The notes under the pieces were generated by a model. That model ran no database searches. It worked only from the letters and a program-made list of their open reading frames with translations, and was not told the origin of the DNA. Both the position numbers and the translations under genes were made by a program. From Phycisphaerae bacterium (lineage in GTDB: Bacteria; Planctomycetota; Phycisphaerae; Sedimentisphaerales; Anaerobacaceae), in assembly GCA_028714255.1 (NCBI GenBank), contig JAQTMR010000005.1:62001-126000 (forward strand): a stretch of DNA of 64,000 bases, in the 5' to 3' direction. Of the stretch, positions 1 through 64,000 are shown one piece after another (position 1 is the stretch's first letter; every line of letters begins with the position of its first letter).

Positions 1-474
1 CGAAAAATAGTCGGTTTTGATACTTTCAGCGGCTATCCTGAAGTTTCCGATGAGGATGGGAATAACGAATTCATAAAGAAGGGAGCTTATAGCGTAACAG
101 AGAACTATGAAGAATATCTTGAAGTGATATTGGATTATCATGAGAAAGAAAGTCCTATCTCCCATATAAAGAAGCATGAATTGGTAAAAGGAGATGCAAC
201 CGTTGAAATAAAGAGGTATTTAGACGAAAACCCTGAAACAATTATAGCATTAGCATATTTTGACTTTGATATATATCCGCCTACAAAAAAATGTCTGGAG
301 GCAATAATTGAAGGGGGACATGTCACAAAAGGAAGTGTAATAGGTTTTGACGAGTTAAACTGTCATGAATTCCCGGGAGAAACACGGGCGCTAAGGGAAG
401 TTTTAGGATTAGATAAATATAAAATCAGGCGGGACGTATCGAATCCACTGACCTCATATATTGTAATCGAGTAG
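1..474 (+). CDS. TylF/MycF-like O-methyltransferase, C-terminal part (5' truncated)
   Basis: The reading frame is open from base 1 and continues into the frame that ends at 474, so only the C-terminal 157 residues are in the window. The visible part has FDTFSGYP near its start and LAYFDFDIYPPTKKCLEAI about 70 residues before the end. These match the FD-x-F-x-G-x-P and D-x-D-x-Y-x-P-T signatures of TylF/MycF-type SAM-dependent O-methyltransferases, where the acidic cluster binds metal. Such enzymes methylate sugar hydroxyls and are common in surface-polysaccharide loci, which fits the genes that follow. The substrate is not deducible. The SAM-binding N-terminus lies outside the window. Confidence 0.75.
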   Translation, partial: RKIVGFDTFSGYPEVSDEDGNNEFIKKGAYSVTENYEEYLEVILDYHEKESPISHIKKHELVKGDATVEIKRYLDENPETIIALAYFDFDIYPPTKKCLEAIIEGGHVTKGSVIGFDELNCHEFPGETRALREVLGLDKYKIRRDVSNPLTSYIVIE

Positions 475-543
475 GAAAGTGAAAAGGTAACTCACATATA
501 GCTGTTTCAGCAAAATAAAAAATTCAGATATTTTTTGGCAGTC

Positions 544-1605
544 ATGGACATTAAGAAGCAGAACTTACAACCCTATAGTTTACCTAAAACAGAGGTCAGG
601 CCTTTGTACGAGCTTCTTCCTTTTTCTGTCCCGTATTCTATGCATATTGACCCGGCGAATATTTGTAATTTCAGATGTAAGTTTTGCCCGACCGGTGATG
701 ACAAGTTGTTAAAATCTATAGGTCGGCCGAAGGGTGTTATGAGCTATGAGTTGTATTGCAAGATTATTGACGACCTCAAGCTCCTGGTAGAAAAATTTGG
801 TGATAAGTTAAAGAGACTTCATTTGTACAAGGACGGCGAGCCACTTATCAACAAAAGATTGGGTGAGATGGCTTATTATGCCAGGCAGAATCAGGTTACC
901 ATGTCTATCGAAACCACATCAAACGGGGCACTGTTGACCGAAGAACGGGCCATCGAGTTGATTGAAGGGGGTTTTGATATAATTCGTATTTCTATAGAAC
1001 ATGTTACCTCAGAGGATTACAAAAGAATAACAGGTACTTACTCGGATTATGAGCAGATTAAAAAGAACGTGGCTTTTTTATATAAAGAAAGTGAGCGGAG
1101 GGGCGGCCGGTTAAAAATTCATACCAAAATTCTTGATGTCGGACTGAGCACTGCGCAAAAAGAGAAATTTATGGAGGATTTCGGTGCTGTTTCCCATACG
1201 ATTAATATAGACCAGTTAATGGGCTGGTCAAAATCAGGTACCAAGGACTTCACATTAGGAGTTTCAAGCTCGACCGGCATGAATGGTTTTAGCATGTTAA
1301 GAGACAGAAAGGTATGCCCGGAGGCTTTTTCCAAGCTCGCAGTGAACTTTGACGGGCGGGTATCCGTTTGTTGTGTGGATTGGAGTTATGGAACTATTGT
1401 TGGGGATTTGCGGAGTCAATGTCTGGCAGATGTATGGAACGGGCCCTTACTTCGGCGTTTCAGGTTGTTGCATTTACGAGGAGAGCGGAGAAAAATAGAG
1501 GCGTGTGCCGACTGTCAATACTTAATGGGTTTCCCTGAATATACAATGCTTGATGGTAAGGCTGAAGAATTACTTAAGATATACTCTGATATGGCGGGTT
1601 TATAA
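544..1605 (+). CDS. Radical SAM protein with SPASM-type C-terminus
   Basis: The radical SAM motif CNFRCKFC (CxxxCxxC) lies about 45 residues from the start and will bind the [4Fe-4S] cluster that cleaves SAM. The C-terminal 80 residues carry more cysteines (VCPEAF, VSVCCVDW and a final CADCQYL), the pattern of a SPASM domain with auxiliary clusters. The protein is about 353 residues, normal for the family. Its position among glycan genes suggests sugar modification, but SPASM proteins also mature peptides, so the substrate is open. An upstream in-frame TTG at 535 is an alternative start; neither start has a clear ribosome-binding site. The next gene begins directly after its stop codon. Confidence 0.85.
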   Translation: MDIKKQNLQPYSLPKTEVRPLYELLPFSVPYSMHIDPANICNFRCKFCPTGDDKLLKSIGRPKGVMSYELYCKIIDDLKLLVEKFGDKLKRLHLYKDGEPLINKRLGEMAYYARQNQVTMSIETTSNGALLTEERAIELIEGGFDIIRISIEHVTSEDYKRITGTYSDYEQIKKNVAFLYKESERRGGRLKIHTKILDVGLSTAQKEKFMEDFGAVSHTINIDQLMGWSKSGTKDFTLGVSSSTGMNGFSMLRDRKVCPEAFSKLAVNFDGRVSVCCVDWSYGTIVGDLRSQCLADVWNGPLLRRFRLLHLRGERRKIEACADCQYLMGFPEYTMLDGKAEELLKIYSDMAGL

Positions 1606-2271
1606 ATGGATATGAAAGCAAGTTGGGACGATTTACATAAATTGCCGAGGTTCAGGCCTCAGTACCCGAACGAAGGTGTAGTCAGATTTTTATTTACTAA
1701 CTTTCCGACAAATAAGGAAAAAAGAAAAAATATTAAGATATTGGACCTCGGTTGTGGAGGCGGCAGACACGTAAAATTATTTGCCGAACAGGGATTTGAT
1801 ATAAGTGGTGTTGACTTCTCAAAGGAAGCAATAACCTATGTGAAAGAGATGCTAAAAAAACTCAATTTAAGCGCTGAATTACAGCAGGCAGATATGACCA
1901 ATCTGCCCTACGAGGACGATTCTTTTGACGGCATAGTCTCATTCGGTGTTTTTTATTATTCAGATTCTGCCGGTGCAAAAAAAGCAATAGACGAATTGCA
2001 TCGCGTGCTCAAAAAGGGTGGGAAGGCTTTTATTAATCTTCGGTCTATAAACGACTGTAGATTTGGAAAGGGCAGGATGATAGAAAAGAACACGTTTGTT
2101 CTGGATATAGAAGAAACAAATGAAAAAGGTATGACGATTCATTTTCTTTCAGAAGAGGATGTTTACACTTATTTTTCAAAGTTCCAAAAAATAAGTCTTG
2201 GGAAAAACGATTATACATCAAATATCCTCGATTTGTTAAATTCCGACTGGCTTATAACGGTTGAAAAATGA
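1606..2271 (+). CDS. Class I SAM-dependent methyltransferase
   Basis: This 221-residue protein has motif I ILDLGCGGG at residues 45-53 and an acidic residue closing the next strand (GVD, residue 70). A motif IV/post-I region, SFDGIVSFGVFYY, and VLKKGGKAFINL typical of Rossmann methyltransferases follow. The start codon follows the upstream stop with no gap, and the stop overlaps the next start in an ATGA arrangement, so it is translated within an operon. It probably methylates a sugar or sugar nucleotide made by the neighbours; the acceptor cannot be read from the sequence. Confidence 0.85.
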   Translation: MDMKASWDDLHKLPRFRPQYPNEGVVRFLFTNFPTNKEKRKNIKILDLGCGGGRHVKLFAEQGFDISGVDFSKEAITYVKEMLKKLNLSAELQQADMTNLPYEDDSFDGIVSFGVFYYSDSAGAKKAIDELHRVLKKGGKAFINLRSINDCRFGKGRMIEKNTFVLDIEETNEKGMTIHFLSEEDVYTYFSKFQKISLGKNDYTSNILDLLNSDWLITVEK

Positions 2272-2981
2272 GAGGTGCTATTTTACAACCAACTTATTTG
2301 CCCTGGGCCGGCTATTTTGAGATGATTGGTGCGTCGGAAATTTTCGTTGTATTTGACCACGTGCAATTTGTTAAGAAATCCTGGCATCAGAGGAACAAAA
2401 TCAAAGGGCCAAATGGCGAGATTCTTCTGACAGTGCCGGTGAAAAAAGGGCCACGTGATAGCCGGATATGCGACATAGAGATTTGTTGTGATGGAAGTAA
2501 TCCCCTTGAAAAGCACTGGAATACCATATCAAGGTCATATAGCAAGAGCCGGCATTTTAGGGATTATGAAAGTGTATTTACTGGTATTTATTCTGAGCAT
2601 CCTAAATATCTACGAGATTTGAATGTAAGGATTATTACTACTATCTGCAACCTCCTCGGCATCAAAACTAAGATGGTTTTTTCTTCGGAATTGAATTTAG
2701 CGGAAGAAAACATGGACAAGAGTGAGAGGATAGCAGCTCTTTGTGAGAAGGTTGGTATAACTCATTTATATGATGCCAAGGGGGCTCAGGAATTTTTGGA
2801 CACTTCTCGTTTTGCTGACAAGAATATTGCGATATCGTTTCAGAATTACGAGCATCCTCAATACTCTCAGCTTTTTGACGAGTTTATTCCTTATATGTCG
2901 GTAATCGATTTGCTGTTCAATGAGGGACAGAACAGCCTGGAAATCATAAGGAGCGGACGAAAAGAGCCATTCACTGGTTGA
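2268..2981 (+). CDS. WbqC family protein
   Basis: The N-terminus AILQPTYLPWAGYFEMI and the segment FDHVQFVKKSWHQRNKIK are the hallmark of the WbqC-like family, which occurs in O-antigen and capsule clusters. Family members have no well-established reaction, though a role in sugar-nucleotide or acyl modification is often assumed. The length, 237 residues, is typical. The gene overlaps the upstream methyltransferase by 4 bp, indicating translational coupling. With radical SAM, methyltransferase and PseI-like neighbours, it probably helps build an unusual sugar. Confidence 0.85.
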   Translation: MRGAILQPTYLPWAGYFEMIGASEIFVVFDHVQFVKKSWHQRNKIKGPNGEILLTVPVKKGPRDSRICDIEICCDGSNPLEKHWNTISRSYSKSRHFRDYESVFTGIYSEHPKYLRDLNVRIITTICNLLGIKTKMVFSSELNLAEENMDKSERIAALCEKVGITHLYDAKGAQEFLDTSRFADKNIAISFQNYEHPQYSQLFDEFIPYMSVIDLLFNEGQNSLEIIRSGRKEPFTG

Positions 2982-3026
2982 TTTTTGATGAGAAATCTAA
3001 TGATATCGAGGGCGAGAATCAGTGGC

Positions 3027-4082
3027 ATGAAGTTGAGAGGCAGAAAAATTGGAGTCGATAGCTCTGTTCTGGTAGTCGCAGAGGTTTCGGCAAATCACGG
3101 CCAGAACTTCAAACGAGCTGTGGCGATGATAAAAAAAGCCAAGGAATGCGGGGCTGATGCAGTGAAGTTCCAGGCATATACGCCTGACACATTAACTATT
3201 GACTGCAGCAACAAGTATTTCCGGATTAAGCACCCGAAGTGGGGGGGGCAAACGTTATATGAGCTTTACAAAAAGGCATATATTCCGTGGGAGTGGTTAA
3301 AAAAACTTAAAAAAGTCGCGGATGATTCGGGCATTCTGTTTTTTGCTACGGCTTTCGATAAGACCAGCGTGGATTTTTTGGAAGAGCTAAATGTTCCACT
3401 CCATAAGATTTCATCGTTTGAACTGGTGGACCTGCCGTTGATTGAGTATGCCGCGAAAACGAAAAAACCCTTAATGATGTCCACGGGGATGGCTGATGTC
3501 AGCGAGGTTCGAGAAGCGGTGGCTGTCGCAAAGAAAGCCGGTGCGAAAGAGATAATTCTGCTAAAGTGCGTATCAAATTATCCTGCCAGGCCAGAGGAGA
3601 TGAATTTGAGAGCAATTCCACATATGAAAAAGCTTTTTGGCTGTCCGGTCGGTCTTTCCGACCATAGCATGGGAATCGGAGCTTCTATTTGTGCGGTGGC
3701 TTTGGGGGCCAACGTCATAGAGAAACATTTTACTCTGTCGAGAAAAATCAAAACGGAGGACAATTTCTTCTCGATAGAGCCGGATGAACTTAAGGAACTG
3801 GTAGAGAATGTAAGGATTGCGGAAAAGGCGTTAGGCAAGGCCCAGTACAAACTGACGGTAAATGAAAAGAAAAGCAGAATATACAGACGTTCTTTATTCG
3901 TGGTTGAAGACATCAAAAAAGGACAACCCTTTTCTTCTGAGAATATTAAATCCATCAGGCCTTCAGGAGGGCTTAAGCCTGGTTATGCAGATATGGTTTT
4001 AGGCAGAAAAGCGCAGGTTAATATCAAGAGAGGGACACCTTTGAGCCCGGATTTGATTGTACCTGCTCTGCGTAAAAAATAA
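3027..4082 (+). CDS. pseI: Pseudaminic acid synthase-like (NeuB/PseI family) enzyme
   Basis: The protein aligns by eye with PseI/NeuB sialic-acid synthases. It has VVAEVSANHGQN near the start, ADAVKFQAYTPDTLTID, then LYELYKKAYIPWEW, a pattern that favours PseI over NeuB. Further on are LLKCVSNYPA, GLSDHS and IEKHFTL of the TIM barrel. The C-terminus is a SAF/antifreeze-like domain (RRSLFVVEDIKKGQ, SIRPSGGL). The reaction is condensation of phosphoenolpyruvate with a 6-deoxy di-N-acetyl-hexose to a nonulosonic acid. I chose ATG 3027 because it places the first barrel strand at the family position. ATG 2988 and ATG 3000 are also in frame. A run of eight G interrupts the gene at 3241-3248. No CMP-transferase (PseF) is in the window. 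Confidence 0.85.
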   Translation: MKLRGRKIGVDSSVLVVAEVSANHGQNFKRAVAMIKKAKECGADAVKFQAYTPDTLTIDCSNKYFRIKHPKWGGQTLYELYKKAYIPWEWLKKLKKVADDSGILFFATAFDKTSVDFLEELNVPLHKISSFELVDLPLIEYAAKTKKPLMMSTGMADVSEVREAVAVAKKAGAKEIILLKCVSNYPARPEEMNLRAIPHMKKLFGCPVGLSDHSMGIGASICAVALGANVIEKHFTLSRKIKTEDNFFSIEPDELKELVENVRIAEKALGKAQYKLTVNEKKSRIYRRSLFVVEDIKKGQPFSSENIKSIRPSGGLKPGYADMVLGRKAQVNIKRGTPLSPDLIVPALRKK

Positions 4083-4171
4083 GACGATTACGTCAGTCGT
4101 AATGCGAGGAGTTGTTGGTAATGAGTAAAATATCCCGCGTAGTAAAATTGTCCCAGAGAAGGGGTGAAACA

Positions 4172-5179
4172 ATGGTAAATCCTTTACATAAAAAATCTAC
4201 AGGCCGATTAATCTCCCACGCAAGGCAAGTCTGCGAAGTTGAGGCAGAGGCAATAGTAGCGATGTCCAAACGAATGGATTCTACTTTTTCAGACGTAGTG
4301 CAGAAAATTCTGGCCTGCAGCGGCAGGGTAGTTGTCTGCGGGATTGGCAAATCCGGGATTATTGGCCGAAAAATATCGTGTACGTTTGCTTCGACGGGTA
4401 CGCCGAGCTTTTTTATGCATCCTGCGGAGGCATTTCACGGCGACCTGGGGATGATAAAGAAGGATGACATTCTGCTTTTGATTTCATATTCGGGCGAGAC
4501 CGAAGAGATATTGAAGATTATTCCGTTTTTAAAAGAAAACGGCAACATGATTATTTCCATGACGGGAAATGCGGGTTCATCGCTGGCGGGTATTTCGGAT
4601 TATCATCTCGATATAAGCGTGGAGCAGGAAGCGTGTCCACTCAAGATGACGCCAACTACGTCTGCTGCTGCTACTTTGGTAATGGGTGACGCTATTACGG
4701 TTGTTCTGATTAAGGAAAGAAACCTCAAGGCAGAGGACATTGCGAGATTCCATCCGGGCGGGAGCATCGGCAGGAGGTTGCTGACCACGGTCGAAGAGGC
4801 GATGGTCAAAAGTAATCTGCCTACCGTGACGCAAAAAGCTTGTGTTAGAGATGTTATTGGGGTCATCACTTCCGGTCGCCAGGGAGTAGCGGTTGTTGTT
4901 AATAAACAGCAGCACGTGATAGGTATAATCAGCGACGGCGACCTTCGAAGGGCCATCAATAAATATGAAAACATACTCAAGCTTAAAGCAGAAGACATCA
5001 TGACGAAAAATCCAAAGACCATCAGTAAAGATTTGAAACTTTACGAGGCCGAGAAGGTATTCAATTCTTATGAGATTGTTACGCTGGTTGTCGCTGATGG
5101 TAAAGGTAAATTTCTTGGCCTGCTACAACTTTACGATATTGAAAAAAGCCGAGAAGAAAGAAAATACGCAAAGTTATAG
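4172..5179 (+). CDS. kdsD: D-arabinose-5-phosphate isomerase (SIS domain plus CBS pair)
   Basis: A SIS domain (GRVVVCGIGKSGIIGRK, FASTGTPSFFMHPAEAFHGDLG, SYSGETEE, HPGGSIGRRLL) is followed by two CBS domains (IGIISDGDLRRAI; IMTKNPKTI). This is the KdsD/KpsF architecture, interconverting ribulose-5-phosphate and arabinose-5-phosphate for Kdo. ATG 4172 has AGAAGGGG seven bases upstream and puts GKSG at the position found in E. coli KdsD, giving 335 residues. An upstream ATG 4121 preceded by GAGGAG would add 17 residues. No other Kdo gene (kdsA, kdsB, kdsC) is present, so the product feeds Kdo made elsewhere or a Kdo-like sugar of this locus. Confidence 0.92.
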   Translation: MVNPLHKKSTGRLISHARQVCEVEAEAIVAMSKRMDSTFSDVVQKILACSGRVVVCGIGKSGIIGRKISCTFASTGTPSFFMHPAEAFHGDLGMIKKDDILLLISYSGETEEILKIIPFLKENGNMIISMTGNAGSSLAGISDYHLDISVEQEACPLKMTPTTSAAATLVMGDAITVVLIKERNLKAEDIARFHPGGSIGRRLLTTVEEAMVKSNLPTVTQKACVRDVIGVITSGRQGVAVVVNKQQHVIGIISDGDLRRAINKYENILKLKAEDIMTKNPKTISKDLKLYEAEKVFNSYEIVTLVVADGKGKFLGLLQLYDIEKSREERKYAKL

Positions 5180-5191
5180 TGAGTGGCAAAC

Positions 5192-6076
5192 ATGAAAATT
5201 ACTTCGGATGAGTCTTTAAAGAATTTTTTGTGGGATATTTTCATTAGGTCGTTTGATTGTCGAAACGACTTGTACGAAGACACTTCCGTTCTGGATGAAA
5301 ATGAAAAGACCAAATTGCTTCAGGCATATTTTAAAGACATTAACATCTGGGGAAAGATATACAACAAACGCATCTCTTTTATTAAAGAAAATATACGTTT
5401 AATAAATAATAACGAGGTTTTAGTTGTCGAAGGAGTCGTTTTTCATCCCAAAGCAGGATGGGTTATTTCTAACGGCGATATTAGAGCCTTCTTAGGCAAA
5501 GTATCATATAATTTGGATGTGAAGGTCAACATAGGTAATTACACCTATTTCTCAGGCCCAGGGATAATACGAGGCAAAGGTCAGCTCCAAATCGGCAGCT
5601 ATTGTTGTGTTGCGGAAGGCTGCTATATTAGTGTTGCCAGCGATCGTCACTTCATTGATTGTACGTCGCTGTACGGTTTTTTTAATGAAGGGAATTTCAG
5701 GATACACCATCTGAAATTTGATGTTCCGAAAAACTATACCGATTATGGTAAAGGGCGGAGAAGTGATGTGACAATTGGCAACGATGTTTGGATTGGAAGA
5801 AACGTCAGGATTTTTAACGATGTCAACATTGCTGACGGATGCGTTATCGCGGAGAGAAGCCTTGTGAAAAAAGACTGCGAACCCTACGGCATTTACGGAG
5901 GTGTTCCTGCAAAATTAATCAAATACAGATTTTCAAAAAACATCATTGAACAACTATTGAAAATTCAATGGTGGAACTGGCCATTGGCCAAAATACGGCG
6001 GAATGCAAAGTTTTTTGCTAAGGACCTTACAAAATTCGACGGCTGTTTATCCAGTATTATTGCAGATGGTGGATAA
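5192..6076 (+). CDS. Left-handed beta-helix (hexapeptide-repeat) acyltransferase
   Basis: The C-terminal half has imperfect hexapeptide repeats: VKVNIGNYTYFSGPG, LQIGSYCCVAEGCYI, then SDVTIGNDVWIGRNVRIFNDVNIADGCVI. It ends with GIYGGVPAKLIKYRF, the closing element of CatB/VatD/maltose O-acetyltransferase-type enzymes. A long N-terminal part of about 110 residues precedes the helix and has no recognised motif. The likely role is acetyl transfer from acetyl-CoA to a sugar of the surface glycan. An in-frame GTG at 5183 is an alternative start. The gene begins about 12 bases after kdsD. Confidence 0.8.
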   Translation: MKITSDESLKNFLWDIFIRSFDCRNDLYEDTSVLDENEKTKLLQAYFKDINIWGKIYNKRISFIKENIRLINNNEVLVVEGVVFHPKAGWVISNGDIRAFLGKVSYNLDVKVNIGNYTYFSGPGIIRGKGQLQIGSYCCVAEGCYISVASDRHFIDCTSLYGFFNEGNFRIHHLKFDVPKNYTDYGKGRRSDVTIGNDVWIGRNVRIFNDVNIADGCVIAERSLVKKDCEPYGIYGGVPAKLIKYRFSKNIIEQLLKIQWWNWPLAKIRRNAKFFAKDLTKFDGCLSSIIADGG

Positions 6077-6122
6077 CACCAGGAAAACGTATTGGTAATA
6101 TAGTTTCAGGAAGGTTGCGCCA

Positions 6123-7718
6123 TTGGCAAACAGATTTGTGTTAAAATTCAAAAACTTGCTTCGGAAGATTCCGCATCTACTTGAGAGTTTAAAGCTGGAT
6201 GAATGGGAAGCTGCGTTTATTCGTCATAATAAAAAGATATGGCGCAATTTTACACAGGTTAAGGAAGATGGGGAAATACTGGTTGAATCGTATGATATTG
6301 CCGCCAGCATCATTGCTTTTGGCTACTTTGCGAATGCGTTGGCAAAAAAACACAATGCAAGAATAAAAGTTTACGCGGCTAAACTGACAGGCCTGGAATC
6401 AAAGATTTATAGATGGAATAATAACAGAAAGTACAAGTCCTTTAATGCTGTTCCTTTTTATTGCGAACTATCCAAGTCCCAGTTATTAGAGGTTGAAAAA
6501 TTATTTAGTGAAATCTACCCAACGTTAAAAACCAAAAGGGATGTGGAAAACTTAAAGGTGGAGGGACTATGGATTGGTGATTTGCTTTACGACTCTTACC
6601 TGATGAGATACAGGGTGCCTACCATAGAGATACAAAGTAAGAATTTCCAAAGCTCTTTACGAAAAGCGTTAGATTATTATATTTACTGGAGAGATTATTT
6701 TAACTCTCATCATGTCAAAGCTGTTATCGCCAGTCATTGCGTATATTCACGCAATGCAATTATTTTACGCATCGCTGTTCAAAGGGCAATTCCAGCTTAT
6801 CAGGTAAATGCGTTTTCGTTATATCGCCTTACTCCCAAACGTCTTTGGGCCTATAACAGCTTCTCCTCTTATCCGGAATGGTTTAAAAGTTTAAGCCCAC
6901 GAGAACAGCAAAAGGGGCTAGCTCTTGCCAAGGAAAGAATTGAGCGGAGATTTGCCGGTGAAGTCGGCGTTGATATGCTTTACTCTACCAGATCGGCTTT
7001 TGTTCGAAGTAATAATAAAAGGGTGATACGGGAAAGTCCCAGGATAAAGGTTTTAATTGCAGCTCACTGTTTTTTTGATGCCCCGCATCCTTACGGGGTG
7101 AACCTTTTTCCTGATTCACATGAGTGGTTAACTTTTTTGGGAAATATCTCTGAGAAAACTGATTACGACTGGTACGTTAAAACCCATCCTGATTTTCTTC
7201 CGGGAAACGCGGAATCTCTCGAAAATATTATCTGTAATTATCCTAAAATAACTTTAATTCCAAAAGAAACTTCTCACCTGCAAATTATTGAAGAAGGTAT
7301 TGATTTTGTTCTTACTGTTTACGGAACGGTTGGATTTGAATATGCGGCGTTGGGGGTAACTGTCATCAATGCGTCCTTGTGTAATCCGCATATTGGATAT
7401 AACTTTAACATTCATCCAAGGACCATTGAGGAATATGAAAATATTTTATTGAATCTAAAAAACCAAAAACGGAACATGGATATTAACGAAGTGTACGAGT
7501 ATTACTACATGCATTACCTCTATGATAAAGGAGCAAATTGGCTGGTAGATGATTTTATTAACCGAATTGGTGGATATAACAAACAACGCGAGTCCGCGAT
7601 TTATAAACTATTTCTCGATGACTTTACCGTACAAAGACACGAAAAGATAATGAAGACACTGGCTAATTTTATTGAATCAGGGGATTTTTGTTTTAGGAAA
7701 AAGCATTATAGCTGTTAA
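6123..7718 (+). CDS. Putative capsule/surface-carbohydrate biosynthesis transferase
   Basis: This 531-residue protein starts at TTG with AGGAAGG well placed upstream. Around residue 354 it has VKTHPDFLPG, and near residue 400 VYGTVGFEYAALG followed by VINASLCNP. This arrangement is seen in KpsC/KpsS-like and related GT-B surface-polysaccharide proteins, where HP and GT-x-x-FE-x-A-x-x-G bind the sugar nucleotide. The first 300 residues match nothing I recognise. It probably transfers a sugar, perhaps a nonulosonic or Kdo-type sugar given kdsD and pseI next door; that is inference. A family assignment needs a profile search. Confidence 0.55.
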   Translation: MANRFVLKFKNLLRKIPHLLESLKLDEWEAAFIRHNKKIWRNFTQVKEDGEILVESYDIAASIIAFGYFANALAKKHNARIKVYAAKLTGLESKIYRWNNNRKYKSFNAVPFYCELSKSQLLEVEKLFSEIYPTLKTKRDVENLKVEGLWIGDLLYDSYLMRYRVPTIEIQSKNFQSSLRKALDYYIYWRDYFNSHHVKAVIASHCVYSRNAIILRIAVQRAIPAYQVNAFSLYRLTPKRLWAYNSFSSYPEWFKSLSPREQQKGLALAKERIERRFAGEVGVDMLYSTRSAFVRSNNKRVIRESPRIKVLIAAHCFFDAPHPYGVNLFPDSHEWLTFLGNISEKTDYDWYVKTHPDFLPGNAESLENIICNYPKITLIPKETSHLQIIEEGIDFVLTVYGTVGFEYAALGVTVINASLCNPHIGYNFNIHPRTIEEYENILLNLKNQKRNMDINEVYEYYYMHYLYDKGANWLVDDFINRIGGYNKQRESAIYKLFLDDFTVQRHEKIMKTLANFIESGDFCFRKKHYSC

Positions 7719-7882
7719 AAGAGTGAAAAGTTTCGGATAATTTACCAAATTTTGGGTAGGCCGGTTGTGTCATATCCAATAATGGCGGCGCTTGCATCAA
7801 AAAAAATGACAAAACGTATGGGCAGCAATATTACATAAATGCAAAACGGGAAGTTGCACAGGGCCTTTGAGGCCGAATTGGG

Positions 7883-8824
7883 GTGTTACCAGAGATGAGA
7901 AAAAACAAAGGATTTACCGAAAAACCCAAAAGTCTTTTGAAAAATATGGTCAGAGAAATCTTTGCGAGAGCAAGAACTGCTGTTGGAACCATAAGTGCCA
8001 GAGCGGATGTCAAAGCATATATTAAAAGCGGCAGGAAACCCTGGTCACGCGGATATAACTTAAGTAAGTTCGATTTCATCACAAGTGTTTTGAACAACGA
8101 CGAACTTATGGCAAAGTTTCGTGCACAACAGGTATTGCCCGATGGTTACGGATATGGTTATGATGAGCGGGTTGTCGAGTATCCCTGGACGTTGTCTCGG
8201 CTTTCTGTAGATTCGGGCAAATTTCTCGATGCGGGCTCAGTTTTTAACTTTAGAGAAATAGTAGAGCACCCGAAGTTCTCTGGCAAGCGTATGACAATTT
8301 TTACCCTTGCCCCGGAGTCGAGGGCTTTTTGGCAAAAGGGTATTTCTTATCATTATGGTGATTTACGACAGGTGCCTTTCAGGGATAACTGGTTTGATGA
8401 GATTTGTACTATATCCACCTTAGGCCATATCGGAATGGACAATAGGATTTATACAAAAAAAGAAGGTTCCGGCCAGATTGGGCTTGAAGCTGAAAAAGCT
8501 GTTAAGGAATTAATACGTGTTCTTCAGCCCGGTGGGAAAATTCTGGCTTCTGTCGTATTTGGAAAACATCAGTTGATTGACTGGAATGGTTCTCCATTTG
8601 CAGAGCAATTTGACAGCGTTTTGCTGAAGAGTTTGCTGAATGTATTTTCGTCGTGCAGCAGCATTTCCACATCTTTTTACATATACACGAAAAATGGCTG
8701 GAATATCAGTACTGAAGAAGAATGTCAAGGGGTGGAGTACTTCAATATTCATACTGCCGCATCGTTTGACCCGGATAATGCCGCGGCAGCACGTTCGGTA
8801 GCACTGATTGAAGTGGTTAAATAG
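7883..8824 (+). CDS. SAM-dependent methyltransferase-like protein
   Basis: The protein of 313 residues has a degenerate motif I (KFLDAGSVFNF, about residue 112) and a conserved methyltransferase tail: DNWFDEICTISTLGHIG, then ELIRVLQPGGKILASV. The G-x-G of motif I is reduced, so SAM binding is probable but not certain. A basic N-terminal segment of about 60 residues precedes the domain. GTG 7883 is used here; ATG 7895 is possible. The 164 bases before it hold no convincing gene. Confidence 0.7.
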   Translation: MLPEMRKNKGFTEKPKSLLKNMVREIFARARTAVGTISARADVKAYIKSGRKPWSRGYNLSKFDFITSVLNNDELMAKFRAQQVLPDGYGYGYDERVVEYPWTLSRLSVDSGKFLDAGSVFNFREIVEHPKFSGKRMTIFTLAPESRAFWQKGISYHYGDLRQVPFRDNWFDEICTISTLGHIGMDNRIYTKKEGSGQIGLEAEKAVKELIRVLQPGGKILASVVFGKHQLIDWNGSPFAEQFDSVLLKSLLNVFSSCSSISTSFYIYTKNGWNISTEEECQGVEYFNIHTAASFDPDNAAAARSVALIEVVK

Positions 8825-10285
8825 GTGCCGAGGATGGGGACAAAAACAATTAAGTATAGAAATGTTTGTGATGTTATTGTGCCTGGTGACCTGTGTGTTG
8901 GCTGCGGTATTTGCGCGGGTATTTGTCCCGAAAGTGCTCTGCAAATTGTCTGGAATAAGTACGGTGAGTATGTACCCGTGGAACAGGCCGGCAGGTGCAC
9001 CGAGTGCGGATTGTGTTTGAACGTCTGCCCTTTCTGGAATCAGCAGCAGAACGAAACTACTTTGGCAGAAAGTGCATTTAAGGACCAAAATGGAATCCAG
9101 CATAATCCTGTCACCGGATTATTCATGGACCTCTTCGCGGGATACTCTAAGGTCGATGACCATAGAAGCAGAGGAGCAAGCGGGGGGCTGACAACATGGC
9201 TGCTTGAAAAGTTGTTTACTGAGCAACTGGTTAATCGTGTTTGTTGCGTTGTACCTAATAATGTTCCTGATGCCCTGTTCCGATATTCAATTGTTGATTC
9301 TGTTGGGGATATTCGCGGCGCCGCCCGTTCCGCATATTATCCTGTTGAGCTGTCTAAAGTAATTTCTGAGATTCTCAATGTCGATGCCAAATATGCTGTT
9401 GTTGGTTTGCCCTGTATGCTCAAGGGCTTGCGGCTTGCTATGCAGAGTAATGCGAAATTGAAGAACCGAATTGTTGTTCTTGTTGGTTTGGTGTGCGGCC
9501 AGCAGAAGAGCGGGTTTTTCGCCGAATATCTTTGTGCTATTTCCGGTGGATGTTCTTCCAAACTAAAATCTGCTTCTTTCAGGGTGAAAGACCCAGCTCG
9601 ACATCATCTTGACCATAGGTTTGAGTTTACCTGCGGCTCTGGACAAAACGAAACCGCCGGAAGCGTCTATCAGTCACAGGGGATGGACTGGTTATGGGGA
9701 CACGATTGTTTCAAGATAAATGCCTGCAACTTTTGCGATGATATTATGGCTGAAGTTGCTGATGTAACATTCGGTGACGCAATAGCTGAGCCTTATTGTT
9801 ACGGTAATGCCGGAGCAAACTTTGTAGTAGTACGCTCACAGTTGATTCGTAACTTGTTGGTTAGCGGTGCTTCTGCAAAGGAAATTGTTCTTGATAAGGT
9901 ACCTATAGATGCTGTGATTGCAAGGCAGAAGGGGGTTGCTTTGCTGAAACGGGATGACCTTAGGCATAGGCTTTACAAGCTTAATAAGAGTGATTCATCT
10001 TATATTCCGGTGAAACGTGTCGCAGCAAGTCGAAGGTTGAATCCGTGTCGTAATCTGGATATGCAGATTCGTGACCAACTCAGGGATGTTAGCCGATCAA
10101 GCTATGCTGAATATAGACATCAGCCCGCCGTTGGATCGGTGGTTCAACGGGCTATAAGCCGCGTGCTTGAAACCTTTGTCAGAGGTAATTGGAAATCTAA
10201 CTTCTTTTTTTGCATCGCTTCTGTTGCAAAATCTGTTGGAACCCGGCTCGGCAGTTTGATGCGAATATTGCATAAGTTTGTTTGA
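8825..10285 (+). CDS. FrhB-like iron-sulfur protein (F420 hydrogenase/dehydrogenase beta-subunit family)
   Basis: Two ferredoxin-type clusters sit at the N-terminus (Cys24-27-30-34 in CVGCGICAGICPE, and Cys58-61-64-68 in CTECGLCLNVCPF). A flavin-binding FrhB/FdhB-type domain follows, including GLPCMLKGLRLA, GLVCGQQKS and CNFCDDIMAEVADVTFGDA. In non-methanogens such proteins are found in polysaccharide clusters beside polysaccharide pyruvyl transferases, as here, where the pyruvyl transferase follows 16 bases later. It is presumably a flavin-dependent reductase acting on a sugar intermediate, fed by ferredoxin or another donor; F420 use is not implied. The start GTG directly follows the previous stop. 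Confidence 0.85.
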   Translation: MPRMGTKTIKYRNVCDVIVPGDLCVGCGICAGICPESALQIVWNKYGEYVPVEQAGRCTECGLCLNVCPFWNQQQNETTLAESAFKDQNGIQHNPVTGLFMDLFAGYSKVDDHRSRGASGGLTTWLLEKLFTEQLVNRVCCVVPNNVPDALFRYSIVDSVGDIRGAARSAYYPVELSKVISEILNVDAKYAVVGLPCMLKGLRLAMQSNAKLKNRIVVLVGLVCGQQKSGFFAEYLCAISGGCSSKLKSASFRVKDPARHHLDHRFEFTCGSGQNETAGSVYQSQGMDWLWGHDCFKINACNFCDDIMAEVADVTFGDAIAEPYCYGNAGANFVVVRSQLIRNLLVSGASAKEIVLDKVPIDAVIARQKGVALLKRDDLRHRLYKLNKSDSSYIPVKRVAASRRLNPCRNLDMQIRDQLRDVSRSSYAEYRHQPAVGSVVQRAISRVLETFVRGNWKSNFFFCIASVAKSVGTRLGSLMRILHKFV

Positions 10286-10301
10286 TTCAGCGAGTGTTTG
10301 G

Positions 10302-11336
10302 ATGAAAGTAGGTATATTAACTTTTCATGACGGGATTAATTATGGTGCTTTTTTCCAGGTTTATTCTTTGCAAAGTTTTCTGTTGCAGCAAGGATTTGAC
10401 TGTCAGGTGATAAATTATAAGAGCCTTGGTTTTACAAAGCGAGAATACAGGGTTTTCTTAAAACTGCGGCGGCCTATTTACTCTATGCGGAACGCCAGAA
10501 AAATTATTCGGTTTAAAAAAGCTCATGAGAAGCTTCAGTTGACTAAGAGAATTTTTACACAAAAAGGGCTTTCGAAATTGTTATTTGACAGGATCATTAT
10601 AGGCAGTGACGAAGTTTGGAATTTTAGCACGAGGCTGATTGGATATGACCCCGTATATTTTTCGCAGGGGCTTCAGGCAGAGCGAATCATATCATATGGA
10701 GCGAGTTTTGGCAGTATAAAAGCAGGCCGGTCGATTCCGCAACAGCTTAAAGAGGCCCTTGGTCGAATAGCACATATTTCGGTTAGGGATGATAATTCTG
10801 CCTGCATAATGCGTGCTATAAGTGATAAGTCTGTACGAGTTGTGTTGGACCCGACTTTTCTTGTTGACTTGCGTTCCGAGGCCGTCTTGCCGCGCGAAAA
10901 AGGGTTTATTCTGGTATATGGTGCTTTCAGCAGCGAGATGGCTCGCAAGATTGTTGAGTATGCCAAGTTTGTTGGTCGGAAAACTATCTCGGTTGGTTAT
11001 AGACTACCATGGTGTGATGTTAGCCTCGATACTCTCAGTCCGTTTCAATGGCTCGGCTATTTTGCGACGGCGGATTGTGTTATTACCACTATGTTTCATG
11101 GTATGATATATTCAATTCTGAATCAGAGAGAATTTTGTATGTTTATCACGCCATATCGACAAAATAAATTGGGAAGTTTCCCATCAGATACCAAGCTCTC
11201 TGACCGTATAGCCGATGAAAATGTTTCTTTCAAAGATGTTTTTTCGCGTAAGATTGATTACTCACAGGTTAATTCAATACTTCAAACAAAGCGTGGCGAA
11301 TCGGGCAAATTCCTGCTTGAAGCCCTGCAGGCATAA
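10302..11336 (+). CDS. Polysaccharide pyruvyl transferase family protein
   Basis: The N-terminus MKVGILTFHDGINYGAFFQVYSLQSFL, shown here by its first motif GILTFHDGINYGAF, is typical of CsaB/WcaK-type polysaccharide pyruvyl transferases. IIGSDEVWNF (about residue 98), ISVRDDNSA and TTMFHGMIYSIL (about residue 262) are further family landmarks. The family adds ketal-linked pyruvate from phosphoenolpyruvate to glycan sugars, although many members are uncharacterised. ATG 10302 is preferred over an earlier in-frame TTG because it starts exactly at the first beta strand. It probably works with the upstream FrhB-like protein. Confidence 0.88.
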   Translation: MKVGILTFHDGINYGAFFQVYSLQSFLLQQGFDCQVINYKSLGFTKREYRVFLKLRRPIYSMRNARKIIRFKKAHEKLQLTKRIFTQKGLSKLLFDRIIIGSDEVWNFSTRLIGYDPVYFSQGLQAERIISYGASFGSIKAGRSIPQQLKEALGRIAHISVRDDNSACIMRAISDKSVRVVLDPTFLVDLRSEAVLPREKGFILVYGAFSSEMARKIVEYAKFVGRKTISVGYRLPWCDVSLDTLSPFQWLGYFATADCVITTMFHGMIYSILNQREFCMFITPYRQNKLGSFPSDTKLSDRIADENVSFKDVFSRKIDYSQVNSILQTKRGESGKFLLEALQA

Positions 11337-11383
11337 CGGATAGTTTTTCAAGCTGCTGTCTGGCCATATAATATATATCAAAA

Positions 11384-12466
11384 ATGGAACTTATAGTTGA
11401 TGGTATTATCTACTGTTTGCAGGCGAAAGGCGGGATTTCGCGTGTGTTTAGTGAAATTTTGCCGCGAATGTGTGATATCGATGATTCCATCAGCATAACC
11501 CTTTTTACACAGGGCCAGTGCAGACAGCTGTTGCCGAGTCATAGGCGCATTAAGCATCGTGCTATTCCACAGGTTCCAGCGGTCAGCAGGTTGATGCGTC
11601 GGCTTTGGATTGGCAGGGGAGAAGAAAAGCTCTGGCATTCGACGTATTATTCTATGCCTGCGGGATGGAAAGGCCGTTTGGTTGTAACGGTGCATGATAT
11701 GATACACGAGCGTTTCCCTGATTTATATAAAGGCTCAAACCAGGACCAATTGAGGGCCGACAAAAAACACTGTGTGCAATGTGCCGATACTGTTATTTGT
11801 GTATCTGAAGCTACACGGCAGGAGTTAGGTCATTTCTACGGATTGAATTTGAGTTCTGTTTATGTTGTCCCAAATGCCTGTAGTGATATTTTCAAACGGC
11901 TGGATAATGCCGAGTTGCCGGCAACCTGTAAAATAGAACAGCCGTTTCTTCTTTATATTGGCCATCGTGCCCGCTATAAAAACTTTGATGTTCTCGTGAA
12001 GGCATACAGCCGCTGGCCTCGGCGAAAAGAAGTTGCTCTGGTATTGGTCGGCGGTAAATCCTTCTCCGAAAGTGAACAGCAATTGATGGAAGAATTGGCG
12101 ATAACAGGACAGGTTAAACTTCTGAGAGATATTAATGATGAGATTTTGTGTTGTCTTTATAATCGCGCCCTCGCATTTGTTTATCCTTCTCTTTATGAAG
12201 GTTTTGGTATACCGTTGCTTGAGGCAATGTCCTGCGGCTGTCCGGTCGTTGCCTCATGTATTCCCTCTACGATTGAGGTGACGGGAGACTGCCCGATATA
12301 TTTCGACCCTATGGAGGAAGACGACCTGCTTAACGCTTTGGATATTGCTTTGTCCGAGGGGCGTAATTCTAAGCGAGTAAGAACAGGTCTTGAGAAAGTA
12401 AAATCCTATTCCTGGAATAAAACAGCCGTTCAAACGCTGAAAGTATATCGAAACATATATGCCTAA
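11384..12466 (+). CDS. Glycosyltransferase family 4 (GT-B)
   Basis: The N-terminus has GGISRVFSEIL of the acceptor domain and VTVHDMIHERFPDLY. The C-terminal donor domain has FLLYIGHRARYKNFDVLVKA and YPSLYEGFGIPLLEAMSCG (about residue 266), containing the E-x7-E motif of retaining GT4 enzymes. The protein is 360 residues long. A TATAAT at 11367-11372, very close to the ATG and with only a weak -35, hints at an internal promoter. The stop overlaps the next gene by 8 bp. The transferred sugar is unknown. Confidence 0.9.
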   Translation: MELIVDGIIYCLQAKGGISRVFSEILPRMCDIDDSISITLFTQGQCRQLLPSHRRIKHRAIPQVPAVSRLMRRLWIGRGEEKLWHSTYYSMPAGWKGRLVVTVHDMIHERFPDLYKGSNQDQLRADKKHCVQCADTVICVSEATRQELGHFYGLNLSSVYVVPNACSDIFKRLDNAELPATCKIEQPFLLYIGHRARYKNFDVLVKAYSRWPRRKEVALVLVGGKSFSESEQQLMEELAITGQVKLLRDINDEILCCLYNRALAFVYPSLYEGFGIPLLEAMSCGCPVVASCIPSTIEVTGDCPIYFDPMEEDDLLNALDIALSEGRNSKRVRTGLEKVKSYSWNKTAVQTLKVYRNIYA

Positions 12467-13517
12467 TTCACAAAAAATGGTATTACGATGTCCGACTCTG
12501 AAGGATTTGCCGCCTCCGCCCGAAGGTAAAACCGGTTGGCCATGGACCGAGCAGGGTAAGACTCTGCCTGAAACGGCTTCCGACGGCAAGCAATGGCCTA
12601 AAGTGAGTATTGTTACGCCCTGTTATAATCAGGGTAGATTTATAGAAGAAGCTATCCGTTCCGTTTTGCTGCAGGGCTATCCTGGTTTAGAATACATTAT
12701 CGTAGATGGCGGCAGCACGGATGAAACCGTTGATATTATAAAAAAATATGAGCCCTGGCTGGCTTATTGGGAAAGTAAGCCGGACAAGGGACAAAGCCAT
12801 GCAATCAACAAAGGGCTGGAAAGAAGTACAGGTAAGTTCTTCAACTGGCATAATTCAGACGATGTACTTGCACCTGATAGTTTAGCGACCATGGTCAGTG
12901 CGATGATTAAATATCCTCAGGCAGCTTACGTGCACGGGCGGCGCATTTTCATTGATGATAAAGGTAAAGTGCGAAGCGGAAATAAGCATAGTTGTGACAA
13001 TGAAATCAGTTTTTCACCTGAGCTGACAGCCTCGGTTTCTGCTTTGAAGACCGGGCCGCAGCCTGCGTGTTTGATGGACAGGGAGCTTGTGATTCAGGCG
13101 GGCGGGGTAGATGAAAACCTGCATTATATTATGGATATTGATGTGTTGTTAAGAATCGCGCTTATTAAAAAGCCTATATATATAAATTCAGTTCTGAGTT
13201 ATGTCAGAATCCATCCCGATACGAAAAGCCTTCAGTGGAATTCCCGGCGGGCAAAGGAACGAATCTATGTTGCCAACAAGATATTCAGCAGTAATGATTT
13301 GCCTTGTTCTATAATAAAATTAAAAAGGCAAACCCTCGCAACTGCTCACCGATTCGCATGGCGAAGTTACGCTCGCGCAGGAATGTATGGGTTTGCCGCT
13401 TGGCATTTGTTGCTGGATATTTCTTTCTCCCCTTTTTATGGCTGGAAACAACGGCTGGCAACCTATAAACTGTTTAAGCTGGACAAGAAAGTTGTGAAAT
13501 TCGACGAGGAAATCTGA
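12459..13517 (+). CDS. Glycosyltransferase family 2
   Basis: After a proline-rich N-terminal tail of about 48 residues (TLKDLPPPPEGKTGWPWTEQ), the GT-A domain begins with VSIVTPCYNQGRFIEEAI and IIVDGGSTDET. The metal-binding NSDD stands near residue 132. The tail is characteristic of a subgroup of GT2 enzymes that start with CP-x-L-x-x-LP and a W-PWT motif. The gene overlaps the preceding GT4 by 8 bp, so both are likely made together and act in sequence on one repeat unit. Confidence 0.9.
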   Translation: MPNSQKMVLRCPTLKDLPPPPEGKTGWPWTEQGKTLPETASDGKQWPKVSIVTPCYNQGRFIEEAIRSVLLQGYPGLEYIIVDGGSTDETVDIIKKYEPWLAYWESKPDKGQSHAINKGLERSTGKFFNWHNSDDVLAPDSLATMVSAMIKYPQAAYVHGRRIFIDDKGKVRSGNKHSCDNEISFSPELTASVSALKTGPQPACLMDRELVIQAGGVDENLHYIMDIDVLLRIALIKKPIYINSVLSYVRIHPDTKSLQWNSRRAKERIYVANKIFSSNDLPCSIIKLKRQTLATAHRFAWRSYARAGMYGFAAWHLLLDISFSPFYGWKQRLATYKLFKLDKKVVKFDEEI

Positions 13518-13553
13518 CTTTTACAGGAACACAATATTTAGTGAAGATGAAAA

Positions 13554-14480
13554 ATGATTGATGGTTTTCTTTTTTATACTTCGATTCTTAAAAAAGCTTT
13601 CAGACAACATGCACAGGAAATAAGCTATTTTCTTAGAGCCAAAAAACGTTATATACGTGATGGATACCTGAAGAACAACCCTGCTTTGTTTTTGAGGAAA
13701 AAAACTCATCATCTGGAACGTTGCCTGTTTGCACCCCATTTATACTCATCTGACACAGCAGAAAATGCTGCCAAAGAAATTGAAAAAATATTAACTGAAG
13801 GTAAGGAACTACCACTCGAACAGAGGAAATGGGCGCAAAAAATACTTCAGGAATACAAAACCGGAATTAGGCAGAATACTTCTGTTTTTTGTCCTATGCT
13901 GATAAATAACACGGCTCGTAAGCAGCCGCAGGTTACCGCAGAAAACCTGATGAGTTTAATACGTCAGCGCCGTTCTCGGCGAATCTTTATTGATACGCCC
14001 CTTACTGATTCCGAGAAAACTGCAATTTGCCAGGCAGCGCAATATGCTCCTTCCTCCTGCAATCGGCAAACTCTTTATTTAATTTTCGTGGAAGAACGCG
14101 AGCTGAAGGATTTCATAGCTTCTACAATACCCGGCGGCCACCAGTTTTTTGCTCAGGCGCCGTGTATCCTGCTGCTGCTTTCAGACGCGGGCGACTTTAG
14201 ATATCCTGAAGATAGGATGGTGCCTTTTGCCGAGGGGGCCGCGGCTGTCCAGAATATTTATTTGCTTTGTGAGACAATGGGTCTGGGATGCTGCTGGGGC
14301 TCATATACAAGTTTCGGAAGTGTCGATAGAGAAAAAGAAGTGCGGAACAGACTTAAAATCCCTGATACACATTTGATAGTTGCTTCTTTGGCAATCGGAA
14401 AAAGTAACCAATTTGTCTGTGAGATACCGAGAGACCTGCCGGAAAACAGATTCGGGAACAATTGTTATGGAAACAAGTAG
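13554..14480 (+). CDS. Nitroreductase family protein with N-terminal extension
   Basis: Residues from about 130 to the end form a nitroreductase/FMN oxidoreductase domain: LIRQRRSRRIFIDTPL (FMN phosphate binding), AAQYAPSSCNRQTLYLIFV, AEGAAAVQNIYLLCETMGLGCCWG and VASLAIGK. The first 125 residues are basic and match nothing I know. Nitroreductase-like flavoproteins recur in glycan loci beside FrhB-like and pyruvyl-transferase genes, but their reaction there is undefined. The gene overlaps the downstream helical protein by 14 bp. Assignment to the fold is secure; the substrate is unknown. Confidence 0.8.
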   Translation: MIDGFLFYTSILKKAFRQHAQEISYFLRAKKRYIRDGYLKNNPALFLRKKTHHLERCLFAPHLYSSDTAENAAKEIEKILTEGKELPLEQRKWAQKILQEYKTGIRQNTSVFCPMLINNTARKQPQVTAENLMSLIRQRRSRRIFIDTPLTDSEKTAICQAAQYAPSSCNRQTLYLIFVEERELKDFIASTIPGGHQFFAQAPCILLLLSDAGDFRYPEDRMVPFAEGAAAVQNIYLLCETMGLGCCWGSYTSFGSVDREKEVRNRLKIPDTHLIVASLAIGKSNQFVCEIPRDLPENRFGNNCYGNK

Positions 14481-15849
14481 CTACGATTTGGACATCAGAC
14501 AAAAGGCCAGTGAGCTGATTGACCTTATAAAGACCAGTTTTATTACGTCAGACGGGCTATTGGCAAGGAATTATCCTGTTACAAGCCGAACGCTTTTTAC
14601 CGATTTTGATGATATCGTTCCTTTTTTCATCTTTTTTGGTGAGACCGAATTTTTATTATCACAGGTCAGGCTCATTCGCCGGAAAAATGAATCTTTCCTT
14701 TCACTCTGTAGTTCGGATGGTGTTTTAGTAACGCGTTCCATTGATGAATGGTTCGGCGGGCTTTATGCCATTTGGGAAAAAACCGCAGACAATGTTACTT
14801 ACGACCTGCTCAAGGAATCCGTTGAATTTGTTCTTGAGTACCTGATGAAAGATGGTTTTTTCTCGGCTGCTTTTTATCCTGAAAGTAAAAAAGCTGTTTC
14901 TTACTATGAACCGTGGTCGGCGGGTTTGCTGGAAACCTTCTGTGAGATGAGGCAAGAGTTCCCGGCCGGTTTCGAGCAGGCTCAGAAGGTTCTGCAAAAC
15001 TGGCTTAAGGATGATTATTTCAGCGAACATCATCTTTTCCCTTACAGGGTATATTCTTCATCGTTGAAAAAGTTTATACAGGAGAAAGTTCTCTCAGCGA
15101 CTTTTCCTTCGCGTCGCAGCAGCAGACCGTCCGGGGTTACAGGGCCATGCGGGACCCGCCTGCTTAAAAGTTTTATAAAGCAGGTTCTTTTTTACTCGAT
15201 TAACGGGTTGTACAGCCAGTTGATGAAATCCAATTCCACCTGTGCCTTTGCGCTTCTGGAGTTTTATAAAAGTACAGGGGACCAGTTCTGGCTGCAGAGT
15301 CTGCTCGAGTGGATTAATAGCGCAATCGAAAATTTCTGTGATAATGGAAAAGTGTATATGGAATTTGTCCCCAAAAGCGGGGCCAAACGAGGCGCAGGGA
15401 TAACACCCGCGTTTATTCTCGTAGATGTTATATGTGATACACTTTATTTCGCTGAAAATCATGTTGCTCCGTATAAAGATAAATTTATGTCTGTCGCAGA
15501 AGAAATAATAGATTATGCGTGGCGGGGTCGATTATATAACGGCCTGGTTCCCTATCATCATGGGGGCGACTTCGCCCATATCGACAGTCAGGTCGATTTT
15601 GGTGTTTCTCTCAGAAGATACGCGCAGCTTTCGGGCCAACAGGCTTACATGGATAAATCGTTGGAATTGACAAGAAGAGCCCTCGAAATGCATTATTCTC
15701 CCGAAGGATATTTTACTTACTCGGGAAATGTGTCAAAGAATGTTATTGACCCCAAATATAATGCGTTGCTGCTAAAGGGTTTTGCCAATCTTATTACTAT
15801 GGATGAACCTTTATACCCACATCGTTACTCTTTGTTCAAAGACAGATAA
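14467..15849 (+). CDS. Unknown all-helical protein, possibly (alpha/alpha)6-barrel
   Basis: The frame is open from 14380, but ATG 14467, inside the end of the nitroreductase gene, is the likely start (460 residues). There is no signal peptide. The sequence alternates amphipathic helices with aromatic-rich loops (WFGGLYAIWEK, YEPWSAGLLETFCEM, VDFGVSLRRYAQLSG, EGYFTYSGN). That pattern recalls six-hairpin glycosidase and epimerase folds such as the N-acylglucosamine 2-epimerase superfamily. No catalytic motif is certain. Tight coupling to the nitroreductase suggests the two act in the same step. Cytoplasmic location and an epimerase or glycosidase role are inference. Confidence 0.5.
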   Translation: METSSYDLDIRQKASELIDLIKTSFITSDGLLARNYPVTSRTLFTDFDDIVPFFIFFGETEFLLSQVRLIRRKNESFLSLCSSDGVLVTRSIDEWFGGLYAIWEKTADNVTYDLLKESVEFVLEYLMKDGFFSAAFYPESKKAVSYYEPWSAGLLETFCEMRQEFPAGFEQAQKVLQNWLKDDYFSEHHLFPYRVYSSSLKKFIQEKVLSATFPSRRSSRPSGVTGPCGTRLLKSFIKQVLFYSINGLYSQLMKSNSTCAFALLEFYKSTGDQFWLQSLLEWINSAIENFCDNGKVYMEFVPKSGAKRGAGITPAFILVDVICDTLYFAENHVAPYKDKFMSVAEEIIDYAWRGRLYNGLVPYHHGGDFAHIDSQVDFGVSLRRYAQLSGQQAYMDKSLELTRRALEMHYSPEGYFTYSGNVSKNVIDPKYNALLLKGFANLITMDEPLYPHRYSLFKDR

Positions 15850-15876
15850 TACCAAGTTGTTTTTTAGAGGATTAAT

Positions 15877-16647
15877 ATGCATTTGAAATTCTGGATTAAA
15901 ACAGCTCTTTACCGTTGTGTGCCGGGTGGTTATGGATATGCGCGTCATCTTCATAAATTCCGTGACAGAGGCTATGTTCACAGCCGGGATAAACACAGCG
16001 TTCGTGATAAACATCACGCCCAAAGCGGCTGGAAAGAACAGGACCAGGCAGGCTTTCATTATCGGGATTATAAGGATTACCATGAGTATGTAAATCATCA
16101 GGGGCTGAAGTTTGACGAGATACTGAAAATGCGAGGCGGTTTTACAAACCGGGCGATAGCGGCTTATCGCCACAGATTCTATCGCCGATTCAGGTACCTG
16201 CCTGCTCTTTTGCCGGAGTCGGCACAAATTCTTTGTGCCGGTGCACGCCAGGGAACGGAGGTCGAAGTTTTATGGGATATTGGTTTTAGAAATGCTTACG
16301 GTGTAGATTTGAATCCCGGACCTGATAACAAGTTTGTTCGTGCCGGTGATTTTATGCATATGGAGAATAAGGATTCTTCTCTGGATTTGATTTACAGTAA
16401 CGCTTTGGACCACGCCTTTAATCTCGAAGGTTTTCTCCGTGAACATGCTCGTGTGATAAAACCTGATGGGTATGTATTATACGATATCGCCATGCAGGAT
16501 GAGGAACACGGGGCGTTTGAAGCTGCCGGCTGGAAATCACAGGATGCATTATTTCTTTTGATGCTCAAATACTTCAAAGAAGTAATAAAAGTTGAAACAG
16601 AGCCCGGTTGGAAGTGGGTATTATTACAGGGTAAAACAGGCACATAG
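15877..16647 (+). CDS. Class I SAM-dependent methyltransferase
   Basis: AGAGGA stands just upstream of ATG 15877. The basic first 90 residues are followed by a methyltransferase core: AQILCAGARQGTEVEVL as a variant motif I, GVDLNPG as motif II, then SLDLIYSNALDHAF and RVIKPDGYVLYDIA. The protein is 256 residues. Motif I has AGARQG in place of the usual D-x-G-x-G, as in other sugar methyltransferases of capsule loci. Its place between an unknown helical protein and an FkbM methyltransferase fits glycan methylation. Confidence 0.78.
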   Translation: MHLKFWIKTALYRCVPGGYGYARHLHKFRDRGYVHSRDKHSVRDKHHAQSGWKEQDQAGFHYRDYKDYHEYVNHQGLKFDEILKMRGGFTNRAIAAYRHRFYRRFRYLPALLPESAQILCAGARQGTEVEVLWDIGFRNAYGVDLNPGPDNKFVRAGDFMHMENKDSSLDLIYSNALDHAFNLEGFLREHARVIKPDGYVLYDIAMQDEEHGAFEAAGWKSQDALFLLMLKYFKEVIKVETEPGWKWVLLQGKTGT

Positions 16648-16672
16648 AATATTTTTTAGCAGGGATAATTCA

Positions 16673-17644
16673 ATGAACATTAATGCAGCAGCAAAAAGTT
16701 TGCTCCCATTTATAAAAAAAGGGCAATTTGGAAAGGCTTTATCACTGGCTTTTAATCAAATAGACCATCATATCAGCATAAAGGTTCTTAAAAAAAGAGA
16801 GGTTATCAGAAGGATAAACAATTATCCGATGATTCTTAACTTCGACGAAGAAGGATTGTCAACTCAACTGATGGTTCACAGGGAAAGGGAAATCGCCGAA
16901 ACCGAGACGATTAAAAGAATTGTAAAGCCGGGGATGTGTATTTTGGAAATAGGCGCAAATGTCGGTTACTATACTATTCTTATGGGTAAATTAGTTGGTG
17001 AAAACGGCAAAATATATTCTTATGAACCATATCCTCGCAGTGTTGACATCCTTGTTCGTAACCTGAGGCTGAATAATCTTGATAACATCGTCGAAGTCCA
17101 CAACGTGGCGGTTTCCAGCGAAAATACCGTGAAAAGATTATACCTCGGCAGCGCAACGAACGTTCACAGCTTAATAAACTACAAAACCGGCGATGACAAC
17201 CCGGACTACATCGAAGTTAAAACCAAAGATGTTAGAGAAATTCTGGCAGGTGCCGACAGGAAGATTGACCTGTTAAGAATGGACATCGAAGGTCATGAGC
17301 GTGAGATTTTTAGCGGGTTGAGTGGTGATATTAAGGCGTTTCTGCCGACCCGAATATTTTTCGAGATTCATCCTTTGGGCAGTATTGACCCCGACCCGAC
17401 GTTTACAAAACCATTGACGAATATGCTGGAGCTGGGGTACTGCCCCGAATTGGTTATTTCGTCTTCGCATGTCGATGCTAAAAAAAGATTTGATGAGTTA
17501 AACTGTCAGCCATTTAAGGTTATCAATGTTAATACAAGCACAAGTTATTTATACAACAACATAAAAGCCTCTGATTTATTAAAGGTCGCCGCAAGGCGTC
17601 CGAAGATAACAAGGGCGATACTCTTGAAGCGAGAACTGCCCTGA
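16673..17644 (+). CDS. FkbM family methyltransferase
   Basis: MCILEIGANVGYYTILMGKL, KIYSYEPYPRSVDILVRNL and LLRMDIEGHEREIFSGL are the signature blocks of FkbM-type O-methyltransferases. The start ATG 16673 is chosen because it has AGGGAT upstream and leaves 25 bases after the preceding gene; the open frame extends further upstream but lacks a better start. The product is 323 residues. FkbM enzymes methylate sugar hydroxyls in polysaccharides and natural products. Its stop overlaps the next ATG by one base (TGATG). Confidence 0.9.
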   Translation: MNINAAAKSLLPFIKKGQFGKALSLAFNQIDHHISIKVLKKREVIRRINNYPMILNFDEEGLSTQLMVHREREIAETETIKRIVKPGMCILEIGANVGYYTILMGKLVGENGKIYSYEPYPRSVDILVRNLRLNNLDNIVEVHNVAVSSENTVKRLYLGSATNVHSLINYKTGDDNPDYIEVKTKDVREILAGADRKIDLLRMDIEGHEREIFSGLSGDIKAFLPTRIFFEIHPLGSIDPDPTFTKPLTNMLELGYCPELVISSSHVDAKKRFDELNCQPFKVINVNTSTSYLYNNIKASDLLKVAARRPKITRAILLKRELP

Positions 17645-18705
17645 TGCTCAAACAGAGAGTTAGAAAGATAACAGAGCTTGTAACCAATAGAGTGGCTCGC
17701 AGGGACGTTTATTACGTGGTGGAAGGTGCGAACTGGTCGATAGACCACGATGGCCGTTCCATCACAGCAAATTTACCATCTCTGAGTTCTGCGGTTGTTA
17801 CGACTTGTCGCGGCGTTAGAAACAGCATAGTGCATTTTGGTTCAGTCAACACATTCCTCGGTGTCAGTGGCCCAATCCTTCCCCACAAAAGCAACAAAAT
17901 TATAGTAACCTGGTTTCATATTTCACCGGGCGACAAACGCGTCGAATTTATCCCGTCGGTCGTGAAATATGTGAATTTATGGCATACTTCCTGCGGTATT
18001 ACCCGAGACAAGCTGGTGAAGTTAAAGGTCCCGCAGGAAAAGATAGTAGTAATTCCTCTTGGTGTTAACCTGGATGCCTTCAATGTGCCGAGCCTGCAGC
18101 AAAAAGAAAATATCCGTTCCAAATTGGGCGTATCGAAGGAAAAAATTGTCATAGGCTCTTTTCAAAAGGATGGCAATGGATGGGGCGAAGGGCTGGAACC
18201 TAAACTGATAAAAGGCCCTGATGTTTTTTGCGATGTCGTAGATAAGCTGAAACAGCGGTATGATTTATTTGTGGTACTTACAGGCCCGGCCCGTGGTTAT
18301 GTTAAGCGACGGCTTGAAAAGGCCGGAGTTTCTTATTTGCACCGTTTTTTGGCTCAGCCCGACGACGTTGCTGATTATTATAAAGCGTTAGACCTTTATC
18401 TGATAACATCTCGTGAAGAAGGGGGACCAAAGTCGATTCTTGAGTCCTTGGCGAGCGGAGTTCCTTTGGTCTCTACGAAAGTTGGTATGGCCTCCGATAT
18501 TCTTACTGACGGCGAAAACTCTTTGTTATGTGACATTGATGATGTTGACCAGATAGTGCAAAAAAGCGTTATGGTTCTGGAGAATAAGGGAAAAACACAA
18601 AAAATCGCTGAGAAAGGACTGGAAACAGTACGCCGATATAACTGGTCCTATATAGCTCGACAATATGAACATGATTTATATAAACGTGTTTTAGAATTGG
18701 TATGA
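17644..18705 (+). CDS. Glycosyltransferase family 4 (GT-B)
   Basis: The donor domain is clear: KIVIGSFQKDGNGW, then YYKALDLYLITSREEGGPKSILESLASGVPLVSTKVGM around residues 245-280, with the E-x7-E motif and a following GMASDIL loop. The N-terminal half (NIVHFGSVNTFL-like segment IVHFGSVNTF and IVTWFHISPGD) fits the acceptor domain. The protein is 353 residues. It is coupled to both neighbours through overlapping start and stop codons, so it sits in the middle of a co-translated series. Confidence 0.88.
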   Translation: MLKQRVRKITELVTNRVARRDVYYVVEGANWSIDHDGRSITANLPSLSSAVVTTCRGVRNSIVHFGSVNTFLGVSGPILPHKSNKIIVTWFHISPGDKRVEFIPSVVKYVNLWHTSCGITRDKLVKLKVPQEKIVVIPLGVNLDAFNVPSLQQKENIRSKLGVSKEKIVIGSFQKDGNGWGEGLEPKLIKGPDVFCDVVDKLKQRYDLFVVLTGPARGYVKRRLEKAGVSYLHRFLAQPDDVADYYKALDLYLITSREEGGPKSILESLASGVPLVSTKVGMASDILTDGENSLLCDIDDVDQIVQKSVMVLENKGKTQKIAEKGLETVRRYNWSYIARQYEHDLYKRVLELV

Positions 18706-20465
18706 ATATAATTATTACAAGCAGGGATGCATTTAGGCACCAGGTATTTTTATCTAAAGCGGTAGAATACTTTGGAGCACATATTTCGAGGATATATATA
18801 CAGAGGATTGAAAAAGAAGAGAATAATTATTGGTATAGTAAAATACGGAATAAATTATTCGCAGTTAGACATAGAATCTCAAATAATGGAATTAAAACCC
18901 TTGATGATTATCTACGTGATTTATATGACAATATTGATTCCGGCCTATGGAGGAATTCTAACGCGGTAAAAAAATACGTAACAGATATTAACAGCCCTGA
19001 TGTTCAAAAAGAAATATACGATTCAAATCCTGACTTAATTCTGATTTTCGGGGGGAAAATTCTAAAAGGTGCGTGGATTGACGGTGCCAAGTTCGGGTCA
19101 ATCAACCTGCACTATGGCATCCTGCCTTATTACAGAAGCGGCCATTCGACTCAGTTTGCTTTATATCATGAAGCCTACGAAAGGATTGGGGCGACTATCC
19201 ATTATATTGACAAAGGTGTAGATACCGGCCCCATAATATCAAAATGTTACGCAAAGCCCAACGTAACTAACTTTCAGAAGTTATTAGCTAATGTCTTTAA
19301 GGGAGGGATTGATGCTCTAATCAATACCGTCTTGAAAATAATTAACGGAGAGAAGGTCGCAGGAAATAGTGAGTGCTCGGAAGACAGCTATTTCCCGGGA
19401 AAAGCCTTTAACGAACGTATAAGGCAAACCGCGAATTTAAGATTGAAAGTGCTTAATCAATACAGGTTTCCGCATGTCTCGAGAGCGTTGAGGGACATTC
19501 AAAATAAATCGTTTTATTCTTCGGCAAAGCTCAAAAAACATAGCAGCTTGGAAAATGGAATATATATTTTCTTATATCACTCTCTGGTGGATAGTAATAA
19601 TCGCAAGGAATGGGAAGGATGCGGCGCCAAAGTGTTAACATATAAGAAAGATTTTTGTGACCATATTCGTTATCTGTCGGAAAATGCAAATTGCATTAAG
19701 CTCAGCGAAGTCCCCAAAATTCTCTTCAAAGGTGACCTCAAAGAACCTTATTACACTGTAACATTTGATGACGGATATACAAATGTACTGGATAACGGCT
19801 TTGAAATCTGCCGAGAAAAGGGTGTGCATCCAACGGTTTTTGTGAACAGCGATTTCGCAAGCCAAAAACGAGTATATTACAGGATACTGCTGGCTCTTTT
19901 GCTTGGCAGGGGGTGTCATAAAGATATTATGACGGAAATCACAAAAATTTTTAATATCAACGATGAAATACAATTGTTCGACTTTTGCAAAAAATATTAT
20001 CGTTACAGGCAGACAGAGAGTACCATCAACGGTGTTTGGAATAAGCATTTTGCAGACGAAAATATTAAATGTCATTTGGATTGGAATCAACTTAGGTTTT
20101 TACAGGACAACGGATGGGAAATTGGTAATCATACGGTATCTCATCCTATATTATCAAAATTATCTTATGAACAGCAAAAGATTGAAATCGAAAATAATTA
20201 TCAGGAAATACAGCGGAACGGTTTAAATTGCATCAAATGGCTGAGTTATCCCAACGGAAAACCATGGGACATAAATGAGGACACGCAGGTATGGATGAGA
20301 GAGAACCCCGATTGGTACGGCATTGTTGTTGCTAATGGGTATAATCACTTCTACTCCCAAAATGAGTATTTGAGAATTGGAATAGTTAATGATAATATCC
20401 AGCAATTTAAAAATAAAATCGCATATTCAAATTGTAATGTAAAATCATTATTGAAAGATTGTTGA
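18702..20465 (+). CDS. Formyltransferase-like / NodB polysaccharide deacetylase fusion
   Basis: Residues 1-240 resemble methionyl-tRNA formyltransferase and ArnA-type sugar formyltransferases. They include LILIFGGKIL, INLHYGILPYYRSG with the catalytic Asn135-x-His137 pair, and DKGVDTGPII with Asp174. Residues 280-587 are a NodB-type polysaccharide deacetylase: YYTVTFDDGYTN (metal Asp near 356), then GWEIGNHTVSHP with the H-x3-H pair at 477/481, and LSYPNGK. The first half would formylate an amino sugar from formyl-tetrahydrofolate; the second would remove an acyl group. The two activities in one chain are unusual. Both active sites look intact. It overlaps its neighbours by 4 and 7 bp. Confidence 0.85.
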   Translation: MNIIITSRDAFRHQVFLSKAVEYFGAHISRIYIQRIEKEENNYWYSKIRNKLFAVRHRISNNGIKTLDDYLRDLYDNIDSGLWRNSNAVKKYVTDINSPDVQKEIYDSNPDLILIFGGKILKGAWIDGAKFGSINLHYGILPYYRSGHSTQFALYHEAYERIGATIHYIDKGVDTGPIISKCYAKPNVTNFQKLLANVFKGGIDALINTVLKIINGEKVAGNSECSEDSYFPGKAFNERIRQTANLRLKVLNQYRFPHVSRALRDIQNKSFYSSAKLKKHSSLENGIYIFLYHSLVDSNNRKEWEGCGAKVLTYKKDFCDHIRYLSENANCIKLSEVPKILFKGDLKEPYYTVTFDDGYTNVLDNGFEICREKGVHPTVFVNSDFASQKRVYYRILLALLLGRGCHKDIMTEITKIFNINDEIQLFDFCKKYYRYRQTESTINGVWNKHFADENIKCHLDWNQLRFLQDNGWEIGNHTVSHPILSKLSYEQQKIEIENNYQEIQRNGLNCIKWLSYPNGKPWDINEDTQVWMRENPDWYGIVVANGYNHFYSQNEYLRIGIVNDNIQQFKNKIAYSNCNVKSLLKDC

Positions 20466-20506
20466 ATAACATCACAGTTCCATTAATCGAGAAAGGTGGC
20501 AAAGCC

Positions 20507-21325
20507 GTGCTTAATAAGTTGTGCAATTTGTTTGGTAATAAGAGGAAGTGGTATGAAGATTTATGTGAATACTATGGCGTGACGCCTCGGCAGGCCAAGG
20601 AATTGGGGCCGCGTTCGGCAACACGCAAGCCGGAGCTGCCTGCTTCATCTACGGCAAATACCGTATCCGGTATGACAATGGCGGAAATATGGGAGAGCAG
20701 GCCTCGCAATACCGCCGAGGAGATTTACCAGTGGCAAAAAGATTTAGGCTCATGGAGCGCTTTTCGCCAATGTTATTATCATCGCAGCGACCGTTTCGAC
20801 TGGGTAGCCAACACGATACCTGCCGACGGCAAATATTGTGAATATGCCTGCGGAAGCGCACCGATAAGTAACTGGATTGCAGAGAATGTGAAAGACCGTG
20901 TAATTCACTTTACAACGGTCGATGTTGACTGTGAACATCGGACATTCGGCGAATGGCGCCTTAGGCGAAGAATAGAACGCAGCGGCAGGCCCCTTACATT
21001 GCAGGCCCTGATTGTCCGGCCCGATGCCCCATTGCCGTTAAAGGACCAGTACGATGTTATTAGTATTATCGAGGCCCTTGTCCTCATTCACAATCCGCTT
21101 GAAGTAGTTCAGCATGTCACGGAACATATCCGCAAAGGCGGCAAATTCTGGGAAACTTATACAGTTATGGACGACCCCCGCACGAAAAACTGGATATCTT
21201 TTAGGCAGGCTCAGGAGCAGAGGCCCGCAGTATTTGATTACATCCGCGCAAAGTATAAACTTCTTAAAGGACCTGACCCTGATACCCCGAAAGACGCCGG
21301 AAGGCGATGTTGGGAGAAGTTGTAA
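20507..21325 (+). CDS. SAM-dependent methyltransferase-like protein
   Basis: The middle of the protein carries GKYCEYACGSAPISNWIAE as a variant motif I, a second-strand acidic end (TTVDVDCEH), DVISIIEALVLIHNP and HIRKGGKFWETYT. This is the order of a class I methyltransferase. GTG 20507 has GAAAGGTGG just upstream; an in-frame TTG at 20459, inside the previous gene, is the alternative start. The N-terminal 60 residues contain a Pro/Ser/Thr-rich linker. The acceptor is unknown. Confidence 0.68.
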   Translation: MLNKLCNLFGNKRKWYEDLCEYYGVTPRQAKELGPRSATRKPELPASSTANTVSGMTMAEIWESRPRNTAEEIYQWQKDLGSWSAFRQCYYHRSDRFDWVANTIPADGKYCEYACGSAPISNWIAENVKDRVIHFTTVDVDCEHRTFGEWRLRRRIERSGRPLTLQALIVRPDAPLPLKDQYDVISIIEALVLIHNPLEVVQHVTEHIRKGGKFWETYTVMDDPRTKNWISFRQAQEQRPAVFDYIRAKYKLLKGPDPDTPKDAGRRCWEKL

Positions 21326-21342
21326 ACTTGGGGCCGATTCGA

Positions 21343-22371
21343 ATGGTAAAGGTTCATATTCTTTTTGAGTTCAAACAAGGCCCCTGGGGAGGAGGCAATC
21401 AGTTCCTCAAATCTTTGAAGAAGTACCTTCACTCGATTGACGCCTATGACGAGAATATCGCGACCGCATCGGCAGTCTTATTCAATAGTCACCAGTACAT
21501 TGATGAGGTTGTCAAAGCTAAGATTAACAATCCCGAAAAAGTTTTCATTCATCGAATCGATGGCCCAATGCGTCTTTATAGCCGACCGAATGATAAACGT
21601 GATAACGTTGTACTTGCCGCCAACAGATACCTCGCCGATGCTACGGTCTTTCAGTCCGAATGGTCACGGCAGCAGAATCATCGCCTGGGATTACATCAAA
21701 AGTCATTCGAGATTGTAATTCCGAACGCACCCGAGCCGACAATTTTCAATCGCAACGAAAACAAGTCCTTTTCAACAAACCGCAAAACTCGACTGATTGC
21801 CACGAGCTGGTCGCCAAACTGGAAAAAAGGATTTGACGTTTATAAATGGCTGGATGAAAATCTCGATTTTGACAGGTATGAAATGACCTTTGTCGGAAAA
21901 TCACCCGTTCAGTTCAAAAATATAAGAACCCTCCCGCCCTTAAGCAGTGAAGATATTGCCGAAAAACTAAAAGAAAACGATATTTTTATTTTCGCTTCAC
22001 CGATTGAAGCTTGCTCCAATTCTTTGTTGGAAGCATTACATTGCGGATTGCCTGTTGTAGGGCCCGACCAAAGCAGCACGCCGGAACTTATTGGAGATGG
22101 GGGCGAAACTTTTTCCAAATCGGATGAAATCCCTCACTTGCTCGAAAAGATAACTGGAAACTATCACAAATACCAGACCGGTATTCACAATCCATCGATG
22201 GAAGATGTTGGAAAGCGGTATTATGATTTTATAGTTCGGGTTCAATCTGCCGGCGAAAAGGTGAAATCTTTCAGCTGGGTGGACCGTATCCGTTTGCGGG
22301 CAGCGATTGCCGGCTTGAGATTTTCCGAACGCCTCGGCGGTATCGCCGCAGCTGTTGGAAGCAGCAGATAA
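21343..22371 (+). CDS. Glycosyltransferase family 4 (GT-B)
   Basis: The start ATG 21343 begins directly at the first strand (VKVHILFEFKQGPWGGGNQF), where GGGNQ is the usual acceptor-side glycine-rich turn. The donor side has LIATSWSPNWKKGFDVY, NDIFIFASPIEACSNSLLEALHCGLPVVG and a following SSTPELIGDGG. The frame is open from 21307, overlapping the previous gene. The length is 342 residues. The enzyme is probably retaining; its donor cannot be inferred. Confidence 0.88.
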   Translation: MVKVHILFEFKQGPWGGGNQFLKSLKKYLHSIDAYDENIATASAVLFNSHQYIDEVVKAKINNPEKVFIHRIDGPMRLYSRPNDKRDNVVLAANRYLADATVFQSEWSRQQNHRLGLHQKSFEIVIPNAPEPTIFNRNENKSFSTNRKTRLIATSWSPNWKKGFDVYKWLDENLDFDRYEMTFVGKSPVQFKNIRTLPPLSSEDIAEKLKENDIFIFASPIEACSNSLLEALHCGLPVVGPDQSSTPELIGDGGETFSKSDEIPHLLEKITGNYHKYQTGIHNPSMEDVGKRYYDFIVRVQSAGEKVKSFSWVDRIRLRAAIAGLRFSERLGGIAAAVGSSR

Positions 22372-22409
22372 AGTAATTTCTTATAACCAATCACCATTCA
22401 CCAAATACT

Positions 22410-23546
22410 ATGCAGCTTGCCTTGTTTTTCACACGCGGCGTTTCCCTTAAGCTTTGGCTTGAAGCGGGTTTGTTTGACCGCGAAAAACAATTGTATGAGC
22501 AGCTTCTTCACAAAGAATATTTAAAAAAAGTGTATTGGCTGACTTACGGCAAAGATGATGCGGCTACGGCAGATGAGCTTAAAGCTGCCGGTCGATTACA
22601 TCCGGATATAGTGGTGCTTGCTATGCCGCGTTTCTGTCCGGGCTGGTGGGGTGGTTTGTTTTATTCATTTCTTATGCCTTTATTTTGCCGCCGCTGGCTT
22701 AAATCAGCGGATATCTTCAAGACCAACCAGATGGATGGCAGCTGGGCCGCCGTACTGGCCAAATGGTTATATCGAAAACCTCTTGTGGTTAGAACTGGCT
22801 ATACATGGTCACTCCTGAGAAAAAAGCACGGTGCGGCTGAATACAAACAAAAGCTGATTGGTCTGATTGAGCGTTTCGCATACAAAAATGCGGCAGTAGC
22901 GGTAGTTACCAGTGAAACACAGGCACAATATATTTCTGAACGCTACTCAATATCTGAAAAAGATATTAAGGTAGTACCCAATTATATTAATACGCAGCTT
23001 TTTACACCGCAAAAAACAGTCGAGAAATATTCTGACCGGCTGATTTTCGTCGGCAGGCTAAACGAGGAGAAAAATCTTTTTAACCTTATCGAGGCTGTCG
23101 CTCAAACCGGCATGATACTTGATATTTACGGCCGGGGCAGCATCCGCGACAAGCTGGAAGCTCTGGCAAAAAAGCTGAAGGCAAAGGTTAATTTCATGGG
23201 CGTTGTCCCCAATAATGAATTGCCGGGCATACTTAATCGTTACCGTTATTATATTCTGCCCTCTTTTTATGAAGGAATGCCGAAAACACTGCTCGAAGCG
23301 ATGGCCTGCGGATTAGTGTGCATCGGCACAGATGTGGAAGGAATCAATAATATCATAGAAAATGGCGTCACCGGCTACCTGGCAAAAGGAACTCAGGCCC
23401 ACGCTCTTGTCGAGACTATGCAAAGGGCAACTCAATCGTCTAATGATTCCATCACCGCAGAGGGATTGCGGCGGGCTCGAAACAGTTTTTCGCTCGAAAC
23501 CGCAGTAGAGCAAGAGAAAGAAATAATAGCAAACTTGAAAATATGA
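22410..23546 (+). CDS. Glycosyltransferase family 4 (GT-B)
   Basis: This 378-residue protein has RLIFVGRLNEEKNLFNLIEAV at the start of the donor domain. YYILPSFYEGMPKTLLEAMACG follows near residues 279-300, then IGTDVEGINNIIENGVTGYL. The N-terminal domain includes KTNQMDGSWAAVLAKWLYRKP, close to GT4 enzymes that transfer to lipid-linked oligosaccharides. The stop codon overlaps the next start by 4 bp. Unlike most neighbours it has a 38-base upstream gap. Confidence 0.92.
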   Translation: MQLALFFTRGVSLKLWLEAGLFDREKQLYEQLLHKEYLKKVYWLTYGKDDAATADELKAAGRLHPDIVVLAMPRFCPGWWGGLFYSFLMPLFCRRWLKSADIFKTNQMDGSWAAVLAKWLYRKPLVVRTGYTWSLLRKKHGAAEYKQKLIGLIERFAYKNAAVAVVTSETQAQYISERYSISEKDIKVVPNYINTQLFTPQKTVEKYSDRLIFVGRLNEEKNLFNLIEAVAQTGMILDIYGRGSIRDKLEALAKKLKAKVNFMGVVPNNELPGILNRYRYYILPSFYEGMPKTLLEAMACGLVCIGTDVEGINNIIENGVTGYLAKGTQAHALVETMQRATQSSNDSITAEGLRRARNSFSLETAVEQEKEIIANLKI

Positions 23547-24358
23547 TACGCTATTTTGATAAAAATAATAATCGGCTTGTTTATGTGGGTAAAGCGGCTA
23601 ATGATGCCTATTGGGACCAGCACTGGAAGGTTGAAAGTTCGAAGCTTAAAAAACAAATCAGGGTTAAAGACGATAGGTTTATAATCGGTTATACCCAAAA
23701 GTATCTTCCTCCAGGGACTAAAATATTAGAGGGCGGATGCGGAATGGGATGCAAGGTTTCTGCCCTTGATTATAATGGATACGATGCCTACGGGGTTGAT
23801 TATGCGAAAGAGACTATCGAAAAAGTCAATCAGTATGCGCCCGAATTAAAAGTGAAGGTCGGCGACGTCAGGGACTTGCAGTTTCCGGACAATTTCTTCG
23901 ATGGCTATTGGTCATTGGGAGTCATAGAGCATTTTTACGATGGTTACGAAAAAATCGTAAGCGAAATATTTCGAGTGCTTAAGCCGGGGGGCTATCTTTT
24001 CCTGACAGTGCCTGTAATATCTCCTCTGAGAAGAGTTAAAATAAAGCGGGGGAAATATCCTGAATATAAAGAGTCTGAAGAAATGAGGGGGAATTTTTAT
24101 CAGTTCGCGTTTGAACCGCGGCATATTATCAATGATTTGAAAAGTAAAGGATTCAGTCTGGTAGATGTGAAGCCCTGCGATGGGATTAAAGGCTTGAAAG
24201 ATGAAATATCAATATTAAAACCTTTTCTGCAGTATCTGTATGATAAAAGAGGTCGTGCTGCAGGTTTGGCCAGGAAAATATTGGATGTGGCATTTAGGCG
24301 TTTTGCAAACCATGTATGCCTGTTTGTTATGCGGAAAGCTGAAACAAATTGGAGCTGA
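23543..24358 (+). CDS. Class I SAM-dependent methyltransferase
   Basis: TKILEGGCGMGCKVSAL (motif I near residues 61-70), YGVDYAKETI, then NFFDGYWSLGVIEHF and VLKPGGYLFLTVP give a complete methyltransferase core. The 271-residue protein begins with an unusual YFDKNNNRLVYVGKAAND segment and a conserved YWDQHW, a feature shared with several methyltransferases of O-antigen loci. The gene overlaps both neighbours, 4 bp upstream and 10 bp downstream. Confidence 0.87.
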   Translation: MIRYFDKNNNRLVYVGKAANDAYWDQHWKVESSKLKKQIRVKDDRFIIGYTQKYLPPGTKILEGGCGMGCKVSALDYNGYDAYGVDYAKETIEKVNQYAPELKVKVGDVRDLQFPDNFFDGYWSLGVIEHFYDGYEKIVSEIFRVLKPGGYLFLTVPVISPLRRVKIKRGKYPEYKESEEMRGNFYQFAFEPRHIINDLKSKGFSLVDVKPCDGIKGLKDEISILKPFLQYLYDKRGRAAGLARKILDVAFRRFANHVCLFVMRKAETNWS

Positions 24359-25398
24359 TAAGAGAAACACATTCCGACCGGAGCGGGGAGTTTGAGCTTA
24401 TAAAACCAAAGGGTTTTATTGATACTCCTGCGGTTTCAGTTGTAATGTCGGTTTACAATGGCCAAAAATATCTGCGTGAATCGGTTGACTCCATTTTGAA
24501 TCAAACCTGTAAGAGTTTTGAGTTTATTATTATCAATGACGGCTCAAAAGATAACAGCCTGGACATCCTCCTTGAGTACCAAACTAAAGACAATCGCCTC
24601 TTAATAGTAAACCAGAATAATATCGGCTTAACACGTTCGCTAAACAGGGGGGTAAAGTTAGCGGCATCTGAATACATAGCCCGTCAGGACGCCGATGATA
24701 TTTCTCTTCCCAATAGATTCGAAAAGCAGCTTGGATTTTTGAAAAATCATCCGGAAGTAGCTGTAATAGGTTGTCTCGGAGACGTATTCAGTGTCGATGG
24801 CATTCTCCGAACAACCAAAGACCCCAAATACTCTCGGGATGGAATAAAACGGCACCTGGCAAGTAAAAATCTGTTTATGCATGGCTCGGCGATGATGAGG
24901 AAATCGTGTTTGGCGAAGGTTGATTTCTATCGCGAATTTTTCCGTCATTCGCAGGATTATGATTTGTGGCTGAGATTATCACAGTATTTCGATATCGATA
25001 TTTTGCCGGAACACTTGTACCAGTATAGAGTTACTCCCGATGCAATAAGCGTTTCCCGCTGGTCGGTTCAGAAACAATACGCCGATATTGCCAGAAAACT
25101 GCACGCAGAGCAGCTTGCAGCCGGCAAGGATTCGTATGACATGTTTGTCCAGTCCTATCCGGATGGTTTGCCTGTTTGCGAAGACAACGCAGGCAAATGT
25201 GAATACCATCTTTTTTTGGCCAGGGAATTAGTGTGTGGCAATAAGTTAAGGGATGCTCGCAGGCAATTAAGGATACTCTGGCAGTTGGGCTGCCGAAGGC
25301 CGGAAATGCTCGGTTTATTTTTGAAAAGCCTGCTCGGAGCGACCTTTCTTAACTTGCTTAGACGAGTCAGGGCTCTGATTTTTGAAATTGATGCGTGA
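24349..25398 (+). CDS. Glycosyltransferase family 2
   Basis: VSVVMSVYNGQKYLRESVDSIL and IINDGSKDNSLDIL mark the nucleotide-binding half of a GT-A fold. YIARQDADDISLPNRF carries the DxD metal motif near residue 114, and DYDLWLRLSQYFD is the acceptor-side ED-like region. TTG 24349 is the only start that keeps the N-terminal strand; it overlaps the preceding gene by 10 bp. The last 100 residues are helical and contain no recognised domain. Confidence 0.9.
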   Translation: MELIRETHSDRSGEFELIKPKGFIDTPAVSVVMSVYNGQKYLRESVDSILNQTCKSFEFIIINDGSKDNSLDILLEYQTKDNRLLIVNQNNIGLTRSLNRGVKLAASEYIARQDADDISLPNRFEKQLGFLKNHPEVAVIGCLGDVFSVDGILRTTKDPKYSRDGIKRHLASKNLFMHGSAMMRKSCLAKVDFYREFFRHSQDYDLWLRLSQYFDIDILPEHLYQYRVTPDAISVSRWSVQKQYADIARKLHAEQLAAGKDSYDMFVQSYPDGLPVCEDNAGKCEYHLFLARELVCGNKLRDARRQLRILWQLGCRRPEMLGLFLKSLLGATFLNLLRRVRALIFEIDA

Positions 25399-25407
25399 AT
25401 TGAAATT

Positions 25408-26205
25408 ATGAATACGGATATTGTAGTTCTCATCCCGCATTACAACAACCCTGATGGGTTGGAGCGGTCACTGATTTCTGTCTCCCAGTCCGTCATTGCA
25501 GTTGATGTGCTGGTTGTGGATGATGGCAGCGATACGCCGATTGAAGAAGAGCAGTTGCGGCAAATACATCCTTCGACTACCGTCTTGCGCTCGCCGGCAA
25601 ATGAAGGAATTGAACATGCCCTCAATCGCGGGCTTAAATATATTTGTGAACGTCAGCCGTATAAATATGTCGCACGTCTTGATGCCGACGATATCTGCTC
25701 TCCGGACCGTTTTGCTAAACAGAGAGAATTTCTAAACGATAATCCCGATATTTTTTTATTGGGTTCTTGGGCGTTGTTTCTCGACCATTCTGAAAAACCG
25801 CTCTGGAGGTTTTGTCCGCCGGCTGACCACAAATCCATCAGAAAGAAAATGTTTATAAATAATATGTTTTGTCATCCCACCGTGATGTGTCGTCTGGAAG
25901 TTTTTAAAGAAGTCGGCTTTTACTCTACCGAACATCCTTCCGCTGAAGATTTCGCTTTGTTCTTTAAAGTCACTCGACGGTTCAAAGCAGCCAACATTCC
26001 CGAATATTTAGTGCGCACTTTTGTTACGCCGGGCGGCATCTCATTGGGTTGGCGCAATCAGCAGTTGAAATCCCGAATCAGAATTATACTCGAAAATTTC
26101 GATTTTTCGTTTTGGGCCTTTTATGGCCTGACGCGAAATCTTATTTTATGGTTTCTGCCTGTCTCTTTCGTGCGGAATCTAAAATGTCGGTTGTTTAAAC
26201 CTTGA
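25408..26205 (+). CDS. Glycosyltransferase family 2
   Basis: The GT-A domain starts at once with VVLIPHYNNPDGLERSL and VLVVDDGSDTPI. YVARLDADDICSPDRF supplies the DxD motif near residue 92, and FCHPTVMCRLEVF with EDFALFFKV forms the acceptor pocket. The length is 265 residues, without transmembrane segments. It is closely similar in layout to the preceding GT2 gene, suggesting an old tandem duplication within the locus. Confidence 0.9.
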   Translation: MNTDIVVLIPHYNNPDGLERSLISVSQSVIAVDVLVVDDGSDTPIEEEQLRQIHPSTTVLRSPANEGIEHALNRGLKYICERQPYKYVARLDADDICSPDRFAKQREFLNDNPDIFLLGSWALFLDHSEKPLWRFCPPADHKSIRKKMFINNMFCHPTVMCRLEVFKEVGFYSTEHPSAEDFALFFKVTRRFKAANIPEYLVRTFVTPGGISLGWRNQQLKSRIRIILENFDFSFWAFYGLTRNLILWFLPVSFVRNLKCRLFKP

Positions 26206-26213
26206 GTGTGTAA

Positions 26214-27140
26214 ATGACCAATACAGAAAACAAACCAGCTATCAGCATTGTCATCCCGACTTATAATCGAAGCCGGTTATTAGTTCGTGCTGTAACGAGC
26301 GTGCTGAACCAGAGTTATAGCAATTTTGAGCTTATTATTGTCGATGATGCCTCGACTGATAACACCGAAGAAGTTGTGAGCAGCTTCAACGACGAAAGGA
26401 TTAGGTACATTCGGCACGAAAAAAATAAAGGCGAAGCAGCGGCGCGGAATACCGGCATAAAATCTGCCAAATACGGCTACATAGCACACCAGGATAGTGA
26501 CGACGAATGGTTCCCTGAAAAACTTGCAAAACAAGTCCTCGCCTTTGAAAATTGTCCGCCGCAAACCGGCGTTGTGTACACCGGATTTTGGAAAGAAGAA
26601 AACGGAAAGAGGACATATATTCCTTCCGAAGGTATAAATAAAAAGGAGGGGGACATACACCGGGAGTTGTTGAAAGGGAATTTCGTAGGAAGCCCTGTTA
26701 CTCTTATCAAAAAGGAGTGTTTTGAAAAGGCCGGTGTGTTCAATGAAGGGATATTTCATCTCGTGGATTGGGAATTGTGGCTTAGAATTTCGAAAGACTA
26801 TCACTTCAAATATATTGACGAGCCTTTGGCTGTCGCACATTATCATTCGGACAATGTCTCTTTTAATTATCATGCTTTTATCGAAGCTCTTGAATTGGTT
26901 TTGGAGAAATACTCCGATGAGTTTGCAAGCGACAAAAAGCTGCTGGCAAAACATTATATTGACATCGGGAATCGGTTAGTGGTCAACAATGAAGTTCAAA
27001 ACGGAAGACGCTATTTAATAAAGGCTGTCAAATTGCGTCCGTCCAACATCAAATTGCTATTGGCTGTCTTTTTTACATTTTTTGGCCTTAGCATTTATAA
27101 AAAAGCAGTCAGATTGTTGTGGAAATACAACGAAAAATGA
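26214..27140 (+). CDS. Glycosyltransferase family 2
   Basis: ISIVIPTYNRSRLLVRAVTS and LIIVDDASTDNTEEVV open the GT-A domain. YIAHQDSDDEWFPEKL has the DxD motif near residue 94, and LVDWELWLRISKDYHF is the acceptor region. A helical C-terminal segment of about 70 residues (from the KYSDEFASDKKLLAKHY stretch) resembles a short TPR-like tail. The gene overlaps the next start by 4 bp. Confidence 0.92.
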   Translation: MTNTENKPAISIVIPTYNRSRLLVRAVTSVLNQSYSNFELIIVDDASTDNTEEVVSSFNDERIRYIRHEKNKGEAAARNTGIKSAKYGYIAHQDSDDEWFPEKLAKQVLAFENCPPQTGVVYTGFWKEENGKRTYIPSEGINKKEGDIHRELLKGNFVGSPVTLIKKECFEKAGVFNEGIFHLVDWELWLRISKDYHFKYIDEPLAVAHYHSDNVSFNYHAFIEALELVLEKYSDEFASDKKLLAKHYIDIGNRLVVNNEVQNGRRYLIKAVKLRPSNIKLLLAVFFTFFGLSIYKKAVRLLWKYNEK

Positions 27141-28507
27141 AAGTTACTCTTATTTATCCCGGGATTACTGATTGCGGCTTTAATTCGCTCAAAGGCAATG
27201 AAGGCTCCTGGATAAACCACGGCCTTGGAATTTTATCCTCGGCCCTGAAAAACAAAAACCATCACGTCAATCTTATAGACCTTCGCCGGCTAATGAGTTG
27301 GGAACATTATTCCAGCGTTGTCGAGGATGAACTCGGCGAAGTCGCGGGCATTACGATGATGAGCGTGGATTACAACAGTGCTGTCAAGGCTGCGGAAATA
27401 ATCAGGAAAGTGAAACCGGAAACGAAAATCTTCGTAGGCGGCCCTCATCCTTCCATTTGTCCTGAGCAATTGGAGACGGAAGACTGCGTAGATTGTGTCG
27501 TAAAGGGTGAAGCTGAAATTACTTTTCCAGCTTTGCTTGACGACCTGGCCAATGGAGAAAAAATCCCTAAGGTGGTGCAGGGACAGCGGCTGGAAAATCT
27601 GGACGAGGCACCCTGGGCTGACCGCGACCTGTTCACTTGTCCCGAAGAGCCGTTTGTGTATTTCTTGAAGCCTCCCTTTGTTACACTGATAGCGGCCAGA
27701 GGATGTAAATACAACTGCAATTTCTGTCAGCCGGCAGAGAGAATAATGTTTGGCCGTGCAGTCCGGCGACGCTCGGTGGCGAATATTATTGGAGAGTTGA
27801 AGTATCTCAGGGACAAATACGACTTCAATTCCTTTATGCTCCACGATGATTGCCTTACGGAAGACCGGGATTGGGTAATCGATTTTTGCAAACAGCTCAA
27901 GGCCGAAGGCTTAAATAAGCCTTTTGTCGTGCAGTCAAGAGCGGACATAATTTGTAAAAACCGTGATATGGTTGAGATGCTGCGTGACGCGGGTTTGAAA
28001 CTGTTCATTATCGGTTTTGAAAGCGGCTCGGACCGCGTGCTCAAGTTCCTTCGAAAAGGTTGTACCCGCAGGCAAAATATTGAAGCAGCCGATATCTGCA
28101 GGCAATTCGGTATAAAAATATGGGCGAACTATATGCTTGGCTTGCCCACGGAAACCAAAGAAGAAGTCCTCGAAACGTTATCTATGCTCAAAGAAATAAG
28201 GCCCTACCACTGTTCGCCGGCCTTTTATACACCGCACCCCGGCAGTGACTTGTTTGAAATGGGGCGGGAAATGGGAATACATTTGATAACTTCGCATAAT
28301 TCCTACAGACGCAATAGCTATGAACCAAAAATCAAAGGCCCCGACTATAAGTTTCTCGCAAATATTCTTTCTAAATCTATGGCATTAGCCCAGTATCAGG
28401 GTATGCCGCTTTCGTTAAGGCTAAAGAAAAAATTTCAGGCGAGAATCGCAAGATGGCCGATGGTTTACCGGTTTCTAAAATCGGTCAGAAAAATAATCTT
28501 TCAGTAA
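27137..28507 (+). CDS. B12-binding-domain radical SAM protein
   Basis: The N-terminal 140 residues form a B12-binding-like Rossmann domain (VTLIYPGITDCGFNS, GITMMSVDYNSA, IFVGGPHPSICPE). LIAARGCKYNCNFCQPAE follows near residue 188, with the CxxxCxxC motif of radical SAM enzymes. The core continues with FMLHDDCLT, IIGFESGSDRVLKFLRKG and NYMLGLPTET. This architecture (BchE/P-methylase-like class) performs methylations on unactivated carbon, cyclisations or lipid and sugar modifications. ATG 27137 overlaps the previous stop. Within a glycan locus a C-methylation or deoxygenation is plausible but unproven. Confidence 0.88.
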   Translation: MKVTLIYPGITDCGFNSLKGNEGSWINHGLGILSSALKNKNHHVNLIDLRRLMSWEHYSSVVEDELGEVAGITMMSVDYNSAVKAAEIIRKVKPETKIFVGGPHPSICPEQLETEDCVDCVVKGEAEITFPALLDDLANGEKIPKVVQGQRLENLDEAPWADRDLFTCPEEPFVYFLKPPFVTLIAARGCKYNCNFCQPAERIMFGRAVRRRSVANIIGELKYLRDKYDFNSFMLHDDCLTEDRDWVIDFCKQLKAEGLNKPFVVQSRADIICKNRDMVEMLRDAGLKLFIIGFESGSDRVLKFLRKGCTRRQNIEAADICRQFGIKIWANYMLGLPTETKEEVLETLSMLKEIRPYHCSPAFYTPHPGSDLFEMGREMGIHLITSHNSYRRNSYEPKIKGPDYKFLANILSKSMALAQYQGMPLSLRLKKKFQARIARWPMVYRFLKSVRKIIFQ

Positions 28508-28534
28508 AGGAAAATTTATTGGATACTTATCACC

Positions 28535-29380
28535 GTGAGTTATAACCCAGACATTAAAATCTTGTTGGCAACCTATAACGGGCAGGAATATTTAACTGAA
28601 CAAATAGATTCTATCCTTGCCCAGTCCAATCAGGGCTGGCAGCTTTTGATTAGGGACGATGGTTCAGATGATAATACCCTGCGCATCATAGAGGACTATG
28701 CAAACCGTCTGCCGGACAAAATCAGGTTAATTAAGGATAATGAAGGTCGTTTGGGAGCGAATTTGAATTTTGGGAAATTGCTGGAGTGTGTTGATACCGA
28801 ATACATTATGTTCAGCGACCAGGACGACGTTTGGCTGCCGAACAAAATAGAAATGGCGCTGAACTCGATGAAATCAGCAGAGCAGGTTTATCCGGACAAA
28901 CCCATATTGGTACACACGGACCTGAAGGTTACGGATTCTGAACTGAACACCATTGCAGATTCGATGTGGACTTATCAAAAGCTTTTTCCTGAGGCGGGCA
29001 ATGATTTGAACAGTGTCATGGCTCAGAATGTTGTAACGGGCTGTACGATGATGATAAACAGAAAAGCCAGAGCCGTATCCATACCTGTTCCTGAAGAAGC
29101 TATAATGTATGACTGGTGGCTTGCCCTTAATGTATGCAGGCATGGCAAAATCGTTTATGTGTCGATTCCGTCCGTTTTATATCGGCAGCATTCCAAAAAT
29201 CAGGTCGGTGCACAAAAGGCACGGAAGATAGATATCATTCATTTCTTAAAGAAGCTGTGCTGCATAAAAAAGCTGCTGTCGGCGCACTATCGGATGCTCA
29301 AAAAATTCGACCCTCGTGCCGGTTTTTGGCGGCTGCTGTTAAACAAAGCGCTTGTTAAAATCTCTCAACGTTGCAGATAG
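28535..29380 (+). CDS. Glycosyltransferase family 2 (rhamnosyltransferase-like)
   Basis: IKILLATYNGQEYLTEQIDSIL and LLIRDDGSDDNTLRII are followed by YIMFSDQDDVWLPNKIEMA, where SDQDD near residue 94 is typical of the WfgD/RgpB-like GT2 group that includes rhamnosyltransferases. NVVTGCTMMINRKAR and MYDWWLALNV complete the acceptor side. The start is GTG 28535. The length is 281 residues. Donor specificity is inferred only from motif resemblance. Confidence 0.9.
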   Translation: MSYNPDIKILLATYNGQEYLTEQIDSILAQSNQGWQLLIRDDGSDDNTLRIIEDYANRLPDKIRLIKDNEGRLGANLNFGKLLECVDTEYIMFSDQDDVWLPNKIEMALNSMKSAEQVYPDKPILVHTDLKVTDSELNTIADSMWTYQKLFPEAGNDLNSVMAQNVVTGCTMMINRKARAVSIPVPEEAIMYDWWLALNVCRHGKIVYVSIPSVLYRQHSKNQVGAQKARKIDIIHFLKKLCCIKKLLSAHYRMLKKFDPRAGFWRLLLNKALVKISQRCR

Positions 29381-29397
29381 GAACACCCTAACTAAAA

Positions 29398-31458
29398 ATG
29401 GTCACCATAATCGTTCCAACCTATAACGCGTCGAAATATCTGCCTTCTCTGCTCATAAAACTTGAATTACAAACATTCAAGGATTATGAGTTGATGGTGG
29501 TAGATTCGTCCTCAAGTGACGATACTGTTAATATTGCACGGGCTCACCATGCCGATGTTATGACCATTCCACAATCGCAGTTCGACCATGGCGGGACAAG
29601 GACTCTGCTTGCCAAAAAGGCAAAAGGCGATATCCTGGTTTATTTGACCCAGGATGCCTTGCCCTATAATGAATATGCCATCGAGAACATCATTAAGCCT
29701 TTTACTGATGATGGAGAAATCGGGGCCGCCTTTGGAAGGCAAGTGCCGTATTCTGGAGCATCTGTTTTTGCAGAACATTTGAGGTCATTTAATTATCCGG
29801 ACACTTCTTATACAAGAATCCTGGAGGACAGGAAAAACTATGGCATCAAAACAGCTTTCCTGTCCAATTCCTTCGCGGCTTACAGAAAATCTGTGTTGGA
29901 GGAAATTGGGTATTTCAAAAGCGGGTTGCCCTTCGGAGAAGATGCCTGCGCCGGTGCGAAAATACTTCTAAAAGGTTATAAAATCGCTTATATCGCCGAA
30001 GCAATAGTCTTTCACTCTCACAATTACACCATTTGGCAGGACCTCAAACGGTATTTCGACATGGGGACATTCCATAGAACGGAAAATTGGCTCCTGGAGG
30101 AATTTGGAAAAGCTGAAGGCGAAGGAATCAGATACGCAAAATCGGAGATTAAATTTTTATTGAAAAAGAGAAGGTTTGATTTACTTCCCGTATCTGCACT
30201 GAGACTCGTTACGAAATATTTGGGCTATAAACTGGGAACGGATTATGTGCGTATAAAGCCGTTGATTGCAAAGACCAAACTAGCTATTACAGCACCGCCA
30301 CTTTCAGCAATTGTAGTAACAAAACGTAAGGAAATATCCAAAGTAGCTCTTGTCTGTGACTGGTTGACCGCTATGCGCGGCGGCGAACGCTGCTTGGATG
30401 CTATATGTGAGATTTACCCTGATGCCGACATCTTCACATTGGTTCACTTCCCTGGCTCTGTATCAAAAACCATAGAGAAGCACAAAATACAAACCTCTTA
30501 TGTCCAGCACCTGCCGGGCAGTATAAAAAACTTCAGGATTTACCTGCCGCTTTTCCCTCATGCTATACAAAGATTTGATTTGAGCGGGTATGACTACGTC
30601 TTAAGTTTCAGCCATTGTGCCGCGAAAGGCATCAAAGTTCCACATGGCCTCTTACATATATGTTATTGCCATACGCCGATGCGATATGCCTGGCACATGA
30701 GGGATGCATACCTGGATACAGTACCCAGGTTGGAAAGATTGCCGATAGAATATACGCTGAACCGTCTTAAAAACTGGGATGCAAGAGCTTCATCCAGGGT
30801 AACGCACTTCATAGCTAACAGTAAAAACACTCAAAATCGGATAAGAGAAGCCTACAATAGGGATTCGGTGATTATTTATCCTCCGGTTGAATGCAGTCGA
30901 TTTGCCGTTTCCGAAGATGACGATGGTTACTATCTTGTTCTTTCGGCATTGGTGCCTTATAAAAGAATCGATATAGCGGTTAAGGCCTTTGCTGCTACCG
31001 GCCGAAAACTTGTAATTGTGGGAAATGGCCCCGAGCTGCCCCGGTTGAAGAATATGGCTTCGGCTAATATCTCTTTCGTCGATAACGCAGGTGACAACCA
31101 GGTTGTCGAGTACTTAAAAAAATGCAGGGCATTGATATTTCCCGGCGAAGAAGATTTCGGCATCGTCCCGCTCGAAGCGCAGGCCTGTGGTAAGCAGGTT
31201 ATAGCTTTTGGCAGGGGCGGGGCGATGGAAACGATAGTGGGACTGGACAGCACTCAACCTGGGCAGGAAAATGCGACAGGAATATTTTTCTATGAACAAA
31301 CATCCGAAGCTCTGCAGAAAAGCATTTTGCTGTTTGAGAAAACCAAAGACCGTTTTGACCCTCAAAAATGCCACGATAATGTCCTTAGATTTGACCGCCC
31401 CATCTACCAGAAATCGATGCAAAATTATATTCAATCTGTCATAGCTGAAAACTGCTGA
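29398..31458 (+). CDS. Bifunctional glycosyltransferase, GT2 fused to GT4
   Basis: Residues 1-270 are a GT2 domain of the rhamnosyltransferase type (TIIVPTYNASKYLPSLL, SQFDHGGTRTLLAKKAKG, ILVYLTQDALP, PFGEDACAGAKIL). After a linker, residues from about 315 form a GT4 domain resembling WbaZ mannosyltransferases: KVALVCDWLTAMRGGERCL, CHTPMRYAWHMRD, FIANSKNTQNRI and PGEEDFGIVPLEAQACGKQV. Both domains look complete, so the 686-residue protein may add two sugars in succession. It is the last plus-strand gene of the glycan locus and converges on a minus-strand operon 20 bp away. Confidence 0.9.
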   Translation: MVTIIVPTYNASKYLPSLLIKLELQTFKDYELMVVDSSSSDDTVNIARAHHADVMTIPQSQFDHGGTRTLLAKKAKGDILVYLTQDALPYNEYAIENIIKPFTDDGEIGAAFGRQVPYSGASVFAEHLRSFNYPDTSYTRILEDRKNYGIKTAFLSNSFAAYRKSVLEEIGYFKSGLPFGEDACAGAKILLKGYKIAYIAEAIVFHSHNYTIWQDLKRYFDMGTFHRTENWLLEEFGKAEGEGIRYAKSEIKFLLKKRRFDLLPVSALRLVTKYLGYKLGTDYVRIKPLIAKTKLAITAPPLSAIVVTKRKEISKVALVCDWLTAMRGGERCLDAICEIYPDADIFTLVHFPGSVSKTIEKHKIQTSYVQHLPGSIKNFRIYLPLFPHAIQRFDLSGYDYVLSFSHCAAKGIKVPHGLLHICYCHTPMRYAWHMRDAYLDTVPRLERLPIEYTLNRLKNWDARASSRVTHFIANSKNTQNRIREAYNRDSVIIYPPVECSRFAVSEDDDGYYLVLSALVPYKRIDIAVKAFAATGRKLVIVGNGPELPRLKNMASANISFVDNAGDNQVVEYLKKCRALIFPGEEDFGIVPLEAQACGKQVIAFGRGGAMETIVGLDSTQPGQENATGIFFYEQTSEALQKSILLFEKTKDRFDPQKCHDNVLRFDRPIYQKSMQNYIQSVIAENC

Positions 31459-31478
31459 CACCGTTGGTCAGGTTTAAA

Positions 31479-32984
31479 CTAAAGCTCTTGCTTGTAAATA
31501 GTGAATTTTGATTTCTTGTCCTCAACGGGGAAAACCTTTTTCATTCGCAGCATCTCTTCGCCGGCCGGCATATCCTTTTTATCCTCGGATATTTTTACCA
31601 AATATTGGGCCTCTTTTGGCACGGCCCGGTCATTGTGCACAATCCCTCTGCGACCGGAATAAAAACTGATACGACCATCAGGAACTGCTATAATATCCTT
31701 CTCATCGGTATTTTCTGCAAGCCATCTGGCAGCGTCCCGATAGTTTTGTTTTTCTGCACGGACAGGACTCAGTAATTTCGGACCGCATATAGCAATTCCG
31801 ATTATCAATAAAACCATAAACCAAAAGTTAGTGTTGGTTTTCTTGGAGAATCTCTCATCGAGCCACGATGCCATCGCATCCAGTCCGATAGGGACGTAAA
31901 AAATCGTAAACACCACCAGCGTTAGAGTATGTCTTCTGCTCATATAACCGAACTTGCAATACAGCAGTATCATTATAAGTACGTTAAGAGCAATAAGGGC
32001 GATTACTAAAAAGTTCTCCGGCTCACGCCAGTCTCGCTTTCTAAAATATTCATAAGCTCCTATTAATAGAGCCGGCACAAAAAACCACATCAGAGTTTCG
32101 CTGACTCGCTGCACCAGCTTACCTAAAGCCCCCGCAATATCTGACGGTGCAAAACCGGCAGCATATACATCTGGATAGATATTGATTTTCTGTTTGCTAA
32201 CTTCGGATAATTGTGTGTTGGTCGTGAACTCGACTAACTGCTTCTTGGGAAATAGCTCTCCCTTCAGTTTCATATACGGCCCCGCAACGGCCAAAAAACC
32301 TGCCACTAAGAGAACAAATGCAAATACCGCCTTGCGTCTGCTTATCGTTCGTCCGGGCCAAAACACCTGCAGTCCCAGCCATAAGGTACCGAACACAATG
32401 ACTTGGGTACACTCAGGCCGAATCAGGTACCCTATTCCCGCTGCCACCCCCGCAAGACCAAACAGCCACCATTTCCTGCTTACTGCCCCCCATATCAGCA
32501 GCAAAAAACCGGTTGATAAAAAGAAAATATGCGGCCAATCGCTCAAAGCATCGCTTCCGAGCCTCGCAGGGTTCGGCAGTAATATAAGAATTAAGACAGA
32601 CCAGAAACTAAACCTCTTGCCCACAATCTTCTTGCCCACGAAATAAAGCATCACCACGGCCAGCAGCCTGAATACCAACGCCACAGCCTGGGCGGAATAA
32701 ACCCAACTCTGTATTGATGAGTCATCCTTCCGCACTTCTGATATTTTGTGCGCAATGGTAATTAAGAAGGGATAACCCGGGTGCTGATGTGAGCTATTCA
32801 TCGCTTTCACGGGGGAAGTCTCAAGGCCTTTGGCAAATTCTATAAAGGTTACTCCGTCTTTTGCGATAAGAACTGTTGTGCCGATAAGATATACGCCGAC
32901 ACAAAACGCAACCGCCAGCAGAATTGAGATGTGAATAATAGCTTTGCTTCCACCAGATTGTTCGTCTGTTATTTTAATACGCAT
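31479..32984 (-). CDS. GT39/ArnT-type membrane glycosyltransferase
   Basis: The 501-residue protein has about ten hydrophobic segments. The first periplasmic loop, after transmembrane segment 1, has AKDGVTFIEFAKGL (Asp43, the position of the catalytic acid in PMT/ArnT-like GT-C enzymes), and HPGYPF follows at 68-73. These enzymes use polyprenyl-phosphate sugars on the outer face of the inner membrane to modify lipids, glycans or proteins. The C-terminal soluble part includes ENTDEKDIIAVPDGRISFYSG. The start overlaps the end of the upstream phosphotransferase gene by 11 bp, so the two form an operon. Confidence 0.85.
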   Translation of the reverse strand: MRIKITDEQSGGSKAIIHISILLAVAFCVGVYLIGTTVLIAKDGVTFIEFAKGLETSPVKAMNSSHQHPGYPFLITIAHKISEVRKDDSSIQSWVYSAQAVALVFRLLAVVMLYFVGKKIVGKRFSFWSVLILILLPNPARLGSDALSDWPHIFFLSTGFLLLIWGAVSRKWWLFGLAGVAAGIGYLIRPECTQVIVFGTLWLGLQVFWPGRTISRRKAVFAFVLLVAGFLAVAGPYMKLKGELFPKKQLVEFTTNTQLSEVSKQKINIYPDVYAAGFAPSDIAGALGKLVQRVSETLMWFFVPALLIGAYEYFRKRDWREPENFLVIALIALNVLIMILLYCKFGYMSRRHTLTLVVFTIFYVPIGLDAMASWLDERFSKKTNTNFWFMVLLIIGIAICGPKLLSPVRAEKQNYRDAARWLAENTDEKDIIAVPDGRISFYSGRRGIVHNDRAVPKEAQYLVKISEDKKDMPAGEEMLRMKKVFPVEDKKSKFTIYKQEL

Positions 32985-34380
32985 TCCTGCTTTTTATAAT
33001 ACGCCAGGGGGTTGACAACAGAATTCTAAGGTCGAATCCGAACGACCAGTTCTTAATATAGTATAAATCATATTGCAATCTTTTTTTTAGAGAAGTGTCG
33101 CCGCGAAAGCCGTTGACCTGGGCCCAGCCGGTCATTCCTGCTTTCAGTTTATGCCTGAGCATATACTTCTTGTATTCCTCTGAGAACTGCTTTACGAAGT
33201 GGGGCCGCTCCGGCCGTGGACCGACAAGGCTCATTTCGCCTTTTATTACGTTTATAAGCTGAGGCAGCTCGTCCAGACTTCCGCGCCGCAGCCACGCTCC
33301 GATTGTCGTACGTCTCGGGTCGTTAGGCTTGGCCCATTGTGGACCGTCTTCTTCCTCCGCATCAACCCTCATCGTGCGAAACTTCAGCATTTCAAAATCC
33401 TTCTGGTCCATACCCACCCGTACCTGTTTGTAGAAAACCGGCCCTTTGCTGGTTAATTTAATCAGCAGGGCGATTATTACCATAGGAATCGAAAATATAA
33501 TAAGAAATACAAGCCCTGTCACACGGTCGAAAATTTCTTTCAGCACAATGTTATACCCGCTCAACGGCGGCTCCGCCGATGAAAACAATAGTTGCGACCC
33601 AATCGGAACCGCCTCGGCGTCGCTTATCGACATAAGGCTGCCCCAGTCAGGAACTATTCGTATAGTTAATCCCGCACACTGGAGAGATTCAAGAATCGGA
33701 TACACATCCTGTGCTTCACTGCCGCTGAGAGTAAGAAAAACCTCGTCTATCCTCCTGGTTTTGACCAGTTCCGTCAATTTATCAATCGGGCCGTACACAG
33801 GTGCCCCTGATAATACAGTGCCGATTCGGCTGGGATTGTTGTCCACGAAAAACCCGCATCTCAAACCCAGCCATCCCATTCGCTTGAGGTCACGAACTAA
33901 TAGTTGCCCCTTTTTCCCTGCTCCAATCACGGCATAATATCGCAGGTTATATCCTCTTCTTCGCAGAAACCTTAGGCTTTCTATCGCCAGTAAATGTGAG
34001 AGGCACAGCCCCGCAAACAGCATCGTTATGAATAGTACCAATAGCTTTCTTGAGTAAGGCACGTTCTGAAGGTAATAGAGAAATGCCAGCACTAATAGCC
34101 CGCTCAGCAGACTCGCCTTTGAAATATCTACAAGCTGCCTGAGCATACCGTATATGCGCTTGGACTTATAAAGCCCCGACCACAGGCATCCTGCATAGCA
34201 GATACAAATCACCGGTAAAGCCAGGCTTAGATGTCCCCGAAAACTGGGTATCCCCTTTGTCGTCTCGAATATCCCGAAATTGAATCGAACAAAATAGACT
34301 GCTATCCACACGACGGCGATAATTATAATATCTATTATTGAGCGAAGCAGTGAAAAAAATGCCGCATATCTCTTTAGCAT
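32974..34380 (-). CDS. Polyprenyl-phosphate glycosyl-1-phosphate transferase (WcaJ/WbaP type)
   Basis: Four N-terminal membrane segments and a CoA-binding-like Rossmann domain (YYAVIGAGKKGQLLVRDL) precede a further hydrophobic segment. The catalytic domain has GPVFYKQVRVG, FEMLKFRTM, LRRGSLDELPQLINVIKGEM, SLVGPRPE and KAGMTGWAQVNG. This is the full polyisoprenyl-phosphate hexose-1-phosphate transferase architecture, 468 residues. It starts repeat-unit synthesis by loading a sugar-1-phosphate on undecaprenyl phosphate. It is the first gene of the minus-strand pair and probably primes the glycan assembled by the plus-strand glycosyltransferases. Confidence 0.93.
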   Translation of the reverse strand: MLKRYAAFFSLLRSIIDIIIIAVVWIAVYFVRFNFGIFETTKGIPSFRGHLSLALPVICICYAGCLWSGLYKSKRIYGMLRQLVDISKASLLSGLLVLAFLYYLQNVPYSRKLLVLFITMLFAGLCLSHLLAIESLRFLRRRGYNLRYYAVIGAGKKGQLLVRDLKRMGWLGLRCGFFVDNNPSRIGTVLSGAPVYGPIDKLTELVKTRRIDEVFLTLSGSEAQDVYPILESLQCAGLTIRIVPDWGSLMSISDAEAVPIGSQLLFSSAEPPLSGYNIVLKEIFDRVTGLVFLIIFSIPMVIIALLIKLTSKGPVFYKQVRVGMDQKDFEMLKFRTMRVDAEEEDGPQWAKPNDPRRTTIGAWLRRGSLDELPQLINVIKGEMSLVGPRPERPHFVKQFSEEYKKYMLRHKLKAGMTGWAQVNGFRGDTSLKKRLQYDLYYIKNWSFGFDLRILLSTPWRIIKSRNAY

Positions 34381-34397
34381 ATTATCCCTTCAGATTT

Positions 34398-34480
34398 ATC
34401 CGCCTCTGGCGGATCTATCCTGACTTTTGCATCCCCGCTTCGCCTGCTTTGGCAAGCCGAAGGCGAGACGGGCAGCGAGG
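34398..34480. repeat. Palindromic GC-rich units in the divergent intergenic region
   Basis: A perfect 7-bp stem with a three-base loop (ATCCGCC TCT GGCGGAT) occupies 34398-34414. A second GC-rich stretch at 34434-34490 pairs TTCGCCT with AGGCGA. They lie between the divergent wcaJ-type and lptC-like genes. Neither is followed by a U-run in a useful position, so they look like repeat units rather than terminators. Confidence 0.5.
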
Positions 34481-34565
34481 CGAGCCGCAATCCCGGTTAT
34501 TTTGCCCTTAACACCCTGAAATTTCAAGATAATTCTCAAAAATCCAATTTTACATATTTTCCCCC

Positions 34566-34593
34566 TTGATTTAGCTGTATTAGTAGCTATAAT
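34566..34593 (+). promoter_or_regulatory. Candidate sigma-70 promoter for the lptC-like gene
   Basis: TTGATT (34566-34571) and a perfect TATAAT (34588-34593) are separated by 16 bp. GGAGGAG at 34611-34617 follows, eleven bases before TTG 34628. This is the best promoter seen for the lptC-like/dockerin gene pair. Confidence 0.65.
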
Positions 34594-34627
34594 TCTCGTT
34601 TGGTCTTTCTGGAGGAGATTACCTCAC

Positions 34628-35536
34628 TTGATTGTCCTCAAGTTGTTTAGCAGGCATTTCGGAGTGAGAGGAGACAATGTGGGTGCAAGGTCAATAATAT
34701 TTAAATCAAACCTGTGGCTCAAGGGGACACTCTTTTTAGTTTTGTGGGTTTTGTCTTTCCTGATTCTAATAATTGTCTCCTCAAATAATGAATTAAACAA
34801 GCTCTACCATGATGCGGTAAGCCATGGCCTCGAGTTCAAATTGCCAAAGAATCGAATAGGGACACTTAGTTATGTGTGTTCAGATCCCGAAGAAAACCAC
34901 AGGCCTGTTTATTCCATTAGCTTTGGGGGCCTTCTTGTGGAAAATAATAACTTCGGGTTATTCGAAACCGCAGTGCACAAAATAGTAAAAATACAGGACC
35001 TCGAACTCGCGTTTTATAAATACACTCCGCCCAACATTACTTCAAATACAAATCTCAGCAGTAAAAAGAACACTGCAGCACCCGATATTCCCACAGTGCC
35101 TGAAGGTCCATTTCCTTATGCCGGGGAACTCCTGGATAATATCTCTAACTCAATAAATCCTATGAACGGCTGGCGTATTAATATTGATATAAGCAACACT
35201 TCGGAGGTTTGTGTTACTAACCTTGATTACAAAGTATTCTGTGACGGAGCTGCGCTGCTTAGTGTGCGAAGCAGAAGAGCAGTAGTTTCCAGCAGACGTC
35301 CTGATGTGGTAATACTCCGTGGCCATGTAATAGTCAAGGCGGTAGATGGCAGCATTCTCGAGAGCAATCGCGTCATATGGGACATAAGGAAACATCATTT
35401 TACTACAGATGGAACTTACTTTTTAACCCGCAATGGCAGAAAAATACGGGGTAAAGATATATGTGTTGATGATAAATTAAATATCGTGCAGGCACAGTTC
35501 GCCGCACTCAAAGAAGGAGGCAAGAAAAATGGTTAA
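34628..35536 (+). CDS. LptC-like membrane-anchored protein
   Basis: A single transmembrane helix (GTLFLVLWVLSFLILIIVSS, about residues 33-52) is followed by a periplasmic domain rich in beta strands. The C-terminal part has VVILRGHVIVKAVDGSILE, then a stretch with TDGTYFLTRNGRKIRG and a D-x-L end. That is the repeating V-x-x-x-DG-x-x-L / TD-x-x-V-x-x-x-x-G-x-x-I-x-G pattern of LptC/OstA domains that carry lipopolysaccharide. At 302 residues it is longer than classical LptC (about 190). The start is TTG with a strong GGAGGAG site. It overlaps the next gene by 8 bp. No lptA or lptB is adjacent. Confidence 0.6.
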   Translation: MIVLKLFSRHFGVRGDNVGARSIIFKSNLWLKGTLFLVLWVLSFLILIIVSSNNELNKLYHDAVSHGLEFKLPKNRIGTLSYVCSDPEENHRPVYSISFGGLLVENNNFGLFETAVHKIVKIQDLELAFYKYTPPNITSNTNLSSKKNTAAPDIPTVPEGPFPYAGELLDNISNSINPMNGWRINIDISNTSEVCVTNLDYKVFCDGAALLSVRSRRAVVSSRRPDVVILRGHVIVKAVDGSILESNRVIWDIRKHHFTTDGTYFLTRNGRKIRGKDICVDDKLNIVQAQFAALKEGGKKNG

Positions 35537-37757
35537 GAGGATTGTATCCCTGACGTTGTTTGTAAGTTGTTGTCTTATTTCTGCTGTTTTTGCTGCCGAG
35601 CCGAACGATTACCTTGTACCCGGCAAGTCGGATATATGCGAGGGTAGTTTGTCCAGCTTGCGAGAAGCCTATCAAATCTTTGATGCCGGTTTAAACGATA
35701 CGTCCTGTGCGGATTGTAATACCAACAGAGAGCTTATATTCCTGCATGCGGCGACAAGAACAGCAATGCTGTTCATTGATAACAATGACCTCTCAATAAA
35801 CGATAGTTTCCTCGAAGTGGCGGAAAGGTTTGGCGTGCAGGTTTTGGGGGACTTCTTTGAAGAGCTTGACGTCAACGTGTCGCTAACGGATAACCGCTAC
35901 AAAATACCTGATGGCGCGCCGGATTCTAACGAAATTTCCACCATAGTGCACAACTGGATAGCCGAAATTAACGATGTCAACGGCATCGTTGCTGAGTTGA
36001 ACTCAATCAGCGACTCGCCGTCTGACCGCTTTCGGTTCTTCTTCGAGCCAAATGACACCGGTCTGGAAAACCCCTTGGAAGTGGACTACGGGGAAGTTTT
36101 GATTCTGAAAGGATTGCTGCTGGCCTTCAAGAGCCAATTAGAAGCCAAATTGGCCTATGATGTTTTCGTTGATGTGAATGAAACGCTTTTGCACGAACTT
36201 TTATATGAAGACGGCGTCAATCCTGAAGAACCCAATTTTGCCGAGCTTGCTGCCATCATTGGTATTAGTGATCCCAACAACATCAGTATAAACGATGATT
36301 TTCTCAATCCTTATCCTGATTTATTAAAGGTCTTGCCAACATCCAACTTTCCGGATGTCAATGGAAAAGCTATATTAGCCCAGGTACGACAGGATTGGAT
36401 TGATTCAATAAACTATTACTTTGATGCACTTAATTACATCGTTGCCGAAGACGTGCCGCCGGGTACTGACCCGCAGGAGGACGAGTTTCTTTATATAGAC
36501 CCTGATAGTCAGTTTGTTTTGGACGTAGTCGAAGATAGATTGACTGCTCTGCGGGACTCTCTGCAAAATGACACCATAATAACATACCCGCTTGAAACAA
36601 CCAAAACGTACGACATATACGACGCCAATTCGGTGCATATAGGCCAATTAGCATTGGTGTATAATTTCACCGGTATCGAAGGAGATGATGGTAGTTTAAC
36701 ATTCGTAGATACCAATCTCGCACCTTCGCCATGGGAGGTCGAATGGTTTGGGAGGGAAGATGCAAACCAGATTGAAGTCGAGTTGGAATATTATTCAGAG
36801 AGCGGATGGAAACAAGGATGGCTCGAAGGCACTTTAAGTAATGACGGCAACAGTATAATAGATGCTACATTCGAATACTGGGGTTCTGCTCCACCCTGTA
36901 CAGCTACTTTTTATGAGGTATGGGCTGGCAACACCGACTATACGGCCTATCCGCAGTGGTGGGGGGAATACTTCTTCAACATAGACCAGCAGGACTACAC
37001 AAAGATGGGCGAATCTGATGGTCAAACAAAAACATTCTTTGGTGATTACGCGTTTTATGTCATTGCTGCCAGGCATGAGTTTTTCCTCGATAGCATTCAG
37101 GGCTCTACAGGTGCTTACTACAACTATGGAAGTATTTGGACTGGTAATACCTCCAATGAGCAAAATATCTGGGGGCCTACGGATGGCTGGTATGCCACTG
37201 TTGGTTATCAGGAAAGTTGGACTGCCTTCAGAGGCTTTGTAGCCATTGCCAATCCCGGCGACTGGACGAGCATTACCGTTACGTCAGACAGGATTTGCTC
37301 ACCCGGCGATACTCTATACGGGCTATCAGGTCTGCTCATCAGCACCGAAGTTGAAGAAGTAAACATCAATCCAAATCCGATTTTTGGCTCTTCACCGAAT
37401 TACCCCAATCCTGTCAATCCGAGGGACTTACTGCCTCTATTCGACCAGGAAAATATTCCTATAACGTGCACATTCGGCCACGGCTTAGGCAACGATGCGA
37501 CGCTCGGCGGAATTCTCCCGGATATGACGCAGCAGGACTGGGCAACATCATTCGACCTTGGTTTTCTCCAGGGTGACTCCGATACCGATTGTGATGTGGA
37601 CTTTACTGACTATGCTGTTCTTGCTATTCACTGGCTGAATCAAAATTGCACAGAAACAGATTGGTGTGACAAGGCTGATATTGACCAGAGCGGTGAGGTA
37701 GATATTTTCGACCTTTATATTTTTGCCGACAACTGGCTCGAAGGTGCTGGTGGATAA
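35529..37757 (+). CDS. Secreted protein with C-terminal dockerin-like repeat
   Basis: Residues 1-22 are a Sec signal peptide ending AVFA-AE. The N-terminal 350 residues are acidic and helical with repeated NDPN-like turns. A beta-rich central part follows, with DYTAYPQWWGEYFF and many Trp/Tyr residues. The last 60 residues form a dockerin-I-like pair of calcium-loop repeats: GDSDTDCDVDFTDYAVLA and KADIDQSGEVDIFDLYIFA, each followed by a W-L motif. Such domains are abundant in planctomycetes but usually without a cellulosome. The central fold is unknown to me. It overlaps the lptC-like gene, suggesting the two belong to one envelope function. Confidence 0.75.
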   Translation: MVKRIVSLTLFVSCCLISAVFAAEPNDYLVPGKSDICEGSLSSLREAYQIFDAGLNDTSCADCNTNRELIFLHAATRTAMLFIDNNDLSINDSFLEVAERFGVQVLGDFFEELDVNVSLTDNRYKIPDGAPDSNEISTIVHNWIAEINDVNGIVAELNSISDSPSDRFRFFFEPNDTGLENPLEVDYGEVLILKGLLLAFKSQLEAKLAYDVFVDVNETLLHELLYEDGVNPEEPNFAELAAIIGISDPNNISINDDFLNPYPDLLKVLPTSNFPDVNGKAILAQVRQDWIDSINYYFDALNYIVAEDVPPGTDPQEDEFLYIDPDSQFVLDVVEDRLTALRDSLQNDTIITYPLETTKTYDIYDANSVHIGQLALVYNFTGIEGDDGSLTFVDTNLAPSPWEVEWFGREDANQIEVELEYYSESGWKQGWLEGTLSNDGNSIIDATFEYWGSAPPCTATFYEVWAGNTDYTAYPQWWGEYFFNIDQQDYTKMGESDGQTKTFFGDYAFYVIAARHEFFLDSIQGSTGAYYNYGSIWTGNTSNEQNIWGPTDGWYATVGYQESWTAFRGFVAIANPGDWTSITVTSDRICSPGDTLYGLSGLLISTEVEEVNINPNPIFGSSPNYPNPVNPRDLLPLFDQENIPITCTFGHGLGNDATLGGILPDMTQQDWATSFDLGFLQGDSDTDCDVDFTDYAVLAIHWLNQNCTETDWCDKADIDQSGEVDIFDLYIFADNWLEGAGG

Positions 37758-37833
37758 TCACATTTGTTTCTAAGTAGTTTTTGAATATTTCTGCATAGTT
37801 TTTGTAAGTTTTGGTATGGTTTTCCATCCCAAA

Positions 37834-40413
37834 TTATGTTTTTTCGAAAGTGAATCTATGCGCGTCAGCATCGATTTTTATCGTATCCCCATCGACAAAT
37901 TTCCCCGCCAAAAGCTCACCGGCAAGCGGGTTCTCCAATCGCTGTTGAATCGTCCGCTTCAATGGCCTTGCGCCGAAAACCGGGTCATAGCCCTCGTCCA
38001 TAATCTGCTGACGGGCATTGTCCGTGAATTCAACCCCAATTTTGCGTGCGTTCATACGTTCCCGCAGATAATTCAGCTGGATATCGACAATCTTTTTTAA
38101 ATCCTCTTTTTTGAGCATATGAAAAACGATTACCTCGTCAATACGATTCAGAAACTCCGGCTTGAATACCTGTTTGAGCACGTCTTTAACATGTGCCTCG
38201 ATTTCCCAGTCGGCGCCGTCTTCTTCCGTCAGCTCCTGAATTTGCTGGCTTGCGATGTTGCTGGTCATAATGATGACCGTGTTTTTGAAGTCCACCGTTC
38301 GGCCCTTGCCGTCGGTTAGTCGGCCATCGTCGAAAACCTGCAGCAGCACATTGAAAACATCCGGATGTGCCTTTTCAATTTCATCTAACAGTACCACCGA
38401 ATATGGCTTGCGACGAACAGCTTCCGTTAATCTGCCGCCTTCTTCGTAACCGACATACCCGGGCGGCGAACCGATTAGCCTCGCGACCGAATGCGGCTCC
38501 ATAAACTCGCTCATATCTATCCGAATCATAGCGTTCTGGTCGTTAAACAGAAAATCAGCAAGCGATTTGGATAGTTCTGTTTTGCCTACACCCGTAGGCC
38601 CGAGGAATAGAAATGAACCTATCGGCCGGTTCGGGTCGCCCAGGCCTGCCCGGTTCCGCCGTACCGCATTGCTAAGTGCCGCGACCGCCTCTTTCTGCCC
38701 GACTACTCTTTTAGCCAGCCCCTGCTCCATCTTTATTAACCGCTCACGCTCACCGCTCAACAGCCTTACAATAGGTATCCCCGTCCATTTGGAAACTACC
38801 TCTGCGATTTGCTCTTCGGTCACTTCGTTCTGGATTATGCTTTTCTTGGCTTTGGAAAGCTGTTCCTCTTTTTCCTCTAACTCCTTTTTAAGTTCCGCTA
38901 TCGTGCCGTATTTCAAACGAGCAGCTGCTTCCAGTTCGCCTTTGCGCTGTGCGTTCTCGAACTGGTTTTGAGCGTCCTCGATTTTCTGCTTCAACTCTTT
39001 TATCTGGTCGATTTCACCCTTTGCCGTTTCCCACTGGGCCGTCAGTTTCTTGTCCTGCTCCTGTAATTGGGCCAATTGCTTGTCGGTAATTTTCAGCCGT
39101 TCTTTGCTCGCAGCGTCGCTTTCTTTTTTCAATGCCTCGCGTTCGATTTGCAATTGAATTATCTTCCTGCGAATATCGTCCAGCTCTGCTGGCAGCGAAT
39201 CATTCTCAATCCGCAGCTTCGAAGCCGACTCGTCAATCAAATCTATCGCCTTATCGGGCAGCCAGCGGTCGGCAATATACCTGTTCGACAGCGTAGCCGC
39301 CGCCACAAGCGCAGAATCCGTAATCCGAACGCCGTGATGGGTATCGTAGCGGTCCTTCAAACCCCGCAGAATCGCTATCGTCTCCTCTACGCTCGGCGGG
39401 TCAACCACAATAGGCTGGAATCGCCTTTCGAGCGCAGCGTCTTTCTCTATGTATTTTCGATATTCGTCAATCGTAGTTGCGCCGATACACCGCAACTCCC
39501 CTCGCGCAAGCGTAGGCTTCAGCAGATTACCCGCATCGACCGCGCCCTCCGCCTTGCCTGCCCCGACTACGGTGTGCAATTCGTCTATAAAAAGTATTAT
39601 TTCACCCTTGGCGTTGACGACTTCTTTCAGTACTGCTTTCAGCCTGTCTTCGAATTCGCCCCTGAATTTCGTACCCGCTATCAATGCCCCCATATCCAGC
39701 GCGATAATCCTTTTATTCTTCAATCCGGCGGGAACGTCACCTGCGATTATCCGCTGCGCAAGGCCTTCGACAATCGCCGTTTTGCCTACGCCGGGTTCGC
39801 CTATTAGCACAGGGTTATTTTTCGTCCGCCGGTTAAGCACCTGCATACATCGCCGAATCTCTTCGTCCCTGCCGATAACCGGGTCGAGCTTTCCCTTCTG
39901 CGCCATCTCCAAAAGGTCAATCCCGTATCGCTCCAGCGATTTGTATTTGCCTTCCGGATTTGGGTCGGTTATCTTTTCTCCCCCACGAATCTCTTTTAAT
40001 GCGTTTTCAACCTGTTCAGGTTCGATTGAATTGAGCCGTAAAATCTCCTTCGCGTCACTCTGCACCGAAGCCAGGGAAATAAACAAATGCTCCACGCCAA
40101 GATACTCATCCCCCATTTTGTCAGCTCGATTTTGAGCGTCTAATACTATCTGATTAAAAGACGGGTCTGGCATCATCCCGCCGCTGCCTTTACCTTGTGG
40201 CAGCCTGCCGAGTTCATTTTCTGTCATATCTTTCAGACGGGAGATATTAGCGCCCATTTTTTTAAGCACCATAACCACAACGCCGGCGTCGTCACTTAAG
40301 ATAGCGCTTAATAAATGCAGTGCCGACAGGATGGTATGCGACTTAGCCATCGCGGTTTGCTGTGCGGTAGCTAACGCCTCCTGCGCTTTTAATGTGAATT
40401 TATCGAATTTCAT
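37834..40413 (-). CDS. clpB: ATP-dependent disaggregase ClpB
   Basis: The 859-residue protein has the full ClpB order. A double Clp-N domain ([14 protein letters not shown]) is followed by NBD1 with GEPGVGKT and [12 protein letters not shown], a long Glu/Lys-rich coiled-coil middle domain (about residues 410-530), and NBD2 with [28 protein letters not shown] and a C-terminal D2 small domain. It rescues aggregated proteins with DnaK. The ATG is preceded by a GGGAAGAAAGGG stretch. No CIRCE element or heat-shock promoter is evident in the first 100 bases upstream. It converges on the dockerin-like gene. Confidence 0.97.
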
Positions 40414-40898
40414 AGCTTAAACCCTTTCTTCCCTTTGTCATTCCCGCGCAAGCGGGAATCCACAATCTATACAGATTATGTGCAAACCCCGTGCCCAGAC
40501 AAGTTAAAATTGTAAACCTTGTAATAACAAGCAGTTACATCCTCCTGCCTGCTGTGTTCTGTCTCCTGTCTTCTGATTTGCTGTGCCACTTTGGCAGGGT
40601 TGCAGAGCCGCAGGACGCTCGCCCGGCGTAGCCTTGGCGAAGTCGGGTAAGTCCGCGGTCAATAAAAATGGTCATTGCGAGCGCAGCGCGGCAATCTCAA
40701 AACGTTTAGCCCCTCGGCCCGCCGAGGGGTTATCTTTCGGCGGGTCACTTAACTTTACATCGAATCTTGTTTAGCAGTCGCCGGCCTGCCGCGGCACCAT
40801 TTATGGGTGACGGGCACGGCGGCTCATTACCAATTCCGCCCAATCCGAAAGCCCGCCGGTTTATCCGGCGGGTTATTTCTAATTTTCGTCGTTGGAAT
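40414..40898. repeat. Gene-free stretch with palindromic and dispersed repeats
   Basis: No supported gene lies here. ATTCCCGC-GCAA-GCGGGAAT (40440-40459) is a perfect 8-bp inverted repeat of a type common in REP-like elements. GTCATTGCGAGCGCAGCGCG (from 40672) belongs to a dispersed motif seen in many genomes, often mis-called as coding. CCCCTCGG-cccg-CCGAGGGG near 40711-40730 is another perfect hairpin. Confidence 0.6.
40852..40872 (-). terminator. Hairpin after the small membrane-protein gene
   Basis: CCCGCCGG-tttat-CCGGCGGG is a perfect 8-bp stem. On the minus strand it comes about 27 bases after the stop of the gene at 40899-41327 and is followed by CTTTCGG, a weak U-tract. It could also serve transcription on the plus strand, where TTATTTCTAATTTT follows. 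Confidence 0.55.
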
Positions 40899-41327
40899 TT
40901 ATCCGCTCAAGGCAACTATAAACCAAAAAAGTGCGAACCCGCAATAAACTATACGAAATGCCCAGTTAGTTGGACCAAACCAAAAGGGACGATGTTTTGG
41001 AAGTCGAGAGAACGCATCAAATCCTATTTCTTTCTCGAGTTCTTGTGCTCGACAAAAGAAGTTACTTGCAAGATAAGCGTGGCTTTCTTCAACAAACCAG
41101 AGAAGAAATGCGACTAAGCTTGCCAAAAACTTAAGAATTGTCAAAAGAGACTCATCGGGTCTATCTTTGCCAAATAGGAAATATGCAAAACCAGACATCA
41201 GTGCAAAGAAAATAGATATTTGGGCAAGCTGGACGCCACCGGAGTATTTGCAGAAGTCAATACAGGTTATATACTCTAACTTTTTGTCAGGGTCTTGTGT
41301 TTGACTATTTTGTTGTAATTCTGGCAT
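40899..41327 (-). CDS. Small integral membrane protein, unknown function
   Basis: This 142-residue protein has a hydrophilic N-terminus, then hydrophobic segments around ISIFFALMSGFAYFLF, LASLVAFLLWFVEE and a final FRIVYCGFALFWFIVALSG, giving three to four membrane spans. GGAGAA stands seven bases before the ATG, which supports a real gene. An open frame on the opposite strand is its shadow. I recognise no family. It lies alone between clpB and the repeat-rich region. Confidence 0.65.
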   Translation of the reverse strand: MPELQQNSQTQDPDKKLEYITCIDFCKYSGGVQLAQISIFFALMSGFAYFLFGKDRPDESLLTILKFLASLVAFLLWFVEESHAYLASNFFCRAQELEKEIGFDAFSRLPKHRPFWFGPTNWAFRIVYCGFALFWFIVALSG

Positions 41328-41860
41328 TATTATTTCTCCTATTGAATTGACTTATAATTTTATCCAAACTCCATCTTTTTACAACACCAAAATTTCATGC
41401 GTAATCAGCGATGCAATCAAAAACATATCTGCCTGCACACCAAAAACAGATGGTTTAATAAATTTTTTACTTCTATCCACATAACTATTTATAAGTTTTT
41501 CGGAGACGAAAACCCCGTTATTTTCACTCCAATCGCGCATCTCCGCCATATTAAGGAGGAGGTCTGTTTATGAAACGTGAAATGCCATTTAACCAATTAA
41601 CACTGTTTACAATTTATTTCTCTGTGCCCTCTGTGGCCAAAAATAACAGTGTTAATCAGTGTAAATCCGTGTCTAAAAAATCTCTGCGCCCTCTGCGTTC
41701 TCTGCGGTTAATTTTTCAATCAAAACCGCAGCAGCAAAAATGCTTGCCCGCCTGCAGCGAATTTATGTTGGCAGGGGGGCGGTAATCTGATAACCTTACA
41801 AATAATCAATAATAAATCATAAATAATAAATAAGCCTATACGAAGTAAGGCGTTACACGG
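41328..41860. other. Intergenic stretch without a supported gene
   Basis: The first 190 bases are AT-rich upstream sequence of the membrane-protein gene. The rest is the dispersed repeat described at 41521-41730, followed by AT-rich sequence with short direct repeats (AATAATAAATCATAAATAATAAATAA type) just before the RNase HII-like gene. Confidence 0.5.
41521..41730 (+). repeat. Dispersed repeat, copy 1 (partner in inverted orientation at 47690-47880)
   Basis: Bases 41522-41550 (TTTCACTCCAATCGCGCATC and onward) and 41562-41634 (from TTTATGAAACGTGAAATGCC) recur almost unchanged on the minus strand at 47880-47700. After the shared core both copies trail into degenerate tandem-like text (CTCTGTGCCCTCTGTGG; CCGTGTTAATC). 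An open frame starting MKREMPFNQLTLF runs through this copy, but its downstream part consists of repeat text and is probably not a gene. Confidence 0.75.
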
Positions 41861-42820
41861 ATGGCAGTTTTGGCAGGGATTGATGAAGCGGGATTCGGGC
41901 CGATACTCGGGCCTTTGGTCGTATCGTCGAGCGTATTTTCAATTCCTGATGATTTACTTACAGCTGACCTCTGGCGGATTTTAAGAAATAGCGTCGCCGA
42001 TACGCGAAAACATCTTGCCGGCCGACTGCTCGTCACCGACAGCAAAAAGGCATACAGCAAACAAAAGGGAATCAAGCACCTCCAAAGAACCGTCCTTGCC
42101 TGCCTTGATTGTCTCGGCGCGAATCCAGCCACTTTGACCGAATTGTTGTCACTGCTGTCGCCCGGCTGTATCGAGAGATTAAGAGATTGTCCCTGGCACA
42201 AGGATATTGATGATTATCGCCTCTCGGCTGATGCTGCGGACGTAGCATTAGCATCATCGGTATTGAAAGATAACCTTGCATCGAACGGCATAGAACTATT
42301 GGGGCTTAAAAGCTGTTGTCTGGATGTCGCGTATTACAATGATATGGTGACATCCGTGAAAAACAAATCAAACGTTCTTTTTACCGCTGTCTCGCAGCTT
42401 ATAAAAAATGCTTTCGATAACTTCCCAAGTGACAACCTGCAGGTCATAACAGACAGGCAGGGCGGCAGAACGAGGTATCAAAGGAGTCTGGAGCGAATGT
42501 TTCCGGATATGGGATTGAAGATCCTCAAAGAGGACGCCAAGACCAGCAGCTATGAATTAACAGCCGATGGCAGGCAGATGCGGTTGCATTTTGTAGTCGG
42601 GGCCGACAGCAGGTTTCTGCCGGTCTCTTTAGCGTCAATGGTCAGCAAATATATCAGGGAGCTTTTGATTGACAATATGAACCATTATTTCACCGGCCTT
42701 GTGCCGGAGTTGAAACCAACCGCGGGTTACTGGAAAGACGGCCTGCGTTTTATTGAAGACCTGAAAAGGAATACCCCACACGTTACGTTTGACAGCAATC
42801 AGCTAATTCGCTGCCGATGA
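41861..42820 (+). CDS. Divergent ribonuclease HII-like protein
   Basis: The start VLAGIDEAGFGPILGPLVVS matches the GIDEAGRGPxxGPVV block of RNase HII, with Asp8 and Glu9 as the first catalytic acids. VTDSKKAYSKQK (Asp60) matches the DSKKL block. VITDRQGG (Asp198) and VSLASMVSKYIREL (from 255) fit the VDG and SxAAAS-x-x-AK-x-TRD blocks. It is 319 residues, about 110 longer than typical, with inserts between the blocks. The Arg of the GRG motif, which reads the RNA-DNA junction, is Phe here (GFG). The role may therefore differ from ordinary RNase HII. The gene is monocistronic. Confidence 0.65.
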   Translation: MAVLAGIDEAGFGPILGPLVVSSSVFSIPDDLLTADLWRILRNSVADTRKHLAGRLLVTDSKKAYSKQKGIKHLQRTVLACLDCLGANPATLTELLSLLSPGCIERLRDCPWHKDIDDYRLSADAADVALASSVLKDNLASNGIELLGLKSCCLDVAYYNDMVTSVKNKSNVLFTAVSQLIKNAFDNFPSDNLQVITDRQGGRTRYQRSLERMFPDMGLKILKEDAKTSSYELTADGRQMRLHFVVGADSRFLPVSLASMVSKYIRELLIDNMNHYFTGLVPELKPTAGYWKDGLRFIEDLKRNTPHVTFDSNQLIRCR

Positions 42821-42840
42821 TGCTGTTATTTGTCCTTTGA

Positions 42841-43197
42841 CTAATTCGCTGTGCCGGCCAGACCGCCAGACTTCACAGCCGACATAGCGGCGAAGCGGTC
42901 GTCAACGAAATCGAAGACCTTATCAAGACCAGCTACCGTAAAGATGTATTTGGTCATAACAGCAACGTTGCAGAGAACAAGCTGGCGTCCGCGCTCCTGT
43001 AGCAAATTGCGCAATATCATCAGATTACTAATGCTCGCGGATGTTACCAGTTCTACTCTGAAGAAATCGATAACTACATCGCAGTCGCTTTTGGCAAGGA
43101 CGGTTTCGTTCAGTTGATTGAGTTCACTTCCTATTTGCGGCTCTTTAGACGGCAAATCGACGAAAAGAACGTCTTTTGAAAATTGTTGTATAGCCAT
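42841..43197 (-). CDS. STAS-domain protein (anti-sigma-factor-antagonist-like)
   Basis: The 118-residue protein is a single STAS domain. CDVVIDFFRVELVTSASISNLM corresponds to the SpoIIAA D-x-S-x-V-x-x-IDSSGL region; its key stretch is VELVTSASIS, with candidate phosphoacceptor serines. RGRQLVLCNVAVMTKYIFTV is the next strand and helix. It is a clear paralogue of the protein at 45111-45464, sharing FVDLP-x-x-EPQIG and LNE near the start. No anti-sigma kinase is adjacent, so partners must be elsewhere. Confidence 0.82.
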   Translation of the reverse strand: MAIQQFSKDVLFVDLPSKEPQIGSELNQLNETVLAKSDCDVVIDFFRVELVTSASISNLMILRNLLQERGRQLVLCNVAVMTKYIFTVAGLDKVFDFVDDRFAAMSAVKSGGLAGTAN

Positions 43198-43511
43198 TTT
43201 TTAGAATCCAATTATGTTTTTTGCACTTTCCTGACATAGTATTATCGGAGTAGTTTTAGGCCGAATTTAATAAAAAAGCGAAAAAAACGACAAATCCGCT
43301 GTCAGGCAGGTTTAAGCCTTATGAAAGGGGTTTTTTTTGAAGGCACTCTGCCAATATGCCGACAATACCTCAAGAAAAATGAGATTAAGAATTAATCCTT
43401 ATAGCGGGGAATTCCGCACTTTGGCAAGATCCACAGTTCAAGGGGACCTGGAAAGTAAGCTAAGGGAAGGAAGTTTATAAGATGAAGGTAGGGTAGAAAG
43501 GAGAGAACAAG
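43198..43511. other. Divergent intergenic region
   Basis: It separates the divergent STAS and response-regulator genes. A short open frame of 33 codons (43379-43480) has no ribosome-binding site. GGAGAG about ten bases before GTG 43512 is the site for the response regulator. No clear promoter or terminator could be assigned. Confidence 0.4.
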
Positions 43512-43937
43512 GTGCCAGAATTGAAGACACAAGGGTTAGAATTAAAGCCCATATTGCTTATTGAAGATGACAGCATCGATGCCATGACGGTCAAAAGGGC
43601 AGTAAATGAGCTGAAGGTCAAGAACAAATTGACCCACTTTACTAATTGTGAGGACGCCCTGGAATATTTGCAAAGCGGTGCTGACAGGGGAGCGTGTGTT
43701 ATCCTGCTCGATTTGAACCTGCCGGGGATGAACGGAGTCGAATTTCTGAAAATAGTAAAAGCTGACGGCGTATTGAGGAATATTCCCGTTGTAATGCTGG
43801 CTGCGTCTCAGCAAGAAGAGGATATCGTCGAAACCTTCAATCTTGGTGTTGCCGGGTACATATTCAAACCTGCTAATACAAAGAAGTTCGAAGAATTTGA
43901 GCCAATTAAGCGGTACTGGACTGTTAATAAGGGATAG
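43512..43937 (+). CDS. Single-domain response regulator (Rcp1/CheY-like)
   Basis: A receiver domain fills the 141-residue protein. It has LLIEDDSIDAMTVKRAV (acidic pocket), VILLDLNLPGMNGVEFL (phospho-Asp in LLDLNLPG), VVMLAASQQEEDIVETF (Thr/Ser position replaced by Ala-Ala-Ser) and GYIFKPANTKKFEEF (conserved Lys). The DSIDA and E-x-x-EPIKRYW ending is typical of Rcp1-like regulators paired with phytochrome or hybrid kinases. There is no output domain and no kinase gene nearby. The start is GTG with AAAGGAG upstream. Confidence 0.9.
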   Translation: MPELKTQGLELKPILLIEDDSIDAMTVKRAVNELKVKNKLTHFTNCEDALEYLQSGADRGACVILLDLNLPGMNGVEFLKIVKADGVLRNIPVVMLAASQQEEDIVETFNLGVAGYIFKPANTKKFEEFEPIKRYWTVNKG

Positions 43938-44007
43938 CAGGCAGATGGTCTTACAATATATGTTGTCAGGCCCTCGTGCGGCAAGTCACGAGCCTGCGAA
44001 ATGCAAA

Positions 44008-44394
44008 ATGAAAGCCAAGCGAAAGGTGCTGATTTGCCTTTTGCTTTTGTCGTATCTGATTGTGGGCAATATTGGATACAACCTGTGGGTGGCCGAAGAA
44101 GGCACTCCTGTTTGGAAGTTATTTACTGTTCCTGTAATTTGCGACCTTTGGGCGATGAGCAAAAATACTGCAACGATGCCCGGAGTAGTAATGGGGATAC
44201 TGTACAGCGACAAGGATTCCTGTGCTTTAATTAACCACGAACACGTTCACGAAGGTGATGTTACAGACGGCGTCAAGATAATCAAAATAGGCAGAGGCGA
44301 AGTTGAATTCGAGAAGGCCGGCCAAAAATGGACGCAAAGAGTGCTGACCAAGCCTAATTCCGCATGGAAGGCAACCGAAATATCCGCGGAATAA
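44008..44394 (+). CDS. Membrane-anchored protein with GspC/PilP-like domain
   Basis: The frame is open from 43843, but ATG 44008 gives an N-terminal membrane anchor (VLICLLLLSYLIVGNIGYNLW) directly after a basic KAKRK. The C-terminal 60 residues, VVMGILYSDKDSCALINH, then HEGDVTDGVKIIKIGRGEVEF and QKWTQRVL, follow the pattern of the homology region of GspC/PilP-type secretion proteins. The protein is 128 residues. No other type II secretion or pilus gene lies in the window. Resemblance is by pattern only. Confidence 0.55.
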   Translation: MKAKRKVLICLLLLSYLIVGNIGYNLWVAEEGTPVWKLFTVPVICDLWAMSKNTATMPGVVMGILYSDKDSCALINHEHVHEGDVTDGVKIIKIGRGEVEFEKAGQKWTQRVLTKPNSAWKATEISAE

Positions 44395-44418
44395 AAAAAG
44401 GGTACATTACCTCTGCTC

Positions 44419-44973
44419 TCATTTCAAAGTTTCCTGCTTTAGCTGCTTTTCAAAAACCTCGTAGCTGTCTTGCCCAAACAAACAGAAAATAATTTTTTCC
44501 AGCCCTGTTTGTCCCTTGAGGTAATCGATAGTTGTCCGCAGCATTATTTTTGCGCACCTTTCGATAGGAAAGCCGAAAATCCCTGTGCTGATTGCAGGAA
44601 ACGAAATGCTTTTGATATTGTTTTCATCAGCCAGCTTCAATGAATTCAGCGTTGCGTTTTTTAACTTTTCATCTTCGTTTCCTTTGCCCATTTTATGGTG
44701 AGCGGAGTCGAACCATTGCGGCCCGACAGCGTGAATCACATATCTTGCTTTCAAATTGCCGCCGGTGGTTTTAACTGCCCCGCCCACGAACGTTCCACCT
44801 GTTTTATTACATTCCTCCTGTATTTTCGGGCCGCCTTTTCTTTTAATTGCCCCGGCCACGCCGCCGCCGAGAATCAGCCGGGCGTTAGCGGCATTGACGA
44901 TTGCCTCGGTTTGCATTTCCGTAATGTCGCCTTCTAAAAGTTCCAGAACGCAATTTGAAATCTTTACTTTCAT
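44419..44973 (-). CDS. Macro-domain protein (ADP-ribose-binding/hydrolase)
   Basis: ELLEGDITEMQTEAIVNAANARLILGGGV is the macro-domain start; its diagnostic parts are GDIT, VNAAN and GGGVAGAI. AKYVIHAVGP-like ARYVIHAVGPQW and ISFPAISTGIFGFP follow, giving the ADP-ribose pocket of the MacroD/YmdB type. These enzymes remove ADP-ribose or O-acetyl-ADP-ribose. The frame is open further upstream, but that extension encodes a dispersed repeat (45006-45028), so ATG 44973 is chosen (184 residues). Confidence 0.92.
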   Translation of the reverse strand: MKVKISNCVLELLEGDITEMQTEAIVNAANARLILGGGVAGAIKRKGGPKIQEECNKTGGTFVGGAVKTTGGNLKARYVIHAVGPQWFDSAHHKMGKGNEDEKLKNATLNSLKLADENNIKSISFPAISTGIFGFPIERCAKIMLRTTIDYLKGQTGLEKIIFCLFGQDSYEVFEKQLKQETLK

Positions 44974-45005
44974 AGTATCCCTCGGTGGTAAGCGGACCTC
45001 TCTTG

Positions 45006-45028
45006 CCTGTCCCGAGCGTAGTCGAGGG
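45006..45028. repeat. Dispersed CCTGTCC...GTAGTCGA motif
   Basis: CCTGTCCCGAGCGTAGTCGA and the next bases match, in either orientation, the motifs at 47419-47448, 47466-47481 and 51659-51687. It lies just upstream of the macro-domain gene. Confidence 0.6.
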
Positions 45029-45110
45029 AAGCATCGTCGAAAGAGTCGAACCATTGGCTGTTTTGAAAAACAATAGCTAAGGACTATTCTCAAAGCAAGC
45101 ACAAATTTGT

Positions 45111-45464
45111 TTAGTGTTTGGATGTGTCCTTGGAATGTTGTATAGCTGCCAAGGCGGCGTGTTTGTCTTCGGCAAATTCAAAAACCGCATCGAGGCCGGC
45201 GACCGTAAAAATACCTTTGGTCATAACGGAGACGCTGCAGAGAATAAGCTGACGCCCGGTTTCGCGCAATAACGAACGCAATGTCAGGAGATTGCTGATA
45301 TCTGAAGAGGTTATTACCTCAACCCTGGAAAAATCAATTACCACGTCACATTCGTCTTTGGTAATAACGATTTCGTTAAGATTTTTGAGCTCGTCCCCTA
45401 TTTGTGGTTCTCTAAACGGCAAATCGACGAAAAGAACATCTTCTGAGAGATTTTGAATTCCCAT
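45111..45464 (-). CDS. STAS-domain protein (anti-sigma-factor-antagonist-like)
   Basis: The 117-residue STAS domain has CDVVIDFSRVEVITSSDIS, a better match to the SpoIIAA phosphorylation loop than its paralogue at 42841 (DFSRV and TSSDIS intact). RQLILCSVSVMTKGIFTVAG follows. The paralogues share about half of their residues by eye and both use small acidic N-termini. Two copies within 2.3 kb suggest duplication and possibly two branches of a partner-switching pathway. Confidence 0.85.
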   Translation of the reverse strand: MGIQNLSEDVLFVDLPFREPQIGDELKNLNEIVITKDECDVVIDFSRVEVITSSDISNLLTLRSLLRETGRQLILCSVSVMTKGIFTVAGLDAVFEFAEDKHAALAAIQHSKDTSKH

Positions 45465-45523
45465 TTAGTCGTTCCATCTTTTCGTAAAAGAGGCCTTGCG
45501 GAATTTTTTAGGTCAACTGATGT

Positions 45524-45573
45524 CATCCACGGAGGGTCATAGGCTTTTCGTTCCTACGGCCCTCCTGAGGATG
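45524..45573. repeat. Long imperfect hairpin between two minus-strand genes
   Basis: Three nested stems pair across 50 bases: CATCC (45524-45528) with GGATG (45569-45573), GGAGGG (45531-45536) with CCCTCC (45560-45565), and CATAGG (45538-45543) with CCTACG (45553-45558, one G-U). The loop is nine bases. No U-run follows on the minus strand, so it is not a standard terminator for the 77-residue protein gene. Confidence 0.6.
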
Positions 45574-45588
45574 GTTCTGGGTGTGACT

Positions 45589-45822
45589 TTACGCCACGGC
45601 TTTCTTTCTAAACAGGAAGAGGATTATACCCAGTGCAATTAGGCCGACAAGTCCGTTGTCGCCAAGAGTGCTAAGCAGGCTGGTGAGGTTGGTGATAATG
45701 CTGCCAAAGAAGGGCACTGTATTACCGAAAAGGATTTCCACCGCTATACCGAGAGCAATAAGCAGTAGAAAAATTTCAGTAATGTCACCAATCCACTTTT
45801 TCAGTTCTTCCAGTATTCGCAT
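45589..45822 (-). CDS. Small two-helix membrane protein
   Basis: The 77-residue protein begins with an amphipathic segment (ILEELKKWIGDITE). Two hydrophobic helices follow (IFLLLIALGIAVEILFG and GLVGLIALGIILFLF), and it ends in RKKAVA. AGGAG stands eight bases before the ATG. The LIALGI words in both helices suggest internal repetition. No family is recognised. Confidence 0.7.
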   Translation of the reverse strand: MRILEELKKWIGDITEIFLLLIALGIAVEILFGNTVPFFGSIITNLTSLLSTLGDNGLVGLIALGIILFLFRKKAVA

Positions 45823-46044
45823 CCTTAAATTCTCCTAATAGAGTATTAAAATAAAGGAATTATTGGACATCTTGATTTTCTTATTCGGCGTATGCTTTCA
45901 GATTACTTTAGTCTTTATGTCTAAAATGCCTGGAAATGTTGTTTATGCCAAAATCTGCGGTTAAATCTTCAACCATATATAGCCTCGCAAAAGCTGCTTT
46001 TTCAGCATCGACACAGCCCTGTTGTTAAAATGGGCTGTTTAAAC

Positions 46045-46074
46045 TTGACTTTTGATGTTAAAATAGGGTAAAAT
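46045..46074 (+). promoter_or_regulatory. Candidate sigma-70 promoter
   Basis: TTGACT (46045-46050) and TAAAAT (46069-46074) stand 18 bp apart. The expected transcription start, about seven bases later, coincides with ATG 46081 of a small membrane-protein frame. Confidence 0.55.
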
Positions 46075-46080
46075 ATGCTT

Positions 46081-46254
46081 ATGGTTGGGAGCATTATATT
46101 ATTTATTTTACGCATATTATTAATCGCTGTGTTTTGGGCTTTTATATGGCAGTTTGTGGAACCAAGAACACAGCTTATGCGAATATTAAGAGCTGCGTTA
46201 CTCTTGCTTGGCCTTTTAGGTATTTTAGTCGTGTTAAGGCTCACGGGGCTGTGA
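46081..46254 (+). CDS. Very small two-helix membrane protein (possible leaderless mRNA)
   Basis: The frame encodes 57 residues from ATG 46081 (59 from ATG 46075). It has two hydrophobic helices (IILFILRILLIAVFWAFIW and LLLLGLLGILVVLRL) joined by a charged loop EPRTQLMRI. The positive-inside pattern is regular, which argues for a real protein. There is no good Shine-Dalgarno site. The promoter directly upstream would start transcription at or next to ATG 46081. Codon choice gives no decisive support. Confidence 0.45.
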   Translation: MVGSIILFILRILLIAVFWAFIWQFVEPRTQLMRILRAALLLLGLLGILVVLRLTGL

Positions 46255-46315
46255 TTCCGCCTGATGTCCCGGGGCTGTGCCATTCCTCAAAAAGATAAAT
46301 TCTTGCTATTCCTAT

Positions 46316-46500
46316 TTGCCCCCTTTGCATAAATGTATTATACTTTACGTAGAATAAGTAGGGGGTAGGTGTAAACAAGCATTTTTGTCTTAATAGCTCA
46401 ATAGCCATATACTCCTCTTCTTCTAATAGGAGACGTCTCGGCCAGCCAGAACGAAACATATACGGGGGGGCCTGCGTCTCCTTATTTTTTATTAATTTTT
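46316..46500 (+). ncRNA. Candidate small RNA with own promoter and terminator
   Basis: TTGCCC (46316-46321) and TATACT (46339-46344) are 17 bp apart and predict a start near 46351. A hairpin of GGAGACG (46429-46435) with CGTCTCC (46475-46481), with inner GGCC/GGCC pairing, is followed by TTATTTTTTATTAATTTTT. A transcript of about 140 bases would contain CTCCTCTTCTTCT, complementary to Shine-Dalgarno sequences, which can pair with AGGAG 15 bases on. No known RNA family was recognised. Confidence 0.4.
46429..46499 (+). terminator. Rho-independent terminator-like hairpin
   Basis: The 7-bp stem GGAGACG/CGTCTCC, with a nested GGCC/GGCC pair around a large loop, is followed directly by a long T-rich tract. 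The left arm also forms a self-palindrome GAGACGTCTC, so alternative folding is possible. Confidence 0.5.
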
Positions 46501-46600
46501 CCCGCCTGTCAGCCCATCTATCATTCAGGGCGGAATAACGAGGCAAGGTTTGTGAAATAATTTCCGATAATGGGACTGGTCTGCCGGCAGAAGCAGAATC

Positions 46601-47080
46601 TTATCTCATTCGGCGGTTTGGGTTTTGCCTGTTGATATCTCTTGTGCGGCTATTTCCCCCAAACGTTCTTCTTCTTGGAATCTCCCGGATTTCAAGCCTT
46701 CTTGGCTTTGGTGATTTTTCTAAGAGGATGTTTCCCTGCGTCTGCTTTGTTAGCGATAAAGCATGATTACACGCCTTTTTAACATCTGCTTTGCGATGTT
46801 TCAGTCCTTCCTCCAGAACGGCTAAAGCTATTTTCTTCATTCTGCCGTGCATATTTCTCAGGCCATAGACAGCCGCAATTTTTGCTGTCCTCGGTGAATT
46901 ACCGTACAAAGCTTCTTTGAGGATTTCTAATCCATCTTCCTGTTTCCACGAGAGATTGTAAGCTGCCCGCCGAGCTGCTGAGATATCTTCCACATATAAT
47001 TTTTCTCTTAGCTGCTCGAGCAGTTTTACGGCTTCTTCGTTTTTTTCCCGCCCAGAGGGCTCTCTTTTATTTAGCCTCAT
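46601..47080 (-). CDS. HEAT-repeat-like protein
   Basis: The central 90 residues are helical repeats: ISAARRAAYNLSWKQEDGLEILKEAL, described here by AARRAAYNLSW, then PRTAKIAAVYGLRNMHGRMK and KKIALAVLEEGLKHRKADVKKAC, which resemble HEAT/PBS-lyase repeats. The C-terminus is basic and disordered (RRTFGGNSRTRDINR). The start is uncertain: ATG 47080 is used, and GTG 47092 is in frame. A well-led 29-codon frame overlaps this start in another frame, which may mean that a single-base shift has cut off the true N-terminus. Confidence 0.7.
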   Translation of the reverse strand: MRLNKREPSGREKNEEAVKLLEQLREKLYVEDISAARRAAYNLSWKQEDGLEILKEALYGNSPRTAKIAAVYGLRNMHGRMKKIALAVLEEGLKHRKADVKKACNHALSLTKQTQGNILLEKSPKPRRLEIREIPRRRTFGGNSRTRDINRQNPNRRMR

Positions 47081-47156
47081 AATACCACTCACTTAAATCA
47101 GCAGGGGATTCATTTCTTAACATACCCCATACCCCCAGATTCCCCATTTTAAACAT
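47067..47156 (-). CDS. 29-codon leader frame overlapping the HEAT-repeat gene start
   Basis: The frame reads MFKMGNLGVWGMLRNESPAD and ends EWYYEAK. GGAGGAGG (47170-47177 on the complement) lies 13 bases before its ATG, and the promoter at 47278-47306 lies further upstream. Its stop (47067-47069) is inside the HEAT gene, offset by one base. Either it is a small leader protein coupled to the HEAT gene, or it is the real N-terminus separated by a frameshift. Confidence 0.45.
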   Translation of the reverse strand: MFKMGNLGVWGMLRNESPADLSEWYYEAK

Positions 47157-47277
47157 CCTTACTATTTGTCCTCCTCCGAAAGCCAGATTCCTTTGACTTA
47201 CGGCAAATACATCGCCTGATTTCACTCGCCCTGTTTCCTCGCCATTTCAAAGCGATGATGTTTTACACAACTCGTAC

Positions 47278-47306
47278 AAATTAACAAGGCCAATTTGGAT
47301 TGTCAA
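47278..47306 (-). promoter_or_regulatory. Candidate sigma-70 promoter for the leader frame and HEAT gene
   Basis: On the minus strand TTGACA (47306-47301) and TAATTT (47283-47278) are separated by exactly 17 bp. It points to the GGAGGAGG-led frame about 120 bases downstream. Confidence 0.6.
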
Positions 47307-47344
47307 AGAATTTATTTAGAAAAAAAATCCGCCTTTTTTCCCAT

Positions 47345-47880
47345 TTATTTGCTAACCTTTATGACTTTTCTGTCTGTTCTGTAATCCACTTCACCACAGG
47401 CAAGCTCACTATAAATCCTTCGACTCTTTCGACTACGCTCAAGACAGGTCCGCTCAGGATAAATGGTTCGACTACGCTCACCATAAATTGGGTTCGTTTG
47501 GGTTCGTTTTGACCAAGTGTCCAAAGCGGGTTTTTCGTTGTAATTAGTTGTTTTTAATAATGTTACAAGCATTTGACTTTTTTTAAAATTGGGTTCGTTT
47601 TGCATAATTTAGTTGTTTTGATTGATTTAATTTCAGCCACAAAGGCGCTAAGGCACAAAGGAACAAAGAAAAATTAACCACGGATTCACACAGATTAACA
47701 CGGATTGTTTTGGCCACAGAGCACACAGAGGGCACAGAGAAATAAATTATAAACAGTGTTAATTGGTTAAATGGCATTTCATGTTTCATAAATAGACCTT
47801 CCCCCCGCTGCCCCTTAGGGGCAAAACGCGGGGGCGATGCCCTCCTATTATGGCGGAGATGCGCGATTGGAGTGAAAAAT
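47345..47880. repeat. Cluster of degenerate dispersed repeats including copy 2 of the inverted pair
   Basis: Going left to right, there are two TTCGACTACGCTCA motifs (47427-47440 and 47466-47480), a stretch whose minus-strand reading is MQNEPNFKKSQM and KRTQTNPI, then CACGGATTCACACAGATTAACACGGATT-like text (47678-47705). The minus-strand copy of the 41521 repeat follows (47700-47880). Copy 2 carries an extra GC-rich hairpin at 47801-47835. The open frames across it look like repeat text rather than genes. Confidence 0.7.
47802..47834. repeat. GC-rich palindromic unit inside the dispersed repeat
   Basis: An inner perfect stem TGCCCC-TTA-GGGGCA (47809-47823) is enclosed by CCCCCGC (47802-47808) and GCGGGGG (47828-47834). 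Copy 1 of the surrounding repeat lacks it. A similar unit lies at 53803-53842. Confidence 0.65.
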
Positions 47881-48107
47881 GAGCTCGTCGCTTGTCGCTC
47901 GTCTCTCGTAACTCGATGTGAAAAAAGGAGTAAAACTTTTTGAAGTTAGCCGGTTTTGGCTTCGGGGTATAGACGGTTTCGATTGAAAAACGAAAAGGGG
48001 GTAGGGTTTGGGGTTTAGGGGGCAGTATAATCATCTTGCTCATTTGTTTCCCATTGTTTACAATATCCGCAATAAAATTTGCCGGAAAACTACAAGGAAG
48101 TAAAGCA

Positions 48108-51100
48108 ATGGCCGCAAAACGGGAAGATCTATTTCCGGAACTTAATAAAGCACATTACGGTGAAAATCGACGCGCACGTCCTCTGTTTTTGCCATCTTTG
48201 TTGGAGAAGGAATCACGCGACAATCGACTCAAAGGCCCCAACCAGGACCACGCATACGAAATAATCTGCAAGTGGGCAGATATCGAATCCAGCGGCAAAC
48301 TTGACCCAATGAAAGAAACGGCCATCGAAGGAGAATTCTGCAGGGAAGTCTTTGGCGATGCGCTTGGGTACACATTTTTTGCCGACCATCAAGAACACTG
48401 GAACTTCCAGCAAAAATTTTCAGTCAACGGCGGTGAGGCAGACGCTGCAATCGGCATCTTTGGCGATAAAAGAAAACCACAAGTCCGTGCTGTAATAGAG
48501 CTTAAAGGTCCAACGGTCAACATCGACAAAGGCCGCTTCAATGGCCGCACGCCCGTCCAGCAGTGTTGGGATTATCTAAATAATCTCCCCGAATGTCACT
48601 GGGGCATTGTCTGCAATTATGTCAGCTTTCGTTTATATCATCGCAGCCAAACTCCGAGAGTTTATGAAATCTTTACATTGCAGGAACTTCGCGAAAAAGA
48701 AAACTTCCTTAGATTTTACTGTCTCCTTGAAAAAGGCGGTCTGGTTCCTGCACCACTGTATCCAAGACCGAGAGCGGATTTACTCCTCGAAAATTGTACC
48801 AACCGTCAGCAAGAGGTTGGCGATGAGTTATATGCCCGCTATCATGACGAACGCCTGAAATTGATTACCTATCTTTCCGGCTCCGAACGCAATTTGCCGC
48901 TCGACAAAGCCATCCGCATCACTCAAAAATTGCTCGACCGTATAATCTTTGTCGCATTCTGCGAAGACCGCGGACTCCTCCCCCCTAAATCAATTGCCGA
49001 GTCATGGGCTTACGTTGCCCCGTTCGAGAGAGTAACCCATCGCAAATGGAAAAACTTCCTTGCCTTGTTCGAGAGTATCGACAAAGGAAACGTAAATCGC
49101 AACATTCCGCCGTATAACGGCGGTCTCTTCCGCGAAGATGCAGACATTGACAAACTCGACCTTGATGATGACTGGACAGATTTCTTCAAAACCGTCGGCA
49201 ATTATGACTTTGCTCACGAAATCAATGTTGACGTCCTCGGCCATATTTTTGAAAAATCCATAAATGACATTGAACGCATCCGCCTGACCGGCCTCTTTGA
49301 AGCCGCCGCCGAACAGAAAAAACCCAAAATGCAAAAATCCGCCGAACGAAAAAAAGGCGGAGTTTATTACACGCCCCCTGAATTTACCGACTTTATCACT
49401 GAAAACACTGTCAAAAAAATCGCTGACGAAAGAATAAAACTGCTTGAAAGAAACTTCGGTATACGCCTTGACCAAATCGATGCGACCACTGAGAAAAAAA
49501 GAGTTTCTGCCTTCGCTCAAAACGCTATCGAAGAATTAAGGGACATAAAAGTCATTGACCCTGCCTGCGGCTCAGGCGCATTTCTTATTCGTGCCTTCGA
49601 TTATCTTGAGGATAAATATTCCGAAATCCTCGATGTCCTTGAAATCCACGAACCGGAACTAACTAAAAAACTCCGAGATAAGGTTTCCGAGTTCATCCTT
49701 CACGACAATCTCTTTGGGGTTGACCTGTCTCCTGAAGCAGTAGAAATCGCTCAACTTGCCCTGTGGCTTCGTTCCGCGTATAAGCGTAAAACCCTTGCAG
49801 ACCTGTCAAAAAATATCGTTTGCGGTAATTCGCTAATCTCCGAGTCTTCAATCGACCCTCGCGCACTCGACTGGCAAAAAAAATTACCCGACATCTTCTC
49901 CCGACCAAACCCGGGCTTTGATTGCGTCATCGGAAATCCCCCTTGGGAAAGAATGAAGTTGCAGGAACGCGAGTTCTTCGATACCTCTGCACCTGACATT
50001 GCCTCTGCTGACAATGCTGCAAAACGCCGAAAACTCATCGAAAAGCTCAAGACTAAAAATCCAGACCTGTATCAGAAATATCTTGATACACAATCAAAGG
50101 CCGAAAATTCTTTGGCTTACATACGCAACTGTGGCCGTTACCCGCTTACCGGCAAAGGCGATATCAACACCTACGCCATATTTGCTGAACTGGCTCACTC
50201 CATCGTTGCCCCAACAGGCTGTGTCGGCCTCCTCGTTCCAACAGGCATTGCAACCGATAAAACAAACAAGGACTTCTTCGGTAAATTGGTCGATTCTCAA
50301 ATTCTATCCGGCCTCTATGATTTTGAAAATAAAGCCCCCATCTTTCCCGATGTCCATCGCTCTTATAAATTCTCTGTTCTTCTCTTCGGCGGCTCAAAAA
50401 ATAAATCCAAATCTGCTGATTTTGTATTCTTCGCCCGCGAAATGGATGACCTCAAAAACAATTCCAACCATATTTCTTTGTCTGCTAAAGATTTCAAACT
50501 CCTTAACCCAAATACTCTAACCTGTCCCATCTTTCGCTTTAAGCGTGACGCAAATCTTACCAAATATATCTATAAACGTGTCCCTGTTCTTTGGAACAGA
50601 ACCCGAAAAGAAGGCGGCAATCCATGGGGAATAAGATTCTTTACTCTGTTCCATCAGACCAACGACGCCGAACTATTCCATACCGCAGACCAACTAAAGG
50701 CCGATGGATTCAAACGCTTCGGCCCCAACTGGAAAAAAGGCAAGAAGATATACCTGCCCCTCTACGAAGCCAAAATGATTCAGATGTTTGACCACCGTGC
50801 AGCAAGCATCATCGTCGATGAGCAAAACTGGATGCGCCAAGGACAACCAAATGCGATATCTCCTGTACAGCACCAAAACCCTGAATTCTATTCAGAACCA
50901 CGATGGTGGGTTGATAAGTCTGAAGTTGATCGTTCTCTCGATAAGAATATTCAACCATCTTACATATCATATAAAGATGTTACCAGTTCTACCAACCAGC
51001 GAACAATGATTGCCGCTTTCATTCCCCATGTTGCGGTGTTGAACTCTGCTCCACTTATGTTGATCGAATCCGGCATACCTTTTAGAATAACTTGCTGTTT

Positions 51101-51560
51101 GTTGGCTAATCTGAATGCCATTGTGATGGATTTCACTGCTCGCCAGAAAGTTGGTGGTGTCCATCTTAACTATTTCATTGTAGAGCAGTTGCCGATGTTT
51201 CCGCCCGACTTTTATAAACAAAAATGCCCTTGGGACAAAAAACATTCGCTTGAAAAGTGGATTTCTGACCGTGTCTTGAAATTGTCCTGCACAAGCAACG
51301 ATATGATTCCTCTTGCCGAGGCGGCAGGTTTCAAACCCAAAGTCCATAAATGGGACCCGGCGGAGCGACTCGACCTTATGGCTGAACTCGACGCTGCTTA
51401 CTTTTTACTTTATGGCATCGAACGAAACGACGTCGAATATATTCTCTCCACTTTTCAGGGCCTCCAAAAAGAATCCCCAGACCTCCTTGCCGGCTCAACT
51501 ACTATTATCCGCATCCTCCAATTTTACGACGAACTAAAATCCAAATCCAGTTCTTCCTGA
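48108..51560 (+). CDS. Eco57I-type (type IIG) restriction-modification enzyme
   Basis: One chain of about 1150 residues combines nuclease, methyltransferase and specificity parts. Near residue 112 GGEADAAIG is followed by VIELKGP at 131-133, a PD-(D/E)xK-like nuclease signature. The N6-adenine methyltransferase has VIDPACGSGAFLIRAF (motif I, about 482) and FDCVIGNPPWERM (motif IV NPPW, about 610). The C-terminal 400 residues would be the target-recognition domain, with DFTARQKVGGVHLNYFIVEQLP. ATG 48108 has AAGGAAG eight bases upstream; the frame is open from 48036. No separate restriction, specificity or modification gene adjoins it. The target sequence is not predictable. Confidence 0.85.
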   Translation: MAAKREDLFPELNKAHYGENRRARPLFLPSLLEKESRDNRLKGPNQDHAYEIICKWADIESSGKLDPMKETAIEGEFCREVFGDALGYTFFADHQEHWNFQQKFSVNGGEADAAIGIFGDKRKPQVRAVIELKGPTVNIDKGRFNGRTPVQQCWDYLNNLPECHWGIVCNYVSFRLYHRSQTPRVYEIFTLQELREKENFLRFYCLLEKGGLVPAPLYPRPRADLLLENCTNRQQEVGDELYARYHDERLKLITYLSGSERNLPLDKAIRITQKLLDRIIFVAFCEDRGLLPPKSIAESWAYVAPFERVTHRKWKNFLALFESIDKGNVNRNIPPYNGGLFREDADIDKLDLDDDWTDFFKTVGNYDFAHEINVDVLGHIFEKSINDIERIRLTGLFEAAAEQKKPKMQKSAERKKGGVYYTPPEFTDFITENTVKKIADERIKLLERNFGIRLDQIDATTEKKRVSAFAQNAIEELRDIKVIDPACGSGAFLIRAFDYLEDKYSEILDVLEIHEPELTKKLRDKVSEFILHDNLFGVDLSPEAVEIAQLALWLRSAYKRKTLADLSKNIVCGNSLISESSIDPRALDWQKKLPDIFSRPNPGFDCVIGNPPWERMKLQEREFFDTSAPDIASADNAAKRRKLIEKLKTKNPDLYQKYLDTQSKAENSLAYIRNCGRYPLTGKGDINTYAIFAELAHSIVAPTGCVGLLVPTGIATDKTNKDFFGKLVDSQILSGLYDFENKAPIFPDVHRSYKFSVLLFGGSKNKSKSADFVFFAREMDDLKNNSNHISLSAKDFKLLNPNTLTCPIFRFKRDANLTKYIYKRVPVLWNRTRKEGGNPWGIRFFTLFHQTNDAELFHTADQLKADGFKRFGPNWKKGKKIYLPLYEAKMIQMFDHRAASIIVDEQNWMRQGQPNAISPVQHQNPEFYSEPRWWVDKSEVDRSLDKNIQPSYISYKDVTSSTNQRTMIAAFIPHVAVLNSAPLMLIESGIPFRITCCLLANLNAIVMDFTARQKVGGVHLNYFIVEQLPMFPPDFYKQKCPWDKKHSLEKWISDRVLKLSCTSNDMIPLAEAAGFKPKVHKWDPAERLDLMAELDAAYFLLYGIERNDVEYILSTFQGLQKESPDLLAGSTTIIRILQFYDELKSKSSSS

Positions 51561-51657
51561 CCCCCGACGAAATTGCGATAGTTGAAGGCAAAAAATAAAC
51601 CCGCAAACATTAAAAAATGAGGTATGGTCGGGCAGGCACACTAAAAACTGCAACAGG

Positions 51658-51687
51658 CCCTTCGACTCGCTGCGCTTGCTCAGGACA
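51658..51687. repeat. Dispersed motif abutting the tRNA-Cys 3' end
   Basis: CCTTCGACTCGCTGCGCTTG followed by CTCAGGACAGG is a variant of the CCTGTCC...GTCGA motif seen at 45006 and 47419. It ends exactly at the discriminator base of the tRNA gene. Confidence 0.55.
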
Positions 51688-51760
51688 GGCGGCGGTGGGA
51701 TTCGAACCCACGAATAACGGTTTTGCAAACCGTCCCCTTAGGCCACTTGGGTACGCCGCC
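51687..51760 (-). tRNA. tRNA-Cys (anticodon GCA)
   Basis: The minus strand folds into a standard cloverleaf. The acceptor stem GGCGGCG pairs with CGCCGCC. The anticodon stem ACGGT/ACCGT encloses TTGCAAA with anticodon GCA, and the T arm is GTGGG-TTCGAAT-CCCAC. The discriminator base is U, the main identity element for cysteinyl-tRNA synthetase. CCA is not encoded. It lies 127 bases downstream of the restriction-modification gene, with its 3' end facing that gene. Confidence 0.95.
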
Positions 51761-52098
51761 AAACGGTGAATTTCGTCTATTTTATCCGAAATCCTTGATT
51801 TTACAATAAAAAACACGCTTGATAATAGGTAGTTTTTGCAACATTTTTAGTCCAATAAACGTCTTTACTGATAGTAAAGTTAATAGTGCCGGTATGCCCT
51901 TTTAATACGTAAATTATTGAATTAAAGGGTCTTATTGAAACCCATCGTGCAAAAGTTGTGGCTAAGCATGCGGAATTGCTGCAGCAGACGGTTTCCTGGC
52001 TGATTTTTTAACTTTTTTTTATAACCTTTTATGGTATAATGATATAGATACAGGCAATGGAGCTGCCCAAAGTGGGGATTGTATGGGAGTAGGGGCTT
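51761..52098 (+). promoter_or_regulatory. Upstream region of the efflux operon
   Basis: AT-rich sequence without a supported gene. A perfect TATAAT stands at 52035-52040, about 60 bases before the TolC-type start, behind a T-rich stretch with no clear -35. GGGAGTAGGGG directly upstream of ATG 52099 provides the ribosome-binding site. Confidence 0.5.
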
Positions 52099-53772
52099 AT
52101 GTTTTATAAATTTAAGGCGGTGACGCTGTTATGTTGCGGGTTATGCGCTGCTGTTATCTTTGGTACAGCCGGATGCAGTTCTGAGCACTATAAAGCGGAC
52201 GCCGATAAAGAAGTATATAAAATTATCAACACCAAATGGCGGGACAGCTTCGGCCAAAAAGCGAATTATACAATCAGCGATGTTCCGCCTTCGCCGAATG
52301 ACGTACAGATTGAAAACGCTGTGCCGCCGTTAGGTACTATAAATCTTGCGCAGGCGGTCGCAATGGCTACCGCACATAACCGGGACTATCAAACCCAAAA
52401 AGAAGACCTTTATCTCAGAGCGCTTACCCTGACGCTCGACCGGCATGATTTCGCGGCAAAATGGTTCGGGACCTTCGATGGCGCATACGCCAGAGACAGC
52501 GAGGACGAAACGTTAAACTATCAGGGTGAGCTTGGGTTCAAGCGACTATTGGCCGACGGAGCCGATGTTAGTGTAAGTCTCGCATACGACTGGCTGCGTT
52601 ACCTTACCGGCGACCCGCGTGCTTCGATAGGTTCGGTTCTGACCGCCAGCATAACCCAGCCGTTGCTTCGCAACAGCGGTCGAAAAGTCGTCCAGGAGAA
52701 ACTAACCCAGTCCGAACGCGAAACACTTTATCAGATACGCGCATTCAACCGTTATCGTCAGGAGTTTGTGGTTTCGATAGTAAGTGATTATTATCATGTT
52801 TTGCAGCGGAGAGATGTGGTAACAAATGCTGAAAACAACTACAAACGGAGGGTCGAATCGAGACAGCGTCTGGAGATGGAGGCCGATGCCGGCCGGACGA
52901 ATCGCTTCGAAGTTGACCAGGCCAGACAGCGTGAGCTCGATGCTATGGATAACTATGTGCGGGACCAGCAAAATTATCAACAGGCACTCGATAGCTTTAA
53001 GATACGATTGGCCTTGCCGACCGATGCCAATGTAGAACTTGACCAGAATGAGTTAAGGGCGTTGGAGAATATCGGAGTAAATCAGCCTGATTATACGGTG
53101 GATATAGCAATTGAAACGGCGCTGATTCGGCGTTTAGACCTGGCGACGAGTATGGACAGAATTGACGACGCTGTGCGTAAAGTTATGGTGGCAGAGGATA
53201 GTCTCGGCGCAGAACTGGATTTGGTCGGCGGTCTTGAGGTAGGCTCGACTCCGCCCACGGCTTATGACAGACTGCAGTTTCATCGCGGCAGTTACAGCTT
53301 CGGCCTCGGTGCTGATTTGCCGCTCGATAGAAAACTCGAGCGTAATGCCTATCGCAGGACGCTGATTGAGCTGGAGCGGCAGCAGCGAAACTATGATAAT
53401 GACGAGGACACAGTCAAACTTCAGGTACGACAGGCGTATCGTGACCTTGAGCAGGCGTCGGAAAGTTACAATATTCAGAAAAACAGTTTGAACCTGGCCC
53501 AGACGCGGGTTGAAAGCACGACGCTGCTGCTTGAAGCTGGGCGACTGACCACTCGTGACTTGCTCGAAGCGCAGGATGCTTTGCTGCAGGCTCAAAATAG
53601 TCTTACATCCGCTCTGATAAGTCACGCTATTGCGAAGTTAAGCTTCTTCCGGGACGTTGGTATCCTGCAGGTCAGGCCGGATGGAATGTGGGGGCAACAC
53701 GAATCAGGCAGTCACGAACTCGGCAAATCAGGAAAACCGGAAGTGACCGATTCCAAGTTACCCAATAGTTAA
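52099..53772 (+). CDS. TolC-family outer-membrane efflux lipoprotein
   Basis: The N-terminus has a hydrophobic signal (VTLLCCGLCAAVIF) ending GTAGCSS, a lipobox-like site with Cys about residue 26. The body has TolC/OEP features: INLAQAVAMATAHNRDYQ, a long coiled coil (VTNAENNYKRRVESRQRLEMEADAG region, here by RRVESRQRLEMEA), and a repeated second half ending VESTTLLLEAGRLTTRDLLEAQDA, identifiable by LLLEAGRLTTRDLLEAQ. It forms the outer-membrane duct of the tripartite pump encoded by the next three genes. Its stop overlaps the adaptor start by one base. Confidence 0.88.
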   Translation: MFYKFKAVTLLCCGLCAAVIFGTAGCSSEHYKADADKEVYKIINTKWRDSFGQKANYTISDVPPSPNDVQIENAVPPLGTINLAQAVAMATAHNRDYQTQKEDLYLRALTLTLDRHDFAAKWFGTFDGAYARDSEDETLNYQGELGFKRLLADGADVSVSLAYDWLRYLTGDPRASIGSVLTASITQPLLRNSGRKVVQEKLTQSERETLYQIRAFNRYRQEFVVSIVSDYYHVLQRRDVVTNAENNYKRRVESRQRLEMEADAGRTNRFEVDQARQRELDAMDNYVRDQQNYQQALDSFKIRLALPTDANVELDQNELRALENIGVNQPDYTVDIAIETALIRRLDLATSMDRIDDAVRKVMVAEDSLGAELDLVGGLEVGSTPPTAYDRLQFHRGSYSFGLGADLPLDRKLERNAYRRTLIELERQQRNYDNDEDTVKLQVRQAYRDLEQASESYNIQKNSLNLAQTRVESTTLLLEAGRLTTRDLLEAQDALLQAQNSLTSALISHAIAKLSFFRDVGILQVRPDGMWGQHESGSHELGKSGKPEVTDSKLPNS

Positions 53773-55424
53773 TGAAAGCAGACAACGCAGAAAAACAGGT
53801 TGCCCCCCGTCGCCTTGCTTCGCAAAGCGAAGCAGCGGGGGCGAAACGGCTTCGGATGATTTTGATTTTTTCGGTTGTGGTTGCAGCCGTGGGGACAGCC
53901 GTCTTTTTGTGGTGGACATCCAAAGGCCACGACGGTTCCGCAAAGGAATTAGGAATTTTCACGGTCAGCCGCGGCGATTTACCTATTACCGTCACTGAAG
54001 CAGGCGATATCAAGGCGCTTAATTCGACGGATATCAAATCTGATGTTGAAGGACGAACCACATTAATCAGTATTGTCGATGAGGGTACAACCATCACGCC
54101 GGAAGACGTCAACAATGGAAAAATCCTTGTTGAGCTGGATTCTTCGAGCATAAAAGAGAGATTGACACAGCAGGAAATCACGTTTTCAACCGAGCAGGCA
54201 AGCTATACCGAGGCTGAAGAATCGCTTGATATCCAGATAAAACAAAATGACAGCGACATCAAAGCCGGGGAAATAAAAGTCAGGTTCGCGTTGATAGACC
54301 TGCGAAAATACCTCGGCGAGATTGTTACTGAAAAACTTATGTCGGGTGCGGCGAATCCGGAAAGCAAAGATAATAGCATAGCATTGTTGATAAACGACCC
54401 TAATCTCGGCGGTGGGGCGGTGCAGAGACTTCGGGAACTAAGTGATGATATCACTTTGGCCGAAAGCAAGTTCGAACAGGCATCTGACAGGTTTATGTGG
54501 ACACAAAAGCTCTACGATAAGGAATATGTGGCGGAAACCGAGCTGCGGGGAGACGAGCTGGCGATGCAAAGCAGTAAGATTCAGATGGCCAGAGCCAGAA
54601 CTGCTTTGGAATTATTCAGGCTTTACGAATTCCCGAAAGGGGCCGAGAAACTCTTGAGCGACTATAACGAGGCAAAGCGTGAATTGGATCGCATCCAGGC
54701 AGGGGCGAGGTCGAAGCTGGCCCAGGCACAGGCAAAACTTGACAGCAGGAAAGCAACGTATTCATTGGAGAAAGAGCGTCTGGAAAAGTGGCGCAAGCAG
54801 CTTTCAGCCTGCACAATAAAAGCGCCTGTCCCCGGACAGGTGGTTTACTCATCGAGCATGATGAACAGCTGGGAGAGACGAAACAACCCGATTGAGGTCG
54901 GAGCGGAAATCCGTGAACGTCAAAAAATTATTTCCATACCCGACACCTCTGAGATGAAGGTCGAAATCAAGATTCACGAGACGTGGGTCGATAAGGTCCA
55001 GCCGGGTCAGCAGGTGAGGATAACCGTCGCGGCTTTCCCAGATAAGACCTTTACGGGCAAGGTACTGAAAAAGGCGCCTCTGGCCGACCCCGAAGAATGG
55101 CTCAATCCCGACCTGAAGGTGTATTCTACCGATGTAGGTATTGATGGAACGCACGACTTTCTCAAAACCGGTATGTCGGCTAAGGTTGAAATCATTATTG
55201 AAGAACTTAAAAATGTAATTAGTGTCCCCCTCCAGACAGTCGTTAATCGGGATGGCAAAAAGGTCTGTTATGTTATGGCATCCAAAGAGCCGCAGCAGCG
55301 AGAGGTCGAGACAGGTCTGTTTAATGACAATTTCGTTGAGATTAAAAGTGGTTTGGCTGAAGGCGAGCAGGTTCTGCTCAATCCGCCTCGCGTCAGCGAG
55401 TCAGAAGCAACTGGCGAAAAGTAA
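53772..55424 (+). CDS. macA: MacA/HlyD-type periplasmic adaptor protein
   Basis: One membrane anchor (residues 29-47) follows a short cytoplasmic tail. GIFTVSRGDLPITVTEAGDI and the GKILVELDSSSIKERL block form the first half of the lipoyl domain. A long coiled coil occupies roughly residues 135-335, and SACTIKAPVPGQVVYSSSM gives the second lipoyl half. The beta-barrel has GQQVRITVAAFPDKTFTGKV, and the C-terminal membrane-proximal part SVPLQTVVNRDGKKVCYV. At 550 residues it is longer than E. coli MacA, mostly in the hairpin. A palindromic GC-rich unit is built into codons 10-24. Confidence 0.88.
   Translation: MKADNAEKQVAPRRLASQSEAAGAKRLRMILIFSVVVAAVGTAVFLWWTSKGHDGSAKELGIFTVSRGDLPITVTEAGDIKALNSTDIKSDVEGRTTLISIVDEGTTITPEDVNNGKILVELDSSSIKERLTQQEITFSTEQASYTEAEESLDIQIKQNDSDIKAGEIKVRFALIDLRKYLGEIVTEKLMSGAANPESKDNSIALLINDPNLGGGAVQRLRELSDDITLAESKFEQASDRFMWTQKLYDKEYVAETELRGDELAMQSSKIQMARARTALELFRLYEFPKGAEKLLSDYNEAKRELDRIQAGARSKLAQAQAKLDSRKATYSLEKERLEKWRKQLSACTIKAPVPGQVVYSSSMMNSWERRNNPIEVGAEIRERQKIISIPDTSEMKVEIKIHETWVDKVQPGQQVRITVAAFPDKTFTGKVLKKAPLADPEEWLNPDLKVYSTDVGIDGTHDFLKTGMSAKVEIIIEELKNVISVPLQTVVNRDGKKVCYVMASKEPQQREVETGLFNDNFVEIKSGLAEGEQVLLNPPRVSESEATGEK
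53803..53842. repeat. GC-rich palindromic unit inside the adaptor coding sequence
   Basis: GCTTCGC-aaa-GCGAAGC (53817-53833) is a perfect stem enclosed by CCCCCG (53804-53809) and CGGGGG (53836-53841). The outer arms and the adjoining AGCGGGGGC resemble the unit at 47802-47834. It is read as VAPRRLASQSEAAGAKR, just before the membrane anchor. Confidence 0.6.
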
Positions 55425-55457
55425 AAAACCGGCGTAAATTCATCGAGGTCTGATTTA

Positions 55458-56123
55458 ATGGCCGTAGTTAGCATCGAGAATCTGTGTAAAACATACAAAA
55501 TCGGCTCGGTCGAATTGCCCGTATTGCGAAATGTAAACCTAAAGATTGAGCAGGGTGAATATATAGCTGTTATGGGGCCCAGCGGTTCGGGAAAATCAAC
55601 CCTGCTTAATTTGCTCGGCTGCCTCGACAAACCCACCAGCGGCCAATACCTGCTGGGCGGAAAGGATGTCTCCCGGCTCAACGATGATGAGTTGTCCCTG
55701 ATTCGCGGTAAAGATATCGGCTTTGTGTTTCAATCTTACAACCTCATCGGCCAGCTAAATGTTATAGAAAACATAGAGCTGCCAATATTTTATCAGGGAA
55801 TTTCGGAAAAGGCCAGTGCCGAGCACGCCAGGGAACTGGCCATATTGGTGGGACTTGGCGAAAGGCTTAAGCATCGGCCTTCGGAATTGAGCGGGGGCCA
55901 GCAGCAGCGGGTTGCGATTGCACGCGCTCTGGCGAACGACCCCCTGATTATTCTGGCCGATGAACCGACAGGCAACCTCGATTCGGAAAGCGGAGAAGAG
56001 ATTCTCGACATTCTTGACGGTCTGCATCAGCAGGGAAAAACCCTGGTCGCAGTTACCCACGATGACAGTATTGCTGCGCGTGCTCAACGGACCATACGCC
56101 TGTTCGATGGGCGCGTAAAATAG
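55458..56123 (+). CDS. ABC transporter ATP-binding protein (MacB/LolD type)
   Basis: [18 protein letters not shown] (Walker A), [16 protein letters not shown] (signature), [17 protein letters not shown] (Walker B and D-loop) and VAVTHDD (switch His) are complete. [17 protein letters not shown] is the Q-loop. The protein is 221 residues, a stand-alone ATPase of the MacB/LolD group, where the permease is a separate gene downstream. It powers the tripartite pump. Confidence 0.95.
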
Positions 56124-56157
56124 CAGCAGTTCGATGATAAGGAAGTGATGGCAGGTT

Positions 56158-57465
56158 ATGTTTTTGTTTCGCTTAAAACGCACGGCTAAGTTAGGCATTA
56201 AAAGCCTTTGGATGCATCGGCTGCGTTCTACCCTGACGATGCTCGGCATCATTTTCGGCGTCTGCTCGGTCATTGCGATGCTTGCCATCGGAGAAGGTGC
56301 GAGTCAGGCGGCACAGGAAGCCATAGCCAGGCTTGGCAGCACGAATTTGATTATTGAAACGGCTAAACCGCCCGAAAAGCAAACCGACTCAGGCAAAGTG
56401 GAATCTGTTCGCAAATACGGCTTGACTTATACGGACGCCGAATCTATCCACAACACGATACCGGATATTCAGGTAGTTGTCCCTGTTCGTGAAATAACCC
56501 AGCAGGAGGTACGATACCTTAATCACCCTAAAGTGGCCGTAAGAGTCATAGGCACGGTCCCGTGGTATATGGAGACTTCACCGGTTCACTTGTTTCGCGG
56601 ACGCTTTTTAAGCAGTATTGATTTGCATCATCAGCAGAATGTATGTGTTGTTGATGATGATGTGGCCAGAAAACTGTTTATGTTTGACGACCCGATGAAC
56701 AAAGATATTAGAATCCAGGGAAACTATTACCGGGTTGTTGGTGTGGTTGGGGTGATGGCTTCGACTGATGGGCTAAGCGGCTTTGGCAATGATATGACCG
56801 CTCAGGCAAATCCCGCCGGCGGAGTCGTGGGAAATGTCTATATCCCTTTAACAACTGCCAAAACTCGGTTCTCTGAGCTCTCGGCAAGTTTCAGCAGTGG
56901 AAGTCGAAGCATCGAAAGAGTAGAGCTGCAGAAAATCATTGTCAAAGTTGATTCGGATGAGCAGGTGCTGCCGATACGCGATATTCTGGATGCGTCGCTG
57001 GCTCGGCTTCACGACAAAAGCGACTATCGTATAGTGGTTCCGCTGGAACTGCTGAGGCAGGCAGCCCGAACAAGGCGGATATTCAGCATTGTTCTCGGTT
57101 CAATCGCCGCAATTTCACTTGTAGTTGGTGGCATAGGCATTATGAATATTATGCTGGCTACCATCAGTGAACGAACACGCGAAATTGGAATTCGCCGCGC
57201 CCTCGGCGCAAGGAAACGCGATATAATTATTCAATTCCTTTCGGAAACGCTGCTGTTGACATTAACAGGGGGCATCCTGGGAATAATATTAGGTTCTCTT
57301 ATACCGTTTTTGGTAACGTTATTTGGACACATGCCTACCGTGATTACAGCCGGCTCGCTGGTACTGGCATTTGGTATTAGCGCATTGGTGGGAATAACTT
57401 TTGGTTTGTACCCGGCTTATCGTGCCGCCAATATGGACCCGATTGAATCGCTGAGACACGAATAA
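56158..57465 (+). CDS. MacB-type ABC transporter permease
   Basis: One N-terminal membrane helix follows LKRTAKLGIKSLWMHRLRSTL, with LGIIFGVCSVIAML. A periplasmic MacB core domain of about 250 residues follows. Three C-terminal FtsX-domain helices include IVLGSIAAISLVVGGIGIMN, then RTREIGIRRALGARKRDI and LLLTLTGGILGIILGSLIP. The final YPAYRAANMDPIESLRHE is the coupling tail of MacB/LolC proteins. It works with the preceding ATPase; exported substrates are unknown (macrolides, lipopeptides or siderophores in the family). Confidence 0.93.
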   Translation: MFLFRLKRTAKLGIKSLWMHRLRSTLTMLGIIFGVCSVIAMLAIGEGASQAAQEAIARLGSTNLIIETAKPPEKQTDSGKVESVRKYGLTYTDAESIHNTIPDIQVVVPVREITQQEVRYLNHPKVAVRVIGTVPWYMETSPVHLFRGRFLSSIDLHHQQNVCVVDDDVARKLFMFDDPMNKDIRIQGNYYRVVGVVGVMASTDGLSGFGNDMTAQANPAGGVVGNVYIPLTTAKTRFSELSASFSSGSRSIERVELQKIIVKVDSDEQVLPIRDILDASLARLHDKSDYRIVVPLELLRQAARTRRIFSIVLGSIAAISLVVGGIGIMNIMLATISERTREIGIRRALGARKRDIIIQFLSETLLLTLTGGILGIILGSLIPFLVTLFGHMPTVITAGSLVLAFGISALVGITFGLYPAYRAANMDPIESLRHE

Positions 57466-57560
57466 ATCCTTCTGCCGTCTTTCTGATGAACCTCACCGCA
57501 GGGGATGTTTTTTCGTACTGCATCCGGAAGTAAAATTTTCAGAAAAATCAAAAAATAATC

Positions 57561-57589
57561 TTGACAAATAGGATTAACTACTATATCGT
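57561..57589 (+). promoter_or_regulatory. Candidate sigma-70 promoter for a structured leader
   Basis: A perfect TTGACA (57561-57566) is followed by TATATC (57582-57587, 15-bp spacer) or TATCGT (57584-57589, 17-bp spacer). It precedes a structured stretch that ends in a terminator-like hairpin before the Fur-family gene. Confidence 0.55.
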
Positions 57590-57594
57590 AACAA

Positions 57595-57786
57595 TAGGCG
57601 TGTTAGCTGCCAGTAAGATTTGGGCAACAGATTCGGGTGTGGCATCCTAATCACCAGGGTAGGTAAAATGAGGAATCGCCGCCTGACCTTTTGCTCAACA
57701 AAATCGGTGTTGTGAACCGTACAAGATAAAACCGGTTTTGATTTCCGACAACGGAGCCGTCGGAGGAGGGCGGCTCCTCTTTATTT
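57595..57786 (+). promoter_or_regulatory. Structured leader RNA with possible attenuator (or independent small RNA)
   Basis: AGGCG at the start can pair with CGCCT about 80 bases on, enclosing several smaller hairpins. At the end, TCCGAC (57744-57749) pairs with GTCGGA (57759-57764), while the overlapping GGAGCCG (57753-57759) pairs with CGGCTCC (57771-57777) followed by TCTTTATTT. The two hairpins exclude each other, the layout of an antiterminator and terminator. I recognise no known riboswitch consensus. Confidence 0.45.
57753..57786 (+). terminator. Intrinsic terminator upstream of the Fur-family gene
   Basis: A 7-bp GC-rich stem GGAGCCG/CGGCTCC with an 11-base loop is followed by TCTTTATTTAA. 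It ends the leader transcript about 200 bases before the Fur-family start. Confidence 0.6.
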
Positions 57787-57788
57787 AA

Positions 57789-57866
57789 CCGTATTTCATA
57801 CGGCAAATTCCCCCTGCTAAATTCGAGGTGGAATTTACTACCAATACCGCCGGAAAGCGATATAAT
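57789..57866 (+). promoter_or_regulatory. Second control region before the Fur-family gene
   Basis: CCGTAT-ttc-ATACGG (57789-57803) and AAATTC-N6-GAATTT (57819-57836) are inverted repeats. A perfect TATAAT (57861-57866) follows, without a clear -35. The second repeat lies where a repressor could cover the promoter, consistent with autoregulation by the downstream Fur-family protein. Confidence 0.4.
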
Positions 57867-57920
57867 CCGTTAAATTAACAGAATACGATGGTTATGGAGT
57901 TATTACCTGCACCTGTCGTT

Positions 57921-57943
57921 GCCTGCGAGGGTTACGCAGGCAC
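57921..57943 (+). repeat. Hairpin just upstream of the Fur-family start
   Basis: TGCCTGCG (57921-57928) and CGCAGGCA (57936-57943) form a perfect 8-bp stem with a seven-base loop, 44 bases before the start codon. It would lie in the 5' untranslated region. Confidence 0.55.
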
Positions 57944-57986
57944 GGGTGATGCCGATTTCAAAAGGGCATATTTCGGGAGGTATTAT

Positions 57987-58424
57987 ATGGCAAGTAGTAG
58001 TGACAGCGATAAATTTGAGGCCAGATGTCACAAGGCCGGGCTGAAAGTGACGCCGCAGAGGATAGCGGTTTATAATGCGCTGATTGGGTCGAAAGAACAT
58101 CCGTCAGCCGATACACTGTGGCGAAAAGTGAGAAAAACTTTCCCTAATATCTCGCTGGATACGGTCAACAGGACCCTTTTGACCCTGGCTGAAATTGGTG
58201 CGGCCTTCATCGTTGAAGGTTCCGGCGATGTTAAAAGATTTGATGGTTGTCTTGAAAATCATCAGCATTTTAGGTGCGTAAAATGCAAAAAAATCATCGA
58301 TTTTCATCATAAGCCGTTCGACAATATACCTGTCCCCAAGAGCATCAGCGGGAAATACACCGTCTTGAAAAAAACAGTATATCTTGAAGGTATTTGCGAC
58401 TTGTGCAGGAAACGTTGCACATAA
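57987..58424 (+). CDS. Fur-family metalloregulator (PerR-like)
   Basis: The winged-helix part has LKVTPQRIAVYNAL and ISLDTVNRTLLTLAEIG, the Fur-family recognition helix with Asn in place of the usual Tyr. RFDGCLENHQHFRCVKCKKIIDF supplies the regulatory His/Asp metal site and the first CxxC; CDLCRKRC at the C-terminus is the second structural-zinc CxxC. The protein is 145 residues. ATG 57987 has GGGAGG eight bases upstream; the frame is open from 57888. Whether it senses iron, peroxide or another metal cannot be told. Confidence 0.9.
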   Translation: MASSSDSDKFEARCHKAGLKVTPQRIAVYNALIGSKEHPSADTLWRKVRKTFPNISLDTVNRTLLTLAEIGAAFIVEGSGDVKRFDGCLENHQHFRCVKCKKIIDFHHKPFDNIPVPKSISGKYTVLKKTVYLEGICDLCRKRCT

Positions 58425-58468
58425 CGCCTGCCCTTGCTGTGAGCAACAGATGACAGGAGACTAAGAAT

Positions 58469-59698
58469 ATGGCAACAATTAATGAAAATTTTTTGAAGCT
58501 AAAGGCTGGTTACCTGTTCCCGGAAATCAGCAGACGTGTTCGCGCATTCAGCGCCGAAAATACCGGCAAGAAAATAATCAGTCTGGGTATCGGTGATGCT
58601 ACCCAGCCTCTGGTCCCGGCTATTGTCGAGGCCATGAAAAAGGCCGTTGCCGATATGGCCGATAAAGTCACCTTCCGCGGCTATGGCCCCGAGCAGGGTT
58701 ACGATTTTCTAATTGAGGCGGTAATCAAAAATGATTTTAACCCCAGCGGGATAGATTTAAACCGCAGTGAAGTTTTCATCAGCGATGGCGCAAAATGCGA
58801 CACCGGCAACATCCAGGAAATATTCGGCCTGAATAACATTATTGCCGTAACCGACCCCGTGTACCCGGTATATGTGGATACTAATGTAATGGCCGGCAGG
58901 ACCGGCCAGGCCGACAAAAATGGCCACTATGGCAAAATCGTCTATATGCCCTGCACCGCTGAAAACAATTTCACACCGGATATACCCGCGCAAAAAGTTG
59001 ACATTATTTATCTTTGCTTTCCGAATAATCCCACCGGGGGGGTAGTGACCAAAGAAGTACTTAAAAAGTGGGTCGATTTCGCCCGCAGCAACAAAGCCGT
59101 TATCCTTTTCGATGCCGCTTACGAGGCCTTTATAACCGACCCTGCGATTCCTCATTCGATTTACGAAATTGATGGAGCAAAAGAAGTAGCCATCGAGTTT
59201 CGCAGCTTCTCCAAAACAGCCGGCTTTACCGGCGTTCGCTGCGCCTTTACTGTTGTGCCGGAGCAGTTGCAGGCCTGGACGCAGGACGGTGGGGCGGTCA
59301 AGGTCAATTCCTTATGGAACAGACGGCAGTGCACCAAGTTTAACGGCGCCTCATACATATCGCAGGCCGGTGCCGCCGCGGTCTATACCGCCGAAGGCAA
59401 AAAACAATGCCGGCAGATTATTGATATTTATATGGCCAATGCCGCCGTAATCCGCGAATCGCTTACCAAACTCGGTTACGATGTCTATGGCGGAGTTAAT
59501 GCGCCCTATGTCTGGATGAAAACGCCGGCAGGTCTAAGCTCATGGGATTTCTTCGACCGCCTGCTGCAAAAGGCCAATGTCGTCGGCACGCCCGGCTCCG
59601 GTTTTGGCCCTGCGGGTGAAGGTTACTTCCGCCTGACAGCTTTTGCCAAACCGGACGATGTCAAAGAAGCTATGCAGCGTTTTGCCGCTGTGCGATAG
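58469..59698 (+). CDS. dapL: LL-diaminopimelate aminotransferase
   Basis: The protein starts [20 protein letters not shown], characteristic of Dap[21 protein letters not shown], the PNNPTGG loop (185-191) and [14 protein letters not shown], with the pyridoxal-phosphate lysine at 249, are all present. The length of 409 residues is the family norm. It converts tetrahydrodipicolinate directly to LL-diaminopimelate for lysine and peptidoglycan, as known in planctomycetes, chlamydiae and plants. It lies 44 bases after the Fur-family gene and may be cotranscribed. Confidence 0.96.
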
Positions 59699-59735
59699 AT
59701 AAACAAACCAATTTACTAACATCAAGTATTATACG

Positions 59736-60818
59736 ATGACAATTGCTTATATTGGACTTGGCAGCAATTTAGGGGATAGAAAAAGCTTTATCCACAAAGC
59801 CCTTAAAATGCTGACCGAAACTAAAGATATCGAGGTTGTCCGTCTCAGCGACATACTCGAAACCGCTCCTTTGGGTGGCGCCAATCAGCCTGACTACTTA
59901 AACGCAGTGGCCCAAATCAAAACCGCTTTGACTGCGGAGGATTTACACAAGATTCTTATTGGTATTGAAGCTTCGCTCGGCAGAACCAGAAATGAAAAAT
60001 GGTCGTCGAGGAATATTGATTTGGATATTCTACTCTTCGGCGATGAAATAATAAACAGCCCCCGTTTAACCATTCCGCATTCGCAGATGCACCTGCGCTC
60101 GTTTGTCCTCAAGGGCCTGTGTCAGCTCGATGCTGAACTGCTTCACCCTGTTATAAAAGAGCCGATGAAAGAGCTGGCGGGCAGGCTCAATAATGCGGAC
60201 TTTGTGCTCAATCCCGAATTGCCGCAGCTTATCAGTGTTGCAGGTGTCATCGGCGTTGGGAAAACCACCTTGGCTAAAAAGCTGTCGGACATCCTCGGCT
60301 GCAAATGTATCCTCGAACCATATGACGAAAATCCGTTTCTGCCGGATGTTTACGCCGGCAAAAAGGAATTGGCGCTGGATTCCCAGTTATTTTTCCTGAC
60401 TGGCAGGGTAAAACAATTAACCCGCAGTGCGCTGGCTGCCGGGCAAATAACTATCAGCGATTATGTCTTTGACAAAGAGCTTATTTATGCTCAAATATTG
60501 CTCGATGCCGAGCAGTTGGCTTTGTATAAGGGAATTTATCCGCCGTTCAGCGAAGCGGTTGTCTCGCCGGCCTTGGTAATATATTTGACCGATTCCGTGC
60601 AAAACTGCCTCGAACGGATTCACAGACGCAATCGCCCCTACGAGCAAAAAATCGAGCCGCAGTTTCTGGATGCCCTTAGCCGAGGCCACGAAAAGCTCTT
60701 TGCGGACTGGAAGAAATGTCCAGTTATCCGTTTATCGATGTTGCAGTTCGACTTTATGCGGGATGATAATGTCCAATCTCTCGCGAACCAGATAAAAAGT
60801 TATATCGCAATACAATGA
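59736..60818 (+). CDS. folK: FolK-deoxynucleoside kinase fusion
   Basis: Residues 1-155 are 6-hydroxymethyl-7,8-dihydropterin pyrophosphokinase: IAYIGLGSNLGDRKS, RNIDLDILLFGDE and IPHSQMHLRSFVLKGL. Residues 165-360 are a deoxynucleoside kinase: ISVAGVIGVGKTTLAKKL (P-loop 170-177), EPYDENPF, ISDYVFDKELIYA and the lid ERIHRRNRPYEQ. The first part acts in folate synthesis, the second phosphorylates deoxynucleosides, so the chain joins folate and nucleotide salvage. Both active sites look complete. The stop overlaps panC by 4 bp. Confidence 0.92.
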   Translation: MTIAYIGLGSNLGDRKSFIHKALKMLTETKDIEVVRLSDILETAPLGGANQPDYLNAVAQIKTALTAEDLHKILIGIEASLGRTRNEKWSSRNIDLDILLFGDEIINSPRLTIPHSQMHLRSFVLKGLCQLDAELLHPVIKEPMKELAGRLNNADFVLNPELPQLISVAGVIGVGKTTLAKKLSDILGCKCILEPYDENPFLPDVYAGKKELALDSQLFFLTGRVKQLTRSALAAGQITISDYVFDKELIYAQILLDAEQLALYKGIYPPFSEAVVSPALVIYLTDSVQNCLERIHRRNRPYEQKIEPQFLDALSRGHEKLFADWKKCPVIRLSMLQFDFMRDDNVQSLANQIKSYIAIQ

Positions 60819-61669
60819 AAGTTGCCAAAACAATAGAATCGGTTAGAAGACTGGTAAAAGCCGCCCGCGGCAAAGGCAAAAAAATAGGCTTTGTCCCCAC
60901 GATGGGTGCGCTGCATATCGGCCATATTTCGCTGATAAAAAAAGCGAAACTGAAAACGGATTTTGTTGTCATTAGCATCTTCGTTAACCCAACGCAGTTC
61001 GGCCCCGGCGAAGATTTCGAAAAATATCCCCGGCCTCTAAAGGCCGACCTGGAGATTTGCAAAAAAGCAGGTGTCGATGTCGTTTTTGCCCCGACGGCAA
61101 AACAGATGTACCCGCGAGAAAATATAACCTGGGTGAATGTCGAAAAATTGACCGAACAGCTTTTCGGCCGGTCCCGACCGGGGCACTTCCGGGGTGTAAC
61201 AACCGTTTGTGCCAAGTTATTTAATATTGTCGCACCTGACCTCGCATTTTTCGGCCAGAAGGATGCCCAGCAGGCAATCGTTATAAAGCGAATGGTCGCT
61301 GATTTGAATATGCCCCTGAAAATTGTCGTCTGCCCCACGGTGCGTCAGCCAGACGGACTTGCGGTCAGCAGCAGAAACCAATATCTGGCCGCTCAGCAGA
61401 AAAAAGACGCGGCGTTGATTTACAAATCCCTGCAAAAGTGCCGGCAAATGATTAAAGATGGTATCTCGAATAGTAAAACAATTATTTCCCGGATGCGTAA
61501 AGTATTACAACAGGCCCCGTCAATAAAGATAGAATACATAAGTCTCGTTGACGCCGAGACCCTGCGAGAGCTTGACAAAATCACCGGCAAAGTCCTGACG
61601 GCGGTAGTGGTCAAAATCGGCTCTACCCGCCTAATCGACAATATCCTTATAGACACAGAGAAAAAATAA
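60815..61669 (+). CDS. panC: Pantothenate synthetase
   Basis: IGFVPTMGALHIGHISLIKKA has the HIGH motif at 34-37; it is split here as GFVPTMGALHIGH. FVNPTQFGPGEDFEKYPR, FGRSRPGHFRGVTTVCAKLF (about 118-137), DLAFFGQKDAQQ and LAVSSRNQYL (KMSKS-like) complete the family blocks. The 284-residue enzyme joins pantoate and beta-alanine using ATP. It is coupled to folK-dNK and followed by panD, which makes the beta-alanine. Confidence 0.97.
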   Translation: MKVAKTIESVRRLVKAARGKGKKIGFVPTMGALHIGHISLIKKAKLKTDFVVISIFVNPTQFGPGEDFEKYPRPLKADLEICKKAGVDVVFAPTAKQMYPRENITWVNVEKLTEQLFGRSRPGHFRGVTTVCAKLFNIVAPDLAFFGQKDAQQAIVIKRMVADLNMPLKIVVCPTVRQPDGLAVSSRNQYLAAQQKKDAALIYKSLQKCRQMIKDGISNSKTIISRMRKVLQQAPSIKIEYISLVDAETLRELDKITGKVLTAVVVKIGSTRLIDNILIDTEKK

Positions 61670-61737
61670 TGTATAATCTCAGGAAAATGGCGATTTAGAG
61701 CCTTATTAGCACACCTGCCAGATACGAGTGAAGAAAT

Positions 61738-62094
61738 ATGTTTATTAAACTTTTGAAAAGCAAGCTGCACCACGCAAGGGTAACTGATGCGAAGCTGCAT
61801 TACCCCGGCAGCATCGCCATTGATTCGGCGCTGATGAAAGCAGCCAATATTCTGCCCTACGAGGTCGTTCAGATCGCCGATTTAAATAACGGCAACCGCC
61901 TTCAGACCTACGCTGTTCCCGCTGAAGCAAACTCAGGCCAAATTACAATCCTCGGAGCGGCGGCAAAACTGGTAAAGGCGAAAGATATCATTATTATTTT
62001 CAGTTTCGGATATTACAGCACTGCGCAGGCCAGAAAACTTAAACCGAAGGTTATTCTTCTCGACAAAAATAACAAAATTAAGCGTAGCAGATAA
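61738..62094 (+). CDS. panD: Aspartate 1-decarboxylase precursor
   Basis: LLKSKLHHARVTDAKLHYPG is followed by SIAIDS; the Gly24-Ser25 bond is the self-cleavage site that creates the pyruvoyl group. NGNRLQTYAVPAE and GQITILGAAAKLV are conserved. The length, 118 residues, is typical. It makes beta-alanine from aspartate for PanC, whose gene ends 68 bases upstream. Confidence 0.95.
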   Translation: MFIKLLKSKLHHARVTDAKLHYPGSIAIDSALMKAANILPYEVVQIADLNNGNRLQTYAVPAEANSGQITILGAAAKLVKAKDIIIIFSFGYYSTAQARKLKPKVILLDKNNKIKRSR

Positions 62095-62137
62095 TGGATA
62101 CTGTTACATAACCAATCATCAATAATCTGTTTCCAGT

Positions 62138-63142
62138 ATGTTTCCTGAACTTTTTGAAATACCTTTCGTACATTGGACCGTAAAAAGTTACGGCCTGATG
62201 ATGGTTATCGCGTTTCTTGCGGCGATTACTCTGATAAGACGTCTTAGCCGCAATATCACGTCCGACCCCCAGCATATTACTAACGCTGCCCTTTATTCTC
62301 TTATCGCAGGAGTGGCAGGCTCGCGTCTTTTTTATGTAATCCATCATTTCGACCAGTTTCAGGGGCGCCTGCTCTCCGTTTTTGCTATCTGGGAAGGCGG
62401 CCTCGAGTTTCTGGGTGGCGTGCTCTTGGCAATTGCTGTCATCGGTTTTTATTGCCGGTTTCACAAGCTTCCCGTTCGACGCTATCTCGATATCCTTGCT
62501 ATCGGCCTGATGCTGGCGCTTGTGTTTGGCAGAATTGGCTGCTTTTTATACGGCTGCTGTTTCGGCAAGCCCGCAGACCTGCCTTGGGCAGTCCGCTTCC
62601 CATACCGCTCGGAAGCTTATTCCAGCCAGGTATATCCGAACCTGCAGAGGAACCGCCTTCAGCCGCAGTTAAGATTACCGGAGGATTTTTTCGACTACTA
62701 TTACGAAAACGGTAAAACGTTATACAGTTTAAAATCTTATAAAGATTTGACCCCGGAGCAAAAAAAATACCTCGTCGATAACGACAAATATCGCAGTTTG
62801 CCTGTTCATCCTACCCAGTTGTACTCCTCAGTTAATGGTGGTATTTTAGCTCTTCTGCTATACCTGTTCTGGCGAAGAGGCCAAAAAACCGGCAATCCAA
62901 AAAAACATAAGAAACTATTTATCAAACCAGGCTGTACATTCGGCTTGATGTTCGTACTCTATGGCGCCACACGGTTCTTTATGGAATTTATCCGTGACGA
63001 TAACCCGTTTGAATTCTGGAGTTTGACAATCTCGCAGATTATCGGTGTAGGTATGATAGTATTTGGTATAATTTTGATGGTAATATTCGAAAAAATGAAA
63101 CCCGATGTAATTGTGAGTACAGCGAAACAGTCCCGTGATTAG
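62138..63142 (+). CDS. lgt: Prolipoprotein diacylglyceryl transferase
   Basis: The protein has seven or so membrane segments. VKSYGLMMVIAFLAAI, VAGSRLFYVIHHF, WEGGLEFLGGVLLAIA and LVFGRIGCFLYGCCFGKP are the Lgt blocks; the last replaces the common GRIGNFxNGE, as often in planctomycetes. HPTQLYSSVNGGILALLLY and ATRFFMEFIRDDNPFE close the active site region. A hydrophilic insert (about residues 170-220) is unusual. At 334 residues it is longer than E. coli Lgt. It adds diacylglycerol to lipobox cysteines, such as that of the TolC-type lipoprotein in this window. Confidence 0.93.
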   Translation: MFPELFEIPFVHWTVKSYGLMMVIAFLAAITLIRRLSRNITSDPQHITNAALYSLIAGVAGSRLFYVIHHFDQFQGRLLSVFAIWEGGLEFLGGVLLAIAVIGFYCRFHKLPVRRYLDILAIGLMLALVFGRIGCFLYGCCFGKPADLPWAVRFPYRSEAYSSQVYPNLQRNRLQPQLRLPEDFFDYYYENGKTLYSLKSYKDLTPEQKKYLVDNDKYRSLPVHPTQLYSSVNGGILALLLYLFWRRGQKTGNPKKHKKLFIKPGCTFGLMFVLYGATRFFMEFIRDDNPFEFWSLTISQIIGVGMIVFGIILMVIFEKMKPDVIVSTAKQSRD

Positions 63143-63174
63143 TCAGCGGTTTTTTTAAGTTTCAGAGAAACACT

Positions 63175-64000
63175 ATGGGCCTTTACGATAGAGATTATAC
63201 TCAGGCAAATTTCCGGCCTAAATTCAACAATGCCCCGCAGATGCGCATGACATTTCCTCAGCTTACCCCTGCGGTCAAATGGCTGTTGATTATTAACGTC
63301 GCCGTATATCTTCTGCAGGTCTTGGGTGCGGAAAAAGTGCTGACAGAGTGGTTTTCACTTTATCCGGTGTCCCTGTTGACGGCGATGCAGTTGTGGCGCC
63401 TTGTAACATATCAGTTTTTACATGGCAGTGGGACCCACATCTTTTTCAATATGCTTGGCTTGTACTTCCTCGGCCCGACACTTGAACGCCACTGGTCGAG
63501 TAAAAGATTTTTGATATTTTATCTTGGTTGCGGTGCGGCAGGGGGATTGTTTTATATCCTGCTGGTTGCCGTGGGCTTCCTGCAGGCACTGCCTATGGTA
63601 GGTGCATCGGGCGCGATACTCGGTATGCTGGCCGCCTGTGCAATTCTTTTCCCGCATTTTGTTGTTTTTGTTTTTTTATTTCCCATACCGATAAGGGTGG
63701 CGGCTATCGCTTTCACGGCCCTTTACTTTGTTACTTTAATAACAAAAGGCGCCAACGCAGGTGGAGATGCCGCCCATCTGGCAGGAATGGCTGCTGGTGC
63801 AATTTATGTGTTCTCACAGTCCTGGCGGGCCAACCTCAGGTTTAAAATCCAATCCGCTCGCTGGCGAAAAAAAATGGCCGCGGAACGAAATCTACAGGTC
63901 GAGCTTGACCGCATTTTGCAAAAGGTCCACGACCTCGGCATACATCACCTGACACCCAAAGAAAAGAAGATACTCAGACAGGCCACTGAAGTCGAGCAGA
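63175..64000 (+). CDS. Rhomboid intramembrane serine protease (3' truncated)
   Basis: The frame starts at ATG 63175 and is still open at the window edge (275 codons). A cytoplasmic tail precedes six membrane helices. LWRLVTYQFLHGSGTHIFFNM and GLYFLGPTLERHW are rhomboid loop-1 landmarks (HGSGTHIFFN at 83-92). VGASGAILGM carries the catalytic Ser145 and GGDAAHLAGMAAG the catalytic His201. After the last helix an Arg/Lys-rich tail begins (ARWRKKMAAER) and a helix with LTPKEKKILRQA, seen in many bacterial rhomboids of this group. The end of the gene is not visible. Confidence 0.93.
   Translation, partial: MGLYDRDYTQANFRPKFNNAPQMRMTFPQLTPAVKWLLIINVAVYLLQVLGAEKVLTEWFSLYPVSLLTAMQLWRLVTYQFLHGSGTHIFFNMLGLYFLGPTLERHWSSKRFLIFYLGCGAAGGLFYILLVAVGFLQALPMVGASGAILGMLAACAILFPHFVVFVFLFPIPIRVAAIAFTALYFVTLITKGANAGGDAAHLAGMAAGAIYVFSQSWRANLRFKIQSARWRKKMAAERNLQVELDRILQKVHDLGIHHLTPKEKKILRQATEVEQ

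Follow-up and report, generated by a model that had tools for sequence, protein, structure and literature searches.

The question raised by this locus is what a protein does that carries a folate-dependent formyltransferase and a NodB-type deacetylase in one chain. In the Arn pathway (Ara4N-lipid A) the N-terminal domain of ArnA is a formyltransferase and ArnD is a deformylase. The original prediction for the fusion was that it may run a similar transient protect-and-release step in a glycan pathway or, alternatively, that its deacetylase half may act on a different N-acyl group. Here the window refers to the whole stretch of 64,000 nucleotides that was analysed.

The fusion gene and its active sites

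The fusion gene lies on the forward strand at 18702..20465 and encodes 587 amino acids. The single uninterrupted frame that had been predicted is borne out by an ATG start, the lack of an internal stop and two Pfam domains above cut-off. Formyl_trans_N (PF00551) matches at residues 98-181 (E 3.8e-12, 46.8 bits against a gathering score of 26.1) within a formyltransferase half of residues 1-229 (18702..19388), while Polysacc_deac_1 (PF01522) matches at residues 344-524 (E 2.9e-20, 72.9 bits against 23.1) within a NodB/CE4 deacetylase half of residues 282-580 (19545..20441). These are joined by a linker of about residues 230-281 (19389..19544), which is predicted with low confidence to be helical.

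The catalytic residues expected of both enzymes are all present. In the formyltransferase half N135 (codon 19104-19106), H137 (19110-19112) and D174 (19221-19223) read SINLH...VDTG, and in the NodB half the metal site is given by TFDDG (D356/D357, 19767-19772) and HTVSH (H477, 20130-20132; H481, 20142-20144). These residues are invariant in an alignment with the fusions of a sister species (G392) and of a genome from another order of the phylum (G310), and across 40 sequences D356, D357, H477, H481 and the Y516-P517-G519 of motif 3 (YPxG) are nearly invariant. By profile score and catalytic triad the fusion is a member of the Formyl_trans_N folate-dependent formyltransferases, and by profile, D-D, HxxxH and YPxG it is a member of the NodB/CE4 family (PF01522). 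In a tree its formyltransferase domain clusters with non-Fmt formyltransferases, separate from Fmt and ArnA. The NodB half also has ~65 residues inserted between motifs 1 and 2, which the G310 fusion lacks.

One concern raised with the original prediction was an error merging two genes. A sequencing or assembly join is excluded by G392, another species of the genus, which encodes a fusion of identical architecture (588 aa, 80% identity over the full length) in a cluster that is syntenic with the window, the gene order being kept from the pyruvyl transferase through ClpB. Between the two species the dN/dS (Nei-Gojobori) is 0.12 for the formyltransferase, 0.15 for the linker and 0.10 for NodB, which argues for one gene under selection and against an assembly join. 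Within the window's order the fusion was found in 2 of the 161 genomes searched with a fusion profile, namely the window genome (G000) and G392. The G+C content of the gene is 0.366, with the minimum at both gene ends, compared to 0.425-0.49 for its neighbours, and a horizontal acquisition preceding the split of the two congeners would fit this.

Structural models and known relatives

Modelling of the two active sites had been suggested as a check, and AlphaFold2 followed by comparison to the PDB recovered both folds. The model has a mean pLDDT of 74, with the NodB half mostly above 90, the formyltransferase half at about 70-86 and low confidence for residues 37-90 and the linker 222-281 (linker pLDDT <50). 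The model is unreliable as to how the domains sit relative to each other, and does not tell how the active sites face one another. The closest folds to the NodB half (282-580) are PplD (Z 26.5 over 221 residues, 2.4 A), Bacillus BC0361 (Z 25.0), IcaB (Z 24.4) and PgaB (Z 24.3). The formyltransferase half (1-233) matches Fmt (Z 17.4), ArnA (Z 16.4, 18% identity in the fold alignment) and the sugar formyltransferase Rv3404c (Z 14.9).

The fusion shares its two superfamilies with ArnA and ArnD, and its formyltransferase half has the ArnA fold with an N-x-H...D triad that aligns to that of ArnA. Unlike them it is one polypeptide. ArnA membership was rejected, as the protein lacks the UDP-glucuronate decarboxylating dehydrogenase domain, scores 32.5 bits against a cut-off of 777 and falls outside the ArnA clade. 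An E. coli ArnD query had no match to the NodB half or to the paired NodBs described below, whereas the same query retrieves true ArnD at E ~1e-95 in the same order, where ArnA-ArnD neighbours are found (L095, L100). The fusion's NCBIfam matches also do not include the ArnD model, and this sequence search rules out ArnD membership. As a separate observation, the 947-aa ArnA-like protein that precedes ArnD in G487 (L100:5244-8087) has about 240 extra N-terminal residues without a Pfam match, which may reflect an added domain or a wrongly called start.

Compared to the CE4 deacetylases PgaB, IcaB and PplD, the NodB half has its nearest folds (Z 24-26) and the TFDDG and HxxxH motifs in common. 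It differs in its insertion, in its position behind a presumably cytosolic N-terminal formyltransferase, and in a sequence far under the curated cut-offs; no PgaB/IcaB equivalog was matched in NCBIfam, and this likeness is one of fold only. The sugar N-formyltransferases WbkC/PerF, PseJ and Rv3404c resemble the fusion in fold, catalytic residues and surface-glycan cluster setting, but they stand alone and act on amines made by aminotransferases, while the fusion has a deacetylase attached. The match to PseJ (PDB 6ci2-6ci5) is weak, with no special similarity. By analogy only, the layout is that of human NDST1, a single-chain N-deacetylase/N-sulfotransferase with its deacetylase site at D319-D320/H389/H393 (PMC10864358). 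Both are single proteins in which a metal deacetylase (DD...HxxxH) is combined with a transferase that recaps the amine, although the window fusion is bacterial, would use formyl in place of sulfate and has an unrelated transferase.

Recurrence of the domain pair

A search for the domain pair across genomes, also proposed earlier, turned up further fusions and adjoining gene pairs in several phyla. G310 has formyltransferase, NodB and GT4 in one 918-aa chain (L033:3755-6511), and single-frame fusions are present in named MAGs of Acidobacteria (L149, 585 aa), Betaproteobacteria BroJett031 (L170, 531 aa) and Rubrivivax TGS_PRO34 (L150). The named fusions were retrieved by a contig scan with a three-sequence fusion alignment; the same type of scan with the window protein alone found no fusion. 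The phage and plasmid collections gave no full-length fusion, and none with the betaproteobacterial fusion as query. Formyltransferase and NodB genes adjoin or overlap on the same strand in G057, G522, G529, G515, G004, G307, WOR_3 SM23_42 (L206), Flavobacteriales UBA3364 (L207) and Granulosicoccus (L225). This makes about nine genomes beyond the fusions, with both gene orders found and a frequent 4-base overlap. As the scan that gave the named-genome examples was seeded with NodB, they over-represent coupling.

Free-standing NodB genes number three in a sample of 30 formyltransferase loci (359 kb); each adjoins a formyltransferase on the same strand, and one further locus is fused. This coupling of 13% should be read as an indication and not as a rate, since the sample is small, was mostly drawn with a formyltransferase profile that itself contained three members already known as paired, and has named loci from the NodB-seeded scan. 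None of the ~15 Fmt loci has an adjoining NodB. As a control, 8 glycosyltransferase genes in the sampled loci include none adjacent to NodB, which is too few to inform.

The settings of these modules differ. Those of L149, L225 and L098 sit amid non-glycan genes (DNA polymerase/PHP, photolyase/exonuclease, aspartokinase) with no transferase alongside, while the L150 fusion adjoins exosortase A and the L170 fusion asparagine synthase. The nonulosonic acid clusters of G522 and G004 have NeuB, formyltransferase and NodB in succession, and the G522 cluster (L084:7228-14714) contains two different formyltransferases along with NeuB, a PseC-like aminotransferase and NodB, a content that would fit a di-N-formyl sugar. 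The partner NodBs match the PgaB, IcaB and HfsH models of NCBIfam with scores below cut-off. Throughout the separately formed fusions and pairs the catalytic triads are invariant.

Maximum-likelihood trees of the two domains place the window-genus fusions apart from the L170, L150, L149 and G310 fusions, and in either tree the starred branches cannot be reconciled with fewer than two changes of the fused label. Judging from these sequences, the fusion probably arose separately at least twice. Both trees support a clade of the L170, L150, L149 and G310 fusions with the WOR_3 pair (100/96, 98/93), and in each of them the G522 pair is sister to the G004 pair (100/100). Since the clades match, the two domains seem to have been inherited together. 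Several rows in these trees are long and exact placements are uncertain.

The gene cluster around the fusion

The fusion is tightly packed between its neighbours on the forward strand. The stop of a GT4 glycosyltransferase gene (17644..18705) overlaps its start by 4 bases (ATGA), and a methyltransferase gene (20459..21325), which adjoins the fusion in G392 too, overlaps its end. This GT4 is not specially close to its counterpart domain in the triple fusion of G310. The window also holds PseI pseudaminic acid synthase (2985..4082, forward strand), above the NCBIfam cut-off. Just upstream of the window (L037) are PseB and PseC above their cut-offs and genes like PseG (below cut-off) and CMP-sugar synthetase. 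A Pse-associated methylase is also among the cluster's Pse genes. At the cluster end, on the reverse strand (31479..34380), are an initiating Bac_transf sugar transferase and a hydrophobic 501-aa protein that looks GT-C-like by eye and has no Pfam match. The organism looks to be diderm, as outer-membrane efflux and LptC-like proteins are encoded.

What this pathway lacks is a recognisable PseH acetyltransferase. No PseH above cut-off was found in the G000 or G392 genomes; G000 has one weak GNAT match (24.8 bits) outside the cluster, and G392 has none. A hexapeptide-repeat acyltransferase (5183..6076, forward strand) is a possible alternative in the window, and was not found in the G392 cluster. 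In G000 nothing but the fusion and Fmt is matched by the sugar-type formyltransferase profile. In G392, PseI is on the same contig as the fusion, and neither is present in a third congener (89% complete).

Proposed activity and alternatives

The intact paired active sites, the repeated coupling and the genomic context are observations, and from them we infer the activity of the fusion, the order of its reactions, its acyl specificity and its substrate. We would put an even chance on the fusion being a bifunctional glycan-modifying N-deacetylase/N-formyltransferase that exchanges N-acetyl for N-formyl. The C-terminal metal-dependent NodB domain would strip N-acetyl from a surface-glycan amino sugar in free, nucleotide-linked or lipid-linked form. 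The bared amine would then be formylated by the N-terminal domain with 10-formyl-tetrahydrofolate, with a net change from N-acetyl to N-formyl. The likeliest targets here would be pseudaminic acid from the Pse genes of the cluster, or whatever sugar the overlapping GT4 adds. A nonulosonic acid is plausible as the substrate because the Pse pathway has no recognisable PseH and the fusion is the only sugar-type formyltransferase found in the genome.

The order of the two steps is favoured because formylation followed by NodB action on one molecule would be futile and because the modules can stand alone. Modules alone among non-glycan genes also suggest that what each enzyme requires is its partner and not a surrounding pathway. 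Removal of acetyl rather than formyl is favoured by the GlcNAc-deacetylase-like folds of the NodB half and its lack of a match to ArnD. The second idea of the original prediction, a different N-acyl group, thus fits better than the first, as the nearest solved structures deacetylate N-acetylated glycans. On the other side, the deacetylase halves score far below all NCBIfam equivalog cut-offs, and the N-acyl group removed is one that we infer. Some modules also adjoin aminotransferases or Pse genes that would give a free amine without any deacetylation.

As the main rival, each half could have a target of its own, either another position or another sugar, and the fusion would serve only to co-express them. 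The formyltransferase would take the place of PseH, as PseJ is known to do, by formylating the 4-amine of UDP-4-amino-4,6-dideoxy-AltNAc towards 7-N-formyl pseudaminic acid, and NodB would deacetylate another glycan residue. Much of the cluster would agree with this: PseB, PseC and PseI are above cut-offs with PseG- and PseF-like genes beside them, no PseH passes its cut-off in either genome, the fusion is the sole non-Fmt match of the sugar-type profile in G000, and PseI goes with the fusion among the congeners. PseJ is itself an established formyltransferase. In Geobacillus Pse islands PseH is reported to be missing too, and some of these islands carry formyltransferase genes (PMC5109656). 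We still find this rather unlikely; it leaves unexplained the repeated coupling in unrelated contexts, including modules without Pse genes, the fusion is not specially similar to PseJ, and the hexapeptide acyltransferase could provide the PseH step in G000.

A protect-and-release scheme as in the Arn pathway, where the sugar would be formylated by the formyltransferase half, passed on by a glycosyltransferase and then deformylated by the NodB half, was the first idea of the original prediction. The catalytic families are indeed identical to those of ArnA and ArnD, and the overlapping GT4 gene, or the GT4 domain in the G310 chain, could provide the transfer step. Yet ArnD does not match the NodB half or its free-standing counterparts, the closest folds are N-acetyl deacetylases and some modules stand alone without a transferase, which makes this scheme improbable. 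We consider it more improbable still that one half is catalytically idle, for example with the formyltransferase half only binding folate or nucleotide sugar as an accessory domain of an ordinary polysaccharide deacetylase. That half is divergent, and the model shows poor order over some 50 of its residues (37-90), but the triads are invariant over separately formed fusions and pairs and both halves are under equal purifying selection.

Significance of a possible N-acetyl to N-formyl exchange

N-formyl amino sugars are known in O-antigens, flagellin glycans and archaeal S-layers, and the usual account is formylation of an amine derived from an aminotransferase. This route cannot put formyl on a nitrogen that was initially acetylated, so an extra step is needed for 5-N-formyl-legionaminic acid, a known product that needs a change from N-acetyl to N-formyl. 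It is known from Halorubrum, and its C5 nitrogen is normally acetylated; the Halorubrum paper names a formyltransferase and nowhere mentions a deacetylase (PMC6137143). If the exchange is real, the coupled formyltransferase and NodB would provide the step that is lacking here, would parallel heparan sulfate NDST in logic on the bacterial side, and would let N-formylated glycans be predicted from genomes by a sequence signature. A little short of an even chance, in our view, is the wider proposal that such fusions and pairs are an undescribed class of bacterial N-deacetylase/N-formyltransferases, separately fused, which would explain formyl on first-acetylated nitrogens, C5 of nonulosonic acids being one example. 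Both halves are from well-known superfamilies. We found no open-access full-text paper on a formyltransferase-polysaccharide deacetylase fusion, although the combination may be catalogued somewhere as an architecture without having been studied.

Other genes of the window

A GT2-GT4 double glycosyltransferase of 686 aa (29398-31458) is 87% conserved in the sister species. Two proteins of 531 aa (6123-7718) and 742 aa (35529-37757) have no Pfam match, the former having a 26% identical counterpart in G392. At 59736-60818 a deoxynucleoside kinase domain is fused to HPPK of folate biosynthesis.
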